Part shown: positions 1 to 64,000 of the stretch, in pieces
How positions within the stretch are numbered: position 1 is the stretch's first letter
Layout of the letters: every line of letters starts with the position of its first letter
Assembly: GCF_000016665.1 (NCBI RefSeq)
Contig: NC_009523.1
Coordinates: 434,001-498,000, forward strand
DNA from: Roseiflexus sp. RS-1
GTDB lineage: Bacteria; Chloroflexota; Chloroflexia; Chloroflexales; Roseiflexaceae
DNA length: 64,000 nt
Direction of reading: 5' to 3'
Made by a program: the position numbers and the translations under genes
Notes under the pieces: generated by a model
What the model was told of the DNA's origin: nothing
The model's database searches: none
The model's input: the letters and a program-made list of their open reading frames with translations, nothing else

Positions 1-329
1 TGCTGAAATCTGAGGCTCAGGCATTGCGCCTGCAACCGCGAGCTGCCCAGGCATCGCTCGACCAGAATGTGCTCCACGTTCCTCATCTGTTTGTGTCGCT
101 GGGGGATCTGCACATCGACTAGCATCGCCTGCGACACCCCTACCACGCCCGCAAAAGGCGTGCCAATCTCCGGAGGCGGCAGCGTCTCTCCCGCACGCTG
201 CCGCGTTCCGTCGATCAGGCGCTTGTGCCAGCGTTTGCACAAGCCGTTCCGACACTGATTGTTGATACGATTGGGCAGCAATGCCGCGTCGTCGCTCCGG
301 CGGCGGAACGTTGTCGGGATGTCTTTCGC
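1..329. other. Left edge, no confident gene
   Basis: No convincing complete gene was found. On the minus strand between about 260 and 1 there is a protein-like stretch without a good start and apparently interrupted by a frame change, so it may be the decayed end of a gene that runs off the window. No family was recognised. Confidence 0.3.
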
Positions 330-358
330 TTGACAAATGCTTCACCTGTCGGTACCAT
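330..358 (+). promoter_or_regulatory. Promoter of the cox operon
   Basis: A perfect -35 hexamer TTGACA at 330-335 is separated by 17 bases from TACCAT at 353-358. Transcription would start near 365, leaving a leader of about 140 bases before the CoxG start at 504. The leader contains GAGCGC (near 366) and GCGCTC (near 411), which could pair to form a hairpin. The promoter is inferred from consensus match and spacing. Confidence 0.6.
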
Positions 359-503
359 AAAAAAGAGCGCAGAATTTCTTTGATCAAAATCTATACGTCC
401 CTCTCCGCAGGCGCTCTACACGTGTGCGTTGCACAACAAACAACGCTGATCCGCCAGATCGCCTGATACCGAAGTTTCTTGCTGCAACGAAAGGATCGGT
501 TCA

Positions 504-1229
504 GTGAAGATTTCCGGTAGCTACACGATTGACGCGCCACGCGACGTCGTGTGGGAGGCGCTGAACGATATCGAGGTGCTGGCGCGGTGTGTTCCAGGTT
601 GCGAGCGTCTGGAACAGGTCGGCGACAATGAGTACGAAGGGACGATCAAGATCGGCATCCAGGCAATCCGTGGCGTGTATAGCGGTCGCATCCGTATTGA
701 AGACATTGATCCGCCGAACCACTATAAACTGATCGCCAGCGGGAAAAGCGCCAACGGCGTGGTCGACGGGGTCGGCACCGTTGATCTCGTGGCGCAGGAT
801 GGGAAGACGTTGCTCATGTATGGCGGCGAGGCGCAGGTCGGCGGTACGCTGGCAAGCGTCGGGCAGCGCCTGATCGAAGGCGCTTCGCGTCAACTGATCA
901 ACCAGTCGCTCAAGGCGCTTGCCGAACAGGTCGCCACCCGCGTTGCTGCACCGGTGGCTGCGGCTGCGGAGGCGCCCGCTGCTCCGAGCGCTGCGGAAGC
1001 CCCCGCCGCGCCGGCGGCTGCAGTTGCGGAAACTCCTGCCGCTCCTCCGCCACCCACACCCGAACGTCGCACAGTCGTGGTGCCGCCTGAAGAACAGTTG
1101 CGTCCCGAATCGGTCGTTTTCGGCATCATCAACGATTTCATCTCTGAGCGCCCGTGGGCGCCCTGGATTGTCGTCGCTTTCCTGCTCGGCTACATTCTCG
1201 GACGGTCGCGCAGCCGCCGGGAACGCTAG
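504..1229 (+). CDS. coxG: CoxG-like SRPBCC protein, membrane anchored
   Basis: First gene of a four-gene molybdenum hydroxylase operon. Residues 1 to about 145 form the SRPBCC/START-like fold of the CoxG family, opening with the typical [19 protein letters not shown] pattern. CoxG is reported to help recruit or anchor carbon monoxide dehydrogenase to the membrane. An Ala/Pro-rich linker (about 147-185) leads to a C-terminal transmembrane segment (about 218-232) followed by an Arg-rich tail, consistent with a cytoplasmic domain tethered to the inner face of the membrane. The GTG start at 504 has an AAAGGA ribosome site about 10 bases upstream. The small-subunit gene follows after 50 bases. Confidence 0.85.
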
Positions 1230-1279
1230 CATATCTCCCCTGCTCCGTCTATTCGCTGCTCAATGAGGAGGTGTCTACA

Positions 1280-1762
1280 GTGGCAACAATTACGGTTACG
1301 GTCAACGGCAAATCGTACACCAGCGAGGTTGAACCGCGCACGCTGCTCGTTCATTACCTGCGCGAGCATCTGAACCTGACCGGTACGCATATCGGGTGTG
1401 ATACCAGTCAGTGCGGCGCGTGCGTGGTGCTGGTCGACGGCGTCAGCGTCAAGTCGTGTACGATGCTGGCAGTACAGGCGGATGGCGCCAATGTGCTGAC
1501 CATCGAAGGTCTGGCGCAGAACGGTCAACTCCATCCGCTCCAGGAAGGGTTCTGGGAGTGCCACGGTTTGCAGTGCGGCTACTGCACGCCGGGCATGATC
1601 ATGGCAGCATACGATCTGTTGCAGCGGAATCCTGAACCAACCGACGAGGAAGTGCGTCACGGATTGGAGGGGAACCTCTGCCGGTGCACCGGGTATCACA
1701 ACATCGTGCGCGCCGTACAGTACGCCGCCGCAAAGATGCGCAGCGAAGAGGTTCCTGCGTAA
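1280..1762 (+). CDS. coxS: Molybdenum hydroxylase small subunit, two [2Fe-2S] clusters
   Basis: The 160-residue protein is the iron-sulfur subunit of a xanthine oxidase-family enzyme. Cysteines 40, 45, 48 and 60 form the plant-ferredoxin-type cluster ([10 protein letters not shown]) and Cys99, 102, 134 and 136 the second helical-domain cluster (CGYCTPGM and CRCTGYH). It passes electrons from the molybdenum centre to FAD on CoxM. GTG at 1280 is chosen because GAGGAG lies 9 bases upstream and the protein then begins at the usual family position. A longer in-frame extension to 1154 overlaps coxG and has no family similarity. It is followed by coxL after a 76-base gap. Confidence 0.93.
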
Positions 1763-1838
1763 ATCGCTCCGGTTAAAGTGGATGATTGCACCTGTCGTTC
1801 GACTTCTGGTTTCTCCGCACTAGAAGGGAAAAACAGCA

Positions 1839-4220
1839 ATGACGGCTGAAGCGATGCCGACGAAACTGGTGGGTCAGGCTATCAAGCGCCGCGAAGATCC
1901 GCGGTTGATTACAGGACAGGGCACATTCCTCGATGACATCAAACTCCCCGGCATGACGCATGCGTGTGTGCTGCGCAGCCCTTACGCCCATGCAAAGATC
2001 AAGTCGATTGATACGAGCAAAGCGAAAGCCCATCCGGGCGTCGTTGCCGTGTTTACCGGCGAAGACATGCTCGATCTCAATCCGCTGCCGTGCGCCTGGC
2101 AGGCGGGGCGGGTGAAGAATAATGTCAATACTCCCCGCGTTCTGGCGGTTGGCGAGGTGCATTTCGCGGGTGATCCGGTGGCGCTGGTGATCGCCGAAGA
2201 TCGCTACATCGCACGCGACGCCTGTGACCTGATCGAGGTGGAGTACGAACCGCTGCCGGTCGTGGTCGATGCAAAGAAAGCAACCGAGCCGGGTGCGCCG
2301 CAACTCCACGAAAATGCGCCGAACAATATCGTGATGGAGTGGGAGGCGGGCGATAAGGCGAAAGCCGATGCAGCCGTCGCTGCTGCCGAAGTGGTGGTGC
2401 GCGAGCAGATCATTAACCAGCGCCTCATTCCTACCCCGATGGAAACACGCGGCACCGTCGCGCGCTACGAGCCAGCGACCGATGAGTTCACCCTCTGGAC
2501 AACCTCTCAGGCGCCGCACGTCTTGCGCCTGCTGTTGACTGCCTTTGTGTTTGGGATATCGGAGACGAAACTGCGGGTCATCTCGCCAGACATTGGTGGT
2601 GGCTTCGGGCAGAAGATCTTTTGCTACAACGATGCTGCCTTCACAATGTGGGCAGCACGCAAGATCGGTCGCCCGGTGAAGTTCGTCGAGGACCGCAGCG
2701 AGAACTACAAGTATTCGACCCACGGGCGCGACCATATTACCGATGTCGAGCTCGCCGGCAATCGCGACGGTACGATCACCGGTCTGCGCGTCACCACCTA
2801 CGCCAACCTGGGCGCGTACCTCAGCACAGTTGCGCCCGGCATTCCAACAACGCTCTACGGACGGATCATTACCGGCGTCTACCGCATCCCTGCGGCGTAT
2901 GTCAAAGTGTACGGCGTCTATACCAACACGGCGATGGTCGATGCCTATCGCGGCGCCGGTCGTCCAGAGGCGTCGTACCTGATCGAGCGCATGGTTGATC
3001 GTTTCGCCGCCGAGATCGGGATGGACCCGGCGGAAGTGCGACGCAAGAACTTCATTCCGCCCGATGCCTTCCCCTACGACAACGGTCTCGGTCTGCTGCC
3101 ATACGACAGCGGCAACTACGAGGCGGCGCTCAACAAGGCGCTCGAAATCGTCGGGTATGCCGATTTCCGCAAAGAGCAGGAGGAAGCGCGCAAACAGGGA
3201 CGTTATCTCGGTCTGGGCATCAGTTCGTATGTCGAAATCTGCGGTATCGCGCCGAGTAAGTGGATAGGGCTTCCCGGTGAAGGATGGGGCGCCGGGTTGT
3301 GGGAAAGCGCCAATGTGCGGGTGCACCTGACCGGCAAGGTGGTCGTCACGACCGGGTCGCTGCCGCACGGTCAGGGTGTTGAAACCACATTCGCGCAGAT
3401 CGTTGCGGACGAACTGGGCGTACCGTATGATGACATCGTGATCGAGCACTCCGACACGCTGGGCACGCCATTCGGCTACGGCACCTACGGCTCGCGCTCG
3501 CTGGCAGTCGGCGGCACGGCGGTTTACCGCAGCGTGGCGAAGATCAAGGAAAAGGCGAAGAAGATCGCTGCGCACATGCTCGAAGCCAACCCTGACGATA
3601 TGGTCTACGAGAACGGTCGCGTCTACGTCAAAGGGTCGCCCGACCGCGCAAAGACGCTGGGCGAGATTGCGCTCCAGGCGTCGGTGGCGTATGACCTGCC
3701 AGAGGGCATGGAGCCATTCCTCGACGAAACGAGCTACTACGATCCGCCGAACTGCACCTTCCCCTTTGGCACGCACATCGCGATTGTCGAGGTTGATCCA
3801 GATACCGGCATCGTCGATCTGAAACGTTACGTGGCTGTCGATGACTGTGGCAATGTCATCAACCCCCTGATCGTCGATGGTCAGATCCACGGCGGCATTG
3901 CGCAGGGCATTGCTCAGGCGCTCTACGAGCGGGCAGTGTATGACGAGAACGGGCAACTGGTCACCGGCACCTTGATGGACTACGCTGTTCCTGCGGCGCA
4001 CATGCTGCCGCCTTACGAGACGGCGCGCACCGTCACGCCCAGTCCGGTCAACCCGATGGGGGTGAAAGGCGCAGGTGAGGCAGGCACGATTGCCAGCGCC
4101 CAGGCGGTGATGAATGCAGTCATCGACGCGCTCTCGCCGTTTGGCGTGAAGCACATGCAGATGCCGGCAACGCCCGAAAATGTGTGGAAGGCGATCCACG
4201 CGGCTCAATCGGCTTCCTGA
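1839..4220 (+). CDS. coxL: Form II CoxL-type molybdenum hydroxylase large subunit
   Basis: A 793-residue catalytic subunit of the xanthine oxidase/CO dehydrogenase family that binds molybdopterin cytosine dinucleotide. The N-terminal hammerhead domain (about 10-140) is followed by Mo-binding domains with GGGFGQK (253-259) and the catalytic-loop motif AYRGAGR at 369-375. This is the form II signature; true form I CO dehydrogenases carry AYXCSFR with the Cu-binding cysteine, which is absent here. The catalytic Glu lies in GVKGAGEAGTI near the C terminus. The complex is therefore named by homology: the substrate may be CO or another small molecule. No maturation genes (coxD/E/F) are next to it. 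Confidence 0.9.
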   Translation: MTAEAMPTKLVGQAIKRREDPRLITGQGTFLDDIKLPGMTHACVLRSPYAHAKIKSIDTSKAKAHPGVVAVFTGEDMLDLNPLPCAWQAGRVKNNVNTPRVLAVGEVHFAGDPVALVIAEDRYIARDACDLIEVEYEPLPVVVDAKKATEPGAPQLHENAPNNIVMEWEAGDKAKADAAVAAAEVVVREQIINQRLIPTPMETRGTVARYEPATDEFTLWTTSQAPHVLRLLLTAFVFGISETKLRVISPDIGGGFGQKIFCYNDAAFTMWAARKIGRPVKFVEDRSENYKYSTHGRDHITDVELAGNRDGTITGLRVTTYANLGAYLSTVAPGIPTTLYGRIITGVYRIPAAYVKVYGVYTNTAMVDAYRGAGRPEASYLIERMVDRFAAEIGMDPAEVRRKNFIPPDAFPYDNGLGLLPYDSGNYEAALNKALEIVGYADFRKEQEEARKQGRYLGLGISSYVEICGIAPSKWIGLPGEGWGAGLWESANVRVHLTGKVVVTTGSLPHGQGVETTFAQIVADELGVPYDDIVIEHSDTLGTPFGYGTYGSRSLAVGGTAVYRSVAKIKEKAKKIAAHMLEANPDDMVYENGRVYVKGSPDRAKTLGEIALQASVAYDLPEGMEPFLDETSYYDPPNCTFPFGTHIAIVEVDPDTGIVDLKRYVAVDDCGNVINPLIVDGQIHGGIAQGIAQALYERAVYDENGQLVTGTLMDYAVPAAHMLPPYETARTVTPSPVNPMGVKGAGEAGTIASAQAVMNAVIDALSPFGVKHMQMPATPENVWKAIHAAQSAS

Positions 4221-4288
4221 GAGGATCAGCAGTGATGCGCGACCGGCAGCGACGTCGGTCGCGCATTCAGGCATAGAGGAGTATCTCG

Positions 4289-5155
4289 ATGATACCGGCA
4301 CCCTTTCAGTATTTTGCACCCAGGACGGTCAACGAGGCAATCGGGTTGCTCCAGCAGCACGGAGACGACGCCAAGTTGCTGGCAGGCGGTCACTCGCTGC
4401 TCCCCGCGCTGAAACTGCGCCTGGCACAACCCGCAGTGCTGATCGATATCAGTCATGTGTCGGAGTTGAAGGGCATCACCTCCAACGGAGATCGTCTGGT
4501 AATCGGCGCTGGCGCAACCTATCACGAGATTGCGACGAGTGAGGCGGTGCGTTCCGGTTGCCTGGCGCTTGCCGAGTGCGTTGGACAGATCGGCGATATT
4601 CAGGTGCGCAATCGTGGAACTCTTGGCGGGTCGCTGGCGCATGCCGATCCGGCAGCTGATCTCCCGGCGGTTGTGCTGGCGCTCGGCGCGACGATTAACG
4701 TGATGGGACCGAACGGCGCGCGCAGCATTGCCGCCGACGATATGTTCGTGGCGATGATGACCACGGCGATCTCGCCAGACGAAGTGATGACGTCGGTGAC
4801 ATTCCCCATTCTGGGCAGGGGCGAAGGCGCAGCATACGCCAAACTGCGCCAGCCAGCGTCGCGCTACGCTATCGTCGGTGTGGCAGCGTATGTCAAACTC
4901 GACGGCGGAACCGTTGCTGCGTGTCGCATCGGCGTCACCGGCGCCGGTGCAGTTGCGGTACGCCAGCCAGCCGCAGAAGCGGCGCTGGTCGGCACCTCTG
5001 GCGATGACGCAGCGGTGGCGGCAGCGGCGAATGCTGCTGGCGACGGGATCGATTACCTGGGGGACATCCATGCATCGGCGGAGTACCGCCAGGCGATGGT
5101 GAAGGTCTATACCCGCCGCGCGCTGACCGAAGCGCTCCGCCGCGCACGCGCGTAA
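4289..5155 (+). CDS. coxM: Molybdenum hydroxylase medium subunit, FAD-binding
   Basis: The 288-residue flavoprotein subunit of the CoxLMS complex. The N-terminal FAD-binding PCMH domain carries AGGHSLLPALKLR (about 32-44), matching the AGGHSLLP flavin loop, and the second flavin motif GTLGGSLAHADPAADLP (about 110-126). The CO dehydrogenase flavoprotein C-terminal domain occupies the last 110 residues. It accepts electrons from the CoxS clusters and passes them to quinone or another acceptor. The ATG at 4289 has a ribosome site GAGGAG about 10 bases upstream. It is the last gene of the operon, since a strong hairpin terminator follows at 5192. Confidence 0.92.
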   Translation: MIPAPFQYFAPRTVNEAIGLLQQHGDDAKLLAGGHSLLPALKLRLAQPAVLIDISHVSELKGITSNGDRLVIGAGATYHEIATSEAVRSGCLALAECVGQIGDIQVRNRGTLGGSLAHADPAADLPAVVLALGATINVMGPNGARSIAADDMFVAMMTTAISPDEVMTSVTFPILGRGEGAAYAKLRQPASRYAIVGVAAYVKLDGGTVAACRIGVTGAGAVAVRQPAAEAALVGTSGDDAAVAAAANAAGDGIDYLGDIHASAEYRQAMVKVYTRRALTEALRRARA

Positions 5156-5191
5156 GCGGTCGGGTAGAAACGGCAGTTCACACGAACACTC

Positions 5192-5230
5192 GCGCCGTTG
5201 GTTTTTAACCAACGGCGCTTTGTTCTTTGC
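5192..5230 (+). terminator. Rho-independent terminator after coxM
   Basis: A perfect 12-bp stem (GCGCCGTTGGTT at 5192-5203 pairing with 5207-5218) closes a 3-base loop and is followed by a T-rich run (TTTGTTCTTT). It sits 37 bases after the coxM stop codon. Confidence 0.85.
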
Positions 5231-5383
5231 CATCCATCGGGTCGTCGGGTCTTTGCGGTTGGAGCCGTCCGCCGTCCCGGCCCCCCTTCTCACGTGCAAT
5301 CCTCCCCGTTTTCAACACCCAGGCATGTGTCATGGAGTATCATAACTTCCGTGATCCGAATGCGCGAGGGAAAGAGGATTCTT

Positions 5384-6412
5384 ATGACACATCGCCGCCG
5401 TCGGGCGCGGATGCGGAACCGGATCGATGACCTGATCAGTACGCTTGCGGCAGAAGATCGCATGACCGATCTTGAACACGAACTCGACCAGGTGACGTTC
5501 TGGAAGTTACGCAGCAGCGAACGTGAAACCTGGCACTACGCGCGGGGCATCGCCGCTTTTCGTCGCGGCGACTACGCGCAGGCGCTGCAACGCTTCGAGA
5601 AGGGACGCACCGCTGCGCCGCGATCTGCACGGATCGCTTTTGCGCTGGGTCAGGAGTACGAGCGGGTCGGGCGGGTCGCAGATATGCTGGCGGCATTCGA
5701 CGCCTGTCCATTCCCGCGTGTGCCGTCCGCTTACGCGCTGATGCAGGCGCGTTTCGCCTACCTGTGGGATCACCCGCAGAAAGCGCTCCAGTATGTGTTG
5801 CCCATTCTTGACACCTATGAAGCGCTCCAGATCGCCGACGATCATTTCCTGTTCATACGGGGGTTGCCCTTCTTTGGCGAAACGTGGTCATATCTGGGAG
5901 CATTCCTGGAGTTGACCGGCGATCTTGCAATGTTGCGCGCGCTTACCGAACGCGCCCGCCAGCATCTCAAGGAGTATGTCTTTGACGGACAGGTGTTGGT
6001 GCTCGAATGTCTGGAGCGCAACGATGTTACGCCGCTCATCGCAGCGCTCGAACACACCGTGCAGGAAGGCATGGCGCTCGGATGGCCCGTCGGGTACCCG
6101 GCAATCTGCCTGGCAGTGCTGCAATCGCAGCGCACCGATGATCCGCAGGAAGCCGAACACATCCTCGACGCAGTGACCCTGAGCGATGAAGACCCGCCCT
6201 TGCTGGACGATATCCGGCTTCTGGCGCGGTGCGCCGTTGCTCACCGGGCAGGAGATGATGAACGTGAAGCGCTGTTGATGCGCCAGTTTCTGGAGCGTCA
6301 GCCGATGCTCCTCGAACCATCACGCGCGTTCGATGTGCGCCTGCTTCAGTATCAGGAGCGGTTGAAGCCGCTCTATCGGGAGGGGAGAGTGCCAGAGGGC
6401 GCTTCTGGATAG
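5384..6412 (+). CDS. TPR-repeat protein of unknown role
   Basis: A 342-residue soluble protein with no signal peptide or membrane segment. It starts with a basic stretch (MTHRRRRARMRN), then alternating amphipathic helices with TPR character, for example WHYARGIAAFRRGDYAQALQ, a classic tetratricopeptide hairpin, near residues 44-63. TPR domains mediate protein-protein contacts; the partner is unknown. The ATG at 5384 is preferred over upstream in-frame starts because AAAGAGGA lies 6 bases before it; upstream starts would overlap the coxM terminator. It stands alone between the cox operon and the AT-rich island. Confidence 0.7.
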   Translation: MTHRRRRARMRNRIDDLISTLAAEDRMTDLEHELDQVTFWKLRSSERETWHYARGIAAFRRGDYAQALQRFEKGRTAAPRSARIAFALGQEYERVGRVADMLAAFDACPFPRVPSAYALMQARFAYLWDHPQKALQYVLPILDTYEALQIADDHFLFIRGLPFFGETWSYLGAFLELTGDLAMLRALTERARQHLKEYVFDGQVLVLECLERNDVTPLIAALEHTVQEGMALGWPVGYPAICLAVLQSQRTDDPQEAEHILDAVTLSDEDPPLLDDIRLLARCAVAHRAGDDEREALLMRQFLERQPMLLEPSRAFDVRLLQYQERLKPLYREGRVPEGASG

Positions 6413-6744
6413 CCCGGTGTGCTACGGATTATGGTCTGAACCGCGCCAGGTACTGTCTGATCTCATCGGCGCGGATAAAGAAGCCCTGGAGGCGCCGTCA
6501 ACCGAATCCATCCAGTCAACCGCTTCTTTTGGTTTGGTGATGAGCTTTCTGCCAATTCCGGTGCGGATGACCGGTGGCAGACGCGGATGGACACATCTGT
6601 GCGAGCGTCCAGGCAGCGTGGCGCACTCCCGGCAGAGACGGACAGACCGGGACCATGCGAACGAATGGCGGGAATTATGCTGGTTCTGGTCAAAAAATAG
6701 TCGTTCCACCGTTCATTGGTGTAAGTGCCGATGTAACCCTAAAT
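6413..6744. other. Intergenic, nothing recognised
   Basis: No gene with a credible start, codon pattern or family match is seen. Base composition falls from GC-rich to AT-rich across this stretch, marking the left border of the island that follows. Confidence 0.5.
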
Positions 6745-7551
6745 CTAGGCGTACTGTGGGATAATATGAATATATACATGACCTGCGACTGTATCGGTAT
6801 CAACTTTTATGTTGAAATGTTTGGGGTAAAAACGTTCGTTTAGTATTTGCTTTACCCGTTCTACTACTGACCAGTAAGATTCTACGGTATAATGCGGAAT
6901 TTGAAGATAACGGGTGAAGTGTTTCTTGGGGATGACAAGCGTGTGACCAGGGGAAATCGGGCGTCTGACTAACACAGCATATGCATTGGCAGACTCGGTC
7001 AGTAATTCATAATCATTTGCAGGTGTGCAGAATGGGCATGTCGAAGGTGTAGAAGGCGAAGATAGTTGATTATAGTGGCGATAGTGGTATATTTCACAAT
7101 GATCGGTGCGAAGAATACTTTGATAGGGGAGCGTAACTGAGCACTGATACACCTCTACACGATGTTTCAGGTGAAGACGAAAACCATCACGTCGAATATC
7201 ACGTCGAACGGCAAAGTATGCGCTTCCCTCTGGAAGAAGCAGTTCAGAAATGGACATCAGGACGTACTCTTGCTCTTTCGGTAGAAGAACGTTCAATACA
7301 TAGATACAAACAATGGTATCAAACTTGCCCTTCGGTTGGTCTGGAGCATAATGAGGATCGTAGCCAGTAACGTTGTATCCTTTTTGTCGAAGGAACCTTA
7401 CATCTGATCCCAGACCACACCCAAAATCTAAAACACGACCGTTTATCAAACCCTTTTGAAATAAGTACCTTATCGGAAATGACTCTCGGTTGCGTTCTTT
7501 TGCAGTCATATGGCTGTGAGGATTCTTCGGGGAATGGAAAATAAGTTCCAT
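6745..7551 (-). CDS. SAM methyltransferase-HIT domain fusion
   Basis: The 268-residue protein has two domains. Residues about 15-120 are a class I SAM methyltransferase with motif I VLDFGCGLGSDVRFL and a motif-IV-like TIVCIYVLNVLL. This pattern resembles methyltransferases linked to DNA phosphorothioation loci. Residues about 165-268 are a HIT domain with the zinc-type CPFC motif and RRPISPGHTLVIPKKH. The HIT histidine triad, normally HxHxH, reads GHVYIHIIP: the middle, nucleophilic His is Tyr, so hydrolase activity is doubtful. It lies 33 bases downstream of the HNH gene on the same strand, and both are much more AT-rich than the flanks, suggesting joint transfer. The substrate is unknown. 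Confidence 0.75.
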   Translation of the reverse strand: MELIFHSPKNPHSHMTAKERNRESFPIRYLFQKGLINGRVLDFGCGLGSDVRFLRQKGYNVTGYDPHYAPDQPKGKFDTIVCIYVLNVLLPKEQEYVLMSISELLLPEGSAYFAVRRDIRRDGFRLHLKHRVEVYQCSVTLPYQSILRTDHCEIYHYRHYNQLSSPSTPSTCPFCTPANDYELLTESANAYAVLVRRPISPGHTLVIPKKHFTRYLQIPHYTVESYWSVVERVKQILNERFYPKHFNIKVDTDTVAGHVYIHIIPQYA

Positions 7552-7584
7552 AGAATGACCTGTTCATACAAGGGGTTTTCCATT

Positions 7585-8703
7585 TCATCGACGGTATTCC
7601 CAGTCGGTCAGGAAACCCATGTTTCGTGCTATCTGAACCTGTGGAATAATTGTGTCCCGAAGGTGTTGACTAAAATCTTGGAGATCCATATTTTGTAGTT
7701 CGGAAGCAGAATCGACCTTGAAAAGTAAAATGTGATCTTCAAGTAGTTTCGGTTTCTTTTCGGAGACTATTCTCACTGCATCGAGTTGGGTTTTTGCAAA
7801 AGAGTCAAAGTATTTGTCAATTTTGGGAATACTGTCACTTTTGGATGAGTTAACTTCTTTAGTTGTCGGAATAATATTCCAGATACAATCATTCGCAGTA
7901 AAGCTCCACGGAATAAAGTGGTCGAGTGAGTATCGCTTTTCGTCCAGGGTTTCTCCTGAATATATGCACTGCAGCGTTGTTTCTTTCTTGAATACGATGT
8001 TCCAGAACTCTCTTGCCCGCTTCATATCCCTTTCTTGGGGTTCAAACAATTTTCCGGGAATATTCGGTACATTAGGATTGTGTTTTTGTAGATATTCGAT
8101 TAATTTCCATAAACAAAATCCTCTTAAAATCGTAAGGTGTTGCTTGAGGTATTCGAACCATTCAGGATGTATCTCGATTGCTTGCTTTGTTTCAATTTCT
8201 ATAAAACGGTATAAGCACGGAGAACGGTCGAAGGTGCTTTGAGAAAGGTCTGAGATACGACGGTTTATCTCGGTGTCTTTTATGCCTCGCAGATCTCCCG
8301 AGAAAAAAGGACGAAGAAACCGGTAAGGAACAAATCGAGCGATTTTATAAATGGATTTTCCGGCGTCATCTTTATCCTGCATGTGCTTCAAAGCTTCGTC
8401 AAATACCTGGCTATAGGAACTATCTATTGGTAGCCCAGAACTTTCACGGAGAAGTGTTGCGACATTGCTCAGTTGATCCTGTTTACCAAAAGAGAGACGA
8501 AAATAGTTTGTTGGGAACCATACCCTGGCTACCATATGCGCCAGTAGTGTAGTGACAGGTATGGTGCGTGTTTGAGATTCCTTAATATGATCCAGGATGG
8601 CAAGAAACCAATAGAATTTGTACGAGTTTGTTACCTCGTCGAAACTCGCTGCCAGGGCAAATATGGGAAGTTGATTGGAATGAGGTAGACTATTCACGGA
8701 CAT
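7585..8703 (-). CDS. HNH endonuclease domain protein
   Basis: A 372-residue protein whose C-terminal third holds an HNH/McrA-like nuclease: CIYSGETL (residues about 243-250) replaces the usual CxxC zinc knuckle with a single Cys, followed by YSLDHFIPWS with the catalytic Asp-His and then a conserved Asn region (NDCIWNIIPTTKEVNSSKSD). The N-terminal 230 residues are mostly helical with no recognised family. Such HNH proteins are common in restriction and other defence loci. It is the first gene of a two-gene operon with the methyltransferase-HIT fusion. The ATG at 8703 follows an AT-rich leader with TATAAT about 20 bases upstream. Its low GC content is unlike the flanking genes. Confidence 0.75.
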   Translation of the reverse strand: MSVNSLPHSNQLPIFALAASFDEVTNSYKFYWFLAILDHIKESQTRTIPVTTLLAHMVARVWFPTNYFRLSFGKQDQLSNVATLLRESSGLPIDSSYSQVFDEALKHMQDKDDAGKSIYKIARFVPYRFLRPFFSGDLRGIKDTEINRRISDLSQSTFDRSPCLYRFIEIETKQAIEIHPEWFEYLKQHLTILRGFCLWKLIEYLQKHNPNVPNIPGKLFEPQERDMKRAREFWNIVFKKETTLQCIYSGETLDEKRYSLDHFIPWSFTANDCIWNIIPTTKEVNSSKSDSIPKIDKYFDSFAKTQLDAVRIVSEKKPKLLEDHILLFKVDSASELQNMDLQDFSQHLRDTIIPQVQIARNMGFLTDWEYRR

Positions 8704-8798
8704 GCAAGTCAGGTTTAAGTTTTATTATATTACCGTCTGATACCAGGCAGGGTTACGCTTCGTCAGCTTGCATCTTCCAATGTTTGCACACCCGCCGG

Positions 8799-8966
8799 TT
8801 ACTTCGTCCTATCAATACATCCTTCCCTTTTTCCCGGCTGACGGTAGCAGTCCAGCATACACGCAATGTCACGCTTGAGTGTGACGTCGGAGGGGTCGCG
8901 CAGGTTATGTGTGCGGATATATCCCCGGATCTGCCGCGCCAGCCCGTCGATGGTAAATTCGCTGCC
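8799..8966 (-). pseudogene. Possible C-terminal remnant of a DUF4007-like gene
   Basis: In one minus-strand frame about 55 codons read as a protein-like segment including FTIDGLARQIRGYIRTHN and DVTLKRDIACMLDCY, which resemble the end of DUF4007 proteins. DUF4007 genes are often found beside DNA-sulfur-modification and related defence genes. A stop codon cuts the frame immediately upstream, and a neighbouring frame continues protein-like sequence, so the gene is broken. It lies directly upstream of the HNH gene. Family assignment is from memory of the motif and is weak. Confidence 0.3.
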
Positions 8967-9476
8967 TCAGCACACCGACAAACCCTCCCGGCTGCATATG
9001 GTTGATGTCGTCCAGTTCACTGCCTTTTGTAGGCTCACAGGTCTCTCCGTCGCCGGGTGCGCCCCGGCTGGCATGCTCTTACGATAGCATACTTTTCGCT
9101 TTCACAAATCATCGAGCGGTCATATCCGTCGCCTCCACCGAAACAGGCGGATATGCGACCATCGACGGTTCACGGCAGGGCGCGTAGCGCGCCCGGAAGT
9201 CGCCGGGCGCTGTTCGCCATTGCACGCCACCGGACGCGCCCCGCGCATGTCGCTCCTCACCTGCACGCCACAGACTCGCCCGTCCCCATGACTTTAGTCC
9301 TACTCCCGGATCGCCTGTTTGTCCGGCGACGGTTAGACACAATGACCCCTTTCGTTAAGTCCGGGTTAATGCTATCCTACCGTCCGTAGCACGCGGCGCT
9401 CGCCGCCGCATCCAGGACCGGACCCGCAGGCGCGCCGCGCGGCGCGCCCGTCGCACCAGAAAGGAGCCCCTGTCGT
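8967..9476. other. Intergenic, no confident gene
   Basis: Besides the possible continuation of the broken DUF4007-like gene (up to about 9060), nothing recognisable is seen. Composition returns to high GC from about 9180. Confidence 0.4.
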
Positions 9477-9707
9477 ATGGAACCGCACGTCCGCGTTTCT
9501 GCCGCTTCCGTCCCGCCTGACCGCCGCGATCCGCCGGTTCCCGCCGGGGCATCGGCGTCCAGTGATGTCATTCCCGTCTCCCGCCAGCGCCTGGAAAGCC
9601 TCCAGCGGCATCTGACGTGCAGCTATGAGCGCTTCCCGACCCGCCATCTCCGCCAATCGCTCCGCATTCTTCAGCACCTGCTCGTCGATGGCGACCGCAC
9701 GCCCTGA
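9477..9707 (+). CDS. Small hypothetical protein, doubtful
   Basis: A 76-codon frame with a good ribosome site (AGAAAGGAG ending 10 bases before ATG). The predicted product is Pro/Ala-rich at the N terminus and helical at the C terminus (RQRLESLQRHLTCSYERF). No family was recognised. The opposite strand also reads as protein-like here (VAIDEQVLKNAERLAEMAGR), so it is unclear which strand, if either, codes; a decayed gene is possible. Confidence 0.25.
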   Translation: MEPHVRVSAASVPPDRRDPPVPAGASASSDVIPVSRQRLESLQRHLTCSYERFPTRHLRQSLRILQHLLVDGDRTP

Positions 9708-10160
9708 TGAGCACAGTCGTCTGGCAACCTGAGCTGGCAGACTCGACGACCGTGATCTGCGGATGATTCGACCGCAGCGCACCGCCGTGCGCGGGCGCGT
9801 TCGAATCGTCCGCAGGTGATTCTTGACGAGGCGCATATGCGTATACCGTTCTTCCCTGGGCGAACCCGTGCGGCAACCGGTGCGCCGCTCCGCCGGTCAT
9901 ACCCGCCCGCCGCGTGCCCGGCGCAGGCGTCCCCATCCGGGCGGCGGTGGACAACGCCGCTCCACGGCGCGCTGGGATTGCCGCTCCCGTGTCGTCCCCG
10001 TCCGGCGGCGCGCCGACCGTCGCGGTGTCCGCGCTGGACGCGCCGGGGGTGAGCGTCCAGCGCGGCGTCGCCGGGGCTGGAACCCGGCGCGGCGTGTGCG
10101 TTTTCCAGCGTCTCCTCACTGCGCCCTCCCCGCGTGGAGCATTCCCCGTGTGGGATCAAG

Positions 10161-10737
10161 GGGCAAGGGGGATGAGGGAGCAAATGCGCACGGGAATGCC
10201 CGCGCATCTCTGCCAGGAACGCTCCCCTTGTGCGGTGCGCGCGCCTCCGGTGCGCACGCGGGCGGGACGCCCGCGCACCCGGCGCAAACCTCAGGTGCGC
10301 GCGCCTCCGGTGCGCACGCGGGCGGGACGCCCGCGCACCCGGCGCAAACCTCAGGTGCGCGCGCCTCCGGTGCGCACGCGGGCGGGACGCGCTGCCCGCC
10401 AGGAACTCGATGCAGAGTTCCGCACCTCCGGCGCGCACGCGGGCAGGACGCCCGCACTCCCGGCGCAAACCTCAGGTGCGCGCGCCCTTGCAGGGTCAGG
10501 TTTGTTGGCAAGCCCCGGCGTGCCATCTTTCCTTTCAGGCATCAGGACGCCCAAACTTCCCCTGCTCCCACAAGGGGAGCAGGGGGCAAGGGGGATGAGG
10601 GGGCAAACGCACACGGGAATGCAGAACATCACTCATCGCTCCCAAGAACTCTACCCTTGAGAAGTCGGGAGATGAGGGGCAAACGCGCACAGGAGCGCGG
10701 CACACCGCTCGCTGCTCCCAGGAACTCTCCCCTTGCG
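10161..10737. repeat. Three diverged copies of a ~75-bp repeat
   Basis: Similar blocks occur at about 10161-10231, 10583-10660 and 10669-10737. Each starts with a GGG-rich AT-containing stretch (GATGAGGG.GCAAA.GC.CA) and ends with CCCAGGAACTCTCCCCTTG or a variant. They surround the 60-bp tandem array. Confidence 0.6.
10235..10486. repeat. 60-bp tandem repeat array
   Basis: Two perfect 60-bp copies (10235-10294 and 10295-10354), a third partial copy to about 10390 and a degenerate copy at about 10431-10486. Each unit contains the palindrome GCGGGCGGGACGCCCGC, which can form a stable hairpin. There is no variable spacer, so it is not a CRISPR array. Confidence 0.9.
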
Positions 10738-10834
10738 CAGGGGGAAGAAGGGATCAAGGAGACGGCAGGAGCATATCTGACGACCGCTGACGTCACGGAT
10801 ACACGCGACGTGGTTGAATTTACGGAGGCAAGCG

Positions 10835-11158
10835 ATGCGATCCCGCCGACGCTGGAGTTCATTGAGTGCGCTGGTGCGCGCGACGCTGCGCCAGGAGGAA
10901 TGGATGACGGTGCGCGAGGCAGCGGCGCTGTACCGCGTGACCGATGAGACGATGCTGGCGTGGGTGCGCGCCGGGGCGTTCCCGATGCAGGTCGAGGAGG
11001 GGCGCACGTGGGTGGCGCGTGCGGCGCTGGAAGCGGCGCTGCATCGCATGCCGGAACGCCGCAGCGACGACCGCGACCATCCGCGCCATACCGCCGATGC
11101 ACTGGCGATGCCCGACGATCCGGACAGCACGCCCGAGAGCGCTGGCAGACGCCAATAG
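10835..11158 (+). CDS. Helix-turn-helix (excisionase-like) protein
   Basis: A 107-residue protein with a basic N terminus, then a MerR/excisionase-type winged helix (about residues 24-70): WMTVREAAALYRVTDETMLA followed by WVRAGAFP and a short wing. Such domains bind DNA as regulators or recombination directionality factors. The C-terminal third is charged and probably disordered. ATG at 10835 is chosen because ACGGAGG lies 6 bases upstream. No integrase or phage gene is adjacent, so a regulatory role is more likely than excision. Confidence 0.6.
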   Translation: MRSRRRWSSLSALVRATLRQEEWMTVREAAALYRVTDETMLAWVRAGAFPMQVEEGRTWVARAALEAALHRMPERRSDDRDHPRHTADALAMPDDPDSTPESAGRRQ

Positions 11159-11411
11159 CCTGGCGTGCCGGAAACACGCCAGCTGAATGCGCAGACGTAA
11201 CGATTCCACCGGGTTGCGTCCGAACGCTGGCGCGTGGCGACCCACAGCAGGACGCCTTTCAGCGGACGATGCGCCGGGCAGGGGAGCGCTCTACGCTGTC
11301 GAAGCGCAGTACAATTGCGAGCCAGAGGAATTCTGTCGTTCTGATGTGCAGGTCGCATTCCCGGCCTCGATGGGGTACAATTGGGAGAAAGAACAGAGAG
11401 AGGAACGATAA

Positions 11412-12470
11412 ATGAACGACCATTCGCTTGCATTTTTGAAACATCTGCTTGCCACGCCCGGTCCCTCCGGCGATGAAGTGGCTGTCGGGCGCATCTGGCG
11501 GCGCGAAGCCGAAACCTTTGCCGATCGGGTCTACGCCGATGTGCGGGGCAATTCGTATGCCGTGCTGGAAGGCGGATCACCGCGTGTGCTGCTTGCCGGT
11601 CATATCGACGAGATCGGCGTCATGGTGAGTTCCATTGATGACGACGGCTTTCTGTGGTTCTCGCCCATCGGCGGATGGGATCCGCAGGTGCTGGTCGGGC
11701 AGCGGGTGCGTCTGGCGGGGCGCACCGGTGATGTTATTGGCGTTATCGGGAAGAAACCGATCCATCAGATGAAACCCGACGAGCGCGAGAAAGCCAGCAA
11801 GATCGAGGACCTCTGGATCGACATCGGCGTGACGAGTCGGGCGGAAGCCAGAGAACTGGTGCGTGTCGGCGCCACCGGCGTGATCGATGCGCCGATCTAC
11901 GATCTGCCGGGCGGGAGGATCGTTTCACGCAGCATCGACGACCGGATTGGCGCATTCACGGTACTGGAGGCGCTCCGCTTGCTGGAGCGCGATCGTCCGC
12001 GCGCAACGGTGGCGGCAGTGGCAACGTCGCAGGAGGAAATCACGTTTGCCGGCGCGCATACCGCAGCCTTCAGTTTCGAGCCGCAGGTCGCTATTGCGGT
12101 TGATGTGACCTTTGCAACTGACCATCCGAACGCCGACCGCCGGCAGTATGGCAATGTGCGGCTTGGCGGCGGACCGGTGCTGTCGCGCGGTTCTGCCAAT
12201 AGTCCGGTGGTGTACGATATGCTGACGGCGATTGCAGAACGCGAGGGCATTCCATACAGCATCCAGGTGAATCCGCGCTACACCGGAACCGATGCCGATG
12301 CCATTCACCTGTCGCGCGGCGGGGTCGCCACTGCTGTGATCTCGATCCCCAACCGTTATATGCACTCTCCGAATGAAATGATCGCTCTGAGCGATGTCGA
12401 GTATGCCGCACGTCTGATCGCTGCATTCGTGCGCAGTCTGACGCCGGAGACCAGTTTTATCCCGATCTGA
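11412..12470 (+). CDS. M42 family metallopeptidase
   Basis: A 352-residue aminopeptidase of the M42 (glutamyl aminopeptidase/FrvX, formerly endoglucanase-like) family, typical length. Dinuclear zinc ligands are visible: His64 in AGHIDEIGVM, Asp177 in SIDDRIG, Glu208/209 in SQEE, Asp231 in AVDVTFATD and His318 in YMHSPNE. It removes N-terminal residues from cytoplasmic peptides, usually as a dodecamer. The family's PDZ-like dimerisation domain is inserted after about residue 70. ATG at 11412 has AGAGAGGA 5 bases upstream. It is monocistronic; a 334-base gap follows. Confidence 0.92.
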   Translation: MNDHSLAFLKHLLATPGPSGDEVAVGRIWRREAETFADRVYADVRGNSYAVLEGGSPRVLLAGHIDEIGVMVSSIDDDGFLWFSPIGGWDPQVLVGQRVRLAGRTGDVIGVIGKKPIHQMKPDEREKASKIEDLWIDIGVTSRAEARELVRVGATGVIDAPIYDLPGGRIVSRSIDDRIGAFTVLEALRLLERDRPRATVAAVATSQEEITFAGAHTAAFSFEPQVAIAVDVTFATDHPNADRRQYGNVRLGGGPVLSRGSANSPVVYDMLTAIAEREGIPYSIQVNPRYTGTDADAIHLSRGGVATAVISIPNRYMHSPNEMIALSDVEYAARLIAAFVRSLTPETSFIPI

Positions 12471-12804
12471 TGCGCTTATCGCGCAAGGCGGACAGGCTGT
12501 TCAGTCGAACATCCAGGGATGAGGGGCAGGATGCGTCATTGCACCCTGCTCCTCATCTGACGCTCTTTTCATAGATTGCAACGCGGATGGGGCTGGCCGT
12601 TATGACAAAGATTGCGGAATTGTCTGCATCCCGATCATTATCAGGTATCAATACGCTGGAAGAGGCATGGTATGATGAAGATGCCCACGCCTGTCGCCGG
12701 TGCGTGACTGCCCCGTGTGCAGCGTCTGTACCATGCGCCATCGGTTGTGAGAAGTTGCAGGGAGGATCGCAGGGGTAGAGACTGGAGATACGTGGAGGAA
12801 AGGC
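12471..12804. other. Intergenic, nothing recognised
   Basis: Only the ribosome site of the next gene (GGAGGAAAG near 12792) was identified. A short plus-strand frame near 12587 has no supporting features. Confidence 0.5.
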
Positions 12805-13962
12805 ATGCGCGACCGATTCAATGCCATTATGACGACCCGCGCCACCGATGTTGACGTGCAGCGTCGCGCGCTGGCGGTCATGCAACTGATCGCTGCGATG
12901 CTGGTGGCGAATGTCCTGTTTCTTGCGCTCGGTCTGCTGTCATCAGGCGCGCAGAGTGCGTTCATTCCGATTGCCAGCAGCATCTGCTTCATTGGGGCAT
13001 TTGTCCTCGCCCGGCAGGGGCGCGCCAGCGTTGCGGCGTGGATCGTTATTCTCGCCTTTCTCGCCGGCGCCATGATCGCAGTCACCAGGACACCACCTGA
13101 ACAGGCATCAAACGTGGGGTATTTCCTGACCGCCCTGATCGTGATTGCGAGTCTGACTCTTACCCCAGGGCAACTCTGGCTGGTCACGTTTGGAGTCGTT
13201 GCCAGTTTTCTTGCGACGCTTGCTCTCGCGCATCCTGGCTTCTGGGATATGGCCCCGGTTCGTTTGCATACCATGAACAGTAGTGTACTGCTCGTGGTTG
13301 TCGGCTTTGTATCGTATGTCGGGGCGCGCCTTGCGCGGCGCGCGATTAACGAGGCGCATCAGGCGCGCGCGCTGGCGGAGCGGATGCAGGCTGAACTGGC
13401 GCAGGCGAATGCGCAACTGGAAACGCGCGTTGCAGAGCGCACGACTGAGTTGAGTCGGACGCTCGCGGCGCAACAGGCGCTGACCGCAGAGTTGCAGCGC
13501 AGCCTGGCAGCTCAGCAGGAACTCAGTCAGATCATCCTCGAACTTTCGCTGCCGGTCATTCCTGTGCGTGAAGGAACCGTCGTTGTGCCCCTCTCCGGCA
13601 CGATCGATAGCACACGAGCGGCGAAGTTGACCGAGAGCGTTCTCAGGGTCGTCGAGCAGCGTCATATCCATACCGTCATTCTGGACATCACCGGCGTGCC
13701 GATTGTCGATACCCAGGTAGCGCAGGCGCTGGTGCGCACCGCCAGCGCTGCCCGGTTGATGGGGGCGGAAACGATACTGGTCGGCATTCGACCGGAAGTT
13801 GCGCAGACGCTGATCGGTCTGGGCATTCACCTTGGTCTGCGCACTGCAGCAACGTTGCAGGAAGGGCTGGAACTGCCGACGAGGGACGCGCGCAGGCGCA
13901 ACGGTGGCGCTGTTGCGCCTGGGCGAATGAAGGCGTCGTATGAAGATACTTCTGATCGGTAA
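12805..13962 (+). CDS. Membrane STAS-domain regulator (RsbR-like)
   Basis: A 385-residue protein with about six N-terminal membrane segments (residues 25-185), a coiled-coil signalling helix (about 190-240, EARALAERMQAELAQANAQL type) and a C-terminal STAS domain (about 250-360). The STAS core EGTVVVPLSGTIDSTRAA and ILDITGVPIVDTQVA matches RsbR/RsbS co-antagonists, which contribute to stressosome-type switches. The region IVDTQ holds the potential phosphorylation site. The membrane part would sense a signal; no kinase or PP2C partner is adjacent. It overlaps the next gene by 23 bases, suggesting translational coupling. Confidence 0.8.
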   Translation: MRDRFNAIMTTRATDVDVQRRALAVMQLIAAMLVANVLFLALGLLSSGAQSAFIPIASSICFIGAFVLARQGRASVAAWIVILAFLAGAMIAVTRTPPEQASNVGYFLTALIVIASLTLTPGQLWLVTFGVVASFLATLALAHPGFWDMAPVRLHTMNSSVLLVVVGFVSYVGARLARRAINEAHQARALAERMQAELAQANAQLETRVAERTTELSRTLAAQQALTAELQRSLAAQQELSQIILELSLPVIPVREGTVVVPLSGTIDSTRAAKLTESVLRVVEQRHIHTVILDITGVPIVDTQVAQALVRTASAARLMGAETILVGIRPEVAQTLIGLGIHLGLRTAATLQEGLELPTRDARRRNGGAVAPGRMKASYEDTSDR

Positions 13963-15307
13963 TGATGGGCGCACGCACGCGCTGGCGTGGAAACTGATCA
14001 ACAGCCCGCGCGTACCGGAGGTGATCTGCGCGCCGGGAAATGGCGGAACGGCGCCATTCGCGCCGTCGGTCGATCTCGACGTTGCCGATGCCGCCGGGTT
14101 GAGCCGCTGGACGTTTGAGGAACAGATCGATCTGGTCATTCCTGCATCCAGTGCACCGTTGCACACCGGGCTGGTTGATGAAGTGTTGATGTTGAATATC
14201 GGCGTGTGGGGAGCGTCACGGCGCGCCGCATCCCTGGAACGCAGTCGCTGTCTGGCAAAGGAGTTTATGCTGCGGCATGGTGTTCCAACCGCGACCGGAC
14301 GTGCATTCACCGATCTGGCGACTGCCGAACGATACCTGGCGACGTTGCCGTTGCCGGTGATGATTAAGACCGATCATCCTTCCGGCGGTGAGGAAATCTT
14401 CGATGACCGGTATGCTGCGCTCGAAGGGTTGCGCCGCCTGTTTGCCGCCCGTTCGCTCGATGGCGGCGAAGGGGTTGTCATTGAAGCCGTGCTCCAGGGT
14501 CCCCGCGTGGCGCTCTCGGCGCTGACCGATGGACGCACTGCGATACCCCTGCTTGCAACGCGCCTGTATGATCGGGTGGAGGAAGGGGATCGCGGCGCAC
14601 AGGCGTGCGGTGTTGGCGCGCATACGAGCAACTCGATATTTGCGCAGCGTCTGACGCGCTACCTGCACGAGAAGTTTATACTGCCGTTCGTCGCCGGGCT
14701 GGAAAAGGAAGGATTGCCGTGCTGGGGGTTGATCGGCGTGGATTGCGTCATAACTGCCGAAGGTCCGCGCGCAACGGCGCTCCGTTTCAGTTTCCGCGAA
14801 GGAGAGGCGCAGGTGGTGCTGCCGCGCCTGGAGGACGACCTGTTGCCCTGGATCGAAGCCTCGATCACCCGGCGCCTGCACGAACTGCCGCCACCAGCCT
14901 GGACGACGACTCCGAGCGTCGGTCTTGGTCTGATGGCGCGCGGGTACCCCAATTTCTTCCCGACCGGCGGACAGATCCGTGGGCTGGAGGATATTGAACC
15001 CGGTGTGATGATCTTCCACAGTGCTACAACTAATCCGGCAGCGACAGCGCCCTACATGCCGCGTGCGCTGCGCAGTCGCGGCGGCAGCGCAGATGCTCTG
15101 AGTTCGATGATCGGCGGGTTGCTCGGCATGGGCGGTTCGCCGCAGGGCTGGAGCGGGTTGCGCACAACGGGCGGACTGGTGGCGACAGTGGTGGCGCAGG
15201 GGATTTCGTTGCCCGGCGCTCGCGGGCGCGCCCTGATCAACGCCGACCGGGTGCAATTCGAGGGGCGCATCTACCGCAGCGATATTGGCGAGCGCGACTT
15301 TGGTTGA
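13940..15307 (+). CDS. PurD-like ATP-grasp ligase
   Basis: The 455-residue protein resembles phosphoribosylamine-glycine ligase (GARS, purine biosynthesis): N-terminal KILLIGNDGRTHALAWKL (canonical GxGGREHAL is altered to GNDGRTHAL), ATP-grasp A/B domains with MIKTDHPSGGEEIF and VVIEAVLQGPRVALSAL, and GVDCVITAEGPRATALRF. Compared with standard PurD (about 425 residues) it has an extra Ser/Gly-rich insert (about 390-420, RGGSADALSSMIGGLLGMGG). The divergent N-terminal glycine loop and the insert suggest either a diverged PurD or a paralogue with another amino substrate. It is sandwiched between the STAS regulator and an RNA methyltransferase, overlapping both. Confidence 0.7.
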   Translation: MKILLIGNDGRTHALAWKLINSPRVPEVICAPGNGGTAPFAPSVDLDVADAAGLSRWTFEEQIDLVIPASSAPLHTGLVDEVLMLNIGVWGASRRAASLERSRCLAKEFMLRHGVPTATGRAFTDLATAERYLATLPLPVMIKTDHPSGGEEIFDDRYAALEGLRRLFAARSLDGGEGVVIEAVLQGPRVALSALTDGRTAIPLLATRLYDRVEEGDRGAQACGVGAHTSNSIFAQRLTRYLHEKFILPFVAGLEKEGLPCWGLIGVDCVITAEGPRATALRFSFREGEAQVVLPRLEDDLLPWIEASITRRLHELPPPAWTTTPSVGLGLMARGYPNFFPTGGQIRGLEDIEPGVMIFHSATTNPAATAPYMPRALRSRGGSADALSSMIGGLLGMGGSPQGWSGLRTTGGLVATVVAQGISLPGARGRALINADRVQFEGRIYRSDIGERDFG

Positions 15308-16589
15308 TCCTGTTGAACATGCCCCATCTGCAACCTGGCCCGATACGCTGGAACTCACCCTTGACGGCATTGCCCAGGGCGGCGATGCCGTCGGGCGCTG
15401 GCAGGAACGGGTGGTGTTCGCTGCCGGTGGCATTCCCGGCGAGCGCGTCGTCGTGCGCCTGCGCGAACGGCACGAGTCGTATGCGCGCGGGGATGTGGTA
15501 GCTGTGCTCATCGCTTCACCTGATCGGGTAGAACCGCGTCTCCCCGGCGCGAGCCATATGCCATGGCAGCATATCTCTCTTGCTGCCCAGCAACGTTTTC
15601 GCCGCCAGATCCTTGCCGATCAACTCGCCAAGTTTGCCGGTGTTGCGCCGGAACTGGTCGAAGCGACCGCGCCAGCGTCGAAACCGTGGGCATACCGCAG
15701 CAGCGCCCGGCTGCACTGCGAAAGGCGACGAGTCGGCTACTACGCTGCGGATACGCGGTTGATCACCGAACTCGATCGTGATCCGCTGCTGCATCCAACC
15801 CTGAACCAGGCGCTTGCAGCGTTACGCGATGCGCTCGCCGGTGAACCAGACGATGATCAGCCGCTCGATGTAACGTTGCGCGTCAGCGAAGCGCACGGGT
15901 ATTGCATCGCTGCCATGCGCGGACGCGGTGAGCGGCGACGGCTGGCGGAACGCTGGCGGTCGCTCTGTCCACCGCTCGCGGGCGTCGTTTTTACCGTTCC
16001 GCCGCCGCATACCGTTCCCCCTGTCGGCGTTGATACGCTCGTCGAGGAGTTGGACGATCTGACGTTTCTGTTGCGCCCGACGACGTTCTTTCAGGTGAAT
16101 GTCGCCGCTGCCACGACGTTACTGAACCTGATCCGCGCCGGTCTTGGCGACGAAGCTGGCGGGCGTCTGCTCGATCTCTACTGCGGCGCGGGGACGTTTA
16201 CCCTGCCCCTGGCACGCGCTGCTATCCAGGTTGTCGGCGTTGAGGAGTATCCCGGCGCAGTTGCCGATGCTGAGCGGAGTGCGGCGGTTAACCATGTCTC
16301 AAATGTGCGCTTTGTTGTCGGTCGTGCCGAAGCAGTGTTGAGCAGTCTCGAAGGCGATTTCGACGCGATCGTCCTTGACCCGCCGCGGCGCGGATGTCAC
16401 CCACAGGTGCGACAGGCGCTGCTCGAACGCGCGCCACGCCGGATCGTCTACGTCTCGTGCCATCCGGCAACCCTTGCGCGCGACCTGCATACCCTGATCG
16501 GCAGCTACACGGTCGAGCGCGCCACGCCGGTCGATCTCTTCCCGCAAACGCCGCATGTTGAGAGTGTGGTAGTGCTGGTGCGATCCTGA
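15285..16589 (+). CDS. TrmA/RlmD-family RNA (uracil-5) methyltransferase
   Basis: A 434-residue class I methyltransferase with an N-terminal TRAM-like domain (about 20-75), SAM motif LLDLYCGAGTFTLPLA, target-binding motif IVLDPPRRGC and nucleophilic Cys in YVSCHPATLARD. The family makes m5U in 23S rRNA or tRNA. The usual [4Fe-4S] cysteines (CxGCxxQH) are replaced: ASHMPWQHISL keeps the QH but not the cysteines, so the cluster is probably absent, as in some family members. The TTG start at 15285 overlaps the ligase gene by 23 bases; a TTG at 15300 is an alternative. Confidence 0.85.
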   Translation: MASATLVDPVEHAPSATWPDTLELTLDGIAQGGDAVGRWQERVVFAAGGIPGERVVVRLRERHESYARGDVVAVLIASPDRVEPRLPGASHMPWQHISLAAQQRFRRQILADQLAKFAGVAPELVEATAPASKPWAYRSSARLHCERRRVGYYAADTRLITELDRDPLLHPTLNQALAALRDALAGEPDDDQPLDVTLRVSEAHGYCIAAMRGRGERRRLAERWRSLCPPLAGVVFTVPPPHTVPPVGVDTLVEELDDLTFLLRPTTFFQVNVAAATTLLNLIRAGLGDEAGGRLLDLYCGAGTFTLPLARAAIQVVGVEEYPGAVADAERSAAVNHVSNVRFVVGRAEAVLSSLEGDFDAIVLDPPRRGCHPQVRQALLERAPRRIVYVSCHPATLARDLHTLIGSYTVERATPVDLFPQTPHVESVVVLVRS

Positions 16590-16675
16590 AGCAACGTGGA
16601 GAATGATTGAGTCGGCGTATAATGCTGTTGCGCAATTCCTCCGCTCCCGCGCGCACAGGCGAGCTTTGCCCTGGA

Positions 16676-16733
16676 TAGCCGATAATCGATAGCCGAGAGC
16701 CGATAGCCGATAGCCGAAGGTCGATAGGGTCGC
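16676..16733. repeat. Short GATAGCC-type tandem repeat
   Basis: About seven imperfect 7-8 base units (GATAGCCG and variants such as GATAATC, GAGAGCC, GAAGGTC) run in tandem within the intergenic space between the methyltransferase and IS66. They are embedded in a dispersed repeat of family A (see 53830-54150). Confidence 0.7.
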
Positions 16734-16801
16734 TGTTGGAGTTCGCGTTCCGCGCAGGCGGGCTTCGTCTCGCATAGCCGAGGGCGTTATGGTCTTTGAA
16801 G

Positions 16802-18332
16802 GTAACTGCCTACCATTCTACGGGAAGTGGTAACTGCCTACCATTCTACGGGAAGTGTGGTAAATTATCGCCGTGGCTGAGCAACTGCCGGAAGTAGAAA
16901 TCCTGCTCAAGCGACTGAGTTCTCTTGAGGCCCAGATTGTCCGTCTGCAGGCGGAAGCAGCCGATCTGCGAGCGGAGAACGCCCGCCTGCAGGCCGAGAA
17001 TGACCGTCTCCAGGCCGAGAACATCGAGTTGAAGCGTCGGTTGGGACCGAACAGCCAGAACAGCCACAAGCCACCCAGCAGCGACGGGTATCGGAAGAAG
17101 CGAATACAGCCGGCGCTGCCCAAAGACAAGAAGCCACGCGGCGGACAGCCTGGGCACACGGGTCGAACCTTACAGGCGGCGGAGCAACCCGACCAGGTGC
17201 AGGTTCATTTGCCAGCGCGTTGCGCTGGGTGTGGGCGGATCATCTCGGCGCATGAATCGCATAAGGGGGCGGGCAAGCGACAGGTGTTTGATAGACCAGG
17301 GCCGCGCTTGGTCGTGACCGAACATCGGTTGGGGGAAATCACATGCTGCCAGCAGGCCCAGCGCGGCGTCTACCCGGCGAATGTGACAGCCAGCGTGCGG
17401 GATGGGCCTGGAGTACGAGCACTGGTCACCCAGTTGTCGGTGGATCACAACATGCCGCTGGAGCAGATGTGCCGCTTGTTCGAGGACGTGTTTGGATACG
17501 CGCTGAACCGTGAGACGGTAGCGACGGCTCTGGAACAGGGGTATGAACTGGCGGCGGCGGTGGAAGCAGCCACGGTGGAGCAGTTGAAGCGAGCGGAGGT
17601 GGCGCATGTTGATGAGACGGGGCTGCGGGGAGCGGGGAGGCTGCGCTGGCTGCACACCGCGAGCGACAGCCGGTATACCCATCTGTTTGTGCACCCCAAG
17701 CGCGGGGGCGAGGCCGTGCGCAGCGATGCGTCGGTGCGCAAGGATTTCGGCGGACGAGCGATTCATGATTGCTTGCCGGCCTCCTACCAGTTTGAACAGG
17801 CCAACCATGGGGCGTGCCTGGCGCACATCCTGCGCGAACTGCAAGGATTGGTAGAGCAAGGGTCAGCATGGGCAGAGGTGATGCGTGACTTCCTGTGGCA
17901 TCTGTATGAACAGGCGCGGCCCTTGCAAGGGGAGGCGGCTGCGGCGGCCCGGAATCGCTATCGGCAGATCGTGAGTGCGGCGGAGTTGGCCGAGCCGCCG
18001 CCTGAACAGAAAGCAGGCCCGGGACGCCCCAAAAGCACAGCGGGGCGTAATGTGCTGCGGCGGCTGAAGGAGCGTGAGGAAGCGGTGCTTGCCTTTGCAC
18101 TGGTGGAGGGTGTGCCCTTCACCAACAACCAGGCTGAGCGAGACTTGCGCCCGGCCAAAGTCAAACAGAAAGTAAGCGGCTGTTTTCGCACTGACCAGGG
18201 GGCAGCGGTGTATGCCCGCCTGCAGGCGGTGATCTCTCCTTGTCACAAACAGGGGCGCAACGTCTTCGCCACGCTGCGCGACCTCTTCGCTCGCCAGCCA
18301 GTCTCCCTACTTGCAGGCGGCTAGGCAGTTAC
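16802..18332 (+). mobile_element. IS66-family insertion sequence
   Basis: An 11-bp inverted repeat GTAACTGCCTA occurs at 16802-16812 and again at 16830-16840 on the left, and its complement TAGGCAGTTAC at 18322-18332 on the right. The stop codon of the transposase lies inside the right repeat. The left terminal 28 bases are duplicated in tandem (16802-16829 and 16830-16857), so the true left end is either copy. It carries only the transposase gene, without the tnpA/tnpB accessory genes of classical IS66, like the ISBst12 subgroup. Target-site duplications were not identified. Confidence 0.85.
16873..18324 (+). CDS. IS66-family transposase
   Basis: The 483-residue DDE transposase is intact. 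Residues about 8-55 form a leucine-zipper coiled coil (LRAENARLQAENDRLQAEN). A zinc-finger-like CAGCGRIISAHES follows near residue 115, then the catalytic domain with AHVDETGLRG, a second Asp region (HDCLPASYQF and NHGACLAHILRELQ), and the C-terminal NNQAERDLRPAKVKQKVSG containing the catalytic Glu. It starts at GTG 16873 shortly after the left terminal repeat; no strong ribosome site is visible. An uninterrupted frame suggests recent mobility. Confidence 0.93.
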   Translation: MAEQLPEVEILLKRLSSLEAQIVRLQAEAADLRAENARLQAENDRLQAENIELKRRLGPNSQNSHKPPSSDGYRKKRIQPALPKDKKPRGGQPGHTGRTLQAAEQPDQVQVHLPARCAGCGRIISAHESHKGAGKRQVFDRPGPRLVVTEHRLGEITCCQQAQRGVYPANVTASVRDGPGVRALVTQLSVDHNMPLEQMCRLFEDVFGYALNRETVATALEQGYELAAAVEAATVEQLKRAEVAHVDETGLRGAGRLRWLHTASDSRYTHLFVHPKRGGEAVRSDASVRKDFGGRAIHDCLPASYQFEQANHGACLAHILRELQGLVEQGSAWAEVMRDFLWHLYEQARPLQGEAAAAARNRYRQIVSAAELAEPPPEQKAGPGRPKSTAGRNVLRRLKEREEAVLAFALVEGVPFTNNQAERDLRPAKVKQKVSGCFRTDQGAAVYARLQAVISPCHKQGRNVFATLRDLFARQPVSLLAGG

Positions 18333-18426
18333 GAACTGCTACGATTTGGGCCGCACCTGTCGCTCGAAGGAGCGGAGTTTCCAGACAATTTTACGCTGGT
18401 GATCTTTGATACTGATGTTCCAGACG

Positions 18427-19795
18427 TCAACGCATGACCATCGGCAAAAACACCTGACTCTTTTTCGTTCCTATCAAACTGAACTCGCTCAGATGACATA
18501 CCCTTACTTCAAACAGGTTTTGGTCAGCATCGAGCCGCTCATATCGCTCTGCGATCGGACATGTCTCGGCGGCATCCTTCCAGGAGTTTGATGCTCGATC
18601 CCAGTAGAACAGGTCGAGAGAGTTCTCATCAAAGATGTTGGCAAGATTGGTGTCAGTGTATCTGAGCGTAATGGTGATCGGTTGGTTAAACGAGAAAGTA
18701 TCGCCTGGTACACCGTTGATCGAGACACTTAGCCGAAAGGCGTGGGCTGTTTGAGTGTTGGCTGGCAAGGGGTTGGCATTAGCAACCAGTGGATGGTAAC
18801 TTAGCGTGATCGGCTGTGTTATTGCACCAGATGGTAATGTAATCGTGTGCTGGTTTCCACTATAGTCAGTAAAGACGACGGAATCTGCATTACTTGCTGC
18901 AAGATCTCGGTCTTGCCTGAACGTTTGGAGATTGAAATCGATGTGTTCCCAGACGGTAGCATTCGACCTCAAGAACAATGGCAGCGATGGGATGTCTTCT
19001 GCAAATTGGTTGATCACGGTGGCGTAGAAAGTTTTACGTTGTTCGCGGGGAAGCCGGGGATCGCTGGCTTGTATAATAGCGTCTGAAGCTTCCTGATTAC
19101 ACCATCCCATAAAGTTTTGACCAGACCAGTTGTTTGTTGGTGAAGGGATCTGGTTGCATGCGTATAGGGTGTAACCGCCAGGTTCGTCATCTTCGATGAT
19201 CCAGGCAAAGTTGCCAAGTTCAAAATCACGTACCTGTAAGCCTGTAGAATCACCAAACCACCAGGACGCAGGTTGATGATTACGGATAATCCGAATGCCA
19301 CAGGCTTTCATTTGCTCCTCAAACACGGTGAGATACGTCACTCTGAAAGGAGCGGTAGTCGTAGTCAATATCAACACCAACTCTTTTCCATCCTTGGATC
19401 GGTACTCAGCACCACTCTGAAGCGTCCAACCTGCTTCATCTAATAGTTGTTGACCAACCGTCGGGTTGTAAGGATAAGTTGTATTAGGAGCGGTGTATGC
19501 CCAGTTGGTCTTTGGCACAAAGGTATCCATGACCAACTCTTGCCGTTGCTCAGGTGTGAGCGCGGGATACACCGATGCAATCAGAGCATCCTTGTTGGTG
19601 CAATAGGCAATAGCCCGACGTATCCTGACATCACTTAAGATTCGGATGTGGAACGGGTTCGATAGAAGAAGTACTCAGTTCTAATGGCTTGGAAGTTTCA
19701 AGTGGCTGGTTGATTTGAGCGGTAACTGGATGGGTAGCACCGACTACAATCAGGGCTATTGTGGTGGCAACGAAGAGTAAGGCTACGCGTTTCAT
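18427..19795 (-). pseudogene. Deleted ABC transporter substrate-binding protein
   Basis: A peptide/nickel-type solute-binding protein (SBP_bac_5) with most of its N-terminal body missing. The start at 19795 has a strong GGAGGT ribosome site and encodes a signal peptide (MKRVALLFVATTIALIVVG). After about 55 codons the frame ends at 19631, and a shifted frame resumes with ILSDVRIRRAIAYCTNKD, the family's conserved helix, continuing for about 390 residues to 18427. Roughly 250-300 expected residues are absent and the reading frame is broken. The C-terminal extension beyond the binding fold ends in QVFLPMVMR, like other secreted proteins here. No permease or ATPase genes are adjacent. Confidence 0.75.
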
Positions 19796-20019
19796 TGTTC
19801 GTACCTCCTCCCTGCTTGCTTTTATGCGTATGTTTACGCTTATAGGTCGCTTTCCATTGCGCCGATAGAGCGGCTGTCGGCTGGAAGCAGAGGTCAGGCG
19901 CAGCCCCTTTGCGATGGTTGGGCGCCGGGGCAGGACAATGCCCGCCCCGGTCTCGCATATGTCACCGCGCCGGCGTGATGGATACGTCGTCGAAGTAGCG
20001 GGTGCCGGTGGCGCCATCG
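19796..20019. other. Intergenic with attC-like fragment
   Basis: Contains the stretch GCTGTCGGCTGGAAGC (near 19871) and GTTGGGC (near 19920), resembling the inner and outer boxes of an integron attC site. A similar sequence occurs at 45881-45962. The symmetry is incomplete, so this is at best an eroded site. Confidence 0.3.
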
Positions 20020-23112
<3,093 letters not shown>

Positions 23113-23327
23113 CTTAACCTCCTGTTTGGTGTGATTTGGACTGCACCTAACAACCGGCTTCACCCGTGCAGTGGGTGTGGGAAAGAGCTTTCGCCACAAG
23201 ACCGACTACAAAGGAAGAAGATTGGGGTCGTTTGTGCATATACACATTATCCAGCAGGCGTCCGATCTGCTAACAGGATCACGCTCGTCTACTCGCTGAG
23301 GGCAACCTCCTTCTCTGCAATGCGTTC

Positions 23328-23552
23328 TTACTCGTCGCTCCGCTCGCTGGCATCGAACCTGTCCAATTTTTGGGAGCGCCGCATATATACCTTGATTGCC
23401 AGTTCATATTCGTGCAGACAGCATTCACGCCGGGGCGCCGTGCCGTAGCGCCGGGCGCGCACCCGGCGGCACACCGGCACGGGGAGACGATCAATGATGA
23501 ACACGTCGCCCGCAGTGAACACCTCCTCCAACGCCCCCGGAATCCAGGTCAT
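23328..23552 (-). pseudogene. Transposase fragment (DDE type)
   Basis: A 74-codon stretch with DVFIIDRLPVPVCRRVRARR, which matches the catalytic Asp region of IS4/IS5/IS982-like DDE transposases (typical text: DSLPVPVC.R.RARR). Both ends of the gene and the remaining catalytic residues are missing or diverged. It is an old remnant. Confidence 0.4.
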
Positions 23553-24289
<737 letters not shown>

Positions 24290-24318
24290 TTGCCGCTGCT
24301 GACACGCTGTGCTATGAT
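24290..24318 (+). promoter_or_regulatory. Promoter of the hicB-like gene
   Basis: TTGCCG at 24290-24295 and TATGAT at 24313-24318 with 17-base spacing, 36 bases before the start of the HicB-like gene. Confidence 0.5.
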
Positions 24319-24353
24319 TGAGATGTTGGAAACGCTCCTGGAAGGAGTTCGAC

Positions 24354-24569
24354 GTGATCAGACAGTTCAAGATCATTATTGAGAAGCATTCAGACGGATA
24401 TGTCGCCTACCCTCTTGGTCTCAAAGGTGTTGGAGCAGGCGAGGGCGACACATACGAAGAAGCGTTGACCGATGTCAAATCTGCTATCGCTTTTCATATC
24501 GAAACGTTCGGAGAACACCTGCTTGAGGGTGAATCGCCTGTTCTGGGATCCTGCACGACCTGCTGGTAA
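24354..24569 (+). CDS. Orphan HicB-family antitoxin-like protein
   Basis: A 71-residue protein with the HicB partial RNase-H-like fold: QFKIIIEKHSDGYVAYPLGL, GAGEGDTYEEALTDVKSAI, the typical order of the HicB antitoxin N-terminal domain. HicB normally neutralises the HicA mRNA interferase. No HicA-like gene (about 60-80 residues) is seen on either side, and there is no C-terminal DNA-binding domain. This type is often found alone. GTG at 24354 has GGAAGGAG upstream. It ends near a copy of dispersed repeat family A. Confidence 0.7.
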   Translation: MIRQFKIIIEKHSDGYVAYPLGLKGVGAGEGDTYEEALTDVKSAIAFHIETFGEHLLEGESPVLGSCTTCW

Positions 24570-25335
24570 GTCCGCGCAGGCAGGCTTTGCTTTGCCCCGT
24601 AGAGACAGGGGCTTATGAGTTTCGAGAATTATCGCGGTTCTCAAAGAGGTTGGACCTCCTCGGACGACCGCAATCAACATCGCGCTCCCCACGCGGCGAC
24701 CGAAATGATGGTTGTTGAGCAATTATTCCGCTCTCGCCCGCGCAGGCGGGCTTCGCCTTGCCTAGCCGAGGGCTTCAGCCTGACGGCTAGCGCGGGAGAT
24801 CGGATTTAATTCTCAATCTCCATAAGCCCTGGCTGAGATCGGGCAAGCCCTGCGGGCTGGATCAACCCGGCGCCCCTCGGCATAGGGAAGGGTGACGGAC
24901 ACGCCAGCCCCGCAGGGGCTTCCATGCGCTCAGGAAGGGCTTCAGCCCGAACCACGCCCGACGACGGGGACGATGGTTGATGTCTTCTCTCCGACCGCGC
25001 CCGACGACGGGGACGATGGTTGATGTCTTCTCTCCGACCGCCATGCATGGCGGTCGCCGCACTGGGGGCGCAAGAGTGGCTGCGCTTGTTCGAGGAGGTT
25101 CAACCTCTGTGAGAACTGCTATAATTCTCAATCGCCATTGGCCCGACGGCAAGGGTGAATAACGAAATTTATAGCATTTCTCGCAAAGGTTGAACCCAAT
25201 AGACGGGGTTGAACATTCCCGGAGTCGCGCACTCCACGCGGTGACCGAAATAAATTTCGGTCTACGTTTTGCCGGAAGCGGGCGTCTCACGCGACACGGC
25301 AGAACCGGATAGTGATCAACGTATCTGAGAACTGC
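24570..25335. repeat. Cluster of dispersed repeats, families A and B
   Basis: No gene is present. Family A (CGCCTGCGCGGGCT..., AGCCCTCGGCTA..., with short inverted repeats) occurs at about 24572-24610 and 24733-24840; family B (GAGAACTGCTAT..., GAGGTTGAACC..., GCGACCGAAAT) at about 24622-24715 and 25080-25335. Further copies lie at 16640-16800, 27690-27800, 39300-39365, 40600-40715, 41090-41450 and 53735-54300. Confidence 0.75.
24955..25040. repeat. Perfect 43-bp tandem duplication
   Basis: Positions 24955-24997 and 24998-25040 are identical, beginning CGCCCGACGACGGGGACGAT. A recent duplication inside the repeat cluster. Confidence 0.95.
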
Positions 25336-25339
25336 TATA

Positions 25340-25419
25340 AGAGCCTATCCGAATAACCCGGCAGCACGCAAGGCGATCAAGCCACAGGCGAAGAGGTCAC
25401 AGTTTTTCGGATAGGCTCT
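25340..25419. repeat. 80-bp MITE-like element with 14-bp inverted ends
   Basis: AGAGCCTATCCGAA at 25340-25353 is mirrored exactly by TTCGGATAGGCTCT at 25406-25419. There is no coding capacity. A related end (GAGCCTGTCCGAATAACCGG) appears near 44091. The structure fits a non-autonomous transposable element mobilised by a transposase elsewhere. Confidence 0.7.
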
Positions 25420-25478
25420 AAATGCTCAAGAAAGTATCCACACCTGCGCACTCCTGCACGCCCTCCGTTGAGTCGGCG

Positions 25479-25484
25479 TATAAT
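25479..25484 (+). promoter_or_regulatory. Possible -10 box before the epimerase gene
   Basis: TATAAT at 25479-25484 lies 46 bases before the start codon. No good -35 hexamer stands at 16-18 bases. The 17-base string TTGAGTCGGCGTATAAT is identical to one at 16607-16623. Confidence 0.35.
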
Positions 25485-25529
25485 CGCGCAAAGCGCGACA
25501 CATGCTGAACAAGAAAGCACAGGACTTCC

Positions 25530-26507
25530 ATGCCCAACGACCGTTTTCTGATCACCGGCGCACTTGGATGTATCGGCGCGTGGACAGTGCGCAACCTGGT
25601 ACGTGAAGAGACCCCGGTTGTTGTCTTCGACCTGGCGAGCGATCCACGCCGCCTGAAATTGATCATGTCCGACGACGAACTGGCGCGGGTGACGTTCGTT
25701 ACCGGCGATATTACCGATCTGGAGGCGCTTGAGCGCGCACTCGACGATCATGCCATTACGCGCGTCATCCATCTGGCAGCGTTGCAGATACCGTTTGTAC
25801 GTGCCAATCCGCCGCTCGGCGCGCGCGTCAACGTCGTCGGCACGGTCAATGTGTTTGAAGCGGTTGCGCGGCGACGCGACCGGATCGGCAGCCTTGTCTA
25901 CGCTTCGTCGGCAGCGGTGTACGATGCCGTTGATGCTGGCGAATCCGGCGTCGTCGCCCACGGCGCCGCCGGTCACCCGACAACGCTGTACGGTGTGTTC
26001 AAACAAGCCAACGAGGGAACGGCGCGGGTCTACTGGCAGGATGCGCGGGTGGCAAGTATCGGACTGCGCCCGTACATTGTGTACGGTCCGGGACGCGATC
26101 AGGGGTTGACATCCAGCCCGACGAAAGCGATGGTCGCGGCTGCGCTCGGCAAGCCGTACCACATTCCGTATGGCGGTCGCGCGGCATACCAGTACGCCGA
26201 TGATGTGGCGCGCACCTTCATCGCCTGCGCGCGTGCGCCATTTCAGGGCGCGGAGATCTTCAACCTGGGCGGTAGTGTGGCAACGATGGGTGAGATCGTT
26301 GCAGCAATCGAGGCGGCAGCGCCGGAGGTGCGCGGGTTGATCACCTTTGATGATAAGCCGCTCCCTTTCCCCGAAGCGTTCGACGCCGCGCCGCTCGAAC
26401 AGGTGATCGGCGCCCTGCCGTTTACCCCGCTCGCCCAGGCTGTCGCCGATACGATTGCCCTTTTCCGTGAACGGATCGCAGCCGGGGTGATGCCGGACGC
26501 AGTCTGA
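25530..26507 (+). CDS. NAD-dependent sugar epimerase/dehydratase
   Basis: A 325-residue extended short-chain dehydrogenase (NAD-dependent epimerase family, typical length). The Rossmann motif is LITGALGCIGAW, where the second position glycine pattern GxxGxxG is kept. The active site Ser-Tyr-Lys triad is represented by YASSAAVYD and TLYGVFKQAN (YxxxK). It probably acts on a nucleotide sugar or similar substrate, reading IVYGPGRDQGLTSSP in the substrate region. It is followed 20 bases later by the glycosidase gene, possibly co-transcribed. Exact substrate unknown. Confidence 0.85.
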   Translation: MPNDRFLITGALGCIGAWTVRNLVREETPVVVFDLASDPRRLKLIMSDDELARVTFVTGDITDLEALERALDDHAITRVIHLAALQIPFVRANPPLGARVNVVGTVNVFEAVARRRDRIGSLVYASSAAVYDAVDAGESGVVAHGAAGHPTTLYGVFKQANEGTARVYWQDARVASIGLRPYIVYGPGRDQGLTSSPTKAMVAAALGKPYHIPYGGRAAYQYADDVARTFIACARAPFQGAEIFNLGGSVATMGEIVAAIEAAAPEVRGLITFDDKPLPFPEAFDAAPLEQVIGALPFTPLAQAVADTIALFRERIAAGVMPDAV

Positions 26508-26527
26508 TTTCACAGGAGATGATGCTG

Positions 26528-27672
26528 ATGCGACGTCGCACCTTTTTCCAGGTTGCAACTGCTCTGGCAACCTTCGGCATCACCGGTTGCACTGCGCCGG
26601 AAGGTGTTCCCGCCGACCGGCTGGCGCGCCTGGCGCGGGGCATTAATATGAGCCACTGGTTCGCCCAGGCGCCCTTCTCCCGCGCAACGCTGCAATCGCG
26701 GCACGCCGCCGATGAATTTCGCACGCTGCGCCGCGTCGGTTTGAGCCACGTGCGTCTGCCGCTCGACCCGTATGTGCTCTTCAGTGAACGCAATCCGGCG
26801 CGCCTCGACCCCGACCGGCTGCCGCTGCTCGATGCCGCGCTCGATATGATCCTCCGGGCGGACCTGGCGGTGATTGTCGAGTTGCACCCGGAGGATCGCT
26901 TCGTTGACCGCCTGGCGACCGACGATACGTTTGTGGCAGCAGTCACGCAATTCTGGCGTGCGCTGGCGAAGCACCTCAGTGCGCGCGATCCGGGGATGAT
27001 CTTCCTGGAGGCGTTGAACGAAGCCCACTTCGATGACCCGCCGCGCTGGGAAGCGGTGCTGCGTCGCCTGCTCGCCGCCATGCGCGAAGGGGCGCCACGC
27101 CACACCTGATCGCCAGCGGCGACGGTTGGGCGAGCATCGATGGGTTGGTGCAACTCACACCGGTTGCGGATCGCAATGTGGTCTACAATTTCCACTTCTA
27201 CGAGCCGTTCGAGTTCACTCATCAGGGCGCGACGTGGGGGTACGAGATGTGGCGGCACTATCGTGGCGTCCCCTATCCGGTCGATGCGGCGCGAATCTCC
27301 ACGGCGCTGGCGCTCATCGACAATCCACGCGCACGTGAGGAGATCCGCTTCTACGGTCAGAGCGGATGGGGCGCTGCACGTATTGAGCAGCGTCTCGACC
27401 AGGCAGCCGCCTGGGGCGCGCAGCATAACGTGCCGCTGACGTGCAACGAGTTCGGCGTCTATCGCCTGATCACCGATCCGGCGGATCGCATCGCCTGGCT
27501 GACCGACGTGCGCACCGCGCTTGAACGACGCCGGATCGGTTGGGCGATGTGGGACTATGCTGGCGGCTTCAGTTTGACGCGCGATGGAATGAACGACCGG
27601 GCGCTGGACGATGAGACGCTACGGGCGTTGGGGTTGCAGGCGACCGGAAGTCTGTCGCTGCCGGGGGCGTGA
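26528..27672 (+). pseudogene. GH5-type secreted glycosidase, frameshifted
   Basis: A cellulase-like glycoside hydrolase family 5 protein split into two frames. The N-terminal part starts at ATG 26528 (AGGAG 10 bases upstream) with a twin-arginine-like lipoprotein signal (MRRRTFFQVATALATFGITGC) and contains the acid/base Glu in EALNEAHFDD. It stops at about 27108 in CACACCTGATC. Adding one base there restores a frame reading LIASGDGWASIDGLVQLTP and continuing to 27672, including the nucleophile Glu in CNEFGVYR. The two halves together give about 382 residues, normal for the family. Either a real single-base deletion or a sequencing error. Confidence 0.8.
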
Positions 27673-27689
27673 GGGTAACAGGGTAAGGT

Positions 27690-27800
27690 TAAGAATTATG
27701 GCGGTTCTCATAGAGGTTGAATCCAATCAACGAGGTTAAACACTCCCGGAATTGCGCTTTCTACGCTGCGACCGAAATGATGGAGATTGGGAATTATAGC
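27690..27800. repeat. Dispersed repeat family B copy
   Basis: Two partial copies: GCGGTTCTCATAGAGGTTGA near 27702 followed by GCGACCGAAATGATGG near 27768, then GCAGTTCTCTCAAAGATTG near 27799. The stretch between 27673 and 27908 holds no gene. Confidence 0.6.
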
Positions 27801-27908
27801 AGTTCTCTCAAAGATTGCTCTGGTTGGACAGGATTGCACACGCCATCGAAAGCAGACGTTTCGTATGGCATCTCTCCGCGTGCTCGGCAGTGAGATTTTG
27901 CAGTGGAG

Positions 27909-28679
27909 TCACTTCTTCCTTGGTGCGGGTTTCAACTCCAGTATCGTTCGAGCGCCTTTCTTTCTCACGTCGATCACTTCGACGCGGGCATCGTTGCCTT
28001 CCTGGTAGCGTGACGTATCGTTCCCGGCGATTGTTTCGGCGCGCATAACACCGACCACCTGCTCCGCATCGAAATCTTCTACCTGAATCACCACGGCCTT
28101 TTCGCCAACCTCCAGCACTTTGCCGCGAAACACATCTCCCTTTTGGGGAATCTTCTGGTGAATCGATGACGCCCTCGATGTTGCGGGTTGCCCTGGCGAA
28201 GCGGTGGAGTCGGTCGGTGCACGCGCAGGATCGTGCCGGGCTTCTGATGACTCCCCGGATGCTGCGGATTGCTCTGGCGACCGGACGGAACCGGCTGATG
28301 TGCGAGCGGCATCGCCCTGGGGGGCGGATGGCGCAACCGCCAGCGGAATGTCGAGACCCTGACGTTCGGCTTCAGGAACCTTCTCGTAGTAACGCAGCAA
28401 ACGGATCGCCCATGCCAGCGTCGCTGTCATATCCTCTGGCGGCAGATTGCGCAAATGGCGCCGGCTCAATTCCAGCAGGTCGCGGTAGTACCCTATCGTC
28501 TGATTCGAACGAATGACCACCCGCCCATTCTGCACTATCGCCTGGAGATAGGCAAAATAAGCCTGTCCGTCCCTGTTGATGCGCAGATATGCCAGCGCTT
28601 TCTGCGCTTCGTTGTGATCAACCTGCGCATCGCGCAGATCACGCGCCAGCGCCGATGCGCGCTCGATCAAGGTCATCAT
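27909..28679 (-). CDS. S1-like domain protein at the end of the III-D operon
   Basis: A 256-residue protein. Residues 1 to about 112 are all-helical (LIERASALARDLRDAQVDHN, YFAYLQAIVQNGRVVIRSNQ, TIGYYRDLLELSRRHL). A low-complexity Ser/Ala/Pro linker (about 115-175) connects to an S1-like OB domain (about 180-252: KGDVFRGKVLEVGEKAVVIQ and YQEGNDARVEVIDVRKKG). S1 domains bind RNA. The helical part recalls CRISPR small subunits (Cas11) but no direct match is claimed. It is the last gene of the effector operon, starting 3 bases after the preceding stop; ATG 28679 is chosen because GGACAGGAG precedes it by 9 bases. Likely an accessory subunit. Confidence 0.6.
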   Translation of the reverse strand: MMTLIERASALARDLRDAQVDHNEAQKALAYLRINRDGQAYFAYLQAIVQNGRVVIRSNQTIGYYRDLLELSRRHLRNLPPEDMTATLAWAIRLLRYYEKVPEAERQGLDIPLAVAPSAPQGDAARTSAGSVRSPEQSAASGESSEARHDPARAPTDSTASPGQPATSRASSIHQKIPQKGDVFRGKVLEVGEKAVVIQVEDFDAEQVVGVMRAETIAGNDTSRYQEGNDARVEVIDVRKKGARTILELKPAPRKK

Positions 28680-28681
28680 GG

Positions 28682-29647
28682 TCAATAACTCCTGTCCGGG
28701 CAGCGGCGGTCGTCGCGGGGCCAGCGCAGAATGTCTGCCAGGCGATGCACCTGATCCTCCAACACGAGACCTTCGTTGCGCGCTGCCTGAATCAATGTCT
28801 GAATGTCTCCCGCCTGCGCTGCCGGTGGATCAACATCGGCATACCATTGCGTCACGGCGTCTGTCATCTCAACCTGTGGCTCGATCACCTCAATCGTTCC
28901 CAGACACGCGGGTTTTCCACCCCCCAGTTTGGGATACCATCGAGGCTCGCCAAGACCCAACGCGATCAGGATCAACCCCAGTTCGCCTGGCGTCAGGTTC
29001 TCGAAATCCAGACGGAAGGTAAACGTGCTCTCGACCGGACATACTTCCAGCGGCAGGTCGCCGGACGCCGGTCTGCCGTGCATGTAGAATTTGCGCCCTC
29101 TTAACTGCCCTCTTGCGTCCAGATAGACCGGTGCTTTGGGTCGAGGAGCGAACAATTGCGGCGTGCCCTGGATCGTGGTCTGACCTCTGTCGAGTGCAGC
29201 GTCGCTGATGCGTATCTGCCCCTGGTACCCAAGCGCGCCAAAGATGCGTTGTGCGACATCCAGATGTTTAGTTTTATCCGATGCTTTGAGATCGCGTGGG
29301 AGTTGAGGCGCGCGCGTGATGCTGACTGAAGAAGGAGAAATCGCTTCGACGATGCTGCGCATGCACCCTTTGAGCGACGTTCCCGGAATGACCGGCGTCC
29401 CGTTGGCACGGAAATGCGCCTTGATCAACGGATAACGCGGATCGCGACTCTGGGTAAGCAGACCGGAAGCGACGTGCACGGGCGACCGGGCGATCAGACG
29501 CGCCCGCAACGTGCCGCTCAGGTGCAGGTAGCGATGATGTCCGACAGGCACCTTGCGCTCGACCTGCGGCGCAAACGGAACGAAATCATACGGTTTGGGG
29601 AGCGGTTGCGCACCGCCGCTTCCCCTGTTGCGCTGGCCCTGGCTCAT
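28682..29647 (-). CDS. Cas7-family (Csm3-like) RAMP protein, III-D
   Basis: A 321-residue RAMP-superfamily backbone subunit. It shows the Csm3-type pattern: ferredoxin-fold strand with LRARLIARSPVHVASGLL, a loop with acidic residue (SRDPRYPLI), then GTPVIPGTSLKGCMRSIVEA, the conserved PGxSLKG motif. The C-terminal glycine-rich loop reads WYPKLGGGKPACLGTIEV. These subunits coat the crRNA guide; one Asp in the acidic loop cleaves target RNA. Its start overlaps the csx19 stop (ATGA), so translation is coupled. Confidence 0.85.
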   Translation of the reverse strand: MSQGQRNRGSGGAQPLPKPYDFVPFAPQVERKVPVGHHRYLHLSGTLRARLIARSPVHVASGLLTQSRDPRYPLIKAHFRANGTPVIPGTSLKGCMRSIVEAISPSSVSITRAPQLPRDLKASDKTKHLDVAQRIFGALGYQGQIRISDAALDRGQTTIQGTPQLFAPRPKAPVYLDARGQLRGRKFYMHGRPASGDLPLEVCPVESTFTFRLDFENLTPGELGLILIALGLGEPRWYPKLGGGKPACLGTIEVIEPQVEMTDAVTQWYADVDPPAAQAGDIQTLIQAARNEGLVLEDQVHRLADILRWPRDDRRCPDRSY

Positions 29648-30123
29648 TCTTGCTCCTCCTCTGTCGCCACCCCGGTCAGTCGCATCAGTTGCAACGCGCC
29701 CAAAGGCGCACAGTACAGCACGTATTTGAGAGCCGGACGATCACCGCTTTGCAGAATCATCGCCTTTTGCGGGCGACTGATTTCCCACGGCGCGTCTTCG
29801 CACGTCAGCGGTCGCGCATCTTCAATGTTCAGGGGCTGTTCGCTCAGGATGAGCACGTCGTAGGAGTCGGCATCCAATCGTTTCCAGCGCACCTCGGCAT
29901 TGGCAGAGAATGCGTGCCCGAAGTCGCCGCTCACATCGAGCAGAGCAATATCTTCCAGCCTCGTTATCGGACGCAGATTCGCGCGTCCTGCGTCCGGTTG
30001 AACGTCCCACAGCGATGCACCGCCAAATGTCCAGCAGGGAATGTTCACGTATGCACGCACCGCATCCCGTACCCGATCGCTGGTCGCGTCGAGCAGGCGG
30101 TAGATATAGCCGATTGTGCTCAT
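29644..30123 (-). CDS. csx19: Csx19-like type III-D CRISPR protein
   Basis: A 159-residue protein (ATG 30123, immediately at the overlap with the upstream gene) matching in size, position and pattern the TIGR03984/Csx19 family that marks many subtype III-D loci. Recognisable features are the WDVQPDAGRANLRPIT stretch near residue 40 and an acidic C terminus. Function is not established; it is thought to be part of or assist the effector complex. Assignment rests partly on context: it lies between two Cas7 genes. Confidence 0.7.
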   Translation of the reverse strand: MSTIGYIYRLLDATSDRVRDAVRAYVNIPCWTFGGASLWDVQPDAGRANLRPITRLEDIALLDVSGDFGHAFSANAEVRWKRLDADSYDVLILSEQPLNIEDARPLTCEDAPWEISRPQKAMILQSGDRPALKYVLYCAPLGALQLMRLTGVATEEEQE

Positions 30124-31184
30124 AATCCAATCTCCCGTTTCCAGGCGGGCATGCATGCCCGCCAGAATGCCTTCACCTGATCGGCGCCCTCGGCGCGCAA
30201 TTGTACTCCCATGACCTCATCTGCCTGGAAACGCCAGCCTTCCGGCAACGGTGCAACATCGTCGGAAGGGAAATCGTAGGCGCGCCAGGCATCGCCGCCA
30301 AATGCGCCCACGCCGCCGAAGTGACCGGCGGGCAGGCGGATGTCTCTGCCGACGAGACGCAGGGCCCCATCTTCCAGGATACACGTCGGATAATGGATTT
30401 CCAGCGAGTCAAAGGAAGCCGTGACCCGTCCCAGACCGCGCGATTTGCCGAACCCCAGCGCAATGCGTCCTTCCGCCAGATCGCGCAGCGCCAGCCCCAG
30501 CAATCCGAACTGTGCCAGCGTCACATTCTTGAAGTCGATCCGTGTCGGAAACTCGCCTCCGACAACTGTCTCGTAGTTGAACGGACCGACCATGACCGAA
30601 CCGTACACCCGATCGATTGCCACACCGTTGCGCTCTTCGACGACCACATTGTTGCCATAGGCATCGGCGAAACGCACCCGCCCTGCCAGGGCTGTGTTGC
30701 CGAAGAGTTGCGACACGAACGACGAAAGCCGGTAGACTGCGGCAGTGCTGATTTTGTCGCGCAGTTTCTCAATCGCCCGCCCGGAGTTGTAGCGCGTGTC
30801 ATTGAGTCCTCCGTATTGAGCGCCATCACCGAGTGGATTGTCGGCAAGCGGAATGCGCCGGTACTCCATCCGTATGCCCTCCGCCTCATCGAGCTGACGG
30901 CGGCGTTCCTGGCGCTGCTGTTGCAACGCTTCTCCGTCAAGCGTGCGGCAGATGCGCTCGCAATGGGCGCGAATCACGCCTTTCAGCGACGGTCCCGGCA
31001 GATAGATGGCGCCAGCCGCGCGCTGTGATCCGCTGCCGTCAGACACCGCATACTTTGTGCGCACGAACTGCATATCGGGCAGGGTTGGATCGCCGCTGCC
31101 GGTCTCGCCCGCCTTGATTAGAATCGGACCATCAGGACGGATCGTCAGGCGCAGCGTCCCCTGAAGAAACGTCGCTTTATGCAT
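30120..31184 (-). CDS. Cas7-family RAMP protein, large variant, III-D
   Basis: A 354-residue RAMP protein. Early strand (LQGTLRLTIRPDGPILIKAG), an acidic loop (GDPTLPDMQFVRTKYA, Asp residues present), then AIYLPGPSLKGVIRAHCERI with the PGxSLKG motif. The long insert (about 95-150: RRRQLDEAEGIRMEYRRIP) makes it larger than Csm3. The glycine-rich loop is ALGFGKSRGLGRVTASFD. The extra C-terminal domain after residue 270 is unclassified. It overlaps neighbours by 4 and 8 bases. Confidence 0.85.
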   Translation of the reverse strand: MHKATFLQGTLRLTIRPDGPILIKAGETGSGDPTLPDMQFVRTKYAVSDGSGSQRAAGAIYLPGPSLKGVIRAHCERICRTLDGEALQQQRQERRRQLDEAEGIRMEYRRIPLADNPLGDGAQYGGLNDTRYNSGRAIEKLRDKISTAAVYRLSSFVSQLFGNTALAGRVRFADAYGNNVVVEERNGVAIDRVYGSVMVGPFNYETVVGGEFPTRIDFKNVTLAQFGLLGLALRDLAEGRIALGFGKSRGLGRVTASFDSLEIHYPTCILEDGALRLVGRDIRLPAGHFGGVGAFGGDAWRAYDFPSDDVAPLPEGWRFQADEVMGVQLRAEGADQVKAFWRACMPAWKREIGL

Positions 31185-32046
31185 CGATCATCTCCTTTGC
31201 CGTTTCGGGTCGCTCCAGCACAGTACGGAATGCTGCGATCCACTCCTGTTCCTGTTGTGCGCTGACCGGTTCGCCGCCGCCGTTGAGCCACGCCAGCACA
31301 TCATCGACGCCTGCAACGCCCTCACGCACGGTGATGAAGCGAATCTCCGGCTGCTCCCGGCCGCCGCGCCCGACAAGTTGCACATACCCCAGTCCACGCG
31401 AGCGGAATCCGCCGATCTGCGCGTCGCCGCGCAGCCAGGGTTTGAGTGCCGCCAGCAGCATGCCCAGTTGCCAGGCTGCCGCATTTTCCACAACCAGGTC
31501 GAAATGGAATCGAACGCCAGCCGGAACGACTTCGTAGTCGTACAGCAATCCCTGTTCAACCGTTTCGGTATCGCGGTTGATGCCGACACCGTTGCGCATC
31601 TCGAACTGCCCGAACCAGAGCGTGCGATCAACGCGGGCATCCTTGAAAAAGACCCGTCCGGCGGTCCAGGGCGCGCCGAAGGTCAGGTCGATCAGCGTGG
31701 ACACGCGCCAGATCGCTTTGCTGAGCGTCATGTCGTCTGAAGACTGCTGCTCTTTCAGTTGACTGATCTGTCGGCGCATGCGCGTTTCGAGTTGATCGAG
31801 ATCGGACGCCTGATCAGGATGAATGGCGCGTACCACGGCTTCAACCTGGGCGCGTAACGCGCCCTTGAGCGAAGCGCCGGGAATAAAGGGAGCGCCGAGC
31901 GCATCGCGCAGCACCGGCAGGTCGGCAGCGATAATCTCCGTCGCGCGTCCCGCGCCGATCCGCAGCGCCGTCAGCGCCAGCAGGTCGCCGCGCACCGTCA
32001 GACGGTTGTGCACCGCCGCAAATGAATAGATCGGTTCACGCGACAC
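31177..32046 (-). CDS. Cas7-family RAMP protein (Csm3-like), III-D
   Basis: A 289-residue backbone subunit with classical Csm3 features: LTALRIGAGRATEI, ADLPVLRDALGAPFIPGASL (Asp42 of the AADLPVLRD loop is the likely target-RNA cleavage residue), LKGALRAQVEAVV and the C-terminal glycine-rich QIGGFRSRGLGYVQL. A middle helix bundle (about 75-105, ETRMRRQISQLKEQQ) is inserted. GTG start at 32046 overlaps the Cas11 gene by 11 bases. Confidence 0.88.
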   Translation of the reverse strand: MSREPIYSFAAVHNRLTVRGDLLALTALRIGAGRATEIIAADLPVLRDALGAPFIPGASLKGALRAQVEAVVRAIHPDQASDLDQLETRMRRQISQLKEQQSSDDMTLSKAIWRVSTLIDLTFGAPWTAGRVFFKDARVDRTLWFGQFEMRNGVGINRDTETVEQGLLYDYEVVPAGVRFHFDLVVENAAAWQLGMLLAALKPWLRGDAQIGGFRSRGLGYVQLVGRGGREQPEIRFITVREGVAGVDDVLAWLNGGGEPVSAQQEQEWIAAFRTVLERPETAKEMIDA

Positions 32047-32506
32047 TGACGACCTCCTTGAGATGATCGAAGCCGTTCGCCTTTTTGGCGTACACGAAGG
32101 CGCGATTGATATACCCCAGGTAGAGTTGCATCAGGCGCACCTGAATGCGCGGCTTGAGCGCATCGGCATCGGTGATCCCGATCTGCTTCAGATGGGCGAC
32201 GACCGTCTCAGTCTCCTGTTTTCCCAGTTCTCCCAGATCGCGGATCACGTGATGGCCGAAGTCCTTCCAGATATTATCATCGCGCCCGATCTGGTAGCGG
32301 ATAAACCCGGCAGTCACCTCGACCGAGCCAGACTCCATGGCAGCGTCGAGCAGGTTGCGCAACTGACTTTCCTCCATTTTGTCACGCTTCTCGCGCAACT
32401 TCATTACAGCCCTGTTTGCGCGACGCACCAGATGGTCGAGTTGCGCGCCGATTGCCTGCTCAAGCGCCAGTTCACGGCGCAATTCTTCACTGCTCTGTTG
32501 ATCCAT
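32036..32506 (-). CDS. Cas11-like small subunit (Csm2-like), III-D
   Basis: A 156-residue all-helical, highly charged protein (REKRDKMEESQLRNLLDAA; DNIWKDFGHHVIRDLGELG; LMQLYLGYINRAFVYAKKAN). SQLRNLLDAA resembles the SQLRKFY motif of Csm2, and the size and position among Cas7 genes fit the small subunit that lines the target-RNA side of type III complexes. The start at 32506 is preceded by GGAGGGGAAG and overlaps csx10 by 20 bases. Confidence 0.75.
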   Translation of the reverse strand: MDQQSSEELRRELALEQAIGAQLDHLVRRANRAVMKLREKRDKMEESQLRNLLDAAMESGSVEVTAGFIRYQIGRDDNIWKDFGHHVIRDLGELGKQETETVVAHLKQIGITDADALKPRIQVRLMQLYLGYINRAFVYAKKANGFDHLKEVVSVA

Positions 32507-33668
32507 GCTTCCCCTCCCAATCGATCAGATGAAAATCATCACAGATGCGGATCTGCCCAAATCCTTCTGCGCGCCGTTCGCCAATGCCATCACGCTCCAG
32601 ACGTTCCAGCGCAGCATAGTGCTCGTCGGTCAGCGCATGCGCCGTTTCAAAGACGTAGAGACTGCCGTACCGCACCGCGACATGGGTTGTCTTTGGGCGC
32701 TGCCAGAGCGCCTGCCATCCCCCGACAATCCGCGTCGTCGTGAAGGAACGCAGGAGCGTTGCCTCGATACCGGTCAGATCGCGGAGCATATCTGCGCTCA
32801 GTTCGTGGGTCGGGAGCCACCCATCGCGCAGCAGGATGGCGTCGGAGATCAGGTTGACGGTCAACACCTGACGGTCGCCGGGTTCCCAGAATGAGCCGCC
32901 GAGTTGCCGGTAGCGCGCAATCTGTCGTTTGAACTGTTCGGTCAGCGCCTCCACCCGTTCGCGCACCTTCCGGTCTTGAACAGACGGCGCAAGGTCAAGT
33001 GTGACGCCGCCAATACCCGTGGTCTGGCGCGCGCCGAGACGACGAACCCGCTCCCTGAGCAGCGCCTTGACCCTCTCCCATGTTTCGGGATCGCCGGAGT
33101 CAACCAGCGCCAGACTCCCGATGAAACGGGTCGGCGTCGTCGTATTGGGGATGGTCTCATTGATGGCAAAGAAGGAGTACAACAGGCTATCCTCCGCCGT
33201 GCCACGTCGTCGGTTGATGGCTACACGGGTATGGATGCGCTGCGTGACGGTGCGTTTCTCCAGTTTGCCGTCCCTGATCGTATAGAACTGCTGACCAGCC
33301 GGTTCCCACGGTCGTCCATCGGCATCAACAGGGGCGTACAGCAATGCTGGCGGACGTTGCCGTTCCCAGCAAACCCGCTGTACCAGCGAGTCGCGCATAT
33401 GCTGATCGTCGCCTTTGGGATGGATGGCAGTTGCGGGCAAGGGGCGCACCCAGGCATCCCCCTCACGCATCGGGTAGGCGTTGCGACACCGCAACCGACG
33501 CAGAAGGTCTGGATCGAACTGACCGGTATGCGCCAGTGTCTGCCCGATAGCGCCAAAGAGCACGGCGCCCGGCACGAACGGCAGGCTTTTACGAAACTGG
33601 GTTCCCGGTTTGCTTTCGGGGAAAGCGAGAGGTTCGCGCGCCTCGATGATCAGCATCGTTTCGCTCAT
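32487..33668 (-). CDS. csx10: Csx10 (Cas5-group) RAMP protein, III-D
   Basis: A 393-residue RAMP protein typical of the Csx10 family, which replaces Csm4/Cmr3 in subtype III-D and caps the 5' handle of the crRNA next to Cas10. Visible features: FRKSLPFVPGAVLFGAIGQT near residue 26-45 (RAMP PGxxLxGA motif), RIHTRVAINRRRGTAEDSLL, and the C-terminal glycine-rich IGERRAEGFGQIRIC. Translation is coupled to the downstream Cas11 and the upstream Cas7 (4-base overlap at 33665). Confidence 0.88.
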   Translation of the reverse strand: MSETMLIIEAREPLAFPESKPGTQFRKSLPFVPGAVLFGAIGQTLAHTGQFDPDLLRRLRCRNAYPMREGDAWVRPLPATAIHPKGDDQHMRDSLVQRVCWERQRPPALLYAPVDADGRPWEPAGQQFYTIRDGKLEKRTVTQRIHTRVAINRRRGTAEDSLLYSFFAINETIPNTTTPTRFIGSLALVDSGDPETWERVKALLRERVRRLGARQTTGIGGVTLDLAPSVQDRKVRERVEALTEQFKRQIARYRQLGGSFWEPGDRQVLTVNLISDAILLRDGWLPTHELSADMLRDLTGIEATLLRSFTTTRIVGGWQALWQRPKTTHVAVRYGSLYVFETAHALTDEHYAALERLERDGIGERRAEGFGQIRICDDFHLIDWEGKHGSTEQ

Positions 33669-34318
33669 TGCCCTTCTCCCCTCTTCACCAGGCTGCGCAG
33701 CGCTGCTTCCAGGTCATCGTCGCGCTGCGGCTGACCGTTCACGATCACCTGCATACGGGTTGTCGCCCAACCGAGTCCGCGCGACTTTGCGCCCCCCCAG
33801 CGATCAACGGCGCGTAGCGCAGCCCAGAGCAACGCCAGATGCTCAATGTCGGGCAGGGCGCCGACAATTGCCGGTCGGGCGGCGAAGATCATCCCCTCCA
33901 GCGCCGTTTCCTGGAACAACAACCGCTCATCATCCGCCGTGCCGCGTCGCCGATTGATCGCCACGCTGGGACGGATATGGCTCAGGCGTTGCTCCGGTCC
34001 GATCTGCGACGGTTCACCGAGGACACTGACCAGACTGGCGAAATGGAGTGGTGCGCGATACTGCGGTGAACCAAAAATGCGTCGGATGGCGGTGTCGGCA
34101 TTGTCGTCAAAGCCACGCGGCACAGGAAGACCGAGCGATCGAGCGATTGCCTCTGCTGCGTGGCGGGTGCGACCCTTAACCTGCGAACCCGGAATGATCG
34201 GAAGATTGCGGCTATCGCGCGCGATGACTTTATCGGCGAGCGTGCCGGCGCTCCCGCCGGCGCCAACGCTTACCGGTGTTTCGCTGAGAACTTCGAGAGA
34301 CACCTCGACATCGATCAT
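33665..34318 (-). CDS. Cas7-family RAMP protein (Csm3-like), III-D
   Basis: A 217-residue subunit, the most compact Cas7 here. Features: VSVGAGGSAGTLADKVIARD (acidic loop with Asp), NLPIIPGSQVKGRTRHAAEA (PGSxxKG), RPSVAINRRRGTADDERLLF and the glycine-rich WGGAKSRGLGWATTRMQV. ATG 34318 is chosen over 34324 because GGAGGA directly abuts 34324 but stands 6 bases from 34318, which also forms an ATGA overlap with the cas10 stop. Confidence 0.88.
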   Translation of the reverse strand: MIDVEVSLEVLSETPVSVGAGGSAGTLADKVIARDSRNLPIIPGSQVKGRTRHAAEAIARSLGLPVPRGFDDNADTAIRRIFGSPQYRAPLHFASLVSVLGEPSQIGPEQRLSHIRPSVAINRRRGTADDERLLFQETALEGMIFAARPAIVGALPDIEHLALLWAALRAVDRWGGAKSRGLGWATTRMQVIVNGQPQRDDDLEAALRSLVKRGEGQ

Positions 34319-36489
34319 GAGCATTCCTCCAGCGTCGCGGGGACCATATCGTACATTTCGGCGAGATCAGACCAGATCGTTTCATAAGCATTTTTGCTTG
34401 TCGGCAACCACGGCGGCGCTGTCGAACGTTGCAACGGATCTGTTGATCGCCATGCATTCTCAATGTGCTTCATCAGCATCGTGTGCACCTGTTCGTTCTG
34501 ACGCACACGGGTATACAGATATTCCATCGTGCTGGCGATCACGCCGGGGGTTGTCTCCATCATACGGCTCAGGCGGTAGAGTTGGGATCGCGGGAAGTTG
34601 CCGCGTTTGAGCGCCCGTGTCGTTTCCAGCAAACCGGCAAACTCGTGCCAGGTGTACGGACGTGCGGTGAGACGGCGCGGACCTCTCAGAGCCGGAAAGT
34701 CGTCATTGAATGCCGCTGCGCGGAACGCTTCGATAGAGTCGGTGACCATCGTGATTGACTTCAGCACCATGAAATCAATAGCGCCGCCGTAGTAGTGCTG
34801 TCCGGCATAGCGTCGCGCCAGTTTCTTGGCTCGCTTGAGCAACTCTTCCACCAGATCGCGCAGGAAGAAGATCGGTGCCGACTCTTGCGCAATAACGATG
34901 CCAGCCGATAATCCAATCGAAGGGGTATACGGCTCGATTGTGAACAGGGTCTCGCCAGCATACCGGGTATGGATCGCGTTGGACGCGCATGCGCCAGGCG
35001 GCGCCGGGATGCGCTGCGCCAGCGATTGCTCGAACGTGTGCGCAATCCGTTGCGCAACATCAAACGCGCGATCACCGGGGACGATGAGCAGCAGATCGTC
35101 GCCGCCGATGGTCAGGATCTCGAAGGGATGCACAACCACTCTGTCCCGTTTGCGGCGTACCTCTACCGGTTGAAGGCAGTGCGCCAATGCGAAGAACACG
35201 GCATCTGTAGCGGCATCCGAGAGATGCTCAGACGTTCGACGGAGGTCATCAGGGGTCGAAAGCGTGGCGATCAACCGCCCGACATTATTCCCATCGGCGT
35301 AGATCATGCCGATGTAGCGATCCGGTCGAGAAGCCGCGCCAATCTCGCTCAGGTCGCCCGATGGAACAATCTCGCGGTGCTGCTTCAGTGCGCGACCATA
35401 CGGCGTATTGCTGCCCTTTGCGCCGAGAAAGTCTTCCCATTGCGTTTCCCAGGAGCGACTCCGCAGGTCATCAGGTGCGCGCCAGGCAAAGGTTGATCGA
35501 AACCATCCCGTCTGGCGCTCATCATCACGCTTGATCAGTTGACCGACATACCGCTTGCGCGCCGATGGTTCGCTATAGGCGCGCGTTTCGCCAGCAATTG
35601 TTCCACCCCACTCTGCAGGACGCACATCGCTGCTGTCACATCGTTCCGCCCACGGCAGCATTGGATAGAGTGGAATGAAACGCAGTCCGCCAGCATAGGC
35701 GCGTTCGTCGCGGCGACGGTTGAACATTGTCGCCAGGAGCGTCACCAGTTCGCCGAACTGCTTACGGTTGAAGAATCGGCGCGCTGCCTCGATGTCCGCG
35801 TCGTTGAGCGTTCGCCCAGGCAACGCAGCACGAATATCGTCGGCATCGAGTTGCGCAGCCATACTGCCCGGTACCGGCGCATGGTAGTACGCCTCAAGTT
35901 CGGCACGCATCTGCGGATCGCGCCATTCACGCAGAAAATCGTCCACCCAAAAATCGAGCGGTCGGCATCCATAGCGCAGTTCGAGCAGCGTGAAGGTTTC
36001 GGCGACCGCAACACTGTTGGCAGTAAGGGTCTGGCGGGTGAATTCTTGCTCAATCAGGCTGGCGAGTTCCGCTCCTTTCGCGGCTGGCGCAAAGGCGAGA
36101 AAACTGCCGCCGCCAGCATAGATGATCGAAGATGAACCGAGATCGTCACCCAGGTGGTCGCGCCAGATGGCGGCGATGCGCTGATCGTTCACCCATTCGA
36201 GCAGCGCGCTCGCGCCACGAATCTCCGGCAGTGCTGGCGCTTCGAAGACATACCCCTTGATTTTTGTTGCGCCGCCGTACACCAGCGCAACCTTCGCGTC
36301 CTGCAGGTTGTTCGCATGCAGACCTTGCGTTACAGTGCGGTTGAGTTCCTCCAGCGCCGCGCGCCCTGGCGCCTTCGGCGCTTCCTCGAGTACACGACGC
36401 ACAATGTCTGTCACCGGATCGACGCGGGCATCCGTGCCATGGGTCAGACATCGTGCCACGGTGTGGGTGAAACGATCTGGATCGGTCAT
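34315..36489 (-). CDS. cas10: Cas10, III-D large subunit
   Basis: A 724-residue protein with two palm-type domains. The second palm is intact: YADGNNVG (397-404) and GGDD (462-465, in ILTIGGDDLLLIV), the catalytic motif for cyclic oligoadenylate synthesis. The first palm is degenerate (YAGGGSFLAFAP at 124-135). No N-terminal HD nuclease motif is seen, so DNase activity by that route is unlikely. The C-terminal helical domain (about 600-724) binds Cas11-type subunits in homologues. The start at 36489 follows a 254-base gap from cas6 and heads the co-translated effector genes. No CARF effector is visible nearby. Confidence 0.93.
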   Translation of the reverse strand: MTDPDRFTHTVARCLTHGTDARVDPVTDIVRRVLEEAPKAPGRAALEELNRTVTQGLHANNLQDAKVALVYGGATKIKGYVFEAPALPEIRGASALLEWVNDQRIAAIWRDHLGDDLGSSSIIYAGGGSFLAFAPAAKGAELASLIEQEFTRQTLTANSVAVAETFTLLELRYGCRPLDFWVDDFLREWRDPQMRAELEAYYHAPVPGSMAAQLDADDIRAALPGRTLNDADIEAARRFFNRKQFGELVTLLATMFNRRRDERAYAGGLRFIPLYPMLPWAERCDSSDVRPAEWGGTIAGETRAYSEPSARKRYVGQLIKRDDERQTGWFRSTFAWRAPDDLRSRSWETQWEDFLGAKGSNTPYGRALKQHREIVPSGDLSEIGAASRPDRYIGMIYADGNNVGRLIATLSTPDDLRRTSEHLSDAATDAVFFALAHCLQPVEVRRKRDRVVVHPFEILTIGGDDLLLIVPGDRAFDVAQRIAHTFEQSLAQRIPAPPGACASNAIHTRYAGETLFTIEPYTPSIGLSAGIVIAQESAPIFFLRDLVEELLKRAKKLARRYAGQHYYGGAIDFMVLKSITMVTDSIEAFRAAAFNDDFPALRGPRRLTARPYTWHEFAGLLETTRALKRGNFPRSQLYRLSRMMETTPGVIASTMEYLYTRVRQNEQVHTMLMKHIENAWRSTDPLQRSTAPPWLPTSKNAYETIWSDLAEMYDMVPATLEECS

Positions 36490-36743
36490 AGTGCGCTGAT
36501 TGTCCCTCGTTGACTCACATCCCGGAACCGGAAACGTCCGTAGAATATTGGTTGGGGTAGAGACTTACGCGATCAGAATAAACCCTCAACCCGTCACAAA
36601 TATGACGATTGCCTGTCGCAGATCAAAACGCTTCAAAATGAGCATTTGTCTCAAAAATCTAAAAACGACAAAACGACAATCGATGGGGTATATTGTCACA
36701 CTCTTGCCACGCTCGCCAGGGTTGCGCCTGTGATCGCCGTGGT
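36490..36743. other. AT-rich gap between cas6 and cas10
   Basis: No gene or CRISPR repeat. This AT-rich leader could hold a second promoter for cas10: on the minus strand TTGAGG and TAAGTC are spaced 16 bases apart about 50 bases before the cas10 start. The match is weak. Confidence 0.35.
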
Positions 36744-37796
36744 TCACAGGTTCCCTTTTTCATCCCTCACGCGGCGCTCGAGGTGCGTCTGTGTCTCTCT
36801 ACGCTCCAGGCGGGGCGCGCCTTCAACCTTCAGTCCGCCGTGCCCAAACGTGCTCGCTTTGCCGACATGCACCAGACTGCCGAGCGTCAGCAGCGCGCGC
36901 AGTTCGGCGCCGACGCCGCGCAGTGTCACCATGCCAACAATGCCTCCCTGGGGCATCGTCTGGCGCTGACGCGTTGATGTGCGCTGGAGATCGAGCCAGC
37001 GGATCTGCGCCTGTTCAACGGTGACTGCCTGTGCCGCATCGATCAGGCGCAGGTGATCGACCTGCCACCTGCCACTGCCGTGAAATGTTGACAGGGCATC
37101 GATGCGCCACGATGCCGCGCGGATCAGCGCTGGCAGATCAAAAGTTCGCAGGATGTCGCCACGCTCACGAATGCGCAGCGGCGTCTGCAATCGCAGGTGC
37201 ACCCTGTCGGGCAGCGCCTGCGCGCAGGCGGCGATTGCTGCTGCATCGATAGACGGCAGCGGCTCTGAACTCTTGAGCACCTGCCCGTCCTGATACACGA
37301 CCACTCCCGTCGGTTGCCAGGGGCGCAGCGCTTCGACCCGCTCCAGCCGGAAGGGCGCGTGATCGCGTCCTAACCCCATTCTGCCGAGTTGCTCGAAACT
37401 GAACAGAAAATAGGGAAGGTGCTCCATCCCCCGTCCAATCAGCGTCAACCCAAACTCCAGCGCCTCACCAGCCGCATACTGCGTTCGACCGTCGTCCGGC
37501 GGCTCGATGACGAAGGGACGCGGCACATCGCGGAGGTCGTGCAGGTGCGCTATATCGGCGGGATGCGGCGTCTCGAACACCCATCGGTACGGGCATATCA
37601 GCGTGACTTCGCATTCGTGCGATCGTCCCCAGCACTCCTGGAGACAGGAGGCGCGCTGGAATGCGTAGCCAAAACCGCCACGCAGCATTGCGCCCTTATA
37701 CGCGGGCAGGCGGGCGTCGGTGAGGAGGCGGAGCGTGAGACGCAGGCGCAAAACCGGCAGATCGGGCAGGACAAGCGTATCAACAAGAGCAGACAT
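36744..37796 (-). CDS. cas6: Cas6 crRNA-processing endoribonuclease
   Basis: A 350-residue RAMP endonuclease that cuts precursor CRISPR RNA within repeats. Hallmarks: KGAMLRGGFGYAFQRASCLQ, the Cys-rich stretch C..C..C with LICPYRWVFETP (residues about 50-75), a central RAMP fold and the C-terminal glycine-rich VGKASTFGHGGLKVEGAP. The family's catalytic His is not clearly assignable. It is the first gene of the III-D locus, transcribed from its own promoter at 37900-37929. No CRISPR array lies in the window, so it must act on arrays elsewhere. Confidence 0.9.
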   Translation of the reverse strand: MSALVDTLVLPDLPVLRLRLTLRLLTDARLPAYKGAMLRGGFGYAFQRASCLQECWGRSHECEVTLICPYRWVFETPHPADIAHLHDLRDVPRPFVIEPPDDGRTQYAAGEALEFGLTLIGRGMEHLPYFLFSFEQLGRMGLGRDHAPFRLERVEALRPWQPTGVVVYQDGQVLKSSEPLPSIDAAAIAACAQALPDRVHLRLQTPLRIRERGDILRTFDLPALIRAASWRIDALSTFHGSGRWQVDHLRLIDAAQAVTVEQAQIRWLDLQRTSTRQRQTMPQGGIVGMVTLRGVGAELRALLTLGSLVHVGKASTFGHGGLKVEGAPRLERRETQTHLERRVRDEKGNL

Positions 37797-37899
37797 GGCA
37801 CCTTCCTTTTGACTGGTGTTCTACCTGGAAGACACACGCTTCCTTCCTGTTCTGGCGCAGTTTCGGGCGGGGATGGCGGCAGGACGACGAACTGTTTGC

Positions 37900-37929
37900 A
37901 TTATTGTTGAAACGATCCTCGTTTGTCAA
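37900..37929 (-). promoter_or_regulatory. Promoter of the cas6/III-D operon
   Basis: On the minus strand TTGACA (37929-37924) and AATAAT (37905-37900) are spaced 18 bases. Transcription would start near 37893, giving a leader of about 97 bases before cas6. Confidence 0.6.
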
Positions 37930-38079
37930 CATGTGCGCACGGTTGCGTCTTCGCGTGTTGCTGTGGCGGAATGGCAACTCACAGCGTGTCTGGTCGCGCT
38001 TCTTTCCGTTGTAAAATCCTGCGGGCGTCTCATCTTATCTGTATTGCAGCAATGCCACTATGCCGAAGGAGTTTCCACC

Positions 38080-39132
38080 ATGGCAACGTTCAACCAACGA
38101 CGACCGATTGACGCTCCAATCCCTCATCTGCGGCGCGCCTGGCGGACTATCGCCGGGTTGGTCGCCGTGTGCTGCTTCCTTGCGTTGATGCTAGCGACAG
38201 CACCGGACGCAGGAGCGAAAACGACCACGCCAACCGCGCGCCCAACTGCCGCCCGACCTTCCCCGACGCCAACCGGCGTGCAGGCGCCATCGCTGCCGGG
38301 GAGCGGACTCGAACGCGCAACGGTGACCAACATTGTGGACGGCGACACGATTGATGCGACCCTCAACGGGCGCACGGTGCGTATCCGATTGCTCGGCGTC
38401 GATACACCGGAGTCGGTGCATCCCTCACGTCCGGTCGAATGTTTCGGGCGTGAAGCATCGCGGTTCCTCAAAGAACTCCTGGATGGGCAGACGGTGCTGC
38501 TCGAATCTGACGCGAGTCAGGGGGATCGCGATCGCTACAACCGGTTGCTGCGTTTTGTCTGGCTGCCCGATGGGCGGTTGATCAACTATGAGATCATCGC
38601 GCAGGGATACGGTTTTGAGTATACGTTCAATCTGCCGTACAGGTACCAGGATCAGTTCAAAGCGGCGCAGCGCGCCGCACGCGAAGCGCAGGTCGGTCTC
38701 TGGTCGCCGAACGCCTGCAATGGCGAACGAACCCCCGCGGGTGCAGGTGCAACGCCAGCGCCCACCGCTGCCCCCACTGCCGCCCCCACTGCGGCAGCGA
38801 GCAACCCGCTCCCGCGGTCGTTCAACAACTGCAAACCCGATCCGAACGCCGCGCGTGCACCAAATGCGCCGGTTGCCATCGTCGAAGTCAACAAGCGCGC
38901 AGAAACGGTCACGCTCAAGAATGTGAGCGCTACAACGGTCAACCTGGACGGATGGATCATGTGCAGCATCAAAGGGAGTCAGATTCACCAGGGGATCGGC
39001 GGGGCGCTGGAACCAGGCAAGACGCGCACCTTCAAGCATACCGGCGGGAACATCTGGAACGACCGTGAAACCGATCCGGGCGCACTGTACGATCCGCAGG
39101 GACGCCTGGTGTCGTACTGGGCGGACAGGTGA
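38080..39132 (+). CDS. Secreted SNase-like nuclease with lamin-tail domain
   Basis: A 350-residue exported protein: signal/transmembrane segment (about 20-40, AGLVAVCCFLALMLATA), a Thr/Pro/Ala linker, then a staphylococcal-nuclease OB domain (about 75-215). Catalytic residues are present: VDGDTIDATL, RIRLLGVDTPESV (Arg and Glu) and RYNRLLRFVW (second Arg). After a low-complexity linker (TAAPTAAPTAA) comes a lamin-tail (LTD) domain with VEVNKRAETVTLKNVSATTV and LDGWIM. It probably degrades extracellular DNA or RNA. The start at 38080 has GAAGGAG 9 bases upstream. A paralogue lies at 41681-42796. Confidence 0.85.
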   Translation: MATFNQRRPIDAPIPHLRRAWRTIAGLVAVCCFLALMLATAPDAGAKTTTPTARPTAARPSPTPTGVQAPSLPGSGLERATVTNIVDGDTIDATLNGRTVRIRLLGVDTPESVHPSRPVECFGREASRFLKELLDGQTVLLESDASQGDRDRYNRLLRFVWLPDGRLINYEIIAQGYGFEYTFNLPYRYQDQFKAAQRAAREAQVGLWSPNACNGERTPAGAGATPAPTAAPTAAPTAAASNPLPRSFNNCKPDPNAARAPNAPVAIVEVNKRAETVTLKNVSATTVNLDGWIMCSIKGSQIHQGIGGALEPGKTRTFKHTGGNIWNDRETDPGALYDPQGRLVSYWADR

Positions 39133-39135
39133 TCG

Positions 39136-39345
39136 CCGTGTCTCCTGGCGCACCGGAACAAGGCGCGTCCTCGCACCGCCTGGGAGCGCGGGCATCATGC
39201 CCGCATATAGTGATGTGATCCAGCACGGGAGCGCGAGCATCTCCTGGGGTGGCGGAACAAAGCGCGTCCTCGCACTGCCTGGGAGCGCAGGCATCATGAA
39301 AATTAAGAATATAAACCGGTATTCGCCCTTGCCGTGGGGCTGATG
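39136..39345. repeat. Dispersed 99-bp-type repeat, partial
   Basis: About one and a half copies of the 99-bp unit described at 40718-41090, followed by family A-type sequence (GAATATAAACCGGTATTCGC). It contains the hairpin GCGGGCATCATGCCCGC. Confidence 0.75.
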
Positions 39346-39354
39346 GTCTTTGAA

Positions 39355-40595
39355 TAAATAATCCGCTATCCGAGACCGACATACTGTAAAAGCTTTGGCG
39401 AGCCGGTTGCAAATGACGCGAAGAAGGCATCCAGATGGCTGCGCAACTGATCGAGATCCGTCGCCCAGCGATGCACGCGGGTGACCTCCTGACGCATCCA
39501 CCGCCACAGCGTCTCGATCGGGTTGCACCACGACGCATCCGTCGGCGCCGGCATCCGTTGGATGGGCCGGCGGACATCTCCAGCCCGGCGCACGGCCCGT
39601 CCACTGGGGGTGGCCGGCCCATTGCCAGGACGGGAAAACGCCCAGCGGGTCGTTTGCGGCTCAAGCGCCACCAGGACATCCGGATGACCATGGACCGGCC
39701 AATTATCCAGAATGACATCGATGCGCTCAGCCTCAGGATAGGCAGCGCGCCGGTCCGGGAAGCACGGCGCCAGCGTCGCCAGGCCCATCGTCTTCGCCCG
39801 CCGGGTGACCACCTGGCCCGTCACGACGTCCAACCTGCCCACGATGCGCAGGTCACCATCGGTCGCCAGACTCCGTTCCGCCCGCACCTGATCGGCGCCC
39901 GCCCGCCCATACCCGTTGGCCAGGGTCGGGCGCCGGGTGACCGTGACTTCATCCAGATCCACGGTCACCACCTGGTTGGGGTGCGCGCGGGCATCCTCCA
40001 CCACGTCCGCACTCTCCTGCAGTTTGGCCTGATCGTGAGGATCAGGGCGAGGCCCATGACTGCGGGCGCGCTGCCAGGTGATGCCCAACCGATCCAGGAT
40101 GCGGGCGATCCCGCTCAGCGAGGCGTCGCGTCCCCACACCAACGGGCTGCGGATGGCGTCCAGGGTCCAGCGCGTCTGGGTCAGCCCGCACTGCCGCGGG
40201 TCACGGCGGACCAGATGCTCCACCTCAGTAGCCGCCGTCTCAGGGTCATGGCGGTCAGGGGGAAAAAGCGGGCGTGCGCCCGCGTCCGTCCCGGATGGGG
40301 AGGCTATCGATGCCCTCGGCGTCCCAGCGCTTCAGCCAGCGAGAGACGGTTTCCGGATGGCGCGGACGCAGCAAGCGTTCGCGGGCCACGACGGCAGGCG
40401 GTACGCCAGACGCGATGAGCAGTAATGCCGCCGCCCGTTCGCGCACATAGGGCTTGGGGGCGTGATCGCGCAGGTCTTCGAGGGCCTCCCGCTCCTCGAC
40501 GGACACGTGAAGGGTCCGGCGTGCCGGCATCGCAACCTCCTGAGAAAGGCTTGACACGGATGGATATCAGTATAACGGAATATTTTTTCAAAGTC
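39355..40595 (-). mobile_element. IS630-like insertion within a dispersed repeat
   Basis: The transposase is bounded on both sides by parts of the same dispersed repeat family A (CTGATGGTCTTTGAATAAAT on the left, TTTTCAAAGTCCATCAGCCC on the right), suggesting insertion into a copy of that repeat. Clear terminal inverted repeats could not be assigned, so the ends are approximate. Confidence 0.55.
39366..40530 (-). CDS. IS630-family transposase, two frames
   Basis: A DDE transposase encoded in two frames. Frame A (40530-40255; ATG 40530 with CAGGAGG) is the HTH domain (LEDLRDHAPKPYVRERAAAL and ETVSRWLKRWDAEGIDSL). Frame B (ending at 39366) is the DDE domain: VVTVDLDEVTV (first Asp), RIDVILDNWPVHGH (second) and TDASWCNPIETLWRWMRQ (NPIE Glu). 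The frames meet at GCTTTTTCCCCCTGA: frame A stops at TGA and a +1 shift at CCC-TGA enters frame B. It may be programmed frameshifting, as in many IS630 elements, or an inactivating mutation. Confidence 0.8.
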
Positions 40596-40717
40596 CATCA
40601 GCCCTCGGCTATCCAGGGCAAAGCCCGCCTGCGCGGGCTACACCGGATGTATAGCAGTTCTCAGATACGTTGACCCCTGTCTGGATCTGCCGTGTCGCGC
40701 GAGGCGTCCGCTTCCAT

Positions 40718-41090
40718 GGGAGCGCGGGCATCTCCTGGCGCGCTGGAACAAGGCGTGTCCTCGCACCGCCTGGGAGCGCGGGCATCGTGCCCGCATACAG
40801 TGATGCAATCCAGCACGGGAGCGCGGGCGTCTCCTGGGGTGGCGGAACAAGGCGCGTCCTCGCACTGCCTGGGAGCGCGGGCATCATGCCCGCATATAGC
40901 GATGCGATCCAGCACGGGAGCGCGAGCATCTCCTGGGGTGGCGGAACAAAGCGCGTCCTCGCACTGCCTGGGTACGCGGGCATCATGCCCGCATACAGCG
41001 ATGCAATCCAGCACGGGAGCGCGGGCATCTCCTGGGGTGGCGGAACAAGGCGCGTCCTCGCACTGCCTGGGAGCGCGGGCATCATGAACA
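40718..41090. repeat. 99-bp tandem repeat array
   Basis: Copies start at 40718, 40817, 40916 and 41015, each exactly 99 bases apart, the last one truncated after about 75. The units begin GGGAGCGCGGGCATCTCCTG and contain the hairpin GCGGGCATCATGCCCGC. Differences between copies are point changes only. There are no unique spacers, so it is not a CRISPR array. Confidence 0.92.
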
Positions 41091-41450
41091 TTAAGAATAT
41101 AAACCGGTATTCGCCCTTGCCGTGGGGCTGAAGCCCTCGGCTAGACGGGGCAAAGCCCGCCTGCGCGGGCTACACCGGATGTATAGCAGTTCTCAGATAC
41201 GTTGACCCCTGTCTGGGTCTGCCGTGTCGCGCGAGGCGTCCGCTTCCAGCGGAATGGAGACCGAAATGTATTTCGGTCATCGCGTCGGGAGCGCCATTCC
41301 CAGGAGTGTTCAACCTTGTCCACCAGGTTCGACCTTTGTGAGAACTGCTCTATTTCGGTCATCGTGTGGGGCGCGCCATTCCCAGGAGTGTTCAATCTTA
41401 TCCATCAGGTTCAACCTTTGTGAGAACCGCCATACGTTCTCAATCTTCAT
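41091..41450. repeat. Dispersed repeats, families A and B
   Basis: Family A at about 41095-41175 (GCCCTCGGCTAGACGGGGCA, CGCCTGCGCGGGCTACACCG); family B at about 41180-41450 in two or three partial copies (AGCAGTTCTCAGATACGTTG; GGAGTGTTCAACCTTGTCCA). No gene is present. Confidence 0.7.
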
Positions 41451-41680
41451 CATAACCATCAGGTTGCAGCGCACCATCGCATATCTGGTATTATTTCTCT
41501 GTTCGTTGATCTATTCGCAGGCATCCCATTGCTGCGGGGCGCCTGTTGCGGACGAGCATACGTGGTAACATGTCTCCTGGGAGCGAGGGCTTCTTGCCCT
41601 CATAGACACGACGAGGGCAGGACGCCTTCGCTCTCAGGCGCGTGTGTTCCCCCTGCCGGAAGAGCGTCTTTGGTATCAAT

Positions 41681-42796
41681 GTGAGCCGACCGCCAGCAAA
41701 ACGTCGTCAGCGCCGGCGCGAGCACGGGTTGGTGCAGCGCGCCTGGAATGTCTGGATGAACGACATCCGTTCCCGCCGATCATTCCTGGGGCGGGTATTG
41801 TCGATCACGGTCGGCGTTCTTCTGATCGCCGCCGTTGTGCTGCTGATCATTGGTTTCGTCACGGCACGCAGCGATCTGTTCGTTTCGCCGGGGGCGACGC
41901 CATCACCCCCGCCACAGGGCGCAACCACTTCGGCGTCGGTTGCCCTGCCGCCCTCGCCGGTATCGCTCACCCTTCCGCAAGGGTTGGAGCGCGCAACGGT
42001 CATCAACGTCGCCGATGGCGACACCATCGAGGTGTCGTTGAACGGGCAAACGGAGCGGGTGCGTCTGATCGGCGTCGATACGCCAGAAACCTCGCACCCC
42101 TCACGCCCGGTCGAATGTTTCGGGCGTGAGGCGTCGGCTTTCACCCGCGAGTTGCTGCGTGGGCAGACGGTTCTGCTTGAGGATGACCCGACACAGGATA
42201 ATCGCGACCGCTTCAACCGTCTGTTGCGCTTCGTCTGGCTTCCTGACGGACGGTTGGTCAACTACGAGATCATCGCACAGGGATATGGTTTTGAGTATAC
42301 CTTCAGGACGCCTCACCGCTACCAGGCGCAGTTCAAAGCAGCAGAACGCGCCGCGCGCCAGGCGCAGATCGGTCTGTGGGCGCCGGAAACCTGCAACGGT
42401 GAGCGGATCGCGGCAGATGCAGTCACCCCCGTCGTCCGCACGACGCCGACAGCGGCGCTGGAAGTCACGCCATTGCCGCCATCCTTCGACGGGTGCCGCA
42501 CCGAACCGAATGCGGCGCTTGCTCCGAATCTCCCGGTCGCTATTGTGGCGATCGACAAACGCGCCGAGGTGGTGACGCTGCGCAACGTCAGCGCGGCGAC
42601 GGTCAACCTCGACGGTTGGACGATGTGCAGCATGCGGGGCGCGCAGATCCATCCCGGCATCGGGGGAACGCTGGCGCCGGGCGAAACCCGCGACTTTCCA
42701 CGCACCGGCGGTGGAAATATCTGGACCGACAGCACTTCCGATCCCGGCGCGCTCTACGACGCCGAAGGGCGTCTCATCGCCTACTGGCCCGATTGA
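41681..42796 (+). CDS. SNase-like nuclease with lamin-tail domain, membrane anchored
   Basis: A paralogue of the 38080 gene. A short basic N terminus precedes a transmembrane segment (VLSITVGVLLIAAVVLLIIG), then a Pro/Thr/Ser linker, the SNase domain (VADGDTIEVSL, RVRLIGVDTPETS, RFNRLLRFVW) and the lamin-tail domain (VAIDKRAEVVTLRNVSAATV, LDGWTM). Both domains align closely with the first copy, with the signal region different. The start is uncertain: GTG 41681 is used here, ATG 41756 is an alternative; neither has a strong ribosome site. It ends just before the convergent ccrM-type gene. Confidence 0.82.
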   Translation: MSRPPAKRRQRRREHGLVQRAWNVWMNDIRSRRSFLGRVLSITVGVLLIAAVVLLIIGFVTARSDLFVSPGATPSPPPQGATTSASVALPPSPVSLTLPQGLERATVINVADGDTIEVSLNGQTERVRLIGVDTPETSHPSRPVECFGREASAFTRELLRGQTVLLEDDPTQDNRDRFNRLLRFVWLPDGRLVNYEIIAQGYGFEYTFRTPHRYQAQFKAAERAARQAQIGLWAPETCNGERIAADAVTPVVRTTPTAALEVTPLPPSFDGCRTEPNAALAPNLPVAIVAIDKRAEVVTLRNVSAATVNLDGWTMCSMRGAQIHPGIGGTLAPGETRDFPRTGGGNIWTDSTSDPGALYDAEGRLIAYWPD

Positions 42797-42835
42797 GATT
42801 GCGGACGAATCGCCGGGCAGAGCATCGTCCCTATC

Positions 42836-43957
42836 CTACTCCAGGTTATGCTCAATCCGATACCGCTCACGAAGCGCATCAATACTGATAACATTTCCCT
42901 CCTGGTCTTCACAATACCAGTACTCCCAGCCGTTAAAGGCGGGCTTGTTCTGGGCAAGAGCGGCAATTCTGTGAATAGAGCCAGTGACATTCCCCCAGAG
43001 AAGGTGTGAATCCGCCTTGACGGTTGCGACGACCTTTCGATCCTTCGAGAAGACCTTTTGACCAACCGTGATGTAGTGCGACTCGATCAGTTGACCAAAA
43101 CTGACACGCGGAACCGTGCGTTTGGATGGCGTGACCAGCTCAGTCTCATCAAGGAGCGACATGGGGAGCGTATCAATTCTCTTCCGGGCAATGTCGATGT
43201 AGGCAGGTTCGAGTTCAATCCCAATATAGTTGCGCTTGAGTTTCTTCGCAACAGCCCCCGTCGTACCGGAGCCAAAGAATGGATCGAGTACAACATCTCC
43301 GGGATTGCTGGAAGCCAGGATAACACGGTACAATAATGCTTCTGGCTTTTGGGTTGAGTGAACTTTCTTTCCGTTGAGCTTGATGCGTTCTGGACCGGTG
43401 CACAGGGGGATATGCCAGACATTCTGCATCTGTTTCTCGTCGTTGAGGTGCTTCATTGCATGGTAGTTGAACGTGTATTTCTTCTGTTCAACGGACTTCT
43501 TTGCCCATATGAGCGTCTCAGTGGCATTTTGAAAGCGAGTTCCGCGAAAATTGGGCATTGGATTTGTTTTATACCAGATGACATCGTTCAGAATCCAATA
43601 CCCTAAATCCATCATAATGGTTCCAATGCGGAAGATATTGTGATAGGAACCGATCACCCAGATCGTCCCGTCGTCCTTGAGAACTCTGCGGCATGCGCTG
43701 AGCCAGTTGCGGGTGAATGCGTCGTATTCGGCAACATTGGCAAACTGATCCCATTCGTCATCTACACCGTCCACAACGGTTTGATTCGGACGGAGCAGCT
43801 GGTTGCGAAGCTGGAGATTGTACGGCGGATCGGCGAAAATGAGATCGACCGACTTCGCTGGAAACGTCTTCAAGACCTCAACACAGTCGCCCTGAATAAT
43901 CTCGTTCACGGGAAGCTGCGAGGTGTTTCGTTCGTCCACCCATGCCTGTGGCTGCAT
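42836..43957 (-). CDS. CcrM-type GANTC adenine methyltransferase
   Basis: The 373-residue protein is a beta-class N6-adenine methyltransferase very similar in pattern to CcrM/M.HinfI: IIQGDCVEVLKTFPAKSVDL, DPPY at 43-46 (NLQLRNQLLRP follows), NWLSACRRVLKDDGTIWVIG, PLCTGPERIKLNGKKVH, and motif I DPFFGSGTTG at 225-234 after DPPY (beta order). The C-terminal 85 residues match the CcrM extension (FGQLIESHYITVGQKVF; NVTGSIHRIAALAQNKPAFN). It should methylate GANTC. No restriction endonuclease gene is adjacent, so it is an orphan, possibly regulatory. ATG 43957 follows AGAGGAAAG; an extended TTG start at 44023 would overlap the promoter. Confidence 0.93.
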   Translation of the reverse strand: MQPQAWVDERNTSQLPVNEIIQGDCVEVLKTFPAKSVDLIFADPPYNLQLRNQLLRPNQTVVDGVDDEWDQFANVAEYDAFTRNWLSACRRVLKDDGTIWVIGSYHNIFRIGTIMMDLGYWILNDVIWYKTNPMPNFRGTRFQNATETLIWAKKSVEQKKYTFNYHAMKHLNDEKQMQNVWHIPLCTGPERIKLNGKKVHSTQKPEALLYRVILASSNPGDVVLDPFFGSGTTGAVAKKLKRNYIGIELEPAYIDIARKRIDTLPMSLLDETELVTPSKRTVPRVSFGQLIESHYITVGQKVFSKDRKVVATVKADSHLLWGNVTGSIHRIAALAQNKPAFNGWEYWYCEDQEGNVISIDALRERYRIEHNLE

Positions 43958-44023
43958 CAGAGCGCTTTCCTCTGCTACGAATCCAGGACCCGGCGTCCGA
44001 GCCTGCCCCGCACTGTTGCGCAA

Positions 44024-44052
44024 TTATACGCTCTTTTGTGCTATTCGTCAAT
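44024..44052 (-). promoter_or_regulatory. Promoter of the GANTC methyltransferase gene
   Basis: On the minus strand TTGACG (44052-44047) and TATAAT (44029-44024) with a 17-base spacer, about 67 bases upstream of the chosen ATG. Confidence 0.75.
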
Positions 44053-44205
44053 GGTCGAGGCGACAGGAACATGGTGGAAAGATTGAGAGCCTGTCCGAAT
44101 AACCGGACAGCGGCGTCACCAGTCTCGTGGTCGTGAGGGGTGATCTGATCTCAGAGCCAGGATACCGGCATACCGGCTCTTATCCACATCAGCTTTGACG
44201 GACCG

Positions 44206-44571
44206 CTACGCACTGATCGTGAGCGGATGCAACCAGATGATCGGTATTTGTTCGGACATTGACGGTGTATATGCCGACAATGCCACAATCTCATTGACTG
44301 GTTCACGACGCAGAATATCGATGACCAATTCACGCATCTCTGCGGAGAGTTCCATGAGACCAATTAGCGGAAAACTCCGCGGCCCAATTTCTGTCGCCTG
44401 GGCCACTAATGAATAATCGAGCACCGTCATGCCGATAGCGCGCCGTTCCGCCTTATTGATCCGGAGAATAATATGATCGGTTAACTCAACACCGGTGGCG
44501 CGTTCACCTGGAGCAAATGAGATCGACAATGTGTCACTGGTTTCATCATAGGTATAGGTTGTGCTCTGCAT
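44206..44571 (-). CDS. DUF2283 protein, putative antitoxin
   Basis: A 121-residue protein with a DUF2283 core (TYDETSDTLSISFAPGERAT, VELTDHIILRINKAERRAIG). DUF2283 proteins are small, often beside putative toxin genes. The C-terminal half (LMELSAEMRELVIDILRREP) is helical. It follows the toxin-like gene with a gap of 4 bases (ATG 44571; TTG 44583 would overlap), so it is co-translated. Antitoxin role is inferred from the pairing only. Confidence 0.6.
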   Translation of the reverse strand: MQSTTYTYDETSDTLSISFAPGERATGVELTDHIILRINKAERRAIGMTVLDYSLVAQATEIGPRSFPLIGLMELSAEMRELVIDILRREPVNEIVALSAYTPSMSEQIPIIWLHPLTISA

Positions 44572-44575
44572 ACGA

Positions 44576-44905
44576 TCACCCAACTTCTTTCAAGTACGCG
44601 GTGACGATGTAGTTGTTGGCGATGGGCTTTCCATCCGGACCTTCAGCATACCGAAACAGAACGATTACGACCACATGCGTATTGTCTTCGGGGAGATGGC
44701 CGAATGCTTTACTATAACGGTATTTTTGCGGATTCAAGGCGTCTTGCTTGCGCTGTCCCGTGCGGATCGTCTCTTGTACTTCTGCTTCCAGTCCCGCAAG
44801 TTCAGGGTGATTCGTCGGATCAATAATGTGACTCCAACGCTCATCCGTCAGGTATATGCGATTGCCAATACGATCCTGGATCGTCCAACGTCGTCCACGC
44901 TCCAT
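44576..44905 (-). CDS. Toxin-like protein paired with DUF2283
   Basis: A 109-residue protein reading GNRIYLTDERWSHIIDPTNH, ELAGLEAEVQETIRTGQRKQ, RYSKAFGHLPEDNTHVVVIV and NNYIVTAYLKEV. This order (IYLT.ERW.HI, helix, strand with conserved polar residues, NN..VTAY) recalls small RelE/barnase-like nucleases of the BECR superfamily seen in toxin and phage proteins. The catalytic residues are not certain. It is the first gene of a two-gene unit and is preceded by an attC-like element at 45013-45073. Confidence 0.5.
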   Translation of the reverse strand: MERGRRWTIQDRIGNRIYLTDERWSHIIDPTNHPELAGLEAEVQETIRTGQRKQDALNPQKYRYSKAFGHLPEDNTHVVVIVLFRYAEGPDGKPIANNYIVTAYLKEVG

Positions 44906-45012
44906 ACCGGCCTCGCTGACCGAACATCCGCGCCTGCGTGATACCGACAGTATAGCATAGTGGCTTATTGTCTACCAGGATGGTCTCATTGTGCAGCCTG
45001 CGTGAATATGCT

Positions 45013-45073
45013 ACCCAACGGCCTGCGCTTCAGCCGCACACAGAGCAGTGTCAGTTGCGAGCATGTGTTGAGT
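45013..45073 (-). other. attC-like recombination site, probable
   Basis: On the minus strand the element begins ACTCAAC (R'' box, RYYYAAC) and ends GTTGGGT (R' box, GTTRRRY) 61 bases later, with partly complementary inner boxes (GCTCGCAACTGACAC and GTGTGCGGCTGAAGCGC) around a short loop. It lies 25 bases after the methyltransferase stop codon, where an integron cassette's attC would be. The internal pairing is imperfect. Confidence 0.45.
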
Positions 45074-45097
45074 GTCCATGCTTGGCTTGCAGCAACC

Positions 45098-45853
45098 CTA
45101 CTTGCTCGCAACGACAAAGACACGCCCTTCCTTTTCAGGCTCATCGAGGGCTGTCTTCAAGTCTTGAATCCTGGCAAAGTAAGCGTTCTTCCAGCCAGCA
45201 TCATGTAAGAGATCGCTCACCTTTTTCATTTCAAAGACGGTGTTGAAGACGATCTCTTCAAAGCGCTCATATAATCCGTTGGGCAGGCGAAAAAATCCGC
45301 TTATTCTTGTCCACGCCTTATCGCTCGTCCCATCATATATGCCGTGAGTGATGATCACCGCATCTTCGTCGCTTTCGTCGACATAAACGTTGTTCCAACG
45401 TCTCAACCCGCTACGTGTGTTGAGGTCAAAGATAAAGTACCCATCACTGACGGCGGAGACGCATTGAAAACATCGGTACAATGCCTGTTCGTCTTCGAGA
45501 TGATTGAGCGCGTCATAGGTCGAAACGACCAGACCAAAGCGCTCATCGAACGTGAAGTTACTTGCATCGCCCTGGACAAAAGCGGCCTGCCCCGAATCGA
45601 TGTATGGGCGCGCATGTTCACGAGCATATTCAAGCATGGGTTCCGAGAGATCAAGTCCAACGACGCGATACCCCTTCTCGAGAAAATAGACCGCAAGATG
45701 TCCGGTGCCACAACAGAGATCGAGGACGGTCTTGTCCTTGTGTCCAATCGGCGTGGCGGCATAAAAATCGAGGATAAGCGGAGCAACCTGCCTGGCAAAA
45801 CCAGACCATCGCAGATTGTAGGCTCTGGCGAAGCCCTGACTGTACGACTGCAT
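45098..45853 (-). CDS. Class I SAM-dependent methyltransferase
   Basis: A 251-residue protein with YSQGFARAYNLRWSGFARQV at the N terminus, motif I TVLDLCCGTGHLAVYFLEKG, motif II GLDLSEPMLEYAR and AFVQGDASNFTFDERFGLVV. This resembles small-molecule methyltransferases of the UbiE/biotin-synthesis (BioC-like) group. The substrate is not known. ATG 45853 is chosen because GCAGGAGTG precedes it; longer starts would run into the attC-like element at 45881. It is in the same orientation as its neighbours, with no operon overlap, like a gene cassette. Confidence 0.8.
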   Translation of the reverse strand: MQSYSQGFARAYNLRWSGFARQVAPLILDFYAATPIGHKDKTVLDLCCGTGHLAVYFLEKGYRVVGLDLSEPMLEYAREHARPYIDSGQAAFVQGDASNFTFDERFGLVVSTYDALNHLEDEQALYRCFQCVSAVSDGYFIFDLNTRSGLRRWNNVYVDESDEDAVIITHGIYDGTSDKAWTRISGFFRLPNGLYERFEEIVFNTVFEMKKVSDLLHDAGWKNAYFARIQDLKTALDEPEKEGRVFVVASK

Positions 45854-45880
45854 CTGATTCACTCCTGCGAACATGAGATC

Positions 45881-45962
45881 GCCCAACGGTTTGCGGCTAA
45901 GCCATAGCGCCGGAGCGAGCGAAGCGAGCGGAGACGCTGTCGGCTGGAAGCGCGGGTCGGGC
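45881..45962 (-). other. attC-like recombination site, eroded
   Basis: On the minus strand: GCCCGAC (R'' box with one change from GCCCAAC) then GCTTCCAGCCGACAG (L''), a GC-rich palindromic loop (GCTCGCTTCGCTCGC), a degenerate L' (GGCTTAGCCGC) and GTTGGGC (R' box). Total 82 bases. It lies 22 bases after the HigA-like stop codon and 28 bases before the methyltransferase start. A similar sequence occurs near 19870. Confidence 0.4.
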
Positions 45963-45984
45963 GCGGTTTCTCTCTTCTATTACA

Positions 45985-46212
45985 TCATATCGTCGTTAGT
46001 TCCGGAACATGTTCGCCTTCGTATTTCTCAATCAATACACCAATTACTTCCATCAACGACGCTAAGGAATGATTCTCGTCCTCGCCTACCACATCAATCA
46101 AAGCGTCGAGTAATCCCACCAACCGTTGATATTCGCTCTCGCTGTGAGGCACAAACACTATTGAGGCTAACGCTGGCCAGACACGTTCAGCGGTCTGTAA
46201 TTCTGTTGCCAT
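45985..46212 (-). CDS. HigA-like antitoxin without HTH
   Basis: A 75-residue protein like the N-terminal domain of COG5499 HigA antitoxins (VPHSESEYQRLVGLLDALID and SLASLMEVIGVLIEKYEGEH). Standard members continue into a helix-turn-helix domain, which is absent here: the frame ends in HVPELTTI with a normal stop. It starts 3 bases after the HigB gene stop. It could still bind HigB but would not repress the promoter, or it may be a truncated copy. Confidence 0.7.
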   Translation of the reverse strand: MATELQTAERVWPALASIVFVPHSESEYQRLVGLLDALIDVVGEDENHSLASLMEVIGVLIEKYEGEHVPELTTI

Positions 46213-46215
46213 AGT

Positions 46216-46503
46216 CTACTCCTTCCATTTGCCTTTATCATACTCATCGTGCGTTAGCACCGCACGAATGTAGATCTTCCGCCGATTGTAATGAATAGCT
46301 GCAATCAGACGCGCTTTACCACCACCAATATTGAAAACGGTCAATTTTCCGACCTGGTCGGCACTGGGAAAGATCGCGCGCAACTCAACAAAAGAACCAA
46401 ATTGATTCTCTTTCATCAATCTATACCAATGCTGGAGCGCAGACCTGGCATCGGGATGCTTCTCTGCAAACTCATTCAGCCGTTTCCGTGTAATGATGTG
46501 CAC
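46216..46503 (-). CDS. HigB-family mRNA interferase toxin
   Basis: A 95-residue toxin of the HigB (PF09907) family: MHIITRKRLNEFAEKHPDA, WYRLMKENQFGSFVELRAIF, SADQVGKLTVFNIGGGKARL, RRKIYIRAVLTHDEYDKGKW. The family cleaves ribosome-bound mRNA; conserved C-terminal residues (HDEYDKGKW) are kept. GTG start at 46503. It is the first gene of a toxin-antitoxin pair with the HigA-like gene 3 bases downstream. Confidence 0.88.
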   Translation of the reverse strand: MHIITRKRLNEFAEKHPDARSALQHWYRLMKENQFGSFVELRAIFPSADQVGKLTVFNIGGGKARLIAAIHYNRRKIYIRAVLTHDEYDKGKWKE

Positions 46504-46641
46504 TGGCTGTCCCTACGTCGCGTGTTCGAGAATGTACGCATTGCTTACTATGTCATCGTGCTGCGCACTGCCCCCAACGGATCACGTTTCAGCCGCTGCG
46601 AAGCGAATCGAGTGTTCCAGGTAAAGGCGCCTGGTAATCGA
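46504..46641. other. Gap with attC-like half site
   Basis: A minus-strand string GGCTGAAACGTGATCC followed by GTTGGGG (near 46572-46578) resembles the L'/R' end of an attC site, but the last base of R' does not fit and no R'' box is seen. Confidence 0.25.
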
Positions 46642-47316
46642 CTACTTCAAGATGATCGGCAAGTGCAACGCTGCAGAGAGTGGAGCGTAGTAAGCCACCC
46701 GCACTCCGCACAAACTCAATGTAGCCGAATCAGGCGTGCCCAAATTCTTGCGCCATTCGACCAGGTAGTTGTAGTTCTGGTTGTCAATCGTCACCGGGTT
46801 GTTTTCTACGCTGTTGGTTTGCCGGTAGCCGCTCGTATTGGGCGGGCTTGTGGCTGACACCGAAAATCCGCCGTTTCCCTTTCCATCGTTCAAAATGAAA
46901 TAGGCTGTGCTGGTGGTCGTCGTGATTACCGAATCATACGTATAGAGTGTGATCGACACCACCTGTGATCCTTGCGGCAAGTGCACCGGTGCGGAGAACG
47001 GAATGCCCAGGGGCATCTGGTTCACGCACCCGGTCGCCTGGCGCGAGTAAGAAACCAGTCCGCCAGGCGTAAACGTGTTCCCGCTGATGAAATAGTAACT
47101 CAGCGTGGAGGACAGGGCTACCGGGCTGGCGGCAGATTGAGCGGTGGACACATACGGCTGCGGAGGCGCTGGTATGTCGGACCCCACTATCTGAGGCGCT
47201 GGTGCGACGGCCTGACCATGCTGCCCACCGGCTGCATACACGATGGCTGAGACTGCCAATAGCACAGCCGCAACAGCAACTATTCCAGGCGTAACGATAA
47301 GTCTGCGAACGTTCAT
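46642..47316 (-). CDS. Secreted protein of unknown function
   Basis: A 224-residue exported protein: signal/anchor segment (LIVTPGIVAVAAVLLAVSAI), an Ala/Pro/Gln-rich spacer, then a beta-rich domain (LSYYFISGNTFTPGGLVSYS; VHLPQGSQVVSITLYTYDSV; NYLVEWRKNLGTPDSATLSL). It ends in AALHLPIILK, a hydrophobic LP-containing tail like that of the NHL protein. Family not recognised. Transcribed away from ino1. Confidence 0.65.
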   Translation of the reverse strand: MNVRRLIVTPGIVAVAAVLLAVSAIVYAAGGQHGQAVAPAPQIVGSDIPAPPQPYVSTAQSAASPVALSSTLSYYFISGNTFTPGGLVSYSRQATGCVNQMPLGIPFSAPVHLPQGSQVVSITLYTYDSVITTTTSTAYFILNDGKGNGGFSVSATSPPNTSGYRQTNSVENNPVTIDNQNYNYLVEWRKNLGTPDSATLSLCGVRVAYYAPLSAALHLPIILK

Positions 47317-47623
47317 AGCCCTGTCTCCGTCTAAGATTGCAGCGTCTCGGAAGTCGCACGGTTGACTTCCCCAGTATTATAGTCGATTGCTCGAATGATA
47401 GGGTTGCTCCTATCCCACGGGCTGAACTACGACATCTTCTCCTCTGTCTCAGGCAGGGATGACCGCAGGTGGCGACCTTCCTGCTATGCGCGCAGGTGGT
47501 TTGACGCTATCGCGCGCCGGTCAGTGGCATTTGGAGAACGGACCCTGCACGAACAGTGGTATCATGGCGCGTCTGACAGCCTTTACGGTCAACTCTTAAA
47601 CCACGGAAAGGATCGCGCATTCC
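47317..47623. other. Divergent intergenic region before ino1
   Basis: No gene is seen. It holds the promoters of the divergent secreted-protein and inositol-phosphate synthase genes, which could not be precisely located. Confidence 0.4.
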
Positions 47624-48694
<1,071 letters not shown>

Positions 48695-48709
48695 TCTGCA
48701 CATGTACGC

Positions 48710-48738
48710 TTGACAATGGTCATGCGAAAGCGTAAGAT
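48710..48738 (+). promoter_or_regulatory. Strong promoter of the secreted repeat protein
   Basis: TTGACA (48710-48715) and TAAGAT (48733-48738) with exact 17-base spacing. The leader to the GTG at 48879 is about 135 bases. Confidence 0.75.
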
Positions 48739-48878
48739 AGGATCGCAACAGAGTGCCGGATAGTCTGCATGACCTGTCAATGGATATGTCATGCAGGGAT
48801 ATGGTGATTCGGTTGGCGTCTGAAAAGAAGGCGCCAGCCGGATCGCATTGCATCAACACGATCCCGGAAGGAGGCGCC

Positions 48879-50849
48879 GTGTTTGCACGCTGGACGAGAT
48901 GGCGATGGCTATGCCTGGTCGTGATACTGCTCATCACGGCGTCGCCGGGGATCATTACACCGGCGCCGTCGGTTGCAGCGCAGAGTGATCTTCGCTACTT
49001 TGCGGAAACAGGACATTATCTGCGCGGCGCATTCCGCGCCTACTGGGAGCGCAACGGCGGCGTCGCAATTTTCGGCTTCCCGATCACTGAAGAGTACCGC
49101 CGCTCCGACGGACGGATCGTGCAGTGGTTCCAGCGCGCGCGCTTCGAACTGGCGCAGGCCAATCCGCCGGTGGTGCAACTCGGTCATCTGGGGCGCGAGT
49201 TTACCGGTGATCGCATCTTTCCGCAGGCGCCGCCCCAACCCAGCACAGCGCGCATCCGCTACTTCCCCGAAACCAACCATACGCTGCGCGGTCTTTTCAA
49301 GGAAACCTGGGAACGGCGCGGCGGTCTTGCGATCTTTGGCTACCCGATCAGCGAAGAGATCTCCGAAAATATCAATGGCCAGTGGACGCTGGTGCAGTAC
49401 TTTGAACGGCACCGCTTCGAACTGCGTCTCTTTCCGAGTCGTGTCGAATTTGGCTTGCTCGGCGAGGCGCTGGCGCCAGCGCAACTGCGCGCCCCCTGGC
49501 CCCCCAATATCGCGCCTGACCAGCCGTTGAATGAGGACGGCACCCCATTGCCGCCACCCTTCCGTCCGGGCCTGTACGCGAATGCGCGGGTCATCGCCGA
49601 GGCTGATCAGACCTTCCGGATCGAGGGCGAAGGGTTTCGCCCCGGCGAACGGGTTCGCTTCCTGATCTCGTCGCCGGAGTGCGAATGTCGCCCGACAACG
49701 CTCGAACCACAACCGCTCGCCGATGTCAATGGTTCGATCTCGTATGCGCAGGTGCGCTTCAATGCGCGCGACTATGCGCGGGGACGCTGGTATCTGACTG
49801 CGCAGGGACAAACGAGCAACCGCGCTGGCATCGCGCAATTTTTCGTTGGCGTCGCTCCGCCGGTTGGTCAACCGGGCGGGGTCTTCGTCGGTACCACGCC
49901 GCAGACGGCAGGGTTCGGGCAGGCGGTCATCGTCCAGGGAAGCGGATTCCAGCCGAATGAACCGGTCAGTCTCTGGTTGACTGCACCGGACCAGTCGGTT
50001 CGCGGCATCCCCGAATCTCCGACTGCCGATGGCAGCGGTTCGATCAGCGGTGCGAACATTCGGATCGCCATCGATGCGACTTTCCGTGTCGGCACGTGGT
50101 TTATTACTGCGCAGGGACGCAACAGCGGTCGCCAGGCGATCGGCACATTTCGCGTCGAGTCAGGAGCACCGCCGCTGCCAGCCCAGCAACCGGGCGATCC
50201 TGCGCGCCTGGGCATCCTCATCCACAACGAACTGCGTGTGAGCGGCACCGGTTCAATCACGCCCCTCGCGGCGCCTCCCGGCGCTGGCTTTGTGTTCAAC
50301 GCCAGCGGATTCGACCCGAACGAGAAAGTTGGCGTCTGGTTGACGCGACCGGCTGGCGCTGGCGTTGAGCCAATCGATGAGCGTCTGGTGCAGCGCGAGG
50401 GTAGCAGCGTGCGCGTCGCATTTCGCGTGGATCGCGATCAGCAGGGGATCTGGACGGTCACGGCGCAGGGCGCAAGCACCGGTCGCGCCGTGACGGCGCC
50501 GTTCAAACTGACCCGTGATTATGTCGCACCGCTCGGAACGCCGCGTCCTGCCACGAGCCGCAACGCATCGGTTTCGCCTGCCGAAGGCGGTCAGCGCACC
50601 ACGTTCCGCCTGACGGCGAGCGGTTTTCGCGCCAACGAAACGCTGGAGTTCTGGGTGACGTCACCTGACGGGTTGTATGTGCTCAACACCCCCGTACAGG
50701 CGGACAATCGCGGGCGCATCGGGGTATCACCTGCGCTGGGGGTGCAACTCGGCGCCCGGAATCCAACGGGGGTGTACGGGTACCACTATCGCGGCACGAG
50801 CAGCGGTGTGCGCGCCGATATCTACTTTACCTTCACCGGAGCGCCGTAA
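48879..50849 (+). CDS. Secreted LGFP-like and Ig-like repeat protein
   Basis: A 656-residue exported protein: signal peptide (LCLVVILLITASPGIITPAP), two LGFP-like repeats (residues about 38-180: RYFAETGHYLRGAFRAYWER with GGVAIFGFPITEEY; RYFPETNHTLRGLFKETWER with GGLAIFGYPISEEI), and then four or five Ig-like repeats with the motif FxPNExVxxWLT or GEGFRPGERVRFLIS (about residues 235-640). Such repeat proteins are common on Chloroflexi surfaces. The start GTG 48879 with GGAAGGAG upstream begins exactly at the signal peptide. Function unknown; it has no LP-type tail. Confidence 0.75.
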   Translation: MFARWTRWRWLCLVVILLITASPGIITPAPSVAAQSDLRYFAETGHYLRGAFRAYWERNGGVAIFGFPITEEYRRSDGRIVQWFQRARFELAQANPPVVQLGHLGREFTGDRIFPQAPPQPSTARIRYFPETNHTLRGLFKETWERRGGLAIFGYPISEEISENINGQWTLVQYFERHRFELRLFPSRVEFGLLGEALAPAQLRAPWPPNIAPDQPLNEDGTPLPPPFRPGLYANARVIAEADQTFRIEGEGFRPGERVRFLISSPECECRPTTLEPQPLADVNGSISYAQVRFNARDYARGRWYLTAQGQTSNRAGIAQFFVGVAPPVGQPGGVFVGTTPQTAGFGQAVIVQGSGFQPNEPVSLWLTAPDQSVRGIPESPTADGSGSISGANIRIAIDATFRVGTWFITAQGRNSGRQAIGTFRVESGAPPLPAQQPGDPARLGILIHNELRVSGTGSITPLAAPPGAGFVFNASGFDPNEKVGVWLTRPAGAGVEPIDERLVQREGSSVRVAFRVDRDQQGIWTVTAQGASTGRAVTAPFKLTRDYVAPLGTPRPATSRNASVSPAEGGQRTTFRLTASGFRANETLEFWVTSPDGLYVLNTPVQADNRGRIGVSPALGVQLGARNPTGVYGYHYRGTSSGVRADIYFTFTGAP

Positions 50850-50865
50850 TGTGCACCATCACCCT

Positions 50866-52101
50866 TTACTCTGCTGTACCATCAGCGTTTCCGGTCAATT
50901 TGGGCAGCAACTGCGCCGCGATCAACGTCGTCAGTGCTGAAGTATCGCCACCATCGCCCTGGATCACAATTGGACGCGGTGCGCGTTTCATCAGCGTCTC
51001 GGCGACCTGTAAGCGGCGTCGGGCCAGTTCGTACTGCAAGACTGCCCGGTTATCCTGATAGGCCTGTCCCAGATATTCCAGACTGCGCGCCTCGTTCTCA
51101 GCCTGACGCAGAGTCGCCCGACCGCGCGCCTCGATCTCCCAGCGTACTCGCTGCGCTTCAGTCTCTTTCTCTTGCAGCATGCGGGCAACATCCTGGCGAG
51201 CCTTGTTAATCGCTTCCCGCACCTCAACCAGTTTGGCATCGCGTACCTTTTTGGCGCGTTCGATCTCCAGCAGCAACGTATCGATCCGCTGCTTTTTGAT
51301 CAGCTCCCACTCGCGTTCGTATGCCTGCAATTCTTTCGCAACCCGCTCACGAGTGGCCAGATGCTGCTGGTATTGATCGGGCAACTGGACGTCGGGAATG
51401 TTGGCGCCGGTAATGCGAACGCCATAACGGGCCAACTGCCGATTGAGCAGTTCTTGCATATCGCCGACGTCACTTCCGCGCAGGTCGTAAGCACGTTCGG
51501 TTTCGACCCGTCGCGCCCGCTGGCGAATGGCATCCTGGACGGCGCTGCTCAGAACCAGGTCGAAGTTGCTTGCCCCCAGGCGACGGACGAAGGCTATCGG
51601 GTCTTCAATCCGGAATTTCAAGAAAAACTCAATTGATTTCAGTGGCACATTTTCGCGGGTTGGCGCTGCCATCACCGGTGCAGTGTAGGGAATCTCGGTA
51701 CTGGTGTCAACCACCGCTTCGACCTTTTCCCATGGCCACCACAGATAGTGACGACCCGGCGGCATGACGCCAACGATCTGCCCCCAGCGCGAGAGAATGC
51801 CGGTCGTTCCCTGTTCGATCTCAACGATCGCCCCAAGAAAGAACGAAATACCTGCTATGATGAGCATCAACAGTGACAGGAACAGAGCCAGGCCGCCAAA
51901 AATGCCTCCGCTGAAGACGGCAACTCCAAGCAGATAGAAACTGATTGCCAGTGGGAAAAGCCAGCGTGCCCGCCGCCGGTCTTTGGGGATCACCACCGGT
52001 ACCAGTTGACCCTCTTCGCCGGAACGGAGGAGTTGCCGGATGAGGCTCCAGGTTGCTACTGCCTCACGAATACGGGAAAATTCACGTCGCGTATCGCTCA
52101 C
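50866..52101 (-). CDS. SPFH/band-7 membrane protein
   Basis: A 411-residue protein with two or three N-terminal membrane segments (WLFPLAISFYLLGVAVFSGG; LFLSLLMLIIAGISFFLGA), an SPFH domain (about 95-260: VEIEQGTTGILSRWGQIVGV, FFLKFRIEDPIAFVRRLGA) and a long coiled coil (about 260-360, LLLEIERAKKVRDAKLVEVR). SPFH proteins (stomatin/flotillin/HflK-like) form membrane rings and organise lipid microdomains or proteases. Its start overlaps the stop of the other SPFH gene (ATGA), so the two are probably partners. Confidence 0.85.
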   Translation of the reverse strand: MSDTRREFSRIREAVATWSLIRQLLRSGEEGQLVPVVIPKDRRRARWLFPLAISFYLLGVAVFSGGIFGGLALFLSLLMLIIAGISFFLGAIVEIEQGTTGILSRWGQIVGVMPPGRHYLWWPWEKVEAVVDTSTEIPYTAPVMAAPTRENVPLKSIEFFLKFRIEDPIAFVRRLGASNFDLVLSSAVQDAIRQRARRVETERAYDLRGSDVGDMQELLNRQLARYGVRITGANIPDVQLPDQYQQHLATRERVAKELQAYEREWELIKKQRIDTLLLEIERAKKVRDAKLVEVREAINKARQDVARMLQEKETEAQRVRWEIEARGRATLRQAENEARSLEYLGQAYQDNRAVLQYELARRRLQVAETLMKRAPRPIVIQGDGGDTSALTTLIAAQLLPKLTGNADGTAE

Positions 52102-53612
52102 CGGTTGTCTCCTTTCGTCTCGGCCCGATCAGTCTCGCCTGCAACCACCAACCTGATCTGTTCGTCCCGTTCCAGAATACGCTGGCGAATCTCTTGCGTG
52201 CGACGGCGGATCGCAGCGACATCTTCGGGTGAATAGAGTTGCGTGTCGGTGATGCCCAGCATACGCTGCGCCAATGCCAGATAGTCGATGACCGCCTCAT
52301 CACTGCCGCTCACCTGTACAATCTGCGGCAGATGGTCGGCCACTGCCTCAAGTCGGTCAAGAATATCTTGTTGATAGCGGTACTGCAAAATTTCAGGGTA
52401 TCGCGCTGCACCTACCGCACGAATATCGAGCGCCTGAGCTTCAAGCAACGCGGCATTGGCCCGTGCTGCGCTTTCGGCTTCGCTGAGCAACTGGCTGGCG
52501 TAAGCGTTCGCGCGATAGACCTCCTTTTCGCGAGCCGTGTCGATCTGGGCCTGATAGGTTGCAATTTCAGCCTGAATGGCCGACAACTGCTCACGCAGGC
52601 TGGTCAATTCACGATTGAGATCGCCCTCGTCCTGTTCTTTGCGCAGAGCCAGCTGGTATTCATAGGTGTATGCCTCTTTCGCGACCCGGATCATCTCTGG
52701 CTTGGCGAGATCGATCCGGTACTCCTGGCTTGATGGCTCGGCATGGGTGATGTTGGCATTAACGAAGCGTACTGCAGGGAGAAATTGCTGATTCAGCGTG
52801 TTGAGCAAGTTTTGAGTGCTCTCACCAACCAGATCGTAGATGGCTTCCGCCCGTTGTTCGTAAATGAGGGCGCGGGTGACTTCGCTCACCGCATTCTGCA
52901 ACTTCTCTTGAAAGCCTTTGGCGCCGCCCAATGTGAAGATGAAGGCCGCCGGGTCTTCAATCTTGAATTGCAGGAAGAGGTCTACCGAGGCGTTAACCCG
53001 CGAAGCCGTCGGCGCTTCGCGGATCGGAGCATTGTACGGATATTCACGCGTGACGTTGACAATGTAGCTCACCCGTTTCCAGGGGTCGAGCAGCACTTTT
53101 CGCCCCGCCGGTGCGATCTCTTCAAGTTTGCCGAAACGGGTTATCAGCGCCTGACAACCATCTGGCACCATAATAAAGGAGTTGCGCCAGAGGCTGTAGA
53201 CAACGTACCCGACGATGATGAGCCAGTAATGGGGACCAAACAATGCAAAGGTCAGGTTGGTCAGCCCAAACGAAATGGTGTCGATAATCACGCTCAATAG
53301 CCAGCCGATCAGGCCGATCACCACCAGGATGATCGTGACGACTATCCAGAGTTTAGAACGCGGATCACGCGGGATGACGACCGGTGAAATAACGTTGGCT
53401 ACCTGACCGCGGCTGTCGCGTAGTTGCAGGTTTCGGTTGAGCAACTCGGCAGCTTCATCGAGCAGCACATCCATCTGCTCGATCCTGGTTGCCCCACTCT
53501 CGTTGCCTGAGCGTTGGGAAATGAAGTCGCTGGCTTTGATGTGCAGTTGTTCGAGTTCGCCGCTCCCCAGGATTTGTCTGGCAGTAGAAAGACCTTGTTG
53601 CAGAAGACTCAT
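52098..53612 (-). CDS. SPFH/band-7 membrane protein, larger partner
   Basis: A 504-residue protein: cytoplasmic N terminus (about 1-85), two membrane segments (IVVTIILVVIGLIGWLLSVI; YWLIIVGYVVYSLWR), an SPFH domain (about 150-320: FIMVPDGCQALITRFGKLEE, VDLFLQFKIEDPAAFIFTLG), a coiled coil (about 325-400) and a C-terminal helical tail. It resembles the HflK/HflC or flotillin arrangement. It is the first gene of a two-gene operon. A minus-strand TATAAT at 53651-53646 may be the -10 box, but no -35 at proper distance was found. Confidence 0.85.
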   Translation of the reverse strand: MSLLQQGLSTARQILGSGELEQLHIKASDFISQRSGNESGATRIEQMDVLLDEAAELLNRNLQLRDSRGQVANVISPVVIPRDPRSKLWIVVTIILVVIGLIGWLLSVIIDTISFGLTNLTFALFGPHYWLIIVGYVVYSLWRNSFIMVPDGCQALITRFGKLEEIAPAGRKVLLDPWKRVSYIVNVTREYPYNAPIREAPTASRVNASVDLFLQFKIEDPAAFIFTLGGAKGFQEKLQNAVSEVTRALIYEQRAEAIYDLVGESTQNLLNTLNQQFLPAVRFVNANITHAEPSSQEYRIDLAKPEMIRVAKEAYTYEYQLALRKEQDEGDLNRELTSLREQLSAIQAEIATYQAQIDTAREKEVYRANAYASQLLSEAESAARANAALLEAQALDIRAVGAARYPEILQYRYQQDILDRLEAVADHLPQIVQVSGSDEAVIDYLALAQRMLGITDTQLYSPEDVAAIRRRTQEIRQRILERDEQIRLVVAGETDRAETKGDNR

Positions 53613-53734
53613 ATCTTTCTCCCCTTTTGGCTATTAACACGCAGTATTATATACGAGACCTCCTGACCAGACGTTGCAAAAGAGGGCGACTCTGCCGCCC
53701 AAAGAAGGCGTCGTTCCAACCCTGACGCATGATG

Positions 53735-54300
53735 CGGGGAAAGACGAAATTGAACACTCCGCGAATGACCGCAATCATCATCGTGCCCCTCTCGCGGCGA
53801 CCGAAATGATGAAAATTATGAATATAAACCAGTATTCGCCCTTGCCGTGGGGCTGATGGAGATTGAGAATTTATTCCGCTATCCCGCGCTAGCCGTGGGG
53901 CTGATGGAGATTGAGAATTAAATCCGCTCTCCCGCGCTAGCCGTCGGGCTGAAGCCCTCGGCTAGGCAAGGCGAAGCCCGCCTGCGCGGGCTGTAGCGGA
54001 TTATTTACTCAAAGACCATAAGCCCTCGGCTAAGCAAGGCAAAGCCCGCCTGCGCGGGCTCTACCGGATTATTTATGCAAAGACCATAAGCCCTCGGCTA
54101 TGCAGGGCAAAGCCCGCCTGCGCGGGCTCTACCGGATTATTTATTCAAAGACCATAATTTCGGTCTACGAGAGAAGTACGCCGAAATTTATTTCGGCATA
54201 TTGTAGTTCTCACAGAGATCGAACACTTTGCTGGAAGCGGGCGTCTCACGCGACACGGCAGATCCAGACAAGGGTCAACGTATCTGAGAACTGCTACAAA
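53735..54300. repeat. Cluster of dispersed repeats, families A and B
   Basis: No gene. Three family A copies at about 53940-54000, 54020-54080 and 54085-54150 (AGCCCGCCTGCGCGGGCT... with CCATAAGCCCTCGGCTA), plus family B at 53735-53815 and 54160-54300. The three A copies share the core AAGCCCGCCTGCGCGGGCT, a 19-base imperfect palindrome. Confidence 0.8.
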
Positions 54301-54304
54301 ACCA

Positions 54305-55486
54305 TCAGCGCAAGAACATACGCCCCTTCCATACCACTCCCTTGCCGCTGCGGATCTGGCGCAGCGCCTGCGCAGCGAGCGCGAAATAGACGGCTGTTCC
54401 CACACCGTAGAGCACGCCCCATAACGGCGAGATACGGAAGCGATAACGAAGAACGATCCCCCAGCAGATCGCGCCGATCAGCAGCAGTGCGACGCCTGCC
54501 AGCGCAAGCGCCTGCGCCAGCGCCGGATCACCGCTAAGGAGCGTCAACGCAAAACGTGCCGCAAGCATGTTCCATGGCATCGTCGCCATCAACCCCAGGC
54601 GTAACCCCATCAACCCGGAACGTGTTCCGCCGCTGCGGTAACCGGCAACTGCATTCTTCTTCAATCCTTCGGAAAGGGTGCTCCATCCGTTGTACATCCG
54701 CACTTCCAGCAGATCGGGTGCGTGCGCCGCTTCAAGCGCATATCCGGACTGCTTCACCAACCGCGCCAGATCCATATCTTCGAGCACGCTCCCACGCACT
54801 GCGCGATGACCGCCGATCGCAGCGTAGGTTTCACGGCGCATCATAATGCACTGACCAATCGCAAATGCCAGCGGCGATGACGGATCGTTCACCCGGTCGA
54901 ACGGGTAAATAGCCGATATCAACCCGATGAACGGCGGTAGAACCAGACGCTCGGCGAACGACGTCAGGTGAATGAGCGGCACCAGCGTGATCATGTCACG
55001 TCCGGCGCGTGCGCGTTCGACAAGCGCAGCGATCAAAGCCGGACGCGGCACGACGTCGGCATCAAGAAACAGCAGCCATGCACCGTGCGCATGGTTTGCA
55101 CCCTGCCAGCATGCCCAGCACTTGCCAGCCCAGTCGTGCGGCAGCGTTTTGGATGACAGAACCGTCAGTGATGGAAGACATGCTGTGTAGGTGCGCACCA
55201 CATCGGCAGTGCCATCGTGCGAATCATCATCGACGACGATCACCTCGAAACGGCGGTACGACTGCTGCGCTAGTCCTTCGAGGCACGCGCCAATGCGCGT
55301 TGCTTCGTTCCGGGCAGGAATGATGACCGTCACCAGCGGACCGTCGTCAGGAAGGCCGGGATGCGGATCGAGCCGTGGGGTGCGAAACGCAGCGATCACA
55401 TCCTGGACATACCAGAGTGCGAGGAGCACGCTGACAAGCGTCAGCAGCAGCCACGGCGAAACATCGATCTGGTGAACGTCGAACAC
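54305..55486 (-). CDS. Family 2 glycosyltransferase, membrane (carotenoid/hopanoid type)
   Basis: A 393-residue GT2 enzyme with N-terminal membrane segment (LLLTLVSVLLALWYVQDVIA) and C-terminal membrane helices (about 295-370). Catalytic motifs: TVIIPARNEATRIGACLEGL, IVVDDDSHDGT (DxD region), DWAGKCWACWQGA, FLDADVVP (acidic metal site) and EDMDLARLVKQSG. The pattern ALPHDWAGKxWACWQG is typical of GT2 enzymes of the HpnB/CruC group, which act on hopanoids or carotenoids. In this phototroph-like genome a carotenoid glycosyl role is plausible but not proven. Confidence 0.82.
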   Translation of the reverse strand: MFDVHQIDVSPWLLLTLVSVLLALWYVQDVIAAFRTPRLDPHPGLPDDGPLVTVIIPARNEATRIGACLEGLAQQSYRRFEVIVVDDDSHDGTADVVRTYTACLPSLTVLSSKTLPHDWAGKCWACWQGANHAHGAWLLFLDADVVPRPALIAALVERARAGRDMITLVPLIHLTSFAERLVLPPFIGLISAIYPFDRVNDPSSPLAFAIGQCIMMRRETYAAIGGHRAVRGSVLEDMDLARLVKQSGYALEAAHAPDLLEVRMYNGWSTLSEGLKKNAVAGYRSGGTRSGLMGLRLGLMATMPWNMLAARFALTLLSGDPALAQALALAGVALLLIGAICWGIVLRYRFRISPLWGVLYGVGTAVYFALAAQALRQIRSGKGVVWKGRMFLR

Positions 55487-55812
55487 TGGGACTGCTCCCT
55501 CTGTGCGTACCTGTGCGGGCAGGGCAATATGTCGGGGAGTGAAGACTGTCGCTCAGGCGACCACTATCTTTCGCTTTTCAGCACCGTCTCATTATACTAC
55601 CGCTCCTTCGTCCGACGTGGATGGGTAGTCGGCGCTGCGGTTCGCAGGTGGTAGAGGAAGACTGGCAGTTCGACAGATGCACGCATCGGGGAAGAACAGG
55701 CGAAGACGTCGCCTTCGCCTGCCACAGAGCAACTATCAAGAGATACAGGAGATGCCGGCGGTCGCACACCTCGCACCAGGCAGACGACCGCCGACACGGA
55801 ACATAACCCGGG
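55487..55812. other. Intergenic, nothing recognised
   Basis: The gap between the glycosyltransferase start and the GAPDH stop. Possible short hairpins but no gene, terminator or repeat copy of the major families. Confidence 0.4.
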
Positions 55813-56811
55813 CTAGACGGCGATGCGCGCAGCGACTTCGGCGAGGCGCGTCGCATACCCCATCTCGTTGTCGTACCAGGCAGCGACGGACAGGAACGTA
55901 TCGCCCATCACCTGGGTCAGCGGCAGATCGACGATCGATGAGTGCGGGTCGCCGACGATGCGCGACGATGCCCATTCATCTTCGAGCACCCCCATGATGC
56001 CCTTGAGCGGTGGCTCAGATGCTGCCTTGCGGAAGGCGTCGTTGACCGACTGCACCGTCACCGGCTTCTCGGTCACCAGGTTCAACTCGGCGATGCTGCC
56101 GGTGCGCACCGGAACCCGGTACGCTTTGCCGGTGATCTTCAAGTCTTTCCAGATGAACTGCAACGCACGCGCTGCGCCCGACGATGAAGGAATAATGTTC
56201 TCGGTCGCAGCCCACGAATCACGCCGATCTTTCATCGGTTGGTCGGTGAGCGACTGGGTGTTGGTGTATGCGTGAACCGTCGAGAACAAACCATGGTGGA
56301 TGCCAAAGTTCTCCAGCACCACTTTGACGACCGGCGCCAGCGCATTGGTGGTGCAACTCGCCATGCTGACAATCTTGTGCTTTTCGGGGTCGAACGTATC
56401 AAGGTTGATGCCTGCCAGCAGAACGGCATCGCAGTCCTGGAGCGACTTGCTGGGTGCGCTGATGAGCACGCGCTTCGCGCCGCGATCCAGATGCTGCTGC
56501 GCTACATTGCGCACCGTTGCGCGACCGGTGCAGTCAACGACCAGATCGACCCCCAGCGCCGCCCAGTCGGGCAGTTCGTTCAATGAGTTGAAATACGGAA
56601 TCTCGCGCCCGCCAATCACGAACATGTTGTCGCGCGCAATCACCTCTTCGTGCCAGCGCCCATAGTTCGAGTCCACCTCAAACAAGGCAGCAAAGGTTGG
56701 CACGTCGCGAATATCGGAGATCGAAACGGGGGTCCAGAGGTTTTCCTTCAGAGCGACTCTCAACAACGAGCGTCCAATGCGACCGAAACCGTGGATTGCG
56801 ATTCGAGCCAT
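55813..56811 (-). CDS. gap: Glyceraldehyde-3-phosphate dehydrogenase
   Basis: A 332-residue GAPDH of glycolysis/gluconeogenesis and the Calvin-type part of carbon metabolism. N-terminal NAD motif ARIAIHGFGRIGRSLLR, catalytic Cys in SMASCTTNALAP, His in HAYTNTQSLTDQP (general base region) and substrate Arg/Ser-Ser-Thr type NIIPSSSGAARAL. ATG 56811 is preceded by AAAGGGG, 5 bases away; longer frames upstream are unsupported. A single monocistronic copy in the window. Confidence 0.95.
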   Translation of the reverse strand: MARIAIHGFGRIGRSLLRVALKENLWTPVSISDIRDVPTFAALFEVDSNYGRWHEEVIARDNMFVIGGREIPYFNSLNELPDWAALGVDLVVDCTGRATVRNVAQQHLDRGAKRVLISAPSKSLQDCDAVLLAGINLDTFDPEKHKIVSMASCTTNALAPVVKVVLENFGIHHGLFSTVHAYTNTQSLTDQPMKDRRDSWAATENIIPSSSGAARALQFIWKDLKITGKAYRVPVRTGSIAELNLVTEKPVTVQSVNDAFRKAASEPPLKGIMGVLEDEWASSRIVGDPHSSIVDLPLTQVMGDTFLSVAAWYDNEMGYATRLAEVAARIAV

Positions 56812-56953
56812 ACTGATCCCCTTTCTGTCTCTCACTTTGTGAGCGCGCAAATGTGTTGTGCGCGCGTCCAACTGTTAGTATACATTATATTCACTTCTCG
56901 CTTGGTTATGACCTCATGCCGTGAAGATCGCATTCATTCACCATCACCGGCAT

Positions 56954-57763
56954 TCAGGCGCCGGAAGGTCGTCGAGCGCCGGTTCGGATGGTCAGCCATC
57001 GCACCAGACCGGGGGCGACGGCGTGTGCGGCATAGAGCAGGCGCAGCATCCGCGGCAGCACGATCTCGCGCTCGCCATGCGCAATGCCGCGCACAATCGC
57101 GTCTGCCGCCTGTTCTGCGGTGAGCGGGCGCAGCAGGCGACGCGCCAGACCCGGCACCCGATCCAGCACGCCGGGGTTGTGCTCGAAATAGGTGGTTGCC
57201 ACCAGCCCCGGAATGATCGCGGTTACCCGTAGCCCGGTACCGTACACTTCGGCGCGCAGCGCTTCGACAAACCCACGGAGCGCCCAGCGCGCGGCGGTGT
57301 ACGTTGCCGCGCCGGGCCATGCCACGAGCGAGGCAGGTGAGTTGACATATGCCAGACATCCGCGATTGCGGGCGCGCATGGCGGGCAAGAACGCGCGCGT
57401 GATGAAGAATGCAGCAAAGTAGGGCATTGCCATCATGGCAACCGCCTCTTCCGGCGTCGTCTCTTCGATGAAGAGCCAGCGTCCGGCGCCAGCATTGCTC
57501 AGCAGGATGTCGGGGGGACCGAGGTCGGCCATCACCCGTTGCGCAACCGCATTGACCGCCTGTGCATCGGTCAGATCGACAGGATACACCGATGCCGCGC
57601 CTCCGGCTGCGCGAATGTCGCGCGCCACATCTTCCAGCGCCGTCTGCGTGCGCGCCAGCAGCGCCACGTGCGCTCCGCGCCGCCCAAACGCCCGTGCCGT
57701 CGCAGCGCCGATCCCGTAGGACGCGCCGGTGATCAGAACATGCTTCTGTTGAAGATAAACCAT
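56954..57763 (-). CDS. Short-chain dehydrogenase/reductase
   Basis: A 269-residue classical SDR oxidoreductase. Cofactor motif [19 protein letters not shown] (GxxxGIG), NAG motif as LSNAGAG, catalytic Ser-Tyr-Lys: [10 protein letters not shown] and a TYTAARWAL where the canonical YxxxK is changed (Tyr-Thr-Ala-Ala-Arg: Lys replaced by Arg). The Lys change may lower or alter activity. The substrate is unknown; fatty-acid or sterol-type SDRs share the C-terminal [15 protein letters not shown]. It is divergent from glyA. Confidence 0.8.
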
Positions 57764-57975
57764 TGTTCACCTCATACCGTTTGCCGATACAGTATAATGT
57801 GAAAGTTATCGGAGGGTTCTGGCGACCCGGTGCAGGTGAATCCGGCAGGCGGCGTGTTCGTTCGTCGAGGCGGCGTCGAATGCAGCACGCCAGGGGTTTT
57901 CGCAACCTCCGTTTGCCGCGCACGTTGGTGCTGTTTGCATTGCAGACAGCGACAATCCCGGAAGGAGTTCTGTCC

Positions 57976-59286
57976 ATGTCTACGCTTCAGACGCTCTGGC
58001 GCAGCGATCCGGCAGTGGCGCGCATCATCGATGGCGAAATGCGCCGCCAGCGCGACGGATTGGAACTGATCGCCAGCGAGAATTATGCCAGCCGCGCTGT
58101 GATGGAAGCGCAGGGTTCGGCGCTGACGAACAAATATGCCGAAGGGTACCCGGGCGCACGCTACTATGGCGGATGTGAATGGGTCGATCAGGTGGAAGAC
58201 CTGGCGCGTGAGCGGGTCAAGGAGTTGTTCGGCGCGGCGTATGCCAACGTCCAGCCGCACTCCGGATCACAGGCGAATATGGCGGTTTATTTCACGTTCC
58301 TGCGTCCCGGCGATAAAGTGCTCGGCATGAACCTGGCGCACGGCGGGCACCTGACCCATGGATCGCCGGTGAACTTTTCGGGTCAGTTGTACACCTTCGT
58401 GGCATACGGCATCGACCCGAAGACCGAGCGCATCGATTATGAGCAGGTCGCCGAGATTGCGCACCGCGAGCGCCCGAAGATGATCACGGTCGGCGCAAGC
58501 GCCTATTCGCGCGCCATCGACTATGCCGTATTTCGCCAGATCGCCGATGATGTCGGCGCATTCCTCTTCGCCGACATTGCGCATCCGGCGGGGTTGATCG
58601 CCAAAGGGTTGCTGCCCAGCCCCATCAAGTATGCGCATGTCGTGACATCGACCACCCATAAGACACTGCGCGGACCGCGCGGCGGCATCATCCTGATGGG
58701 AGAGGATTTCGAGAACCCGTTTGGGTTGAAAGCGGCGAAGAGCGGTCGCACCCTGATGATGTCGGAACTGCTCGACAAAATGGTCATCCCCGGTGTTCAG
58801 GGCGGCCCGTTGATGCACGTCATCGCTGCCAAGGCGGTTGGATTTGGCGAAAACCTGCAACCCGAATTCGAGACCTACGCACGCCAGGTGATCCGCAACG
58901 CGCAGACGCTGGCGAATGCGCTGATCGCGCGAGGGTATCACGTGCTCTCCGGCGGTACCGACAATCACCTGATGCTGATCGATCTGCGCAACAAGGCGGT
59001 CAGCGGCAAAGCGGCGCAGGAGGCGCTTGATCGGGCGGCGATTACGACCAATAAGAATGCTGTGCCGAACGATGACAAATCACCGCTGATCACCAGCGGC
59101 ATTCGGTTGGGAACGCCCGCCCTGACAACGCGTGGCATGAAAGAGCCGGAGATGGAACAGATCGCCGCGCTGATCGATGATGTTATCACGCACATCAATG
59201 ATGATCATGTGATCAATCGCGTGCGCGAAGAGGTGATGGCGCTCTGTGCGCGCTTTCCCGTGCCTGGTCTGGAACCGTCCACCTGA
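57976..59286 (+). CDS. glyA: Serine hydroxymethyltransferase
   Basis: A 436-residue PLP enzyme that converts serine to glycine and charges tetrahydrofolate with one-carbon units. Motifs: [52 protein letters not shown] and the PLP Lys in [15 protein letters not shown]. It starts at ATG 57976 with GAAGGAG 9 bases upstream; the frame open further upstream is unsupported. The gene proC follows 53 bases later in the same orientation. Confidence 0.96.
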
Positions 59287-59339
59287 TCCGCACGCGGCGC
59301 CTTCCGGGTACGTTTGAAGAGATGAGGACAGGAGCGTCT

Positions 59340-60158
59340 ATGCTGCATCATTTGCGCATTGCAGTGATCGGCGCCGGGGTCATGGGCGAAGCCATGATCA
59401 GCGGCTTACTGAAACAGAATCTGATCGCTGCCGATCAAATCGTTGCCACCGAACCGCGCGCCGAACGACGTGAAGAGATCGAGCAGCGGTATGGCGTGCG
59501 CGTCACCGATGATAACCTGGAAGCGGCGCACTGGGCGCAGGTGGCGATCTTTGCCGTCAAACCGCAAACGGTTTCCAAACTGATGCCCGAACTACGCGGC
59601 GCTTTGAGGGAAGGGGAACTGGTGATATCGATTGCTGCCGGTGTTCCGATCCGCACCTATGTTCAGGGGCTGGCGCATGGCGCTGTGGTGCGCGCCATGC
59701 CCAACACGCCAGCGCAGATCGGCGAAGGGATGACCGTCTGGACGGCATCGTCCGCCGTCAGTGAGGAGCAGCGTGGTTGGGCGCGCGCAATCCTTGGCTC
59801 CTTCGGGCGCCAGATGTTCGTTGACGATGAAACATATCTTGATATGGCGACCGCCATCAACGGCACCGGTCCCGCCTATATCTTTATGGTGCTGGAAGCA
59901 ATGATCGACGCGGGCGTCCACCTGGGGTTGCCGCGCTACATGGCGGAAGAACTCGTGTTGCAGACCATGCTCGGTTCGGTGCATTATGCCATGCAGAGCC
60001 GGCGGCATCCCGCCGAACTGCGCAACGGCGTCACGTCGCCGGGCGGTACAACCGCTGCCGCGCTCTACGAACTGGAGCGCGGCGGGTTGCGTACCGTCCT
60101 CTCCGATGCTATCTGGGCGGCATACCGTCGATCCGCCGAACTCGGAAAAATGATGTGA
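59340..60158 (+). CDS. proC: Pyrroline-5-carboxylate reductase
   Basis: A 272-residue NAD(P)H-dependent enzyme for the last step of proline synthesis. N-terminal RIAVIGAGVMGEAMISGLL Rossmann motif, VFAVKPQTV-type AIFAVKPQTVSKLMP, RAMPNTPAQIGEGMTV, and the C-terminal dimer domain with AINGTGPAYIFMVLEA and NGVTSPGGTTAAAL (proC signature). ATG 59340 follows CAGGAG. Together with glyA it forms an amino-acid synthesis pair, ended by a strong terminator. Confidence 0.95.
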   Translation: MLHHLRIAVIGAGVMGEAMISGLLKQNLIAADQIVATEPRAERREEIEQRYGVRVTDDNLEAAHWAQVAIFAVKPQTVSKLMPELRGALREGELVISIAAGVPIRTYVQGLAHGAVVRAMPNTPAQIGEGMTVWTASSAVSEEQRGWARAILGSFGRQMFVDDETYLDMATAINGTGPAYIFMVLEAMIDAGVHLGLPRYMAEELVLQTMLGSVHYAMQSRRHPAELRNGVTSPGGTTAAALYELERGGLRTVLSDAIWAAYRRSAELGKMM

Positions 60159-60177
60159 GCGCGACGCTTGATCAACG

Positions 60178-60217
60178 AACGCTCCCGCCGGCTGCGAAAC
60201 AAGCGGGAGCGTTTTTA
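60178..60217 (+). terminator. Rho-independent terminator after proC
   Basis: AACGCTCCCGC (60178-60188) pairs with GCGGGAGCGTT (60203-60213) around a 14-base loop, followed by TTTTT. 20 bases after the proC stop. Confidence 0.85.
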
Positions 60218-60240
60218 TGAGTCCGCTGCAAAAAGGGTAT

Positions 60241-60366
60241 GTCACCGCAGAGACGCGGCGTTCGCAGAGGAAGATGCCATAGCGAGTCGCTCCAACGCAT
60301 CATGCTTTGCCGCGCATACCTTTCGTTTTTGAAATTCTCTGCACCCCCGGCGTCTCTGCGGTGCGT
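60241..60366. repeat. Palindromic element with CACCGCAGAGACGC ends
   Basis: TCACCGCAGAGACGC near 60242 is mirrored by GCGTCTCTGCGGTG near 60352, separated by about 95 bases. It is non-coding, sits between two convergent genes and resembles a MITE or REP-like element. Confidence 0.65.
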
Positions 60367-60397
60367 TTTTGCAGCAAAGTCATTTATGCACCCAGGA

Positions 60398-61930
60398 TTA
60401 CTGCCCCACAGGAACCCGCCGCGCCACATCGGGATCAACCGTCAGCAGGGTGCGATTGACCCAACCAGTGACGCCGCGAACGTTCGTGATCCGATACCAG
60501 TTGCCGTCGGGCGTCTTCGACAATAGTTGCACTGTCTCACGTGCATTGATCTGATCGAGCACCTGCCCCTGGAGATTTGGAGCGGCGCGCACATTACCGC
60601 CATTGAACACGATGGCGGTCAACCCGGTCGCAGGCGGAACCGTCGCATTGGGAGTCGGCGGTGGCGGGAGCGCGGCAACCGTGGCAGGGAGCGGCGTCGG
60701 AACCGTCTCGTTCGACACCGGAAGACGTCGCAGGTCATCAGGCGCAATCGTCAGCAGCGTGCGACTGACCCATCCGGTCATCTTCCGTTCGTTGATGATC
60801 TTCAGCCACGTACTATCCGCGTTTCGCGCCAGCAGGAAGACGCTCTCGCCCGCATTGATCTGATCGATGACCAGGCCGCGTAAACTGGGGCTGGTGCGCA
60901 CATTGCCGCCGTTGAATACCGCTGCCTTGCGCAGATCGGTCGGCGTGGCGACCGGCAGTTGCGCTGCCAGGTTCTGATCGACTACCAGCAGCGTGCGGCT
61001 GACCCAACCACTCAGCCCTTCCGATGTCGTGACACGGTACCATTCGCCGTCGATGCTGCGTTCGATCAGGGTCACGACTTCTCCCAGCGCGAGGCGCCCC
61101 AGAACTTCCGCTTCACGGTTGGGTTCACGCCGGATGTTGCCGGCAATCGTGGCGGTTCCGGTCAATTCGCGGGTTGCCTCAACCACAGTCGGCGATGGTT
61201 CCGGCGTTGCAGGTGGTTGGGTAGCGGTTGGCGTAAGCGCTGGCGCAACGGTCGGTTCCGCCGCAATGGCGTAGAAATCATTGACGAAGGGGCGCAGTAC
61301 ATCGAGCGTCGCAGGATCGGATCGGGCGATTTCACCGCTTTGATCCGAAGCGATGGCAATGACCGTATAGGTCGCATCCTGACGCGGGGTTGGCGCGTTG
61401 GCACGGCGGTCGAGCACGATCTGCGCTGCGCCGCTCAGCGGATCGGGTTGCGCCAGCGCAGTTTCAGGGTTGAACCAGGGAAACTCCTGACCATCTTCAC
61501 GCATGAGCGCAGTCAGCGTTGTTCCCGCTGGCAGGTTTTCAGTCTGGACGACCACCACGATTTTTCCGGCGCCAACCACCTCGGCGCGCTCGACCACCAG
61601 GCGCGGCTGTGGCGGCACGGGGGTTGGCGTTACATTGGAACCGCCTGACCCGCCAAACGTCAGCAGCAGCACGACAATGACGCCGATAAGTACGACCGGT
61701 GCGAGAAGAACCAGCGCCTTGATCGCTGGCGGCGCCGCACGGAAACGCTCGCCCAGGCTGCGCGGCGCCTCCTCGGGCAGCGATGTGTAATCGATGGACT
61801 CACCGATCCCGGCAATATCGGGCAACGGCAGGTCATCTGGTCGGGCAGCGCGTCGTCGTCGCACAATGATCAACACAACTGCCGCTATCAGCACTGCCCC
61901 AACCAACAGTGCAATGATCTCAGGCGACAT
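60398..61930 (-). CDS. Membrane protein with three bacterial SH3 domains
   Basis: A 510-residue protein: N-terminal membrane segment (IIALLVGAVLIAAVVLIIVR), a second (IKALVLLAPVVLIGVIVVLL), an Ig-like or unknown region (about 108-225), a Pro/Thr-rich linker and three SH3b domains (about 255-310, 330-390 and 435-500) with the motif GNIRREPNREAEVLGRL, FNGGNVRTSPSLRGLVID and FNGGNVRAAPNLQGQVLDQ and the common end GWVSRTLL. SH3b domains bind peptidoglycan or other cell-wall parts. The role is unknown. Confidence 0.78.
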   Translation of the reverse strand: MSPEIIALLVGAVLIAAVVLIIVRRRRAARPDDLPLPDIAGIGESIDYTSLPEEAPRSLGERFRAAPPAIKALVLLAPVVLIGVIVVLLLTFGGSGGSNVTPTPVPPQPRLVVERAEVVGAGKIVVVVQTENLPAGTTLTALMREDGQEFPWFNPETALAQPDPLSGAAQIVLDRRANAPTPRQDATYTVIAIASDQSGEIARSDPATLDVLRPFVNDFYAIAAEPTVAPALTPTATQPPATPEPSPTVVEATRELTGTATIAGNIRREPNREAEVLGRLALGEVVTLIERSIDGEWYRVTTSEGLSGWVSRTLLVVDQNLAAQLPVATPTDLRKAAVFNGGNVRTSPSLRGLVIDQINAGESVFLLARNADSTWLKIINERKMTGWVSRTLLTIAPDDLRRLPVSNETVPTPLPATVAALPPPPTPNATVPPATGLTAIVFNGGNVRAAPNLQGQVLDQINARETVQLLSKTPDGNWYRITNVRGVTGWVNRTLLTVDPDVARRVPVGQ

Positions 61931-62103
61931 TGAGCGTCCAGGTCCTTTCGATCAATACCGACGTATACCTGACACCATTTCTTCTCGTCTTTGTCATGCG
62001 GCTATCATATGACAACCTGGTGCAAGATGCAAGCGATGCATGCGATACCGATGTTGCGAAACCATATATCTTCCCGTCAGAGTGTAAAATGCAGGAGGTG
62101 TGC

Positions 62104-62109
62104 TATAAT
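62104..62109 (+). promoter_or_regulatory. Possible -10 box of the accD-accA operon
   Basis: A perfect TATAAT stands 38 bases before the accD start. No -35 hexamer of quality lies at 16-18 bases. Confidence 0.4.
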
Positions 62110-62147
62110 CACGTGACGACAGGTACGAAGAATTCAGGGGGCGCAGT

Positions 62148-63050
62148 ATGAAAGACCTGTTTCGTCGCGCGCCAAAGCGTTTTACGGCAGCGCGCATCGA
62201 GAATCAGGCGATCCCCGACAATATGTGGGTCAAATGCCCGTCCTGCGGCGACCTGATCTATACCCGGCAGTTCAGTGACAATCTGAAAGTCTGCAAATGC
62301 GGCTATCACATGCGTCTGACCGCGCGTGAGTGGCTTGGATTGCTCGATGACGGGTCGTTCGTCGAGTTCGATGCTGCCCTGGCGTCGGTCGATGCGCTGG
62401 GATTCGTGTCGCCACGTCATGTCTACGAGCAGAAATTGATCGAAAGTCGGCAGCAGACTGGCCTGAACGATGCGCTGATCACCAGCAGCGGAGCGATCAA
62501 CGGGATGCTGCTATGCCTGGCAGTCACCGAATTCGAGTTTATCGGTGGCTCGATGGGAAGCGCCTATGGCGAGCGCCTGGCGCGCGTGATCGAGCGCGCC
62601 GCCGATGCGCGCCTCCCGCTTTTGACGATCAACGCCAGTGGCGGTGCACGGCAGGAAGAAGGCACGCTGGCGCTCCTCCAGATGGCGAAGGTCAACATGG
62701 CGCTAACGCGCCTTGCCGCCGCCGGTCAACCCCATATCGCTCTGCTGGTTGATCCATGCTATGGCGGCGTGCTGGCGTCGTACACCTCGGTCGCCGATGT
62801 GATCATCGCCGAACCTGGCGCGCGAGTCGGCTTTGCCGGGCGACGGGTCATCGAGCAGACGATCCGCCAGAAACTGCCGGTCCACTTTCAGACCGCCGAA
62901 TTCCTGCTGGATCACGGCATGATCGATATGGTGACGCCGCGTAGTGAACTGCGGGGCGTCCTGTCAACCCTCCTGCGATTGTATCGTGATGCGTTTGCAC
63001 ACACGTCAGCAGCGCAGCATGTTCCGGCGCTGACGCACGTCCAGGGATGA
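62148..63050 (+). CDS. accD: Acetyl-CoA carboxylase carboxyltransferase, beta subunit
   Basis: A 300-residue subunit that, with AccA, transfers CO2 from carboxybiotin to acetyl-CoA, the first step of fatty-acid synthesis and, in Chloroflexaceae relatives, of the 3-hydroxypropionate CO2-fixation bicycle. The zinc ribbon is visible: CPSC (about 30-33) with CKC (about 47-49). The crotonase-fold domain shows GSMGSAYGERLARVIERA, NASGGARQEEGTLALLQMAK and DPCYGGVLASYTSVADVIIA. It overlaps accA by 4 bases (ATGA). ATG 62148 has CAGGGGG 7 bases upstream. Confidence 0.95.
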   Translation: MKDLFRRAPKRFTAARIENQAIPDNMWVKCPSCGDLIYTRQFSDNLKVCKCGYHMRLTAREWLGLLDDGSFVEFDAALASVDALGFVSPRHVYEQKLIESRQQTGLNDALITSSGAINGMLLCLAVTEFEFIGGSMGSAYGERLARVIERAADARLPLLTINASGGARQEEGTLALLQMAKVNMALTRLAAAGQPHIALLVDPCYGGVLASYTSVADVIIAEPGARVGFAGRRVIEQTIRQKLPVHFQTAEFLLDHGMIDMVTPRSELRGVLSTLLRLYRDAFAHTSAAQHVPALTHVQG

Positions 63051-63925
63051 TCGTTCCAATGAAAACGCCAGCCTTGACGCCATGGGACAGGGTGCAACTG
63101 GCGCGTCACCCGCGCCGTCCGCATACGCTCGATTATGTGCGCGCCCTGTGCGACGATTTTATCGAACTCCACGGTGATCGTCGCTACGGCGACGATCCGG
63201 CGATCATTGGCGGACCGGCGCGCTTCGCCGACCGCACGGTCATGATCGTGGGGCATCAGAAAGGGAGCGACGCGCGCGAGAATGTGCGGCGCAACTTTGG
63301 TATGGCGCGCCCGGAAGGGTATCGCAAAGCGCTGCGCCTCTTTCGCCACGCCGAAAAGTTTGGCTTTCCGCTGATCTGCTTCATCGATACGCCAGGCGCC
63401 GATCCGAGCATGGAATCCGAGGAGCGCGGTCAGGGGAATGCTATTGCGGAAAACATTCTGGCGCTCGCCGGGTTGCGCGTCCCGATCGTTGCATGTGTGA
63501 TCGGCGAGGGGGGGAGCGGCGGCGCGCTGGCGCTTGGCGTCGCCGATCGGCTCCTGATGCTCGAACACGCAATCTACTCCGTGGCAGCGCCAGAAGCGGC
63601 AGCGTCGATTCTCTGGCGCGACGCAGGCAAAGCGCCGGAAGCGGCAAGCGCAATGCGCATTACGGCGCAGGACCAGTACGACCTGGGGATCGCGGATGCG
63701 ATCATTCCCGAGCCAGAGGGCGGTGCGCACACCGATGCCGCCGCCGCAGCGGAGGCAGTGGGGGCAGCGCTGCGTGCAGCGCTCGATGCACTGGTCGGGC
63801 TGCCGATCGATGTCCTGTTGCAGCGCCGCTACGCCAGATACCGCGCTATCGGACGCTTTCAGGAAAGCCAACCAATGCCGAACATGCCTGCCACCGTTCC
63901 GCCGCTTCCCTTCAAGGGATCGTAA
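63047..63925 (+). CDS. accA: Acetyl-CoA carboxylase carboxyltransferase, alpha subunit
   Basis: A 292-residue subunit forming the alpha2beta2 carboxyltransferase with AccD. Motifs: LARHPRRPHTLDYVRALCDD, ELHGDRRYGDDPAIIGGPAR, HQKGSDARENVRRNFGMARP, FIDTPGADPSMESEERGQGN and VIGEGGSGGALALGVADRLL. It is slightly shorter than typical (about 310-320), with a trimmed N terminus. Start ATG 63047 overlaps the accD stop, ensuring balanced translation. The window ends 75 bases later with no further gene start. Confidence 0.95.
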   Translation: MIVPMKTPALTPWDRVQLARHPRRPHTLDYVRALCDDFIELHGDRRYGDDPAIIGGPARFADRTVMIVGHQKGSDARENVRRNFGMARPEGYRKALRLFRHAEKFGFPLICFIDTPGADPSMESEERGQGNAIAENILALAGLRVPIVACVIGEGGSGGALALGVADRLLMLEHAIYSVAAPEAAASILWRDAGKAPEAASAMRITAQDQYDLGIADAIIPEPEGGAHTDAAAAAEAVGAALRAALDALVGLPIDVLLQRRYARYRAIGRFQESQPMPNMPATVPPLPFKGS

Positions 63926-64000
63926 CGCGGGTCAGAAGCAGCGCATCCTGCCCGGCATCGTCAGCCCGCTCCCCATTGGTTCGCAATGGCAATCGGGAGA

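Follow-up and report, generated by a model that had tools for sequence, protein, structure and literature searches.

The window analysed here, a stretch of 64,000 nucleotides, corresponds to positions 434001-498000 of the complete 5.80-Mb genome of Roseiflexus sp. RS-1 and contains, on its reverse strand, two intact genes separated by 33 bases (7552..7584). The first (7585..8703, -) encodes a 372-residue HNH endonuclease that matches Pfam HNH_4 (E=4.7e-10), and the second (6745..7551, -) a 268-residue protein, hereafter FUS, in which a class I SAM methyltransferase (7050..7551, -; residues about 1-160; Pfam Methyltransf_23, E=4.2e-13) is fused to a HIT domain (6745..7060, -; residues about 165-268; Pfam HIT, E=1.2e-10). 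The pair has a GC content of 0.42, compared with 0.60 in the remainder of the window, and in all 14 relatives checked the pair likewise has a lower GC content than its flanks. An earlier note on this DNA had described two adjacent same-strand genes in an AT-rich island, one for an HNH endonuclease and one for a methyltransferase-HIT fusion, and each of these points is borne out. Elsewhere in the window there are a GC-rich 60-base tandem repeat in about four copies (10234-10486), embedded in a stretch of approximately 76% GC, and an intact frame on the forward strand (16873-18324) recognised by eye as an IS66-like transposase, which is followed at 18400-19700 by AT-richer sequence with an apparent C-terminal part of a solute-binding protein.

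Upstream of the HNH gene, at a distance of 98 bases, lies a 55-codon open stretch (8802-8966, -) of which about 45 residues match SspB/DUF4007, at about positions 119-168 of 288; a report on type-4 BREX describes the DUF4007 protein of these systems as SspB (PMC12839542). Taken by itself the similarity is marginal, with E=1.5e-5 against the PADLOC SspB model and E=0.0011, under the curated cut-off, against Pfam DUF4007, and pairwise tblastn of five SspB proteins against the window did not recover the fragment. On the other hand, no other DUF4007 match turned up anywhere in the 5.8-Mb genome at a threshold of E<=10, the fragment itself scoring weakly there (E=0.03), and among 1,899 six-frame segments of the window it ranks first against an SspB profile built for this analysis (E=0.0015). 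Because its position and strand fit the order of intact loci, sspB-sspC-(sspD)-HNH-FUS, in which sspB holds this upstream slot, we consider the fragment very probably a remnant of sspB, so that the broken DUF4007 gene suspected in the earlier note is retained as a probable assignment. The RS-1 copy of the pair appears to be an orphan whose modification genes are gone save for this stub: profile searches of the complete genome detected neither DndC nor SspD nor a full-length DUF4007 protein, and no match to SspA, SspC or SspD was obtained within the 64-kb window.

The HNH protein combines a helical N-terminal region (residues 1-210), possibly with a winged-helix part, and, at the C-terminus, an HNH domain of the Cas9 type (residues about 225-364), within which the HNH_4 match covers residues 246-293 and the residues D261-H262, N276 and K288 are invariant in an alignment of 72 relatives. 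Residues 225-364 of the predicted structure (pLDDT 95.9, pTM 0.90) align to Cas9 HNH domains with Z scores of up to 6.0. For the N-terminal region, a fold search gave nothing better than a winged-helix arrangement as in ORC (Z 7.1, a value inside the tool's stated noise range), although the region may still adopt a known fold; as it has no convincing solved relative, recognition of phosphorothioate (PT) by this protein is without structural support. Pfam gives HNH_4 alone, with no DUF262, and neither an SRA nor a sulfur-binding domain was matched by sequence. In a number of cyanobacterial loci (including L088, L103, L104 and L106) the HNH protein has about 460 residues and an N-terminal extension that resembles an HTH repressor, which suggests a self-regulated form.

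The methyltransferase part of FUS carries the motifs LDFGCGLGSD (motif I), YVLNVL and VRRDI, and its kin include small methyltransferases of phages and the family TIGR04096 ('DNA phosphorothioation-associated putative methyltransferase'). FUS residues 14-89 match TIGR04096 with E=4.4e-17, at a score of 62 bits compared to a curated cut-off of 150 and with the match confined to the N-terminal 82 model positions, and hhalign of FUS against TIGR04096 proteins yields 96 columns at 98.5% probability. Judged by these alignments, the methyltransferase of FUS is a relative of TIGR04096 that falls short of the family cut-off. The [DNS]PP[YFW] motif of amino-DNA methyltransferases is absent, the motif IV region reading YVLNVL, up to one residue, in 28/28 aligned FUS sequences, and no target-recognition domain is found in FUS. 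A structure predicted for the FUS of a relative (L034; pLDDT 90.7), rather than for the RS-1 copy, resembles solved HIT proteins (Z 15.5) and, in its methyltransferase part, small-molecule enzymes, namely a heterocyclic toxin methyltransferase (Z 14.0) and Ecm18 (Z 13.6). Methyltransferases with a FUS-like signature (DYGCG...YVLNV...VRRD...YQ), most of them stand-alone and of 140-220 residues, are encoded on 80 environmental phage contigs (L163-L242), none of which shows a HIT domain in these proteins; a search of cultured phages with one of them returned a single weak relative, and the phage records searched with the complete fusion returned none.

The HIT domain of RS-1 is degenerate. Its triad, within the motif HVYIHIIPQ, reads H-V-Y-I-H, with tyrosine in place of the middle histidine, a short deletion precedes this motif, and the usual GDVxNPxGGxR tail is missing. 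For these reasons the domain is probably inactive, with the methyltransferase motifs remaining intact. The FUS of Roseiflexus sp. SKYB12 has a HIT domain that is likewise degenerate in part. Among 39 FUS sequences (a few genomes being counted twice) the triad is HHH in 20 and has the middle histidine replaced in about 17, so that HIT hydrolysis is not general across the family.

A search of genome contigs with a profile of the HNH protein produced 345 candidate relatives, and the best 80, chosen by similarity of HNH and not of FUS, were kept. FUS lies directly downstream of HNH in 29 of these best 80 of 345 loci (two cut by contig ends), and HNH is without an adjacent FUS in the other 51, some of them cut by contig ends. 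The paired loci span Chloroflexota, Bacteroidota, Spirochaetota and Calditrichota, as judged by record titles. In a second sample, 291 genomes taken evenly across the order of Spirosoma, HNH is present in 17 and adjoins FUS in 13 of the 17. Conserved pairing across phyla, on which the earlier note had made its idea of a system depend, is thus found in at least four phyla. The trees of HNH and FUS for 26 pairs are correlated (mirror-tree r=0.82, a value reached by 0 of 2000 permutations), with shared species history contributing to the correlation. In close pairs dN/dS is low, 0.04-0.09 for HNH and 0.03-0.06 for FUS, which indicates strong purifying selection, and both genes must therefore have been kept functional in the relatives. 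The pairing of HNH and FUS is not due to chance. In several loci (L034, L036, L041, L068, L101 and others) the reading frames of the two genes either touch or share a few bases, an arrangement typical of translational coupling. When the fusion protein was used to scan 301 genomes of the phylum, the hits were for the most part ordinary HIT proteins and gave no information on the pair.

The resemblance to PT loci that the earlier note had read from the methyltransferase motif and from DUF4007 turned out to be direct. Relatives of the pair are located in ssp operons (L038, L040, L046, L050, L058, L060, L067, L073 and L078), where the general order is SspB-SspC-(SspD)-HNH-FUS(-SspA) and DUF4007 is SspB: HNH and FUS follow sspB, sspC and sspD in L040, L050, L060 and others, with the specific orders SspB-SspC-HNH-FUS-SspA in L040 and SspB-SspC-SspD-HNH-FUS in L060. 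A survey of nearby dnd and ssp genes, as the note had proposed, places SspB, SspC or SspD no more than 10 kb from HNH in 28 of the best 80 of 345 loci, or in 35 when cysteine desulfurase is counted. With PADLOC, DndF, DndG and DndH are found near HNH in L079, DndC, DndF, DndG and a DndD/PbeC-type ATPase in L086, and SspF, SspG and SspH in L087. In L038 and L073, PADLOC identifies PglZ and BrxL beside the pair, along with DUF4007 and a shortened sspC/brxC homologue, and these two loci are therefore type-4 BREX-like. HNH often occurs without FUS in the PT loci among the best 80 of 345, and on cyanobacterial plasmids members of the HNH family are accompanied by SspA and, in place of FUS, by a TIGR04096 protein of full length. 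In the order of Spirosoma, sspB is present in only 31/291 genomes, which makes adjacency by chance negligible, yet it lies within 2.5 kb of HNH in 2 of the 17 genomes with HNH, far more than chance would give. At the level of whole genomes, HNH and DUF4007 co-occur in 4/17, compared with 31/291 overall, which is no significant excess; most pairs in this order are therefore not tied to Ssp.

The pair is indeed frequently found by itself. Among 27 genomes with FUS, DUF4007 is present in 9, DndC over the cut-off in 3 and a strong SspD match in 3, with a fourth borderline; SspD matches near E=1e-4 were disregarded since 7/14 control genomes also give them. Taken together, 11 or 12 of the 27 have at least one of these genes and 15 or 16 have none. 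In some loci a modification gene is truncated upstream of an intact HNH gene, SspC being reduced to pieces in L038, L046, L067, L073 and L078 and SspB to a part in L059. For several loci the contigs are metagenome-binned, and a truncation there can be an assembly artefact; since L073 and L078 are isolates, this does not account for every truncation. The earlier note had left a choice between a remnant and a minimal two-gene system, and each proves partly right: what RS-1 carries seems to be left over from an Ssp/BREX-4-type locus, and numerous genomes have the pair alone. The idea that HNH is a homing endonuclease or other inserted element was considered and rejected, because the SspC fragments upstream comprise just the N-terminal part, with no C-terminal half found downstream in L038, L067, L073 and L078; as for the mobile intron that would have undermined the note's proposal, no split host gene surrounds HNH in these four loci. 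Between 6300 and 9300 in the window, no flanking repeats were found except for one 16-nt inverted pair.

Within the genus Roseiflexus, HNH is present in 2/6 genomes. In Roseiflexus sp. SKYB12 the pair (L031, 478-2471) occupies the same chromosomal site as in RS-1 (6745-8703), and the two HNH proteins are only 60% identical, compared to 96% for a neighbouring gene; synonymous differences amount to 0.79-0.84 in the pair versus 0.54 in the neighbour. This pattern, with the pair far more diverged than its neighbour, fits two separate gains, or a replacement, at one site better than simple vertical descent, and the site may be a hotspot of exchange. Another genome (G301) is about 91-92% identical to RS-1 up to position 6495 of the window, where the similarity ends, and it differs on the right-hand side.

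On the basis of these data, we read HNH-FUS as a nuclease module that is at home in PT-type defence loci and also has a stand-alone life. It would be a conserved module that moves horizontally, belongs around PT systems (Ssp, type-4 BREX and Dnd) and survives without them. For the whole of this reading, including the mechanism outlined below, we estimate a probability of about 0.45; the narrower part of it, concerning the identity of the two proteins and their status as a PT-linked, often orphaned pair, is in our judgement well supported and very likely correct. The interpretation of the earlier note is thus supported. What the sequences show directly is the identity of the genes, their conserved pairing and association with PT loci, the orphan state, the conserved nuclease residues and the selection acting on relatives; a role in defence, the DNA that would be targeted and the function of FUS are inferred.

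In the mechanism that we propose, the N-terminal region of HNH would bind DNA and the Cas9-like domain would nick or cut it, the target most likely being incoming DNA that is PT-marked or otherwise modified, or else DNA in a state revealed by a trigger. Since hosts in which no PT genes are detected also keep the nuclease intact, it cannot be restrained by host PT marks alone; in hosts with PT, the partner genes might regulate it, and a role similar to that of type IV enzymes could then explain both settings. FUS would be the dedicated partner, its methyltransferase domain binding SAM and its HIT domain binding or hydrolysing a nucleotide, and it may either process sulfur-bearing nucleotides freed from PT-DNA or act as a nucleotide- or SAM-sensing regulator of the nuclease. 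What makes the HIT domain suggestive is the ability of human HINT1 to convert nucleoside 5'-phosphorothioates, for example dGMPS to dGMP and H2S (PMC8775712), these substrates being the class of product expected from cut PT-DNA. For the many FUS proteins that have lost the middle histidine, nucleotide sensing is suggested instead. More tentatively, and at somewhat worse than even odds, the pair could be a hitherto undescribed, autonomous two-gene system against invaders, spread over at least four phyla and either split from PT loci or recruited by them, in which the action of FUS on sulfur- or SAM-linked nucleotides would license or trigger the nuclease.

Other explanations have to be weighed against this reading. 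The tight pairing and co-inheritance of a nuclease and a methyltransferase gene, and the survival of the pair without PT genes, are what one would expect of a self-contained module resembling restriction-modification, in which FUS would modify the base or backbone of host DNA, HNH would cut unmarked DNA and the PT genes would be mere neighbours in defence islands; the HIT-less relatives of the FUS methyltransferase on environmental phage contigs could then serve for phage self-protection. We nevertheless regard this as unlikely, as FUS has YVLNVL in place of a [DN]PP[YF] motif and no target-recognition domain, it is structurally closest to small-molecule methyltransferases, HNH often does without it in PT loci, and the HIT domain is left unexplained. 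Less likely again is a PT restriction effector like SspE or DndI, which would spare PT-marked self and cut unmarked DNA, the orphans being decaying relics. The position inside sspB-sspC-sspD operons and the RS-1 copy itself, with its degenerate HIT domain and sspB stub, agree with such an effector, and SspE is inactive without PT (quoted in PMC11662687), which would make orphans of such an enzyme harmless. Relics, however, are hard to reconcile with orphan pairs being the majority, with dN/dS values of 0.03-0.09 in close relatives and with invariant nuclease residues, and no DUF262, the domain used by both SspE and DndI (PMC11662687), was found.

Tight coupling combined with stand-alone occurrence would also suit a toxin-antitoxin or abortive module, in which HNH would be a DNA-damaging toxin checked by FUS and freed during infection by a nucleotide- or SAM-linked signal; HIT domains bind nucleotides, and the many FUS proteins that keep the fold without the middle histidine would fit a sensor. 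An antidote, however, is evidently not needed everywhere, given the 51 of the best 80 of 345 loci (some cut by contig ends) that lack an adjacent FUS, and we rate this slightly below the SspE/DndI-like effector. A housekeeping or DNA-repair function without any role in defence, although some pairs sit among ordinary genes and aprataxin-type HIT proteins act on DNA ends, is very improbable in view of the patchy presence (2/6 genomes of the genus, 17/291 of the order), the GC content below that of the flanks in the 14 relatives checked, the plasmid copies of HNH and the recurrence of PT and BREX neighbours.

Several known systems resemble the pair in part. Ssp systems (SspABCD with SspE or SspFGH) include relatives of the pair in their operons, with SspFGH beside HNH in L087, but RS-1 has no sspA-D set beyond the probable sspB fragment, the pair also lives without sspABCD, and the nuclease has a Cas9-type HNH_4 domain rather than DUF1524, with no DUF262 found. 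DndI and SspE, which consist of DUF262 and a DUF1524 HNH domain, are similarly HNH nucleases encoded with PT modification genes and differ in both the N-terminal domain and the HNH family (PMC11662687). Type-4 BREX, with DUF4007/PAPS reductase, BrxC, PglZ, BrxL and cysteine desulfurase, shares the DUF4007, shortened sspC/brxC homologue, PglZ and BrxL that surround the pair in L038 and L073, and the pair is unmentioned among its components in the available part of the report (PMC12839542). The TIGR04096 proteins that were compared align with FUS over some 96 columns of the methyltransferase core and accompany the same HNH family, but they have 660-690 residues and no HIT domain, whereas FUS has about 270-300 with one. 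The PT-dependent type IV enzymes ScoMcrA and SprMcrA, proposed here solely as a functional parallel, are also HNH nucleases able to live in a host free of PT genes, although neither the SRA nor the sulfur-binding domain is matched by sequence in our HNH protein. Finally, FUS has the fold of HIT/Hint hydrolases, and the dGMPS chemistry of HINT1 (PMC8775712) would suit PT nucleotides, but it is fused to a methyltransferase and the middle histidine of its triad is gone in nearly half of the 39 sequences.

PADLOC, NCBIfam and Pfam contain no model for the HNH-FUS pair, PADLOC giving domain-level matches only, and no published description was found in the open literature searched. Two surveys of PT and BREX genes list other HNH types (PMC10853773, PMC12839542), and a prior listing in their supplementary tables is possible. 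The known effectors of PT defence are only a handful, SspE, SspFGH, DndFGH, DndI and PbeABCD, and HNH with its FUS partner would add a type to them. As a compact relative of TIGR04096, FUS offers a concrete system in which to ask what the unexplained 'dnd-associated methyltransferase' does, and the orphan pairs in hosts free of PT genes make the targeting of PT-marked DNA by such nucleases directly testable.
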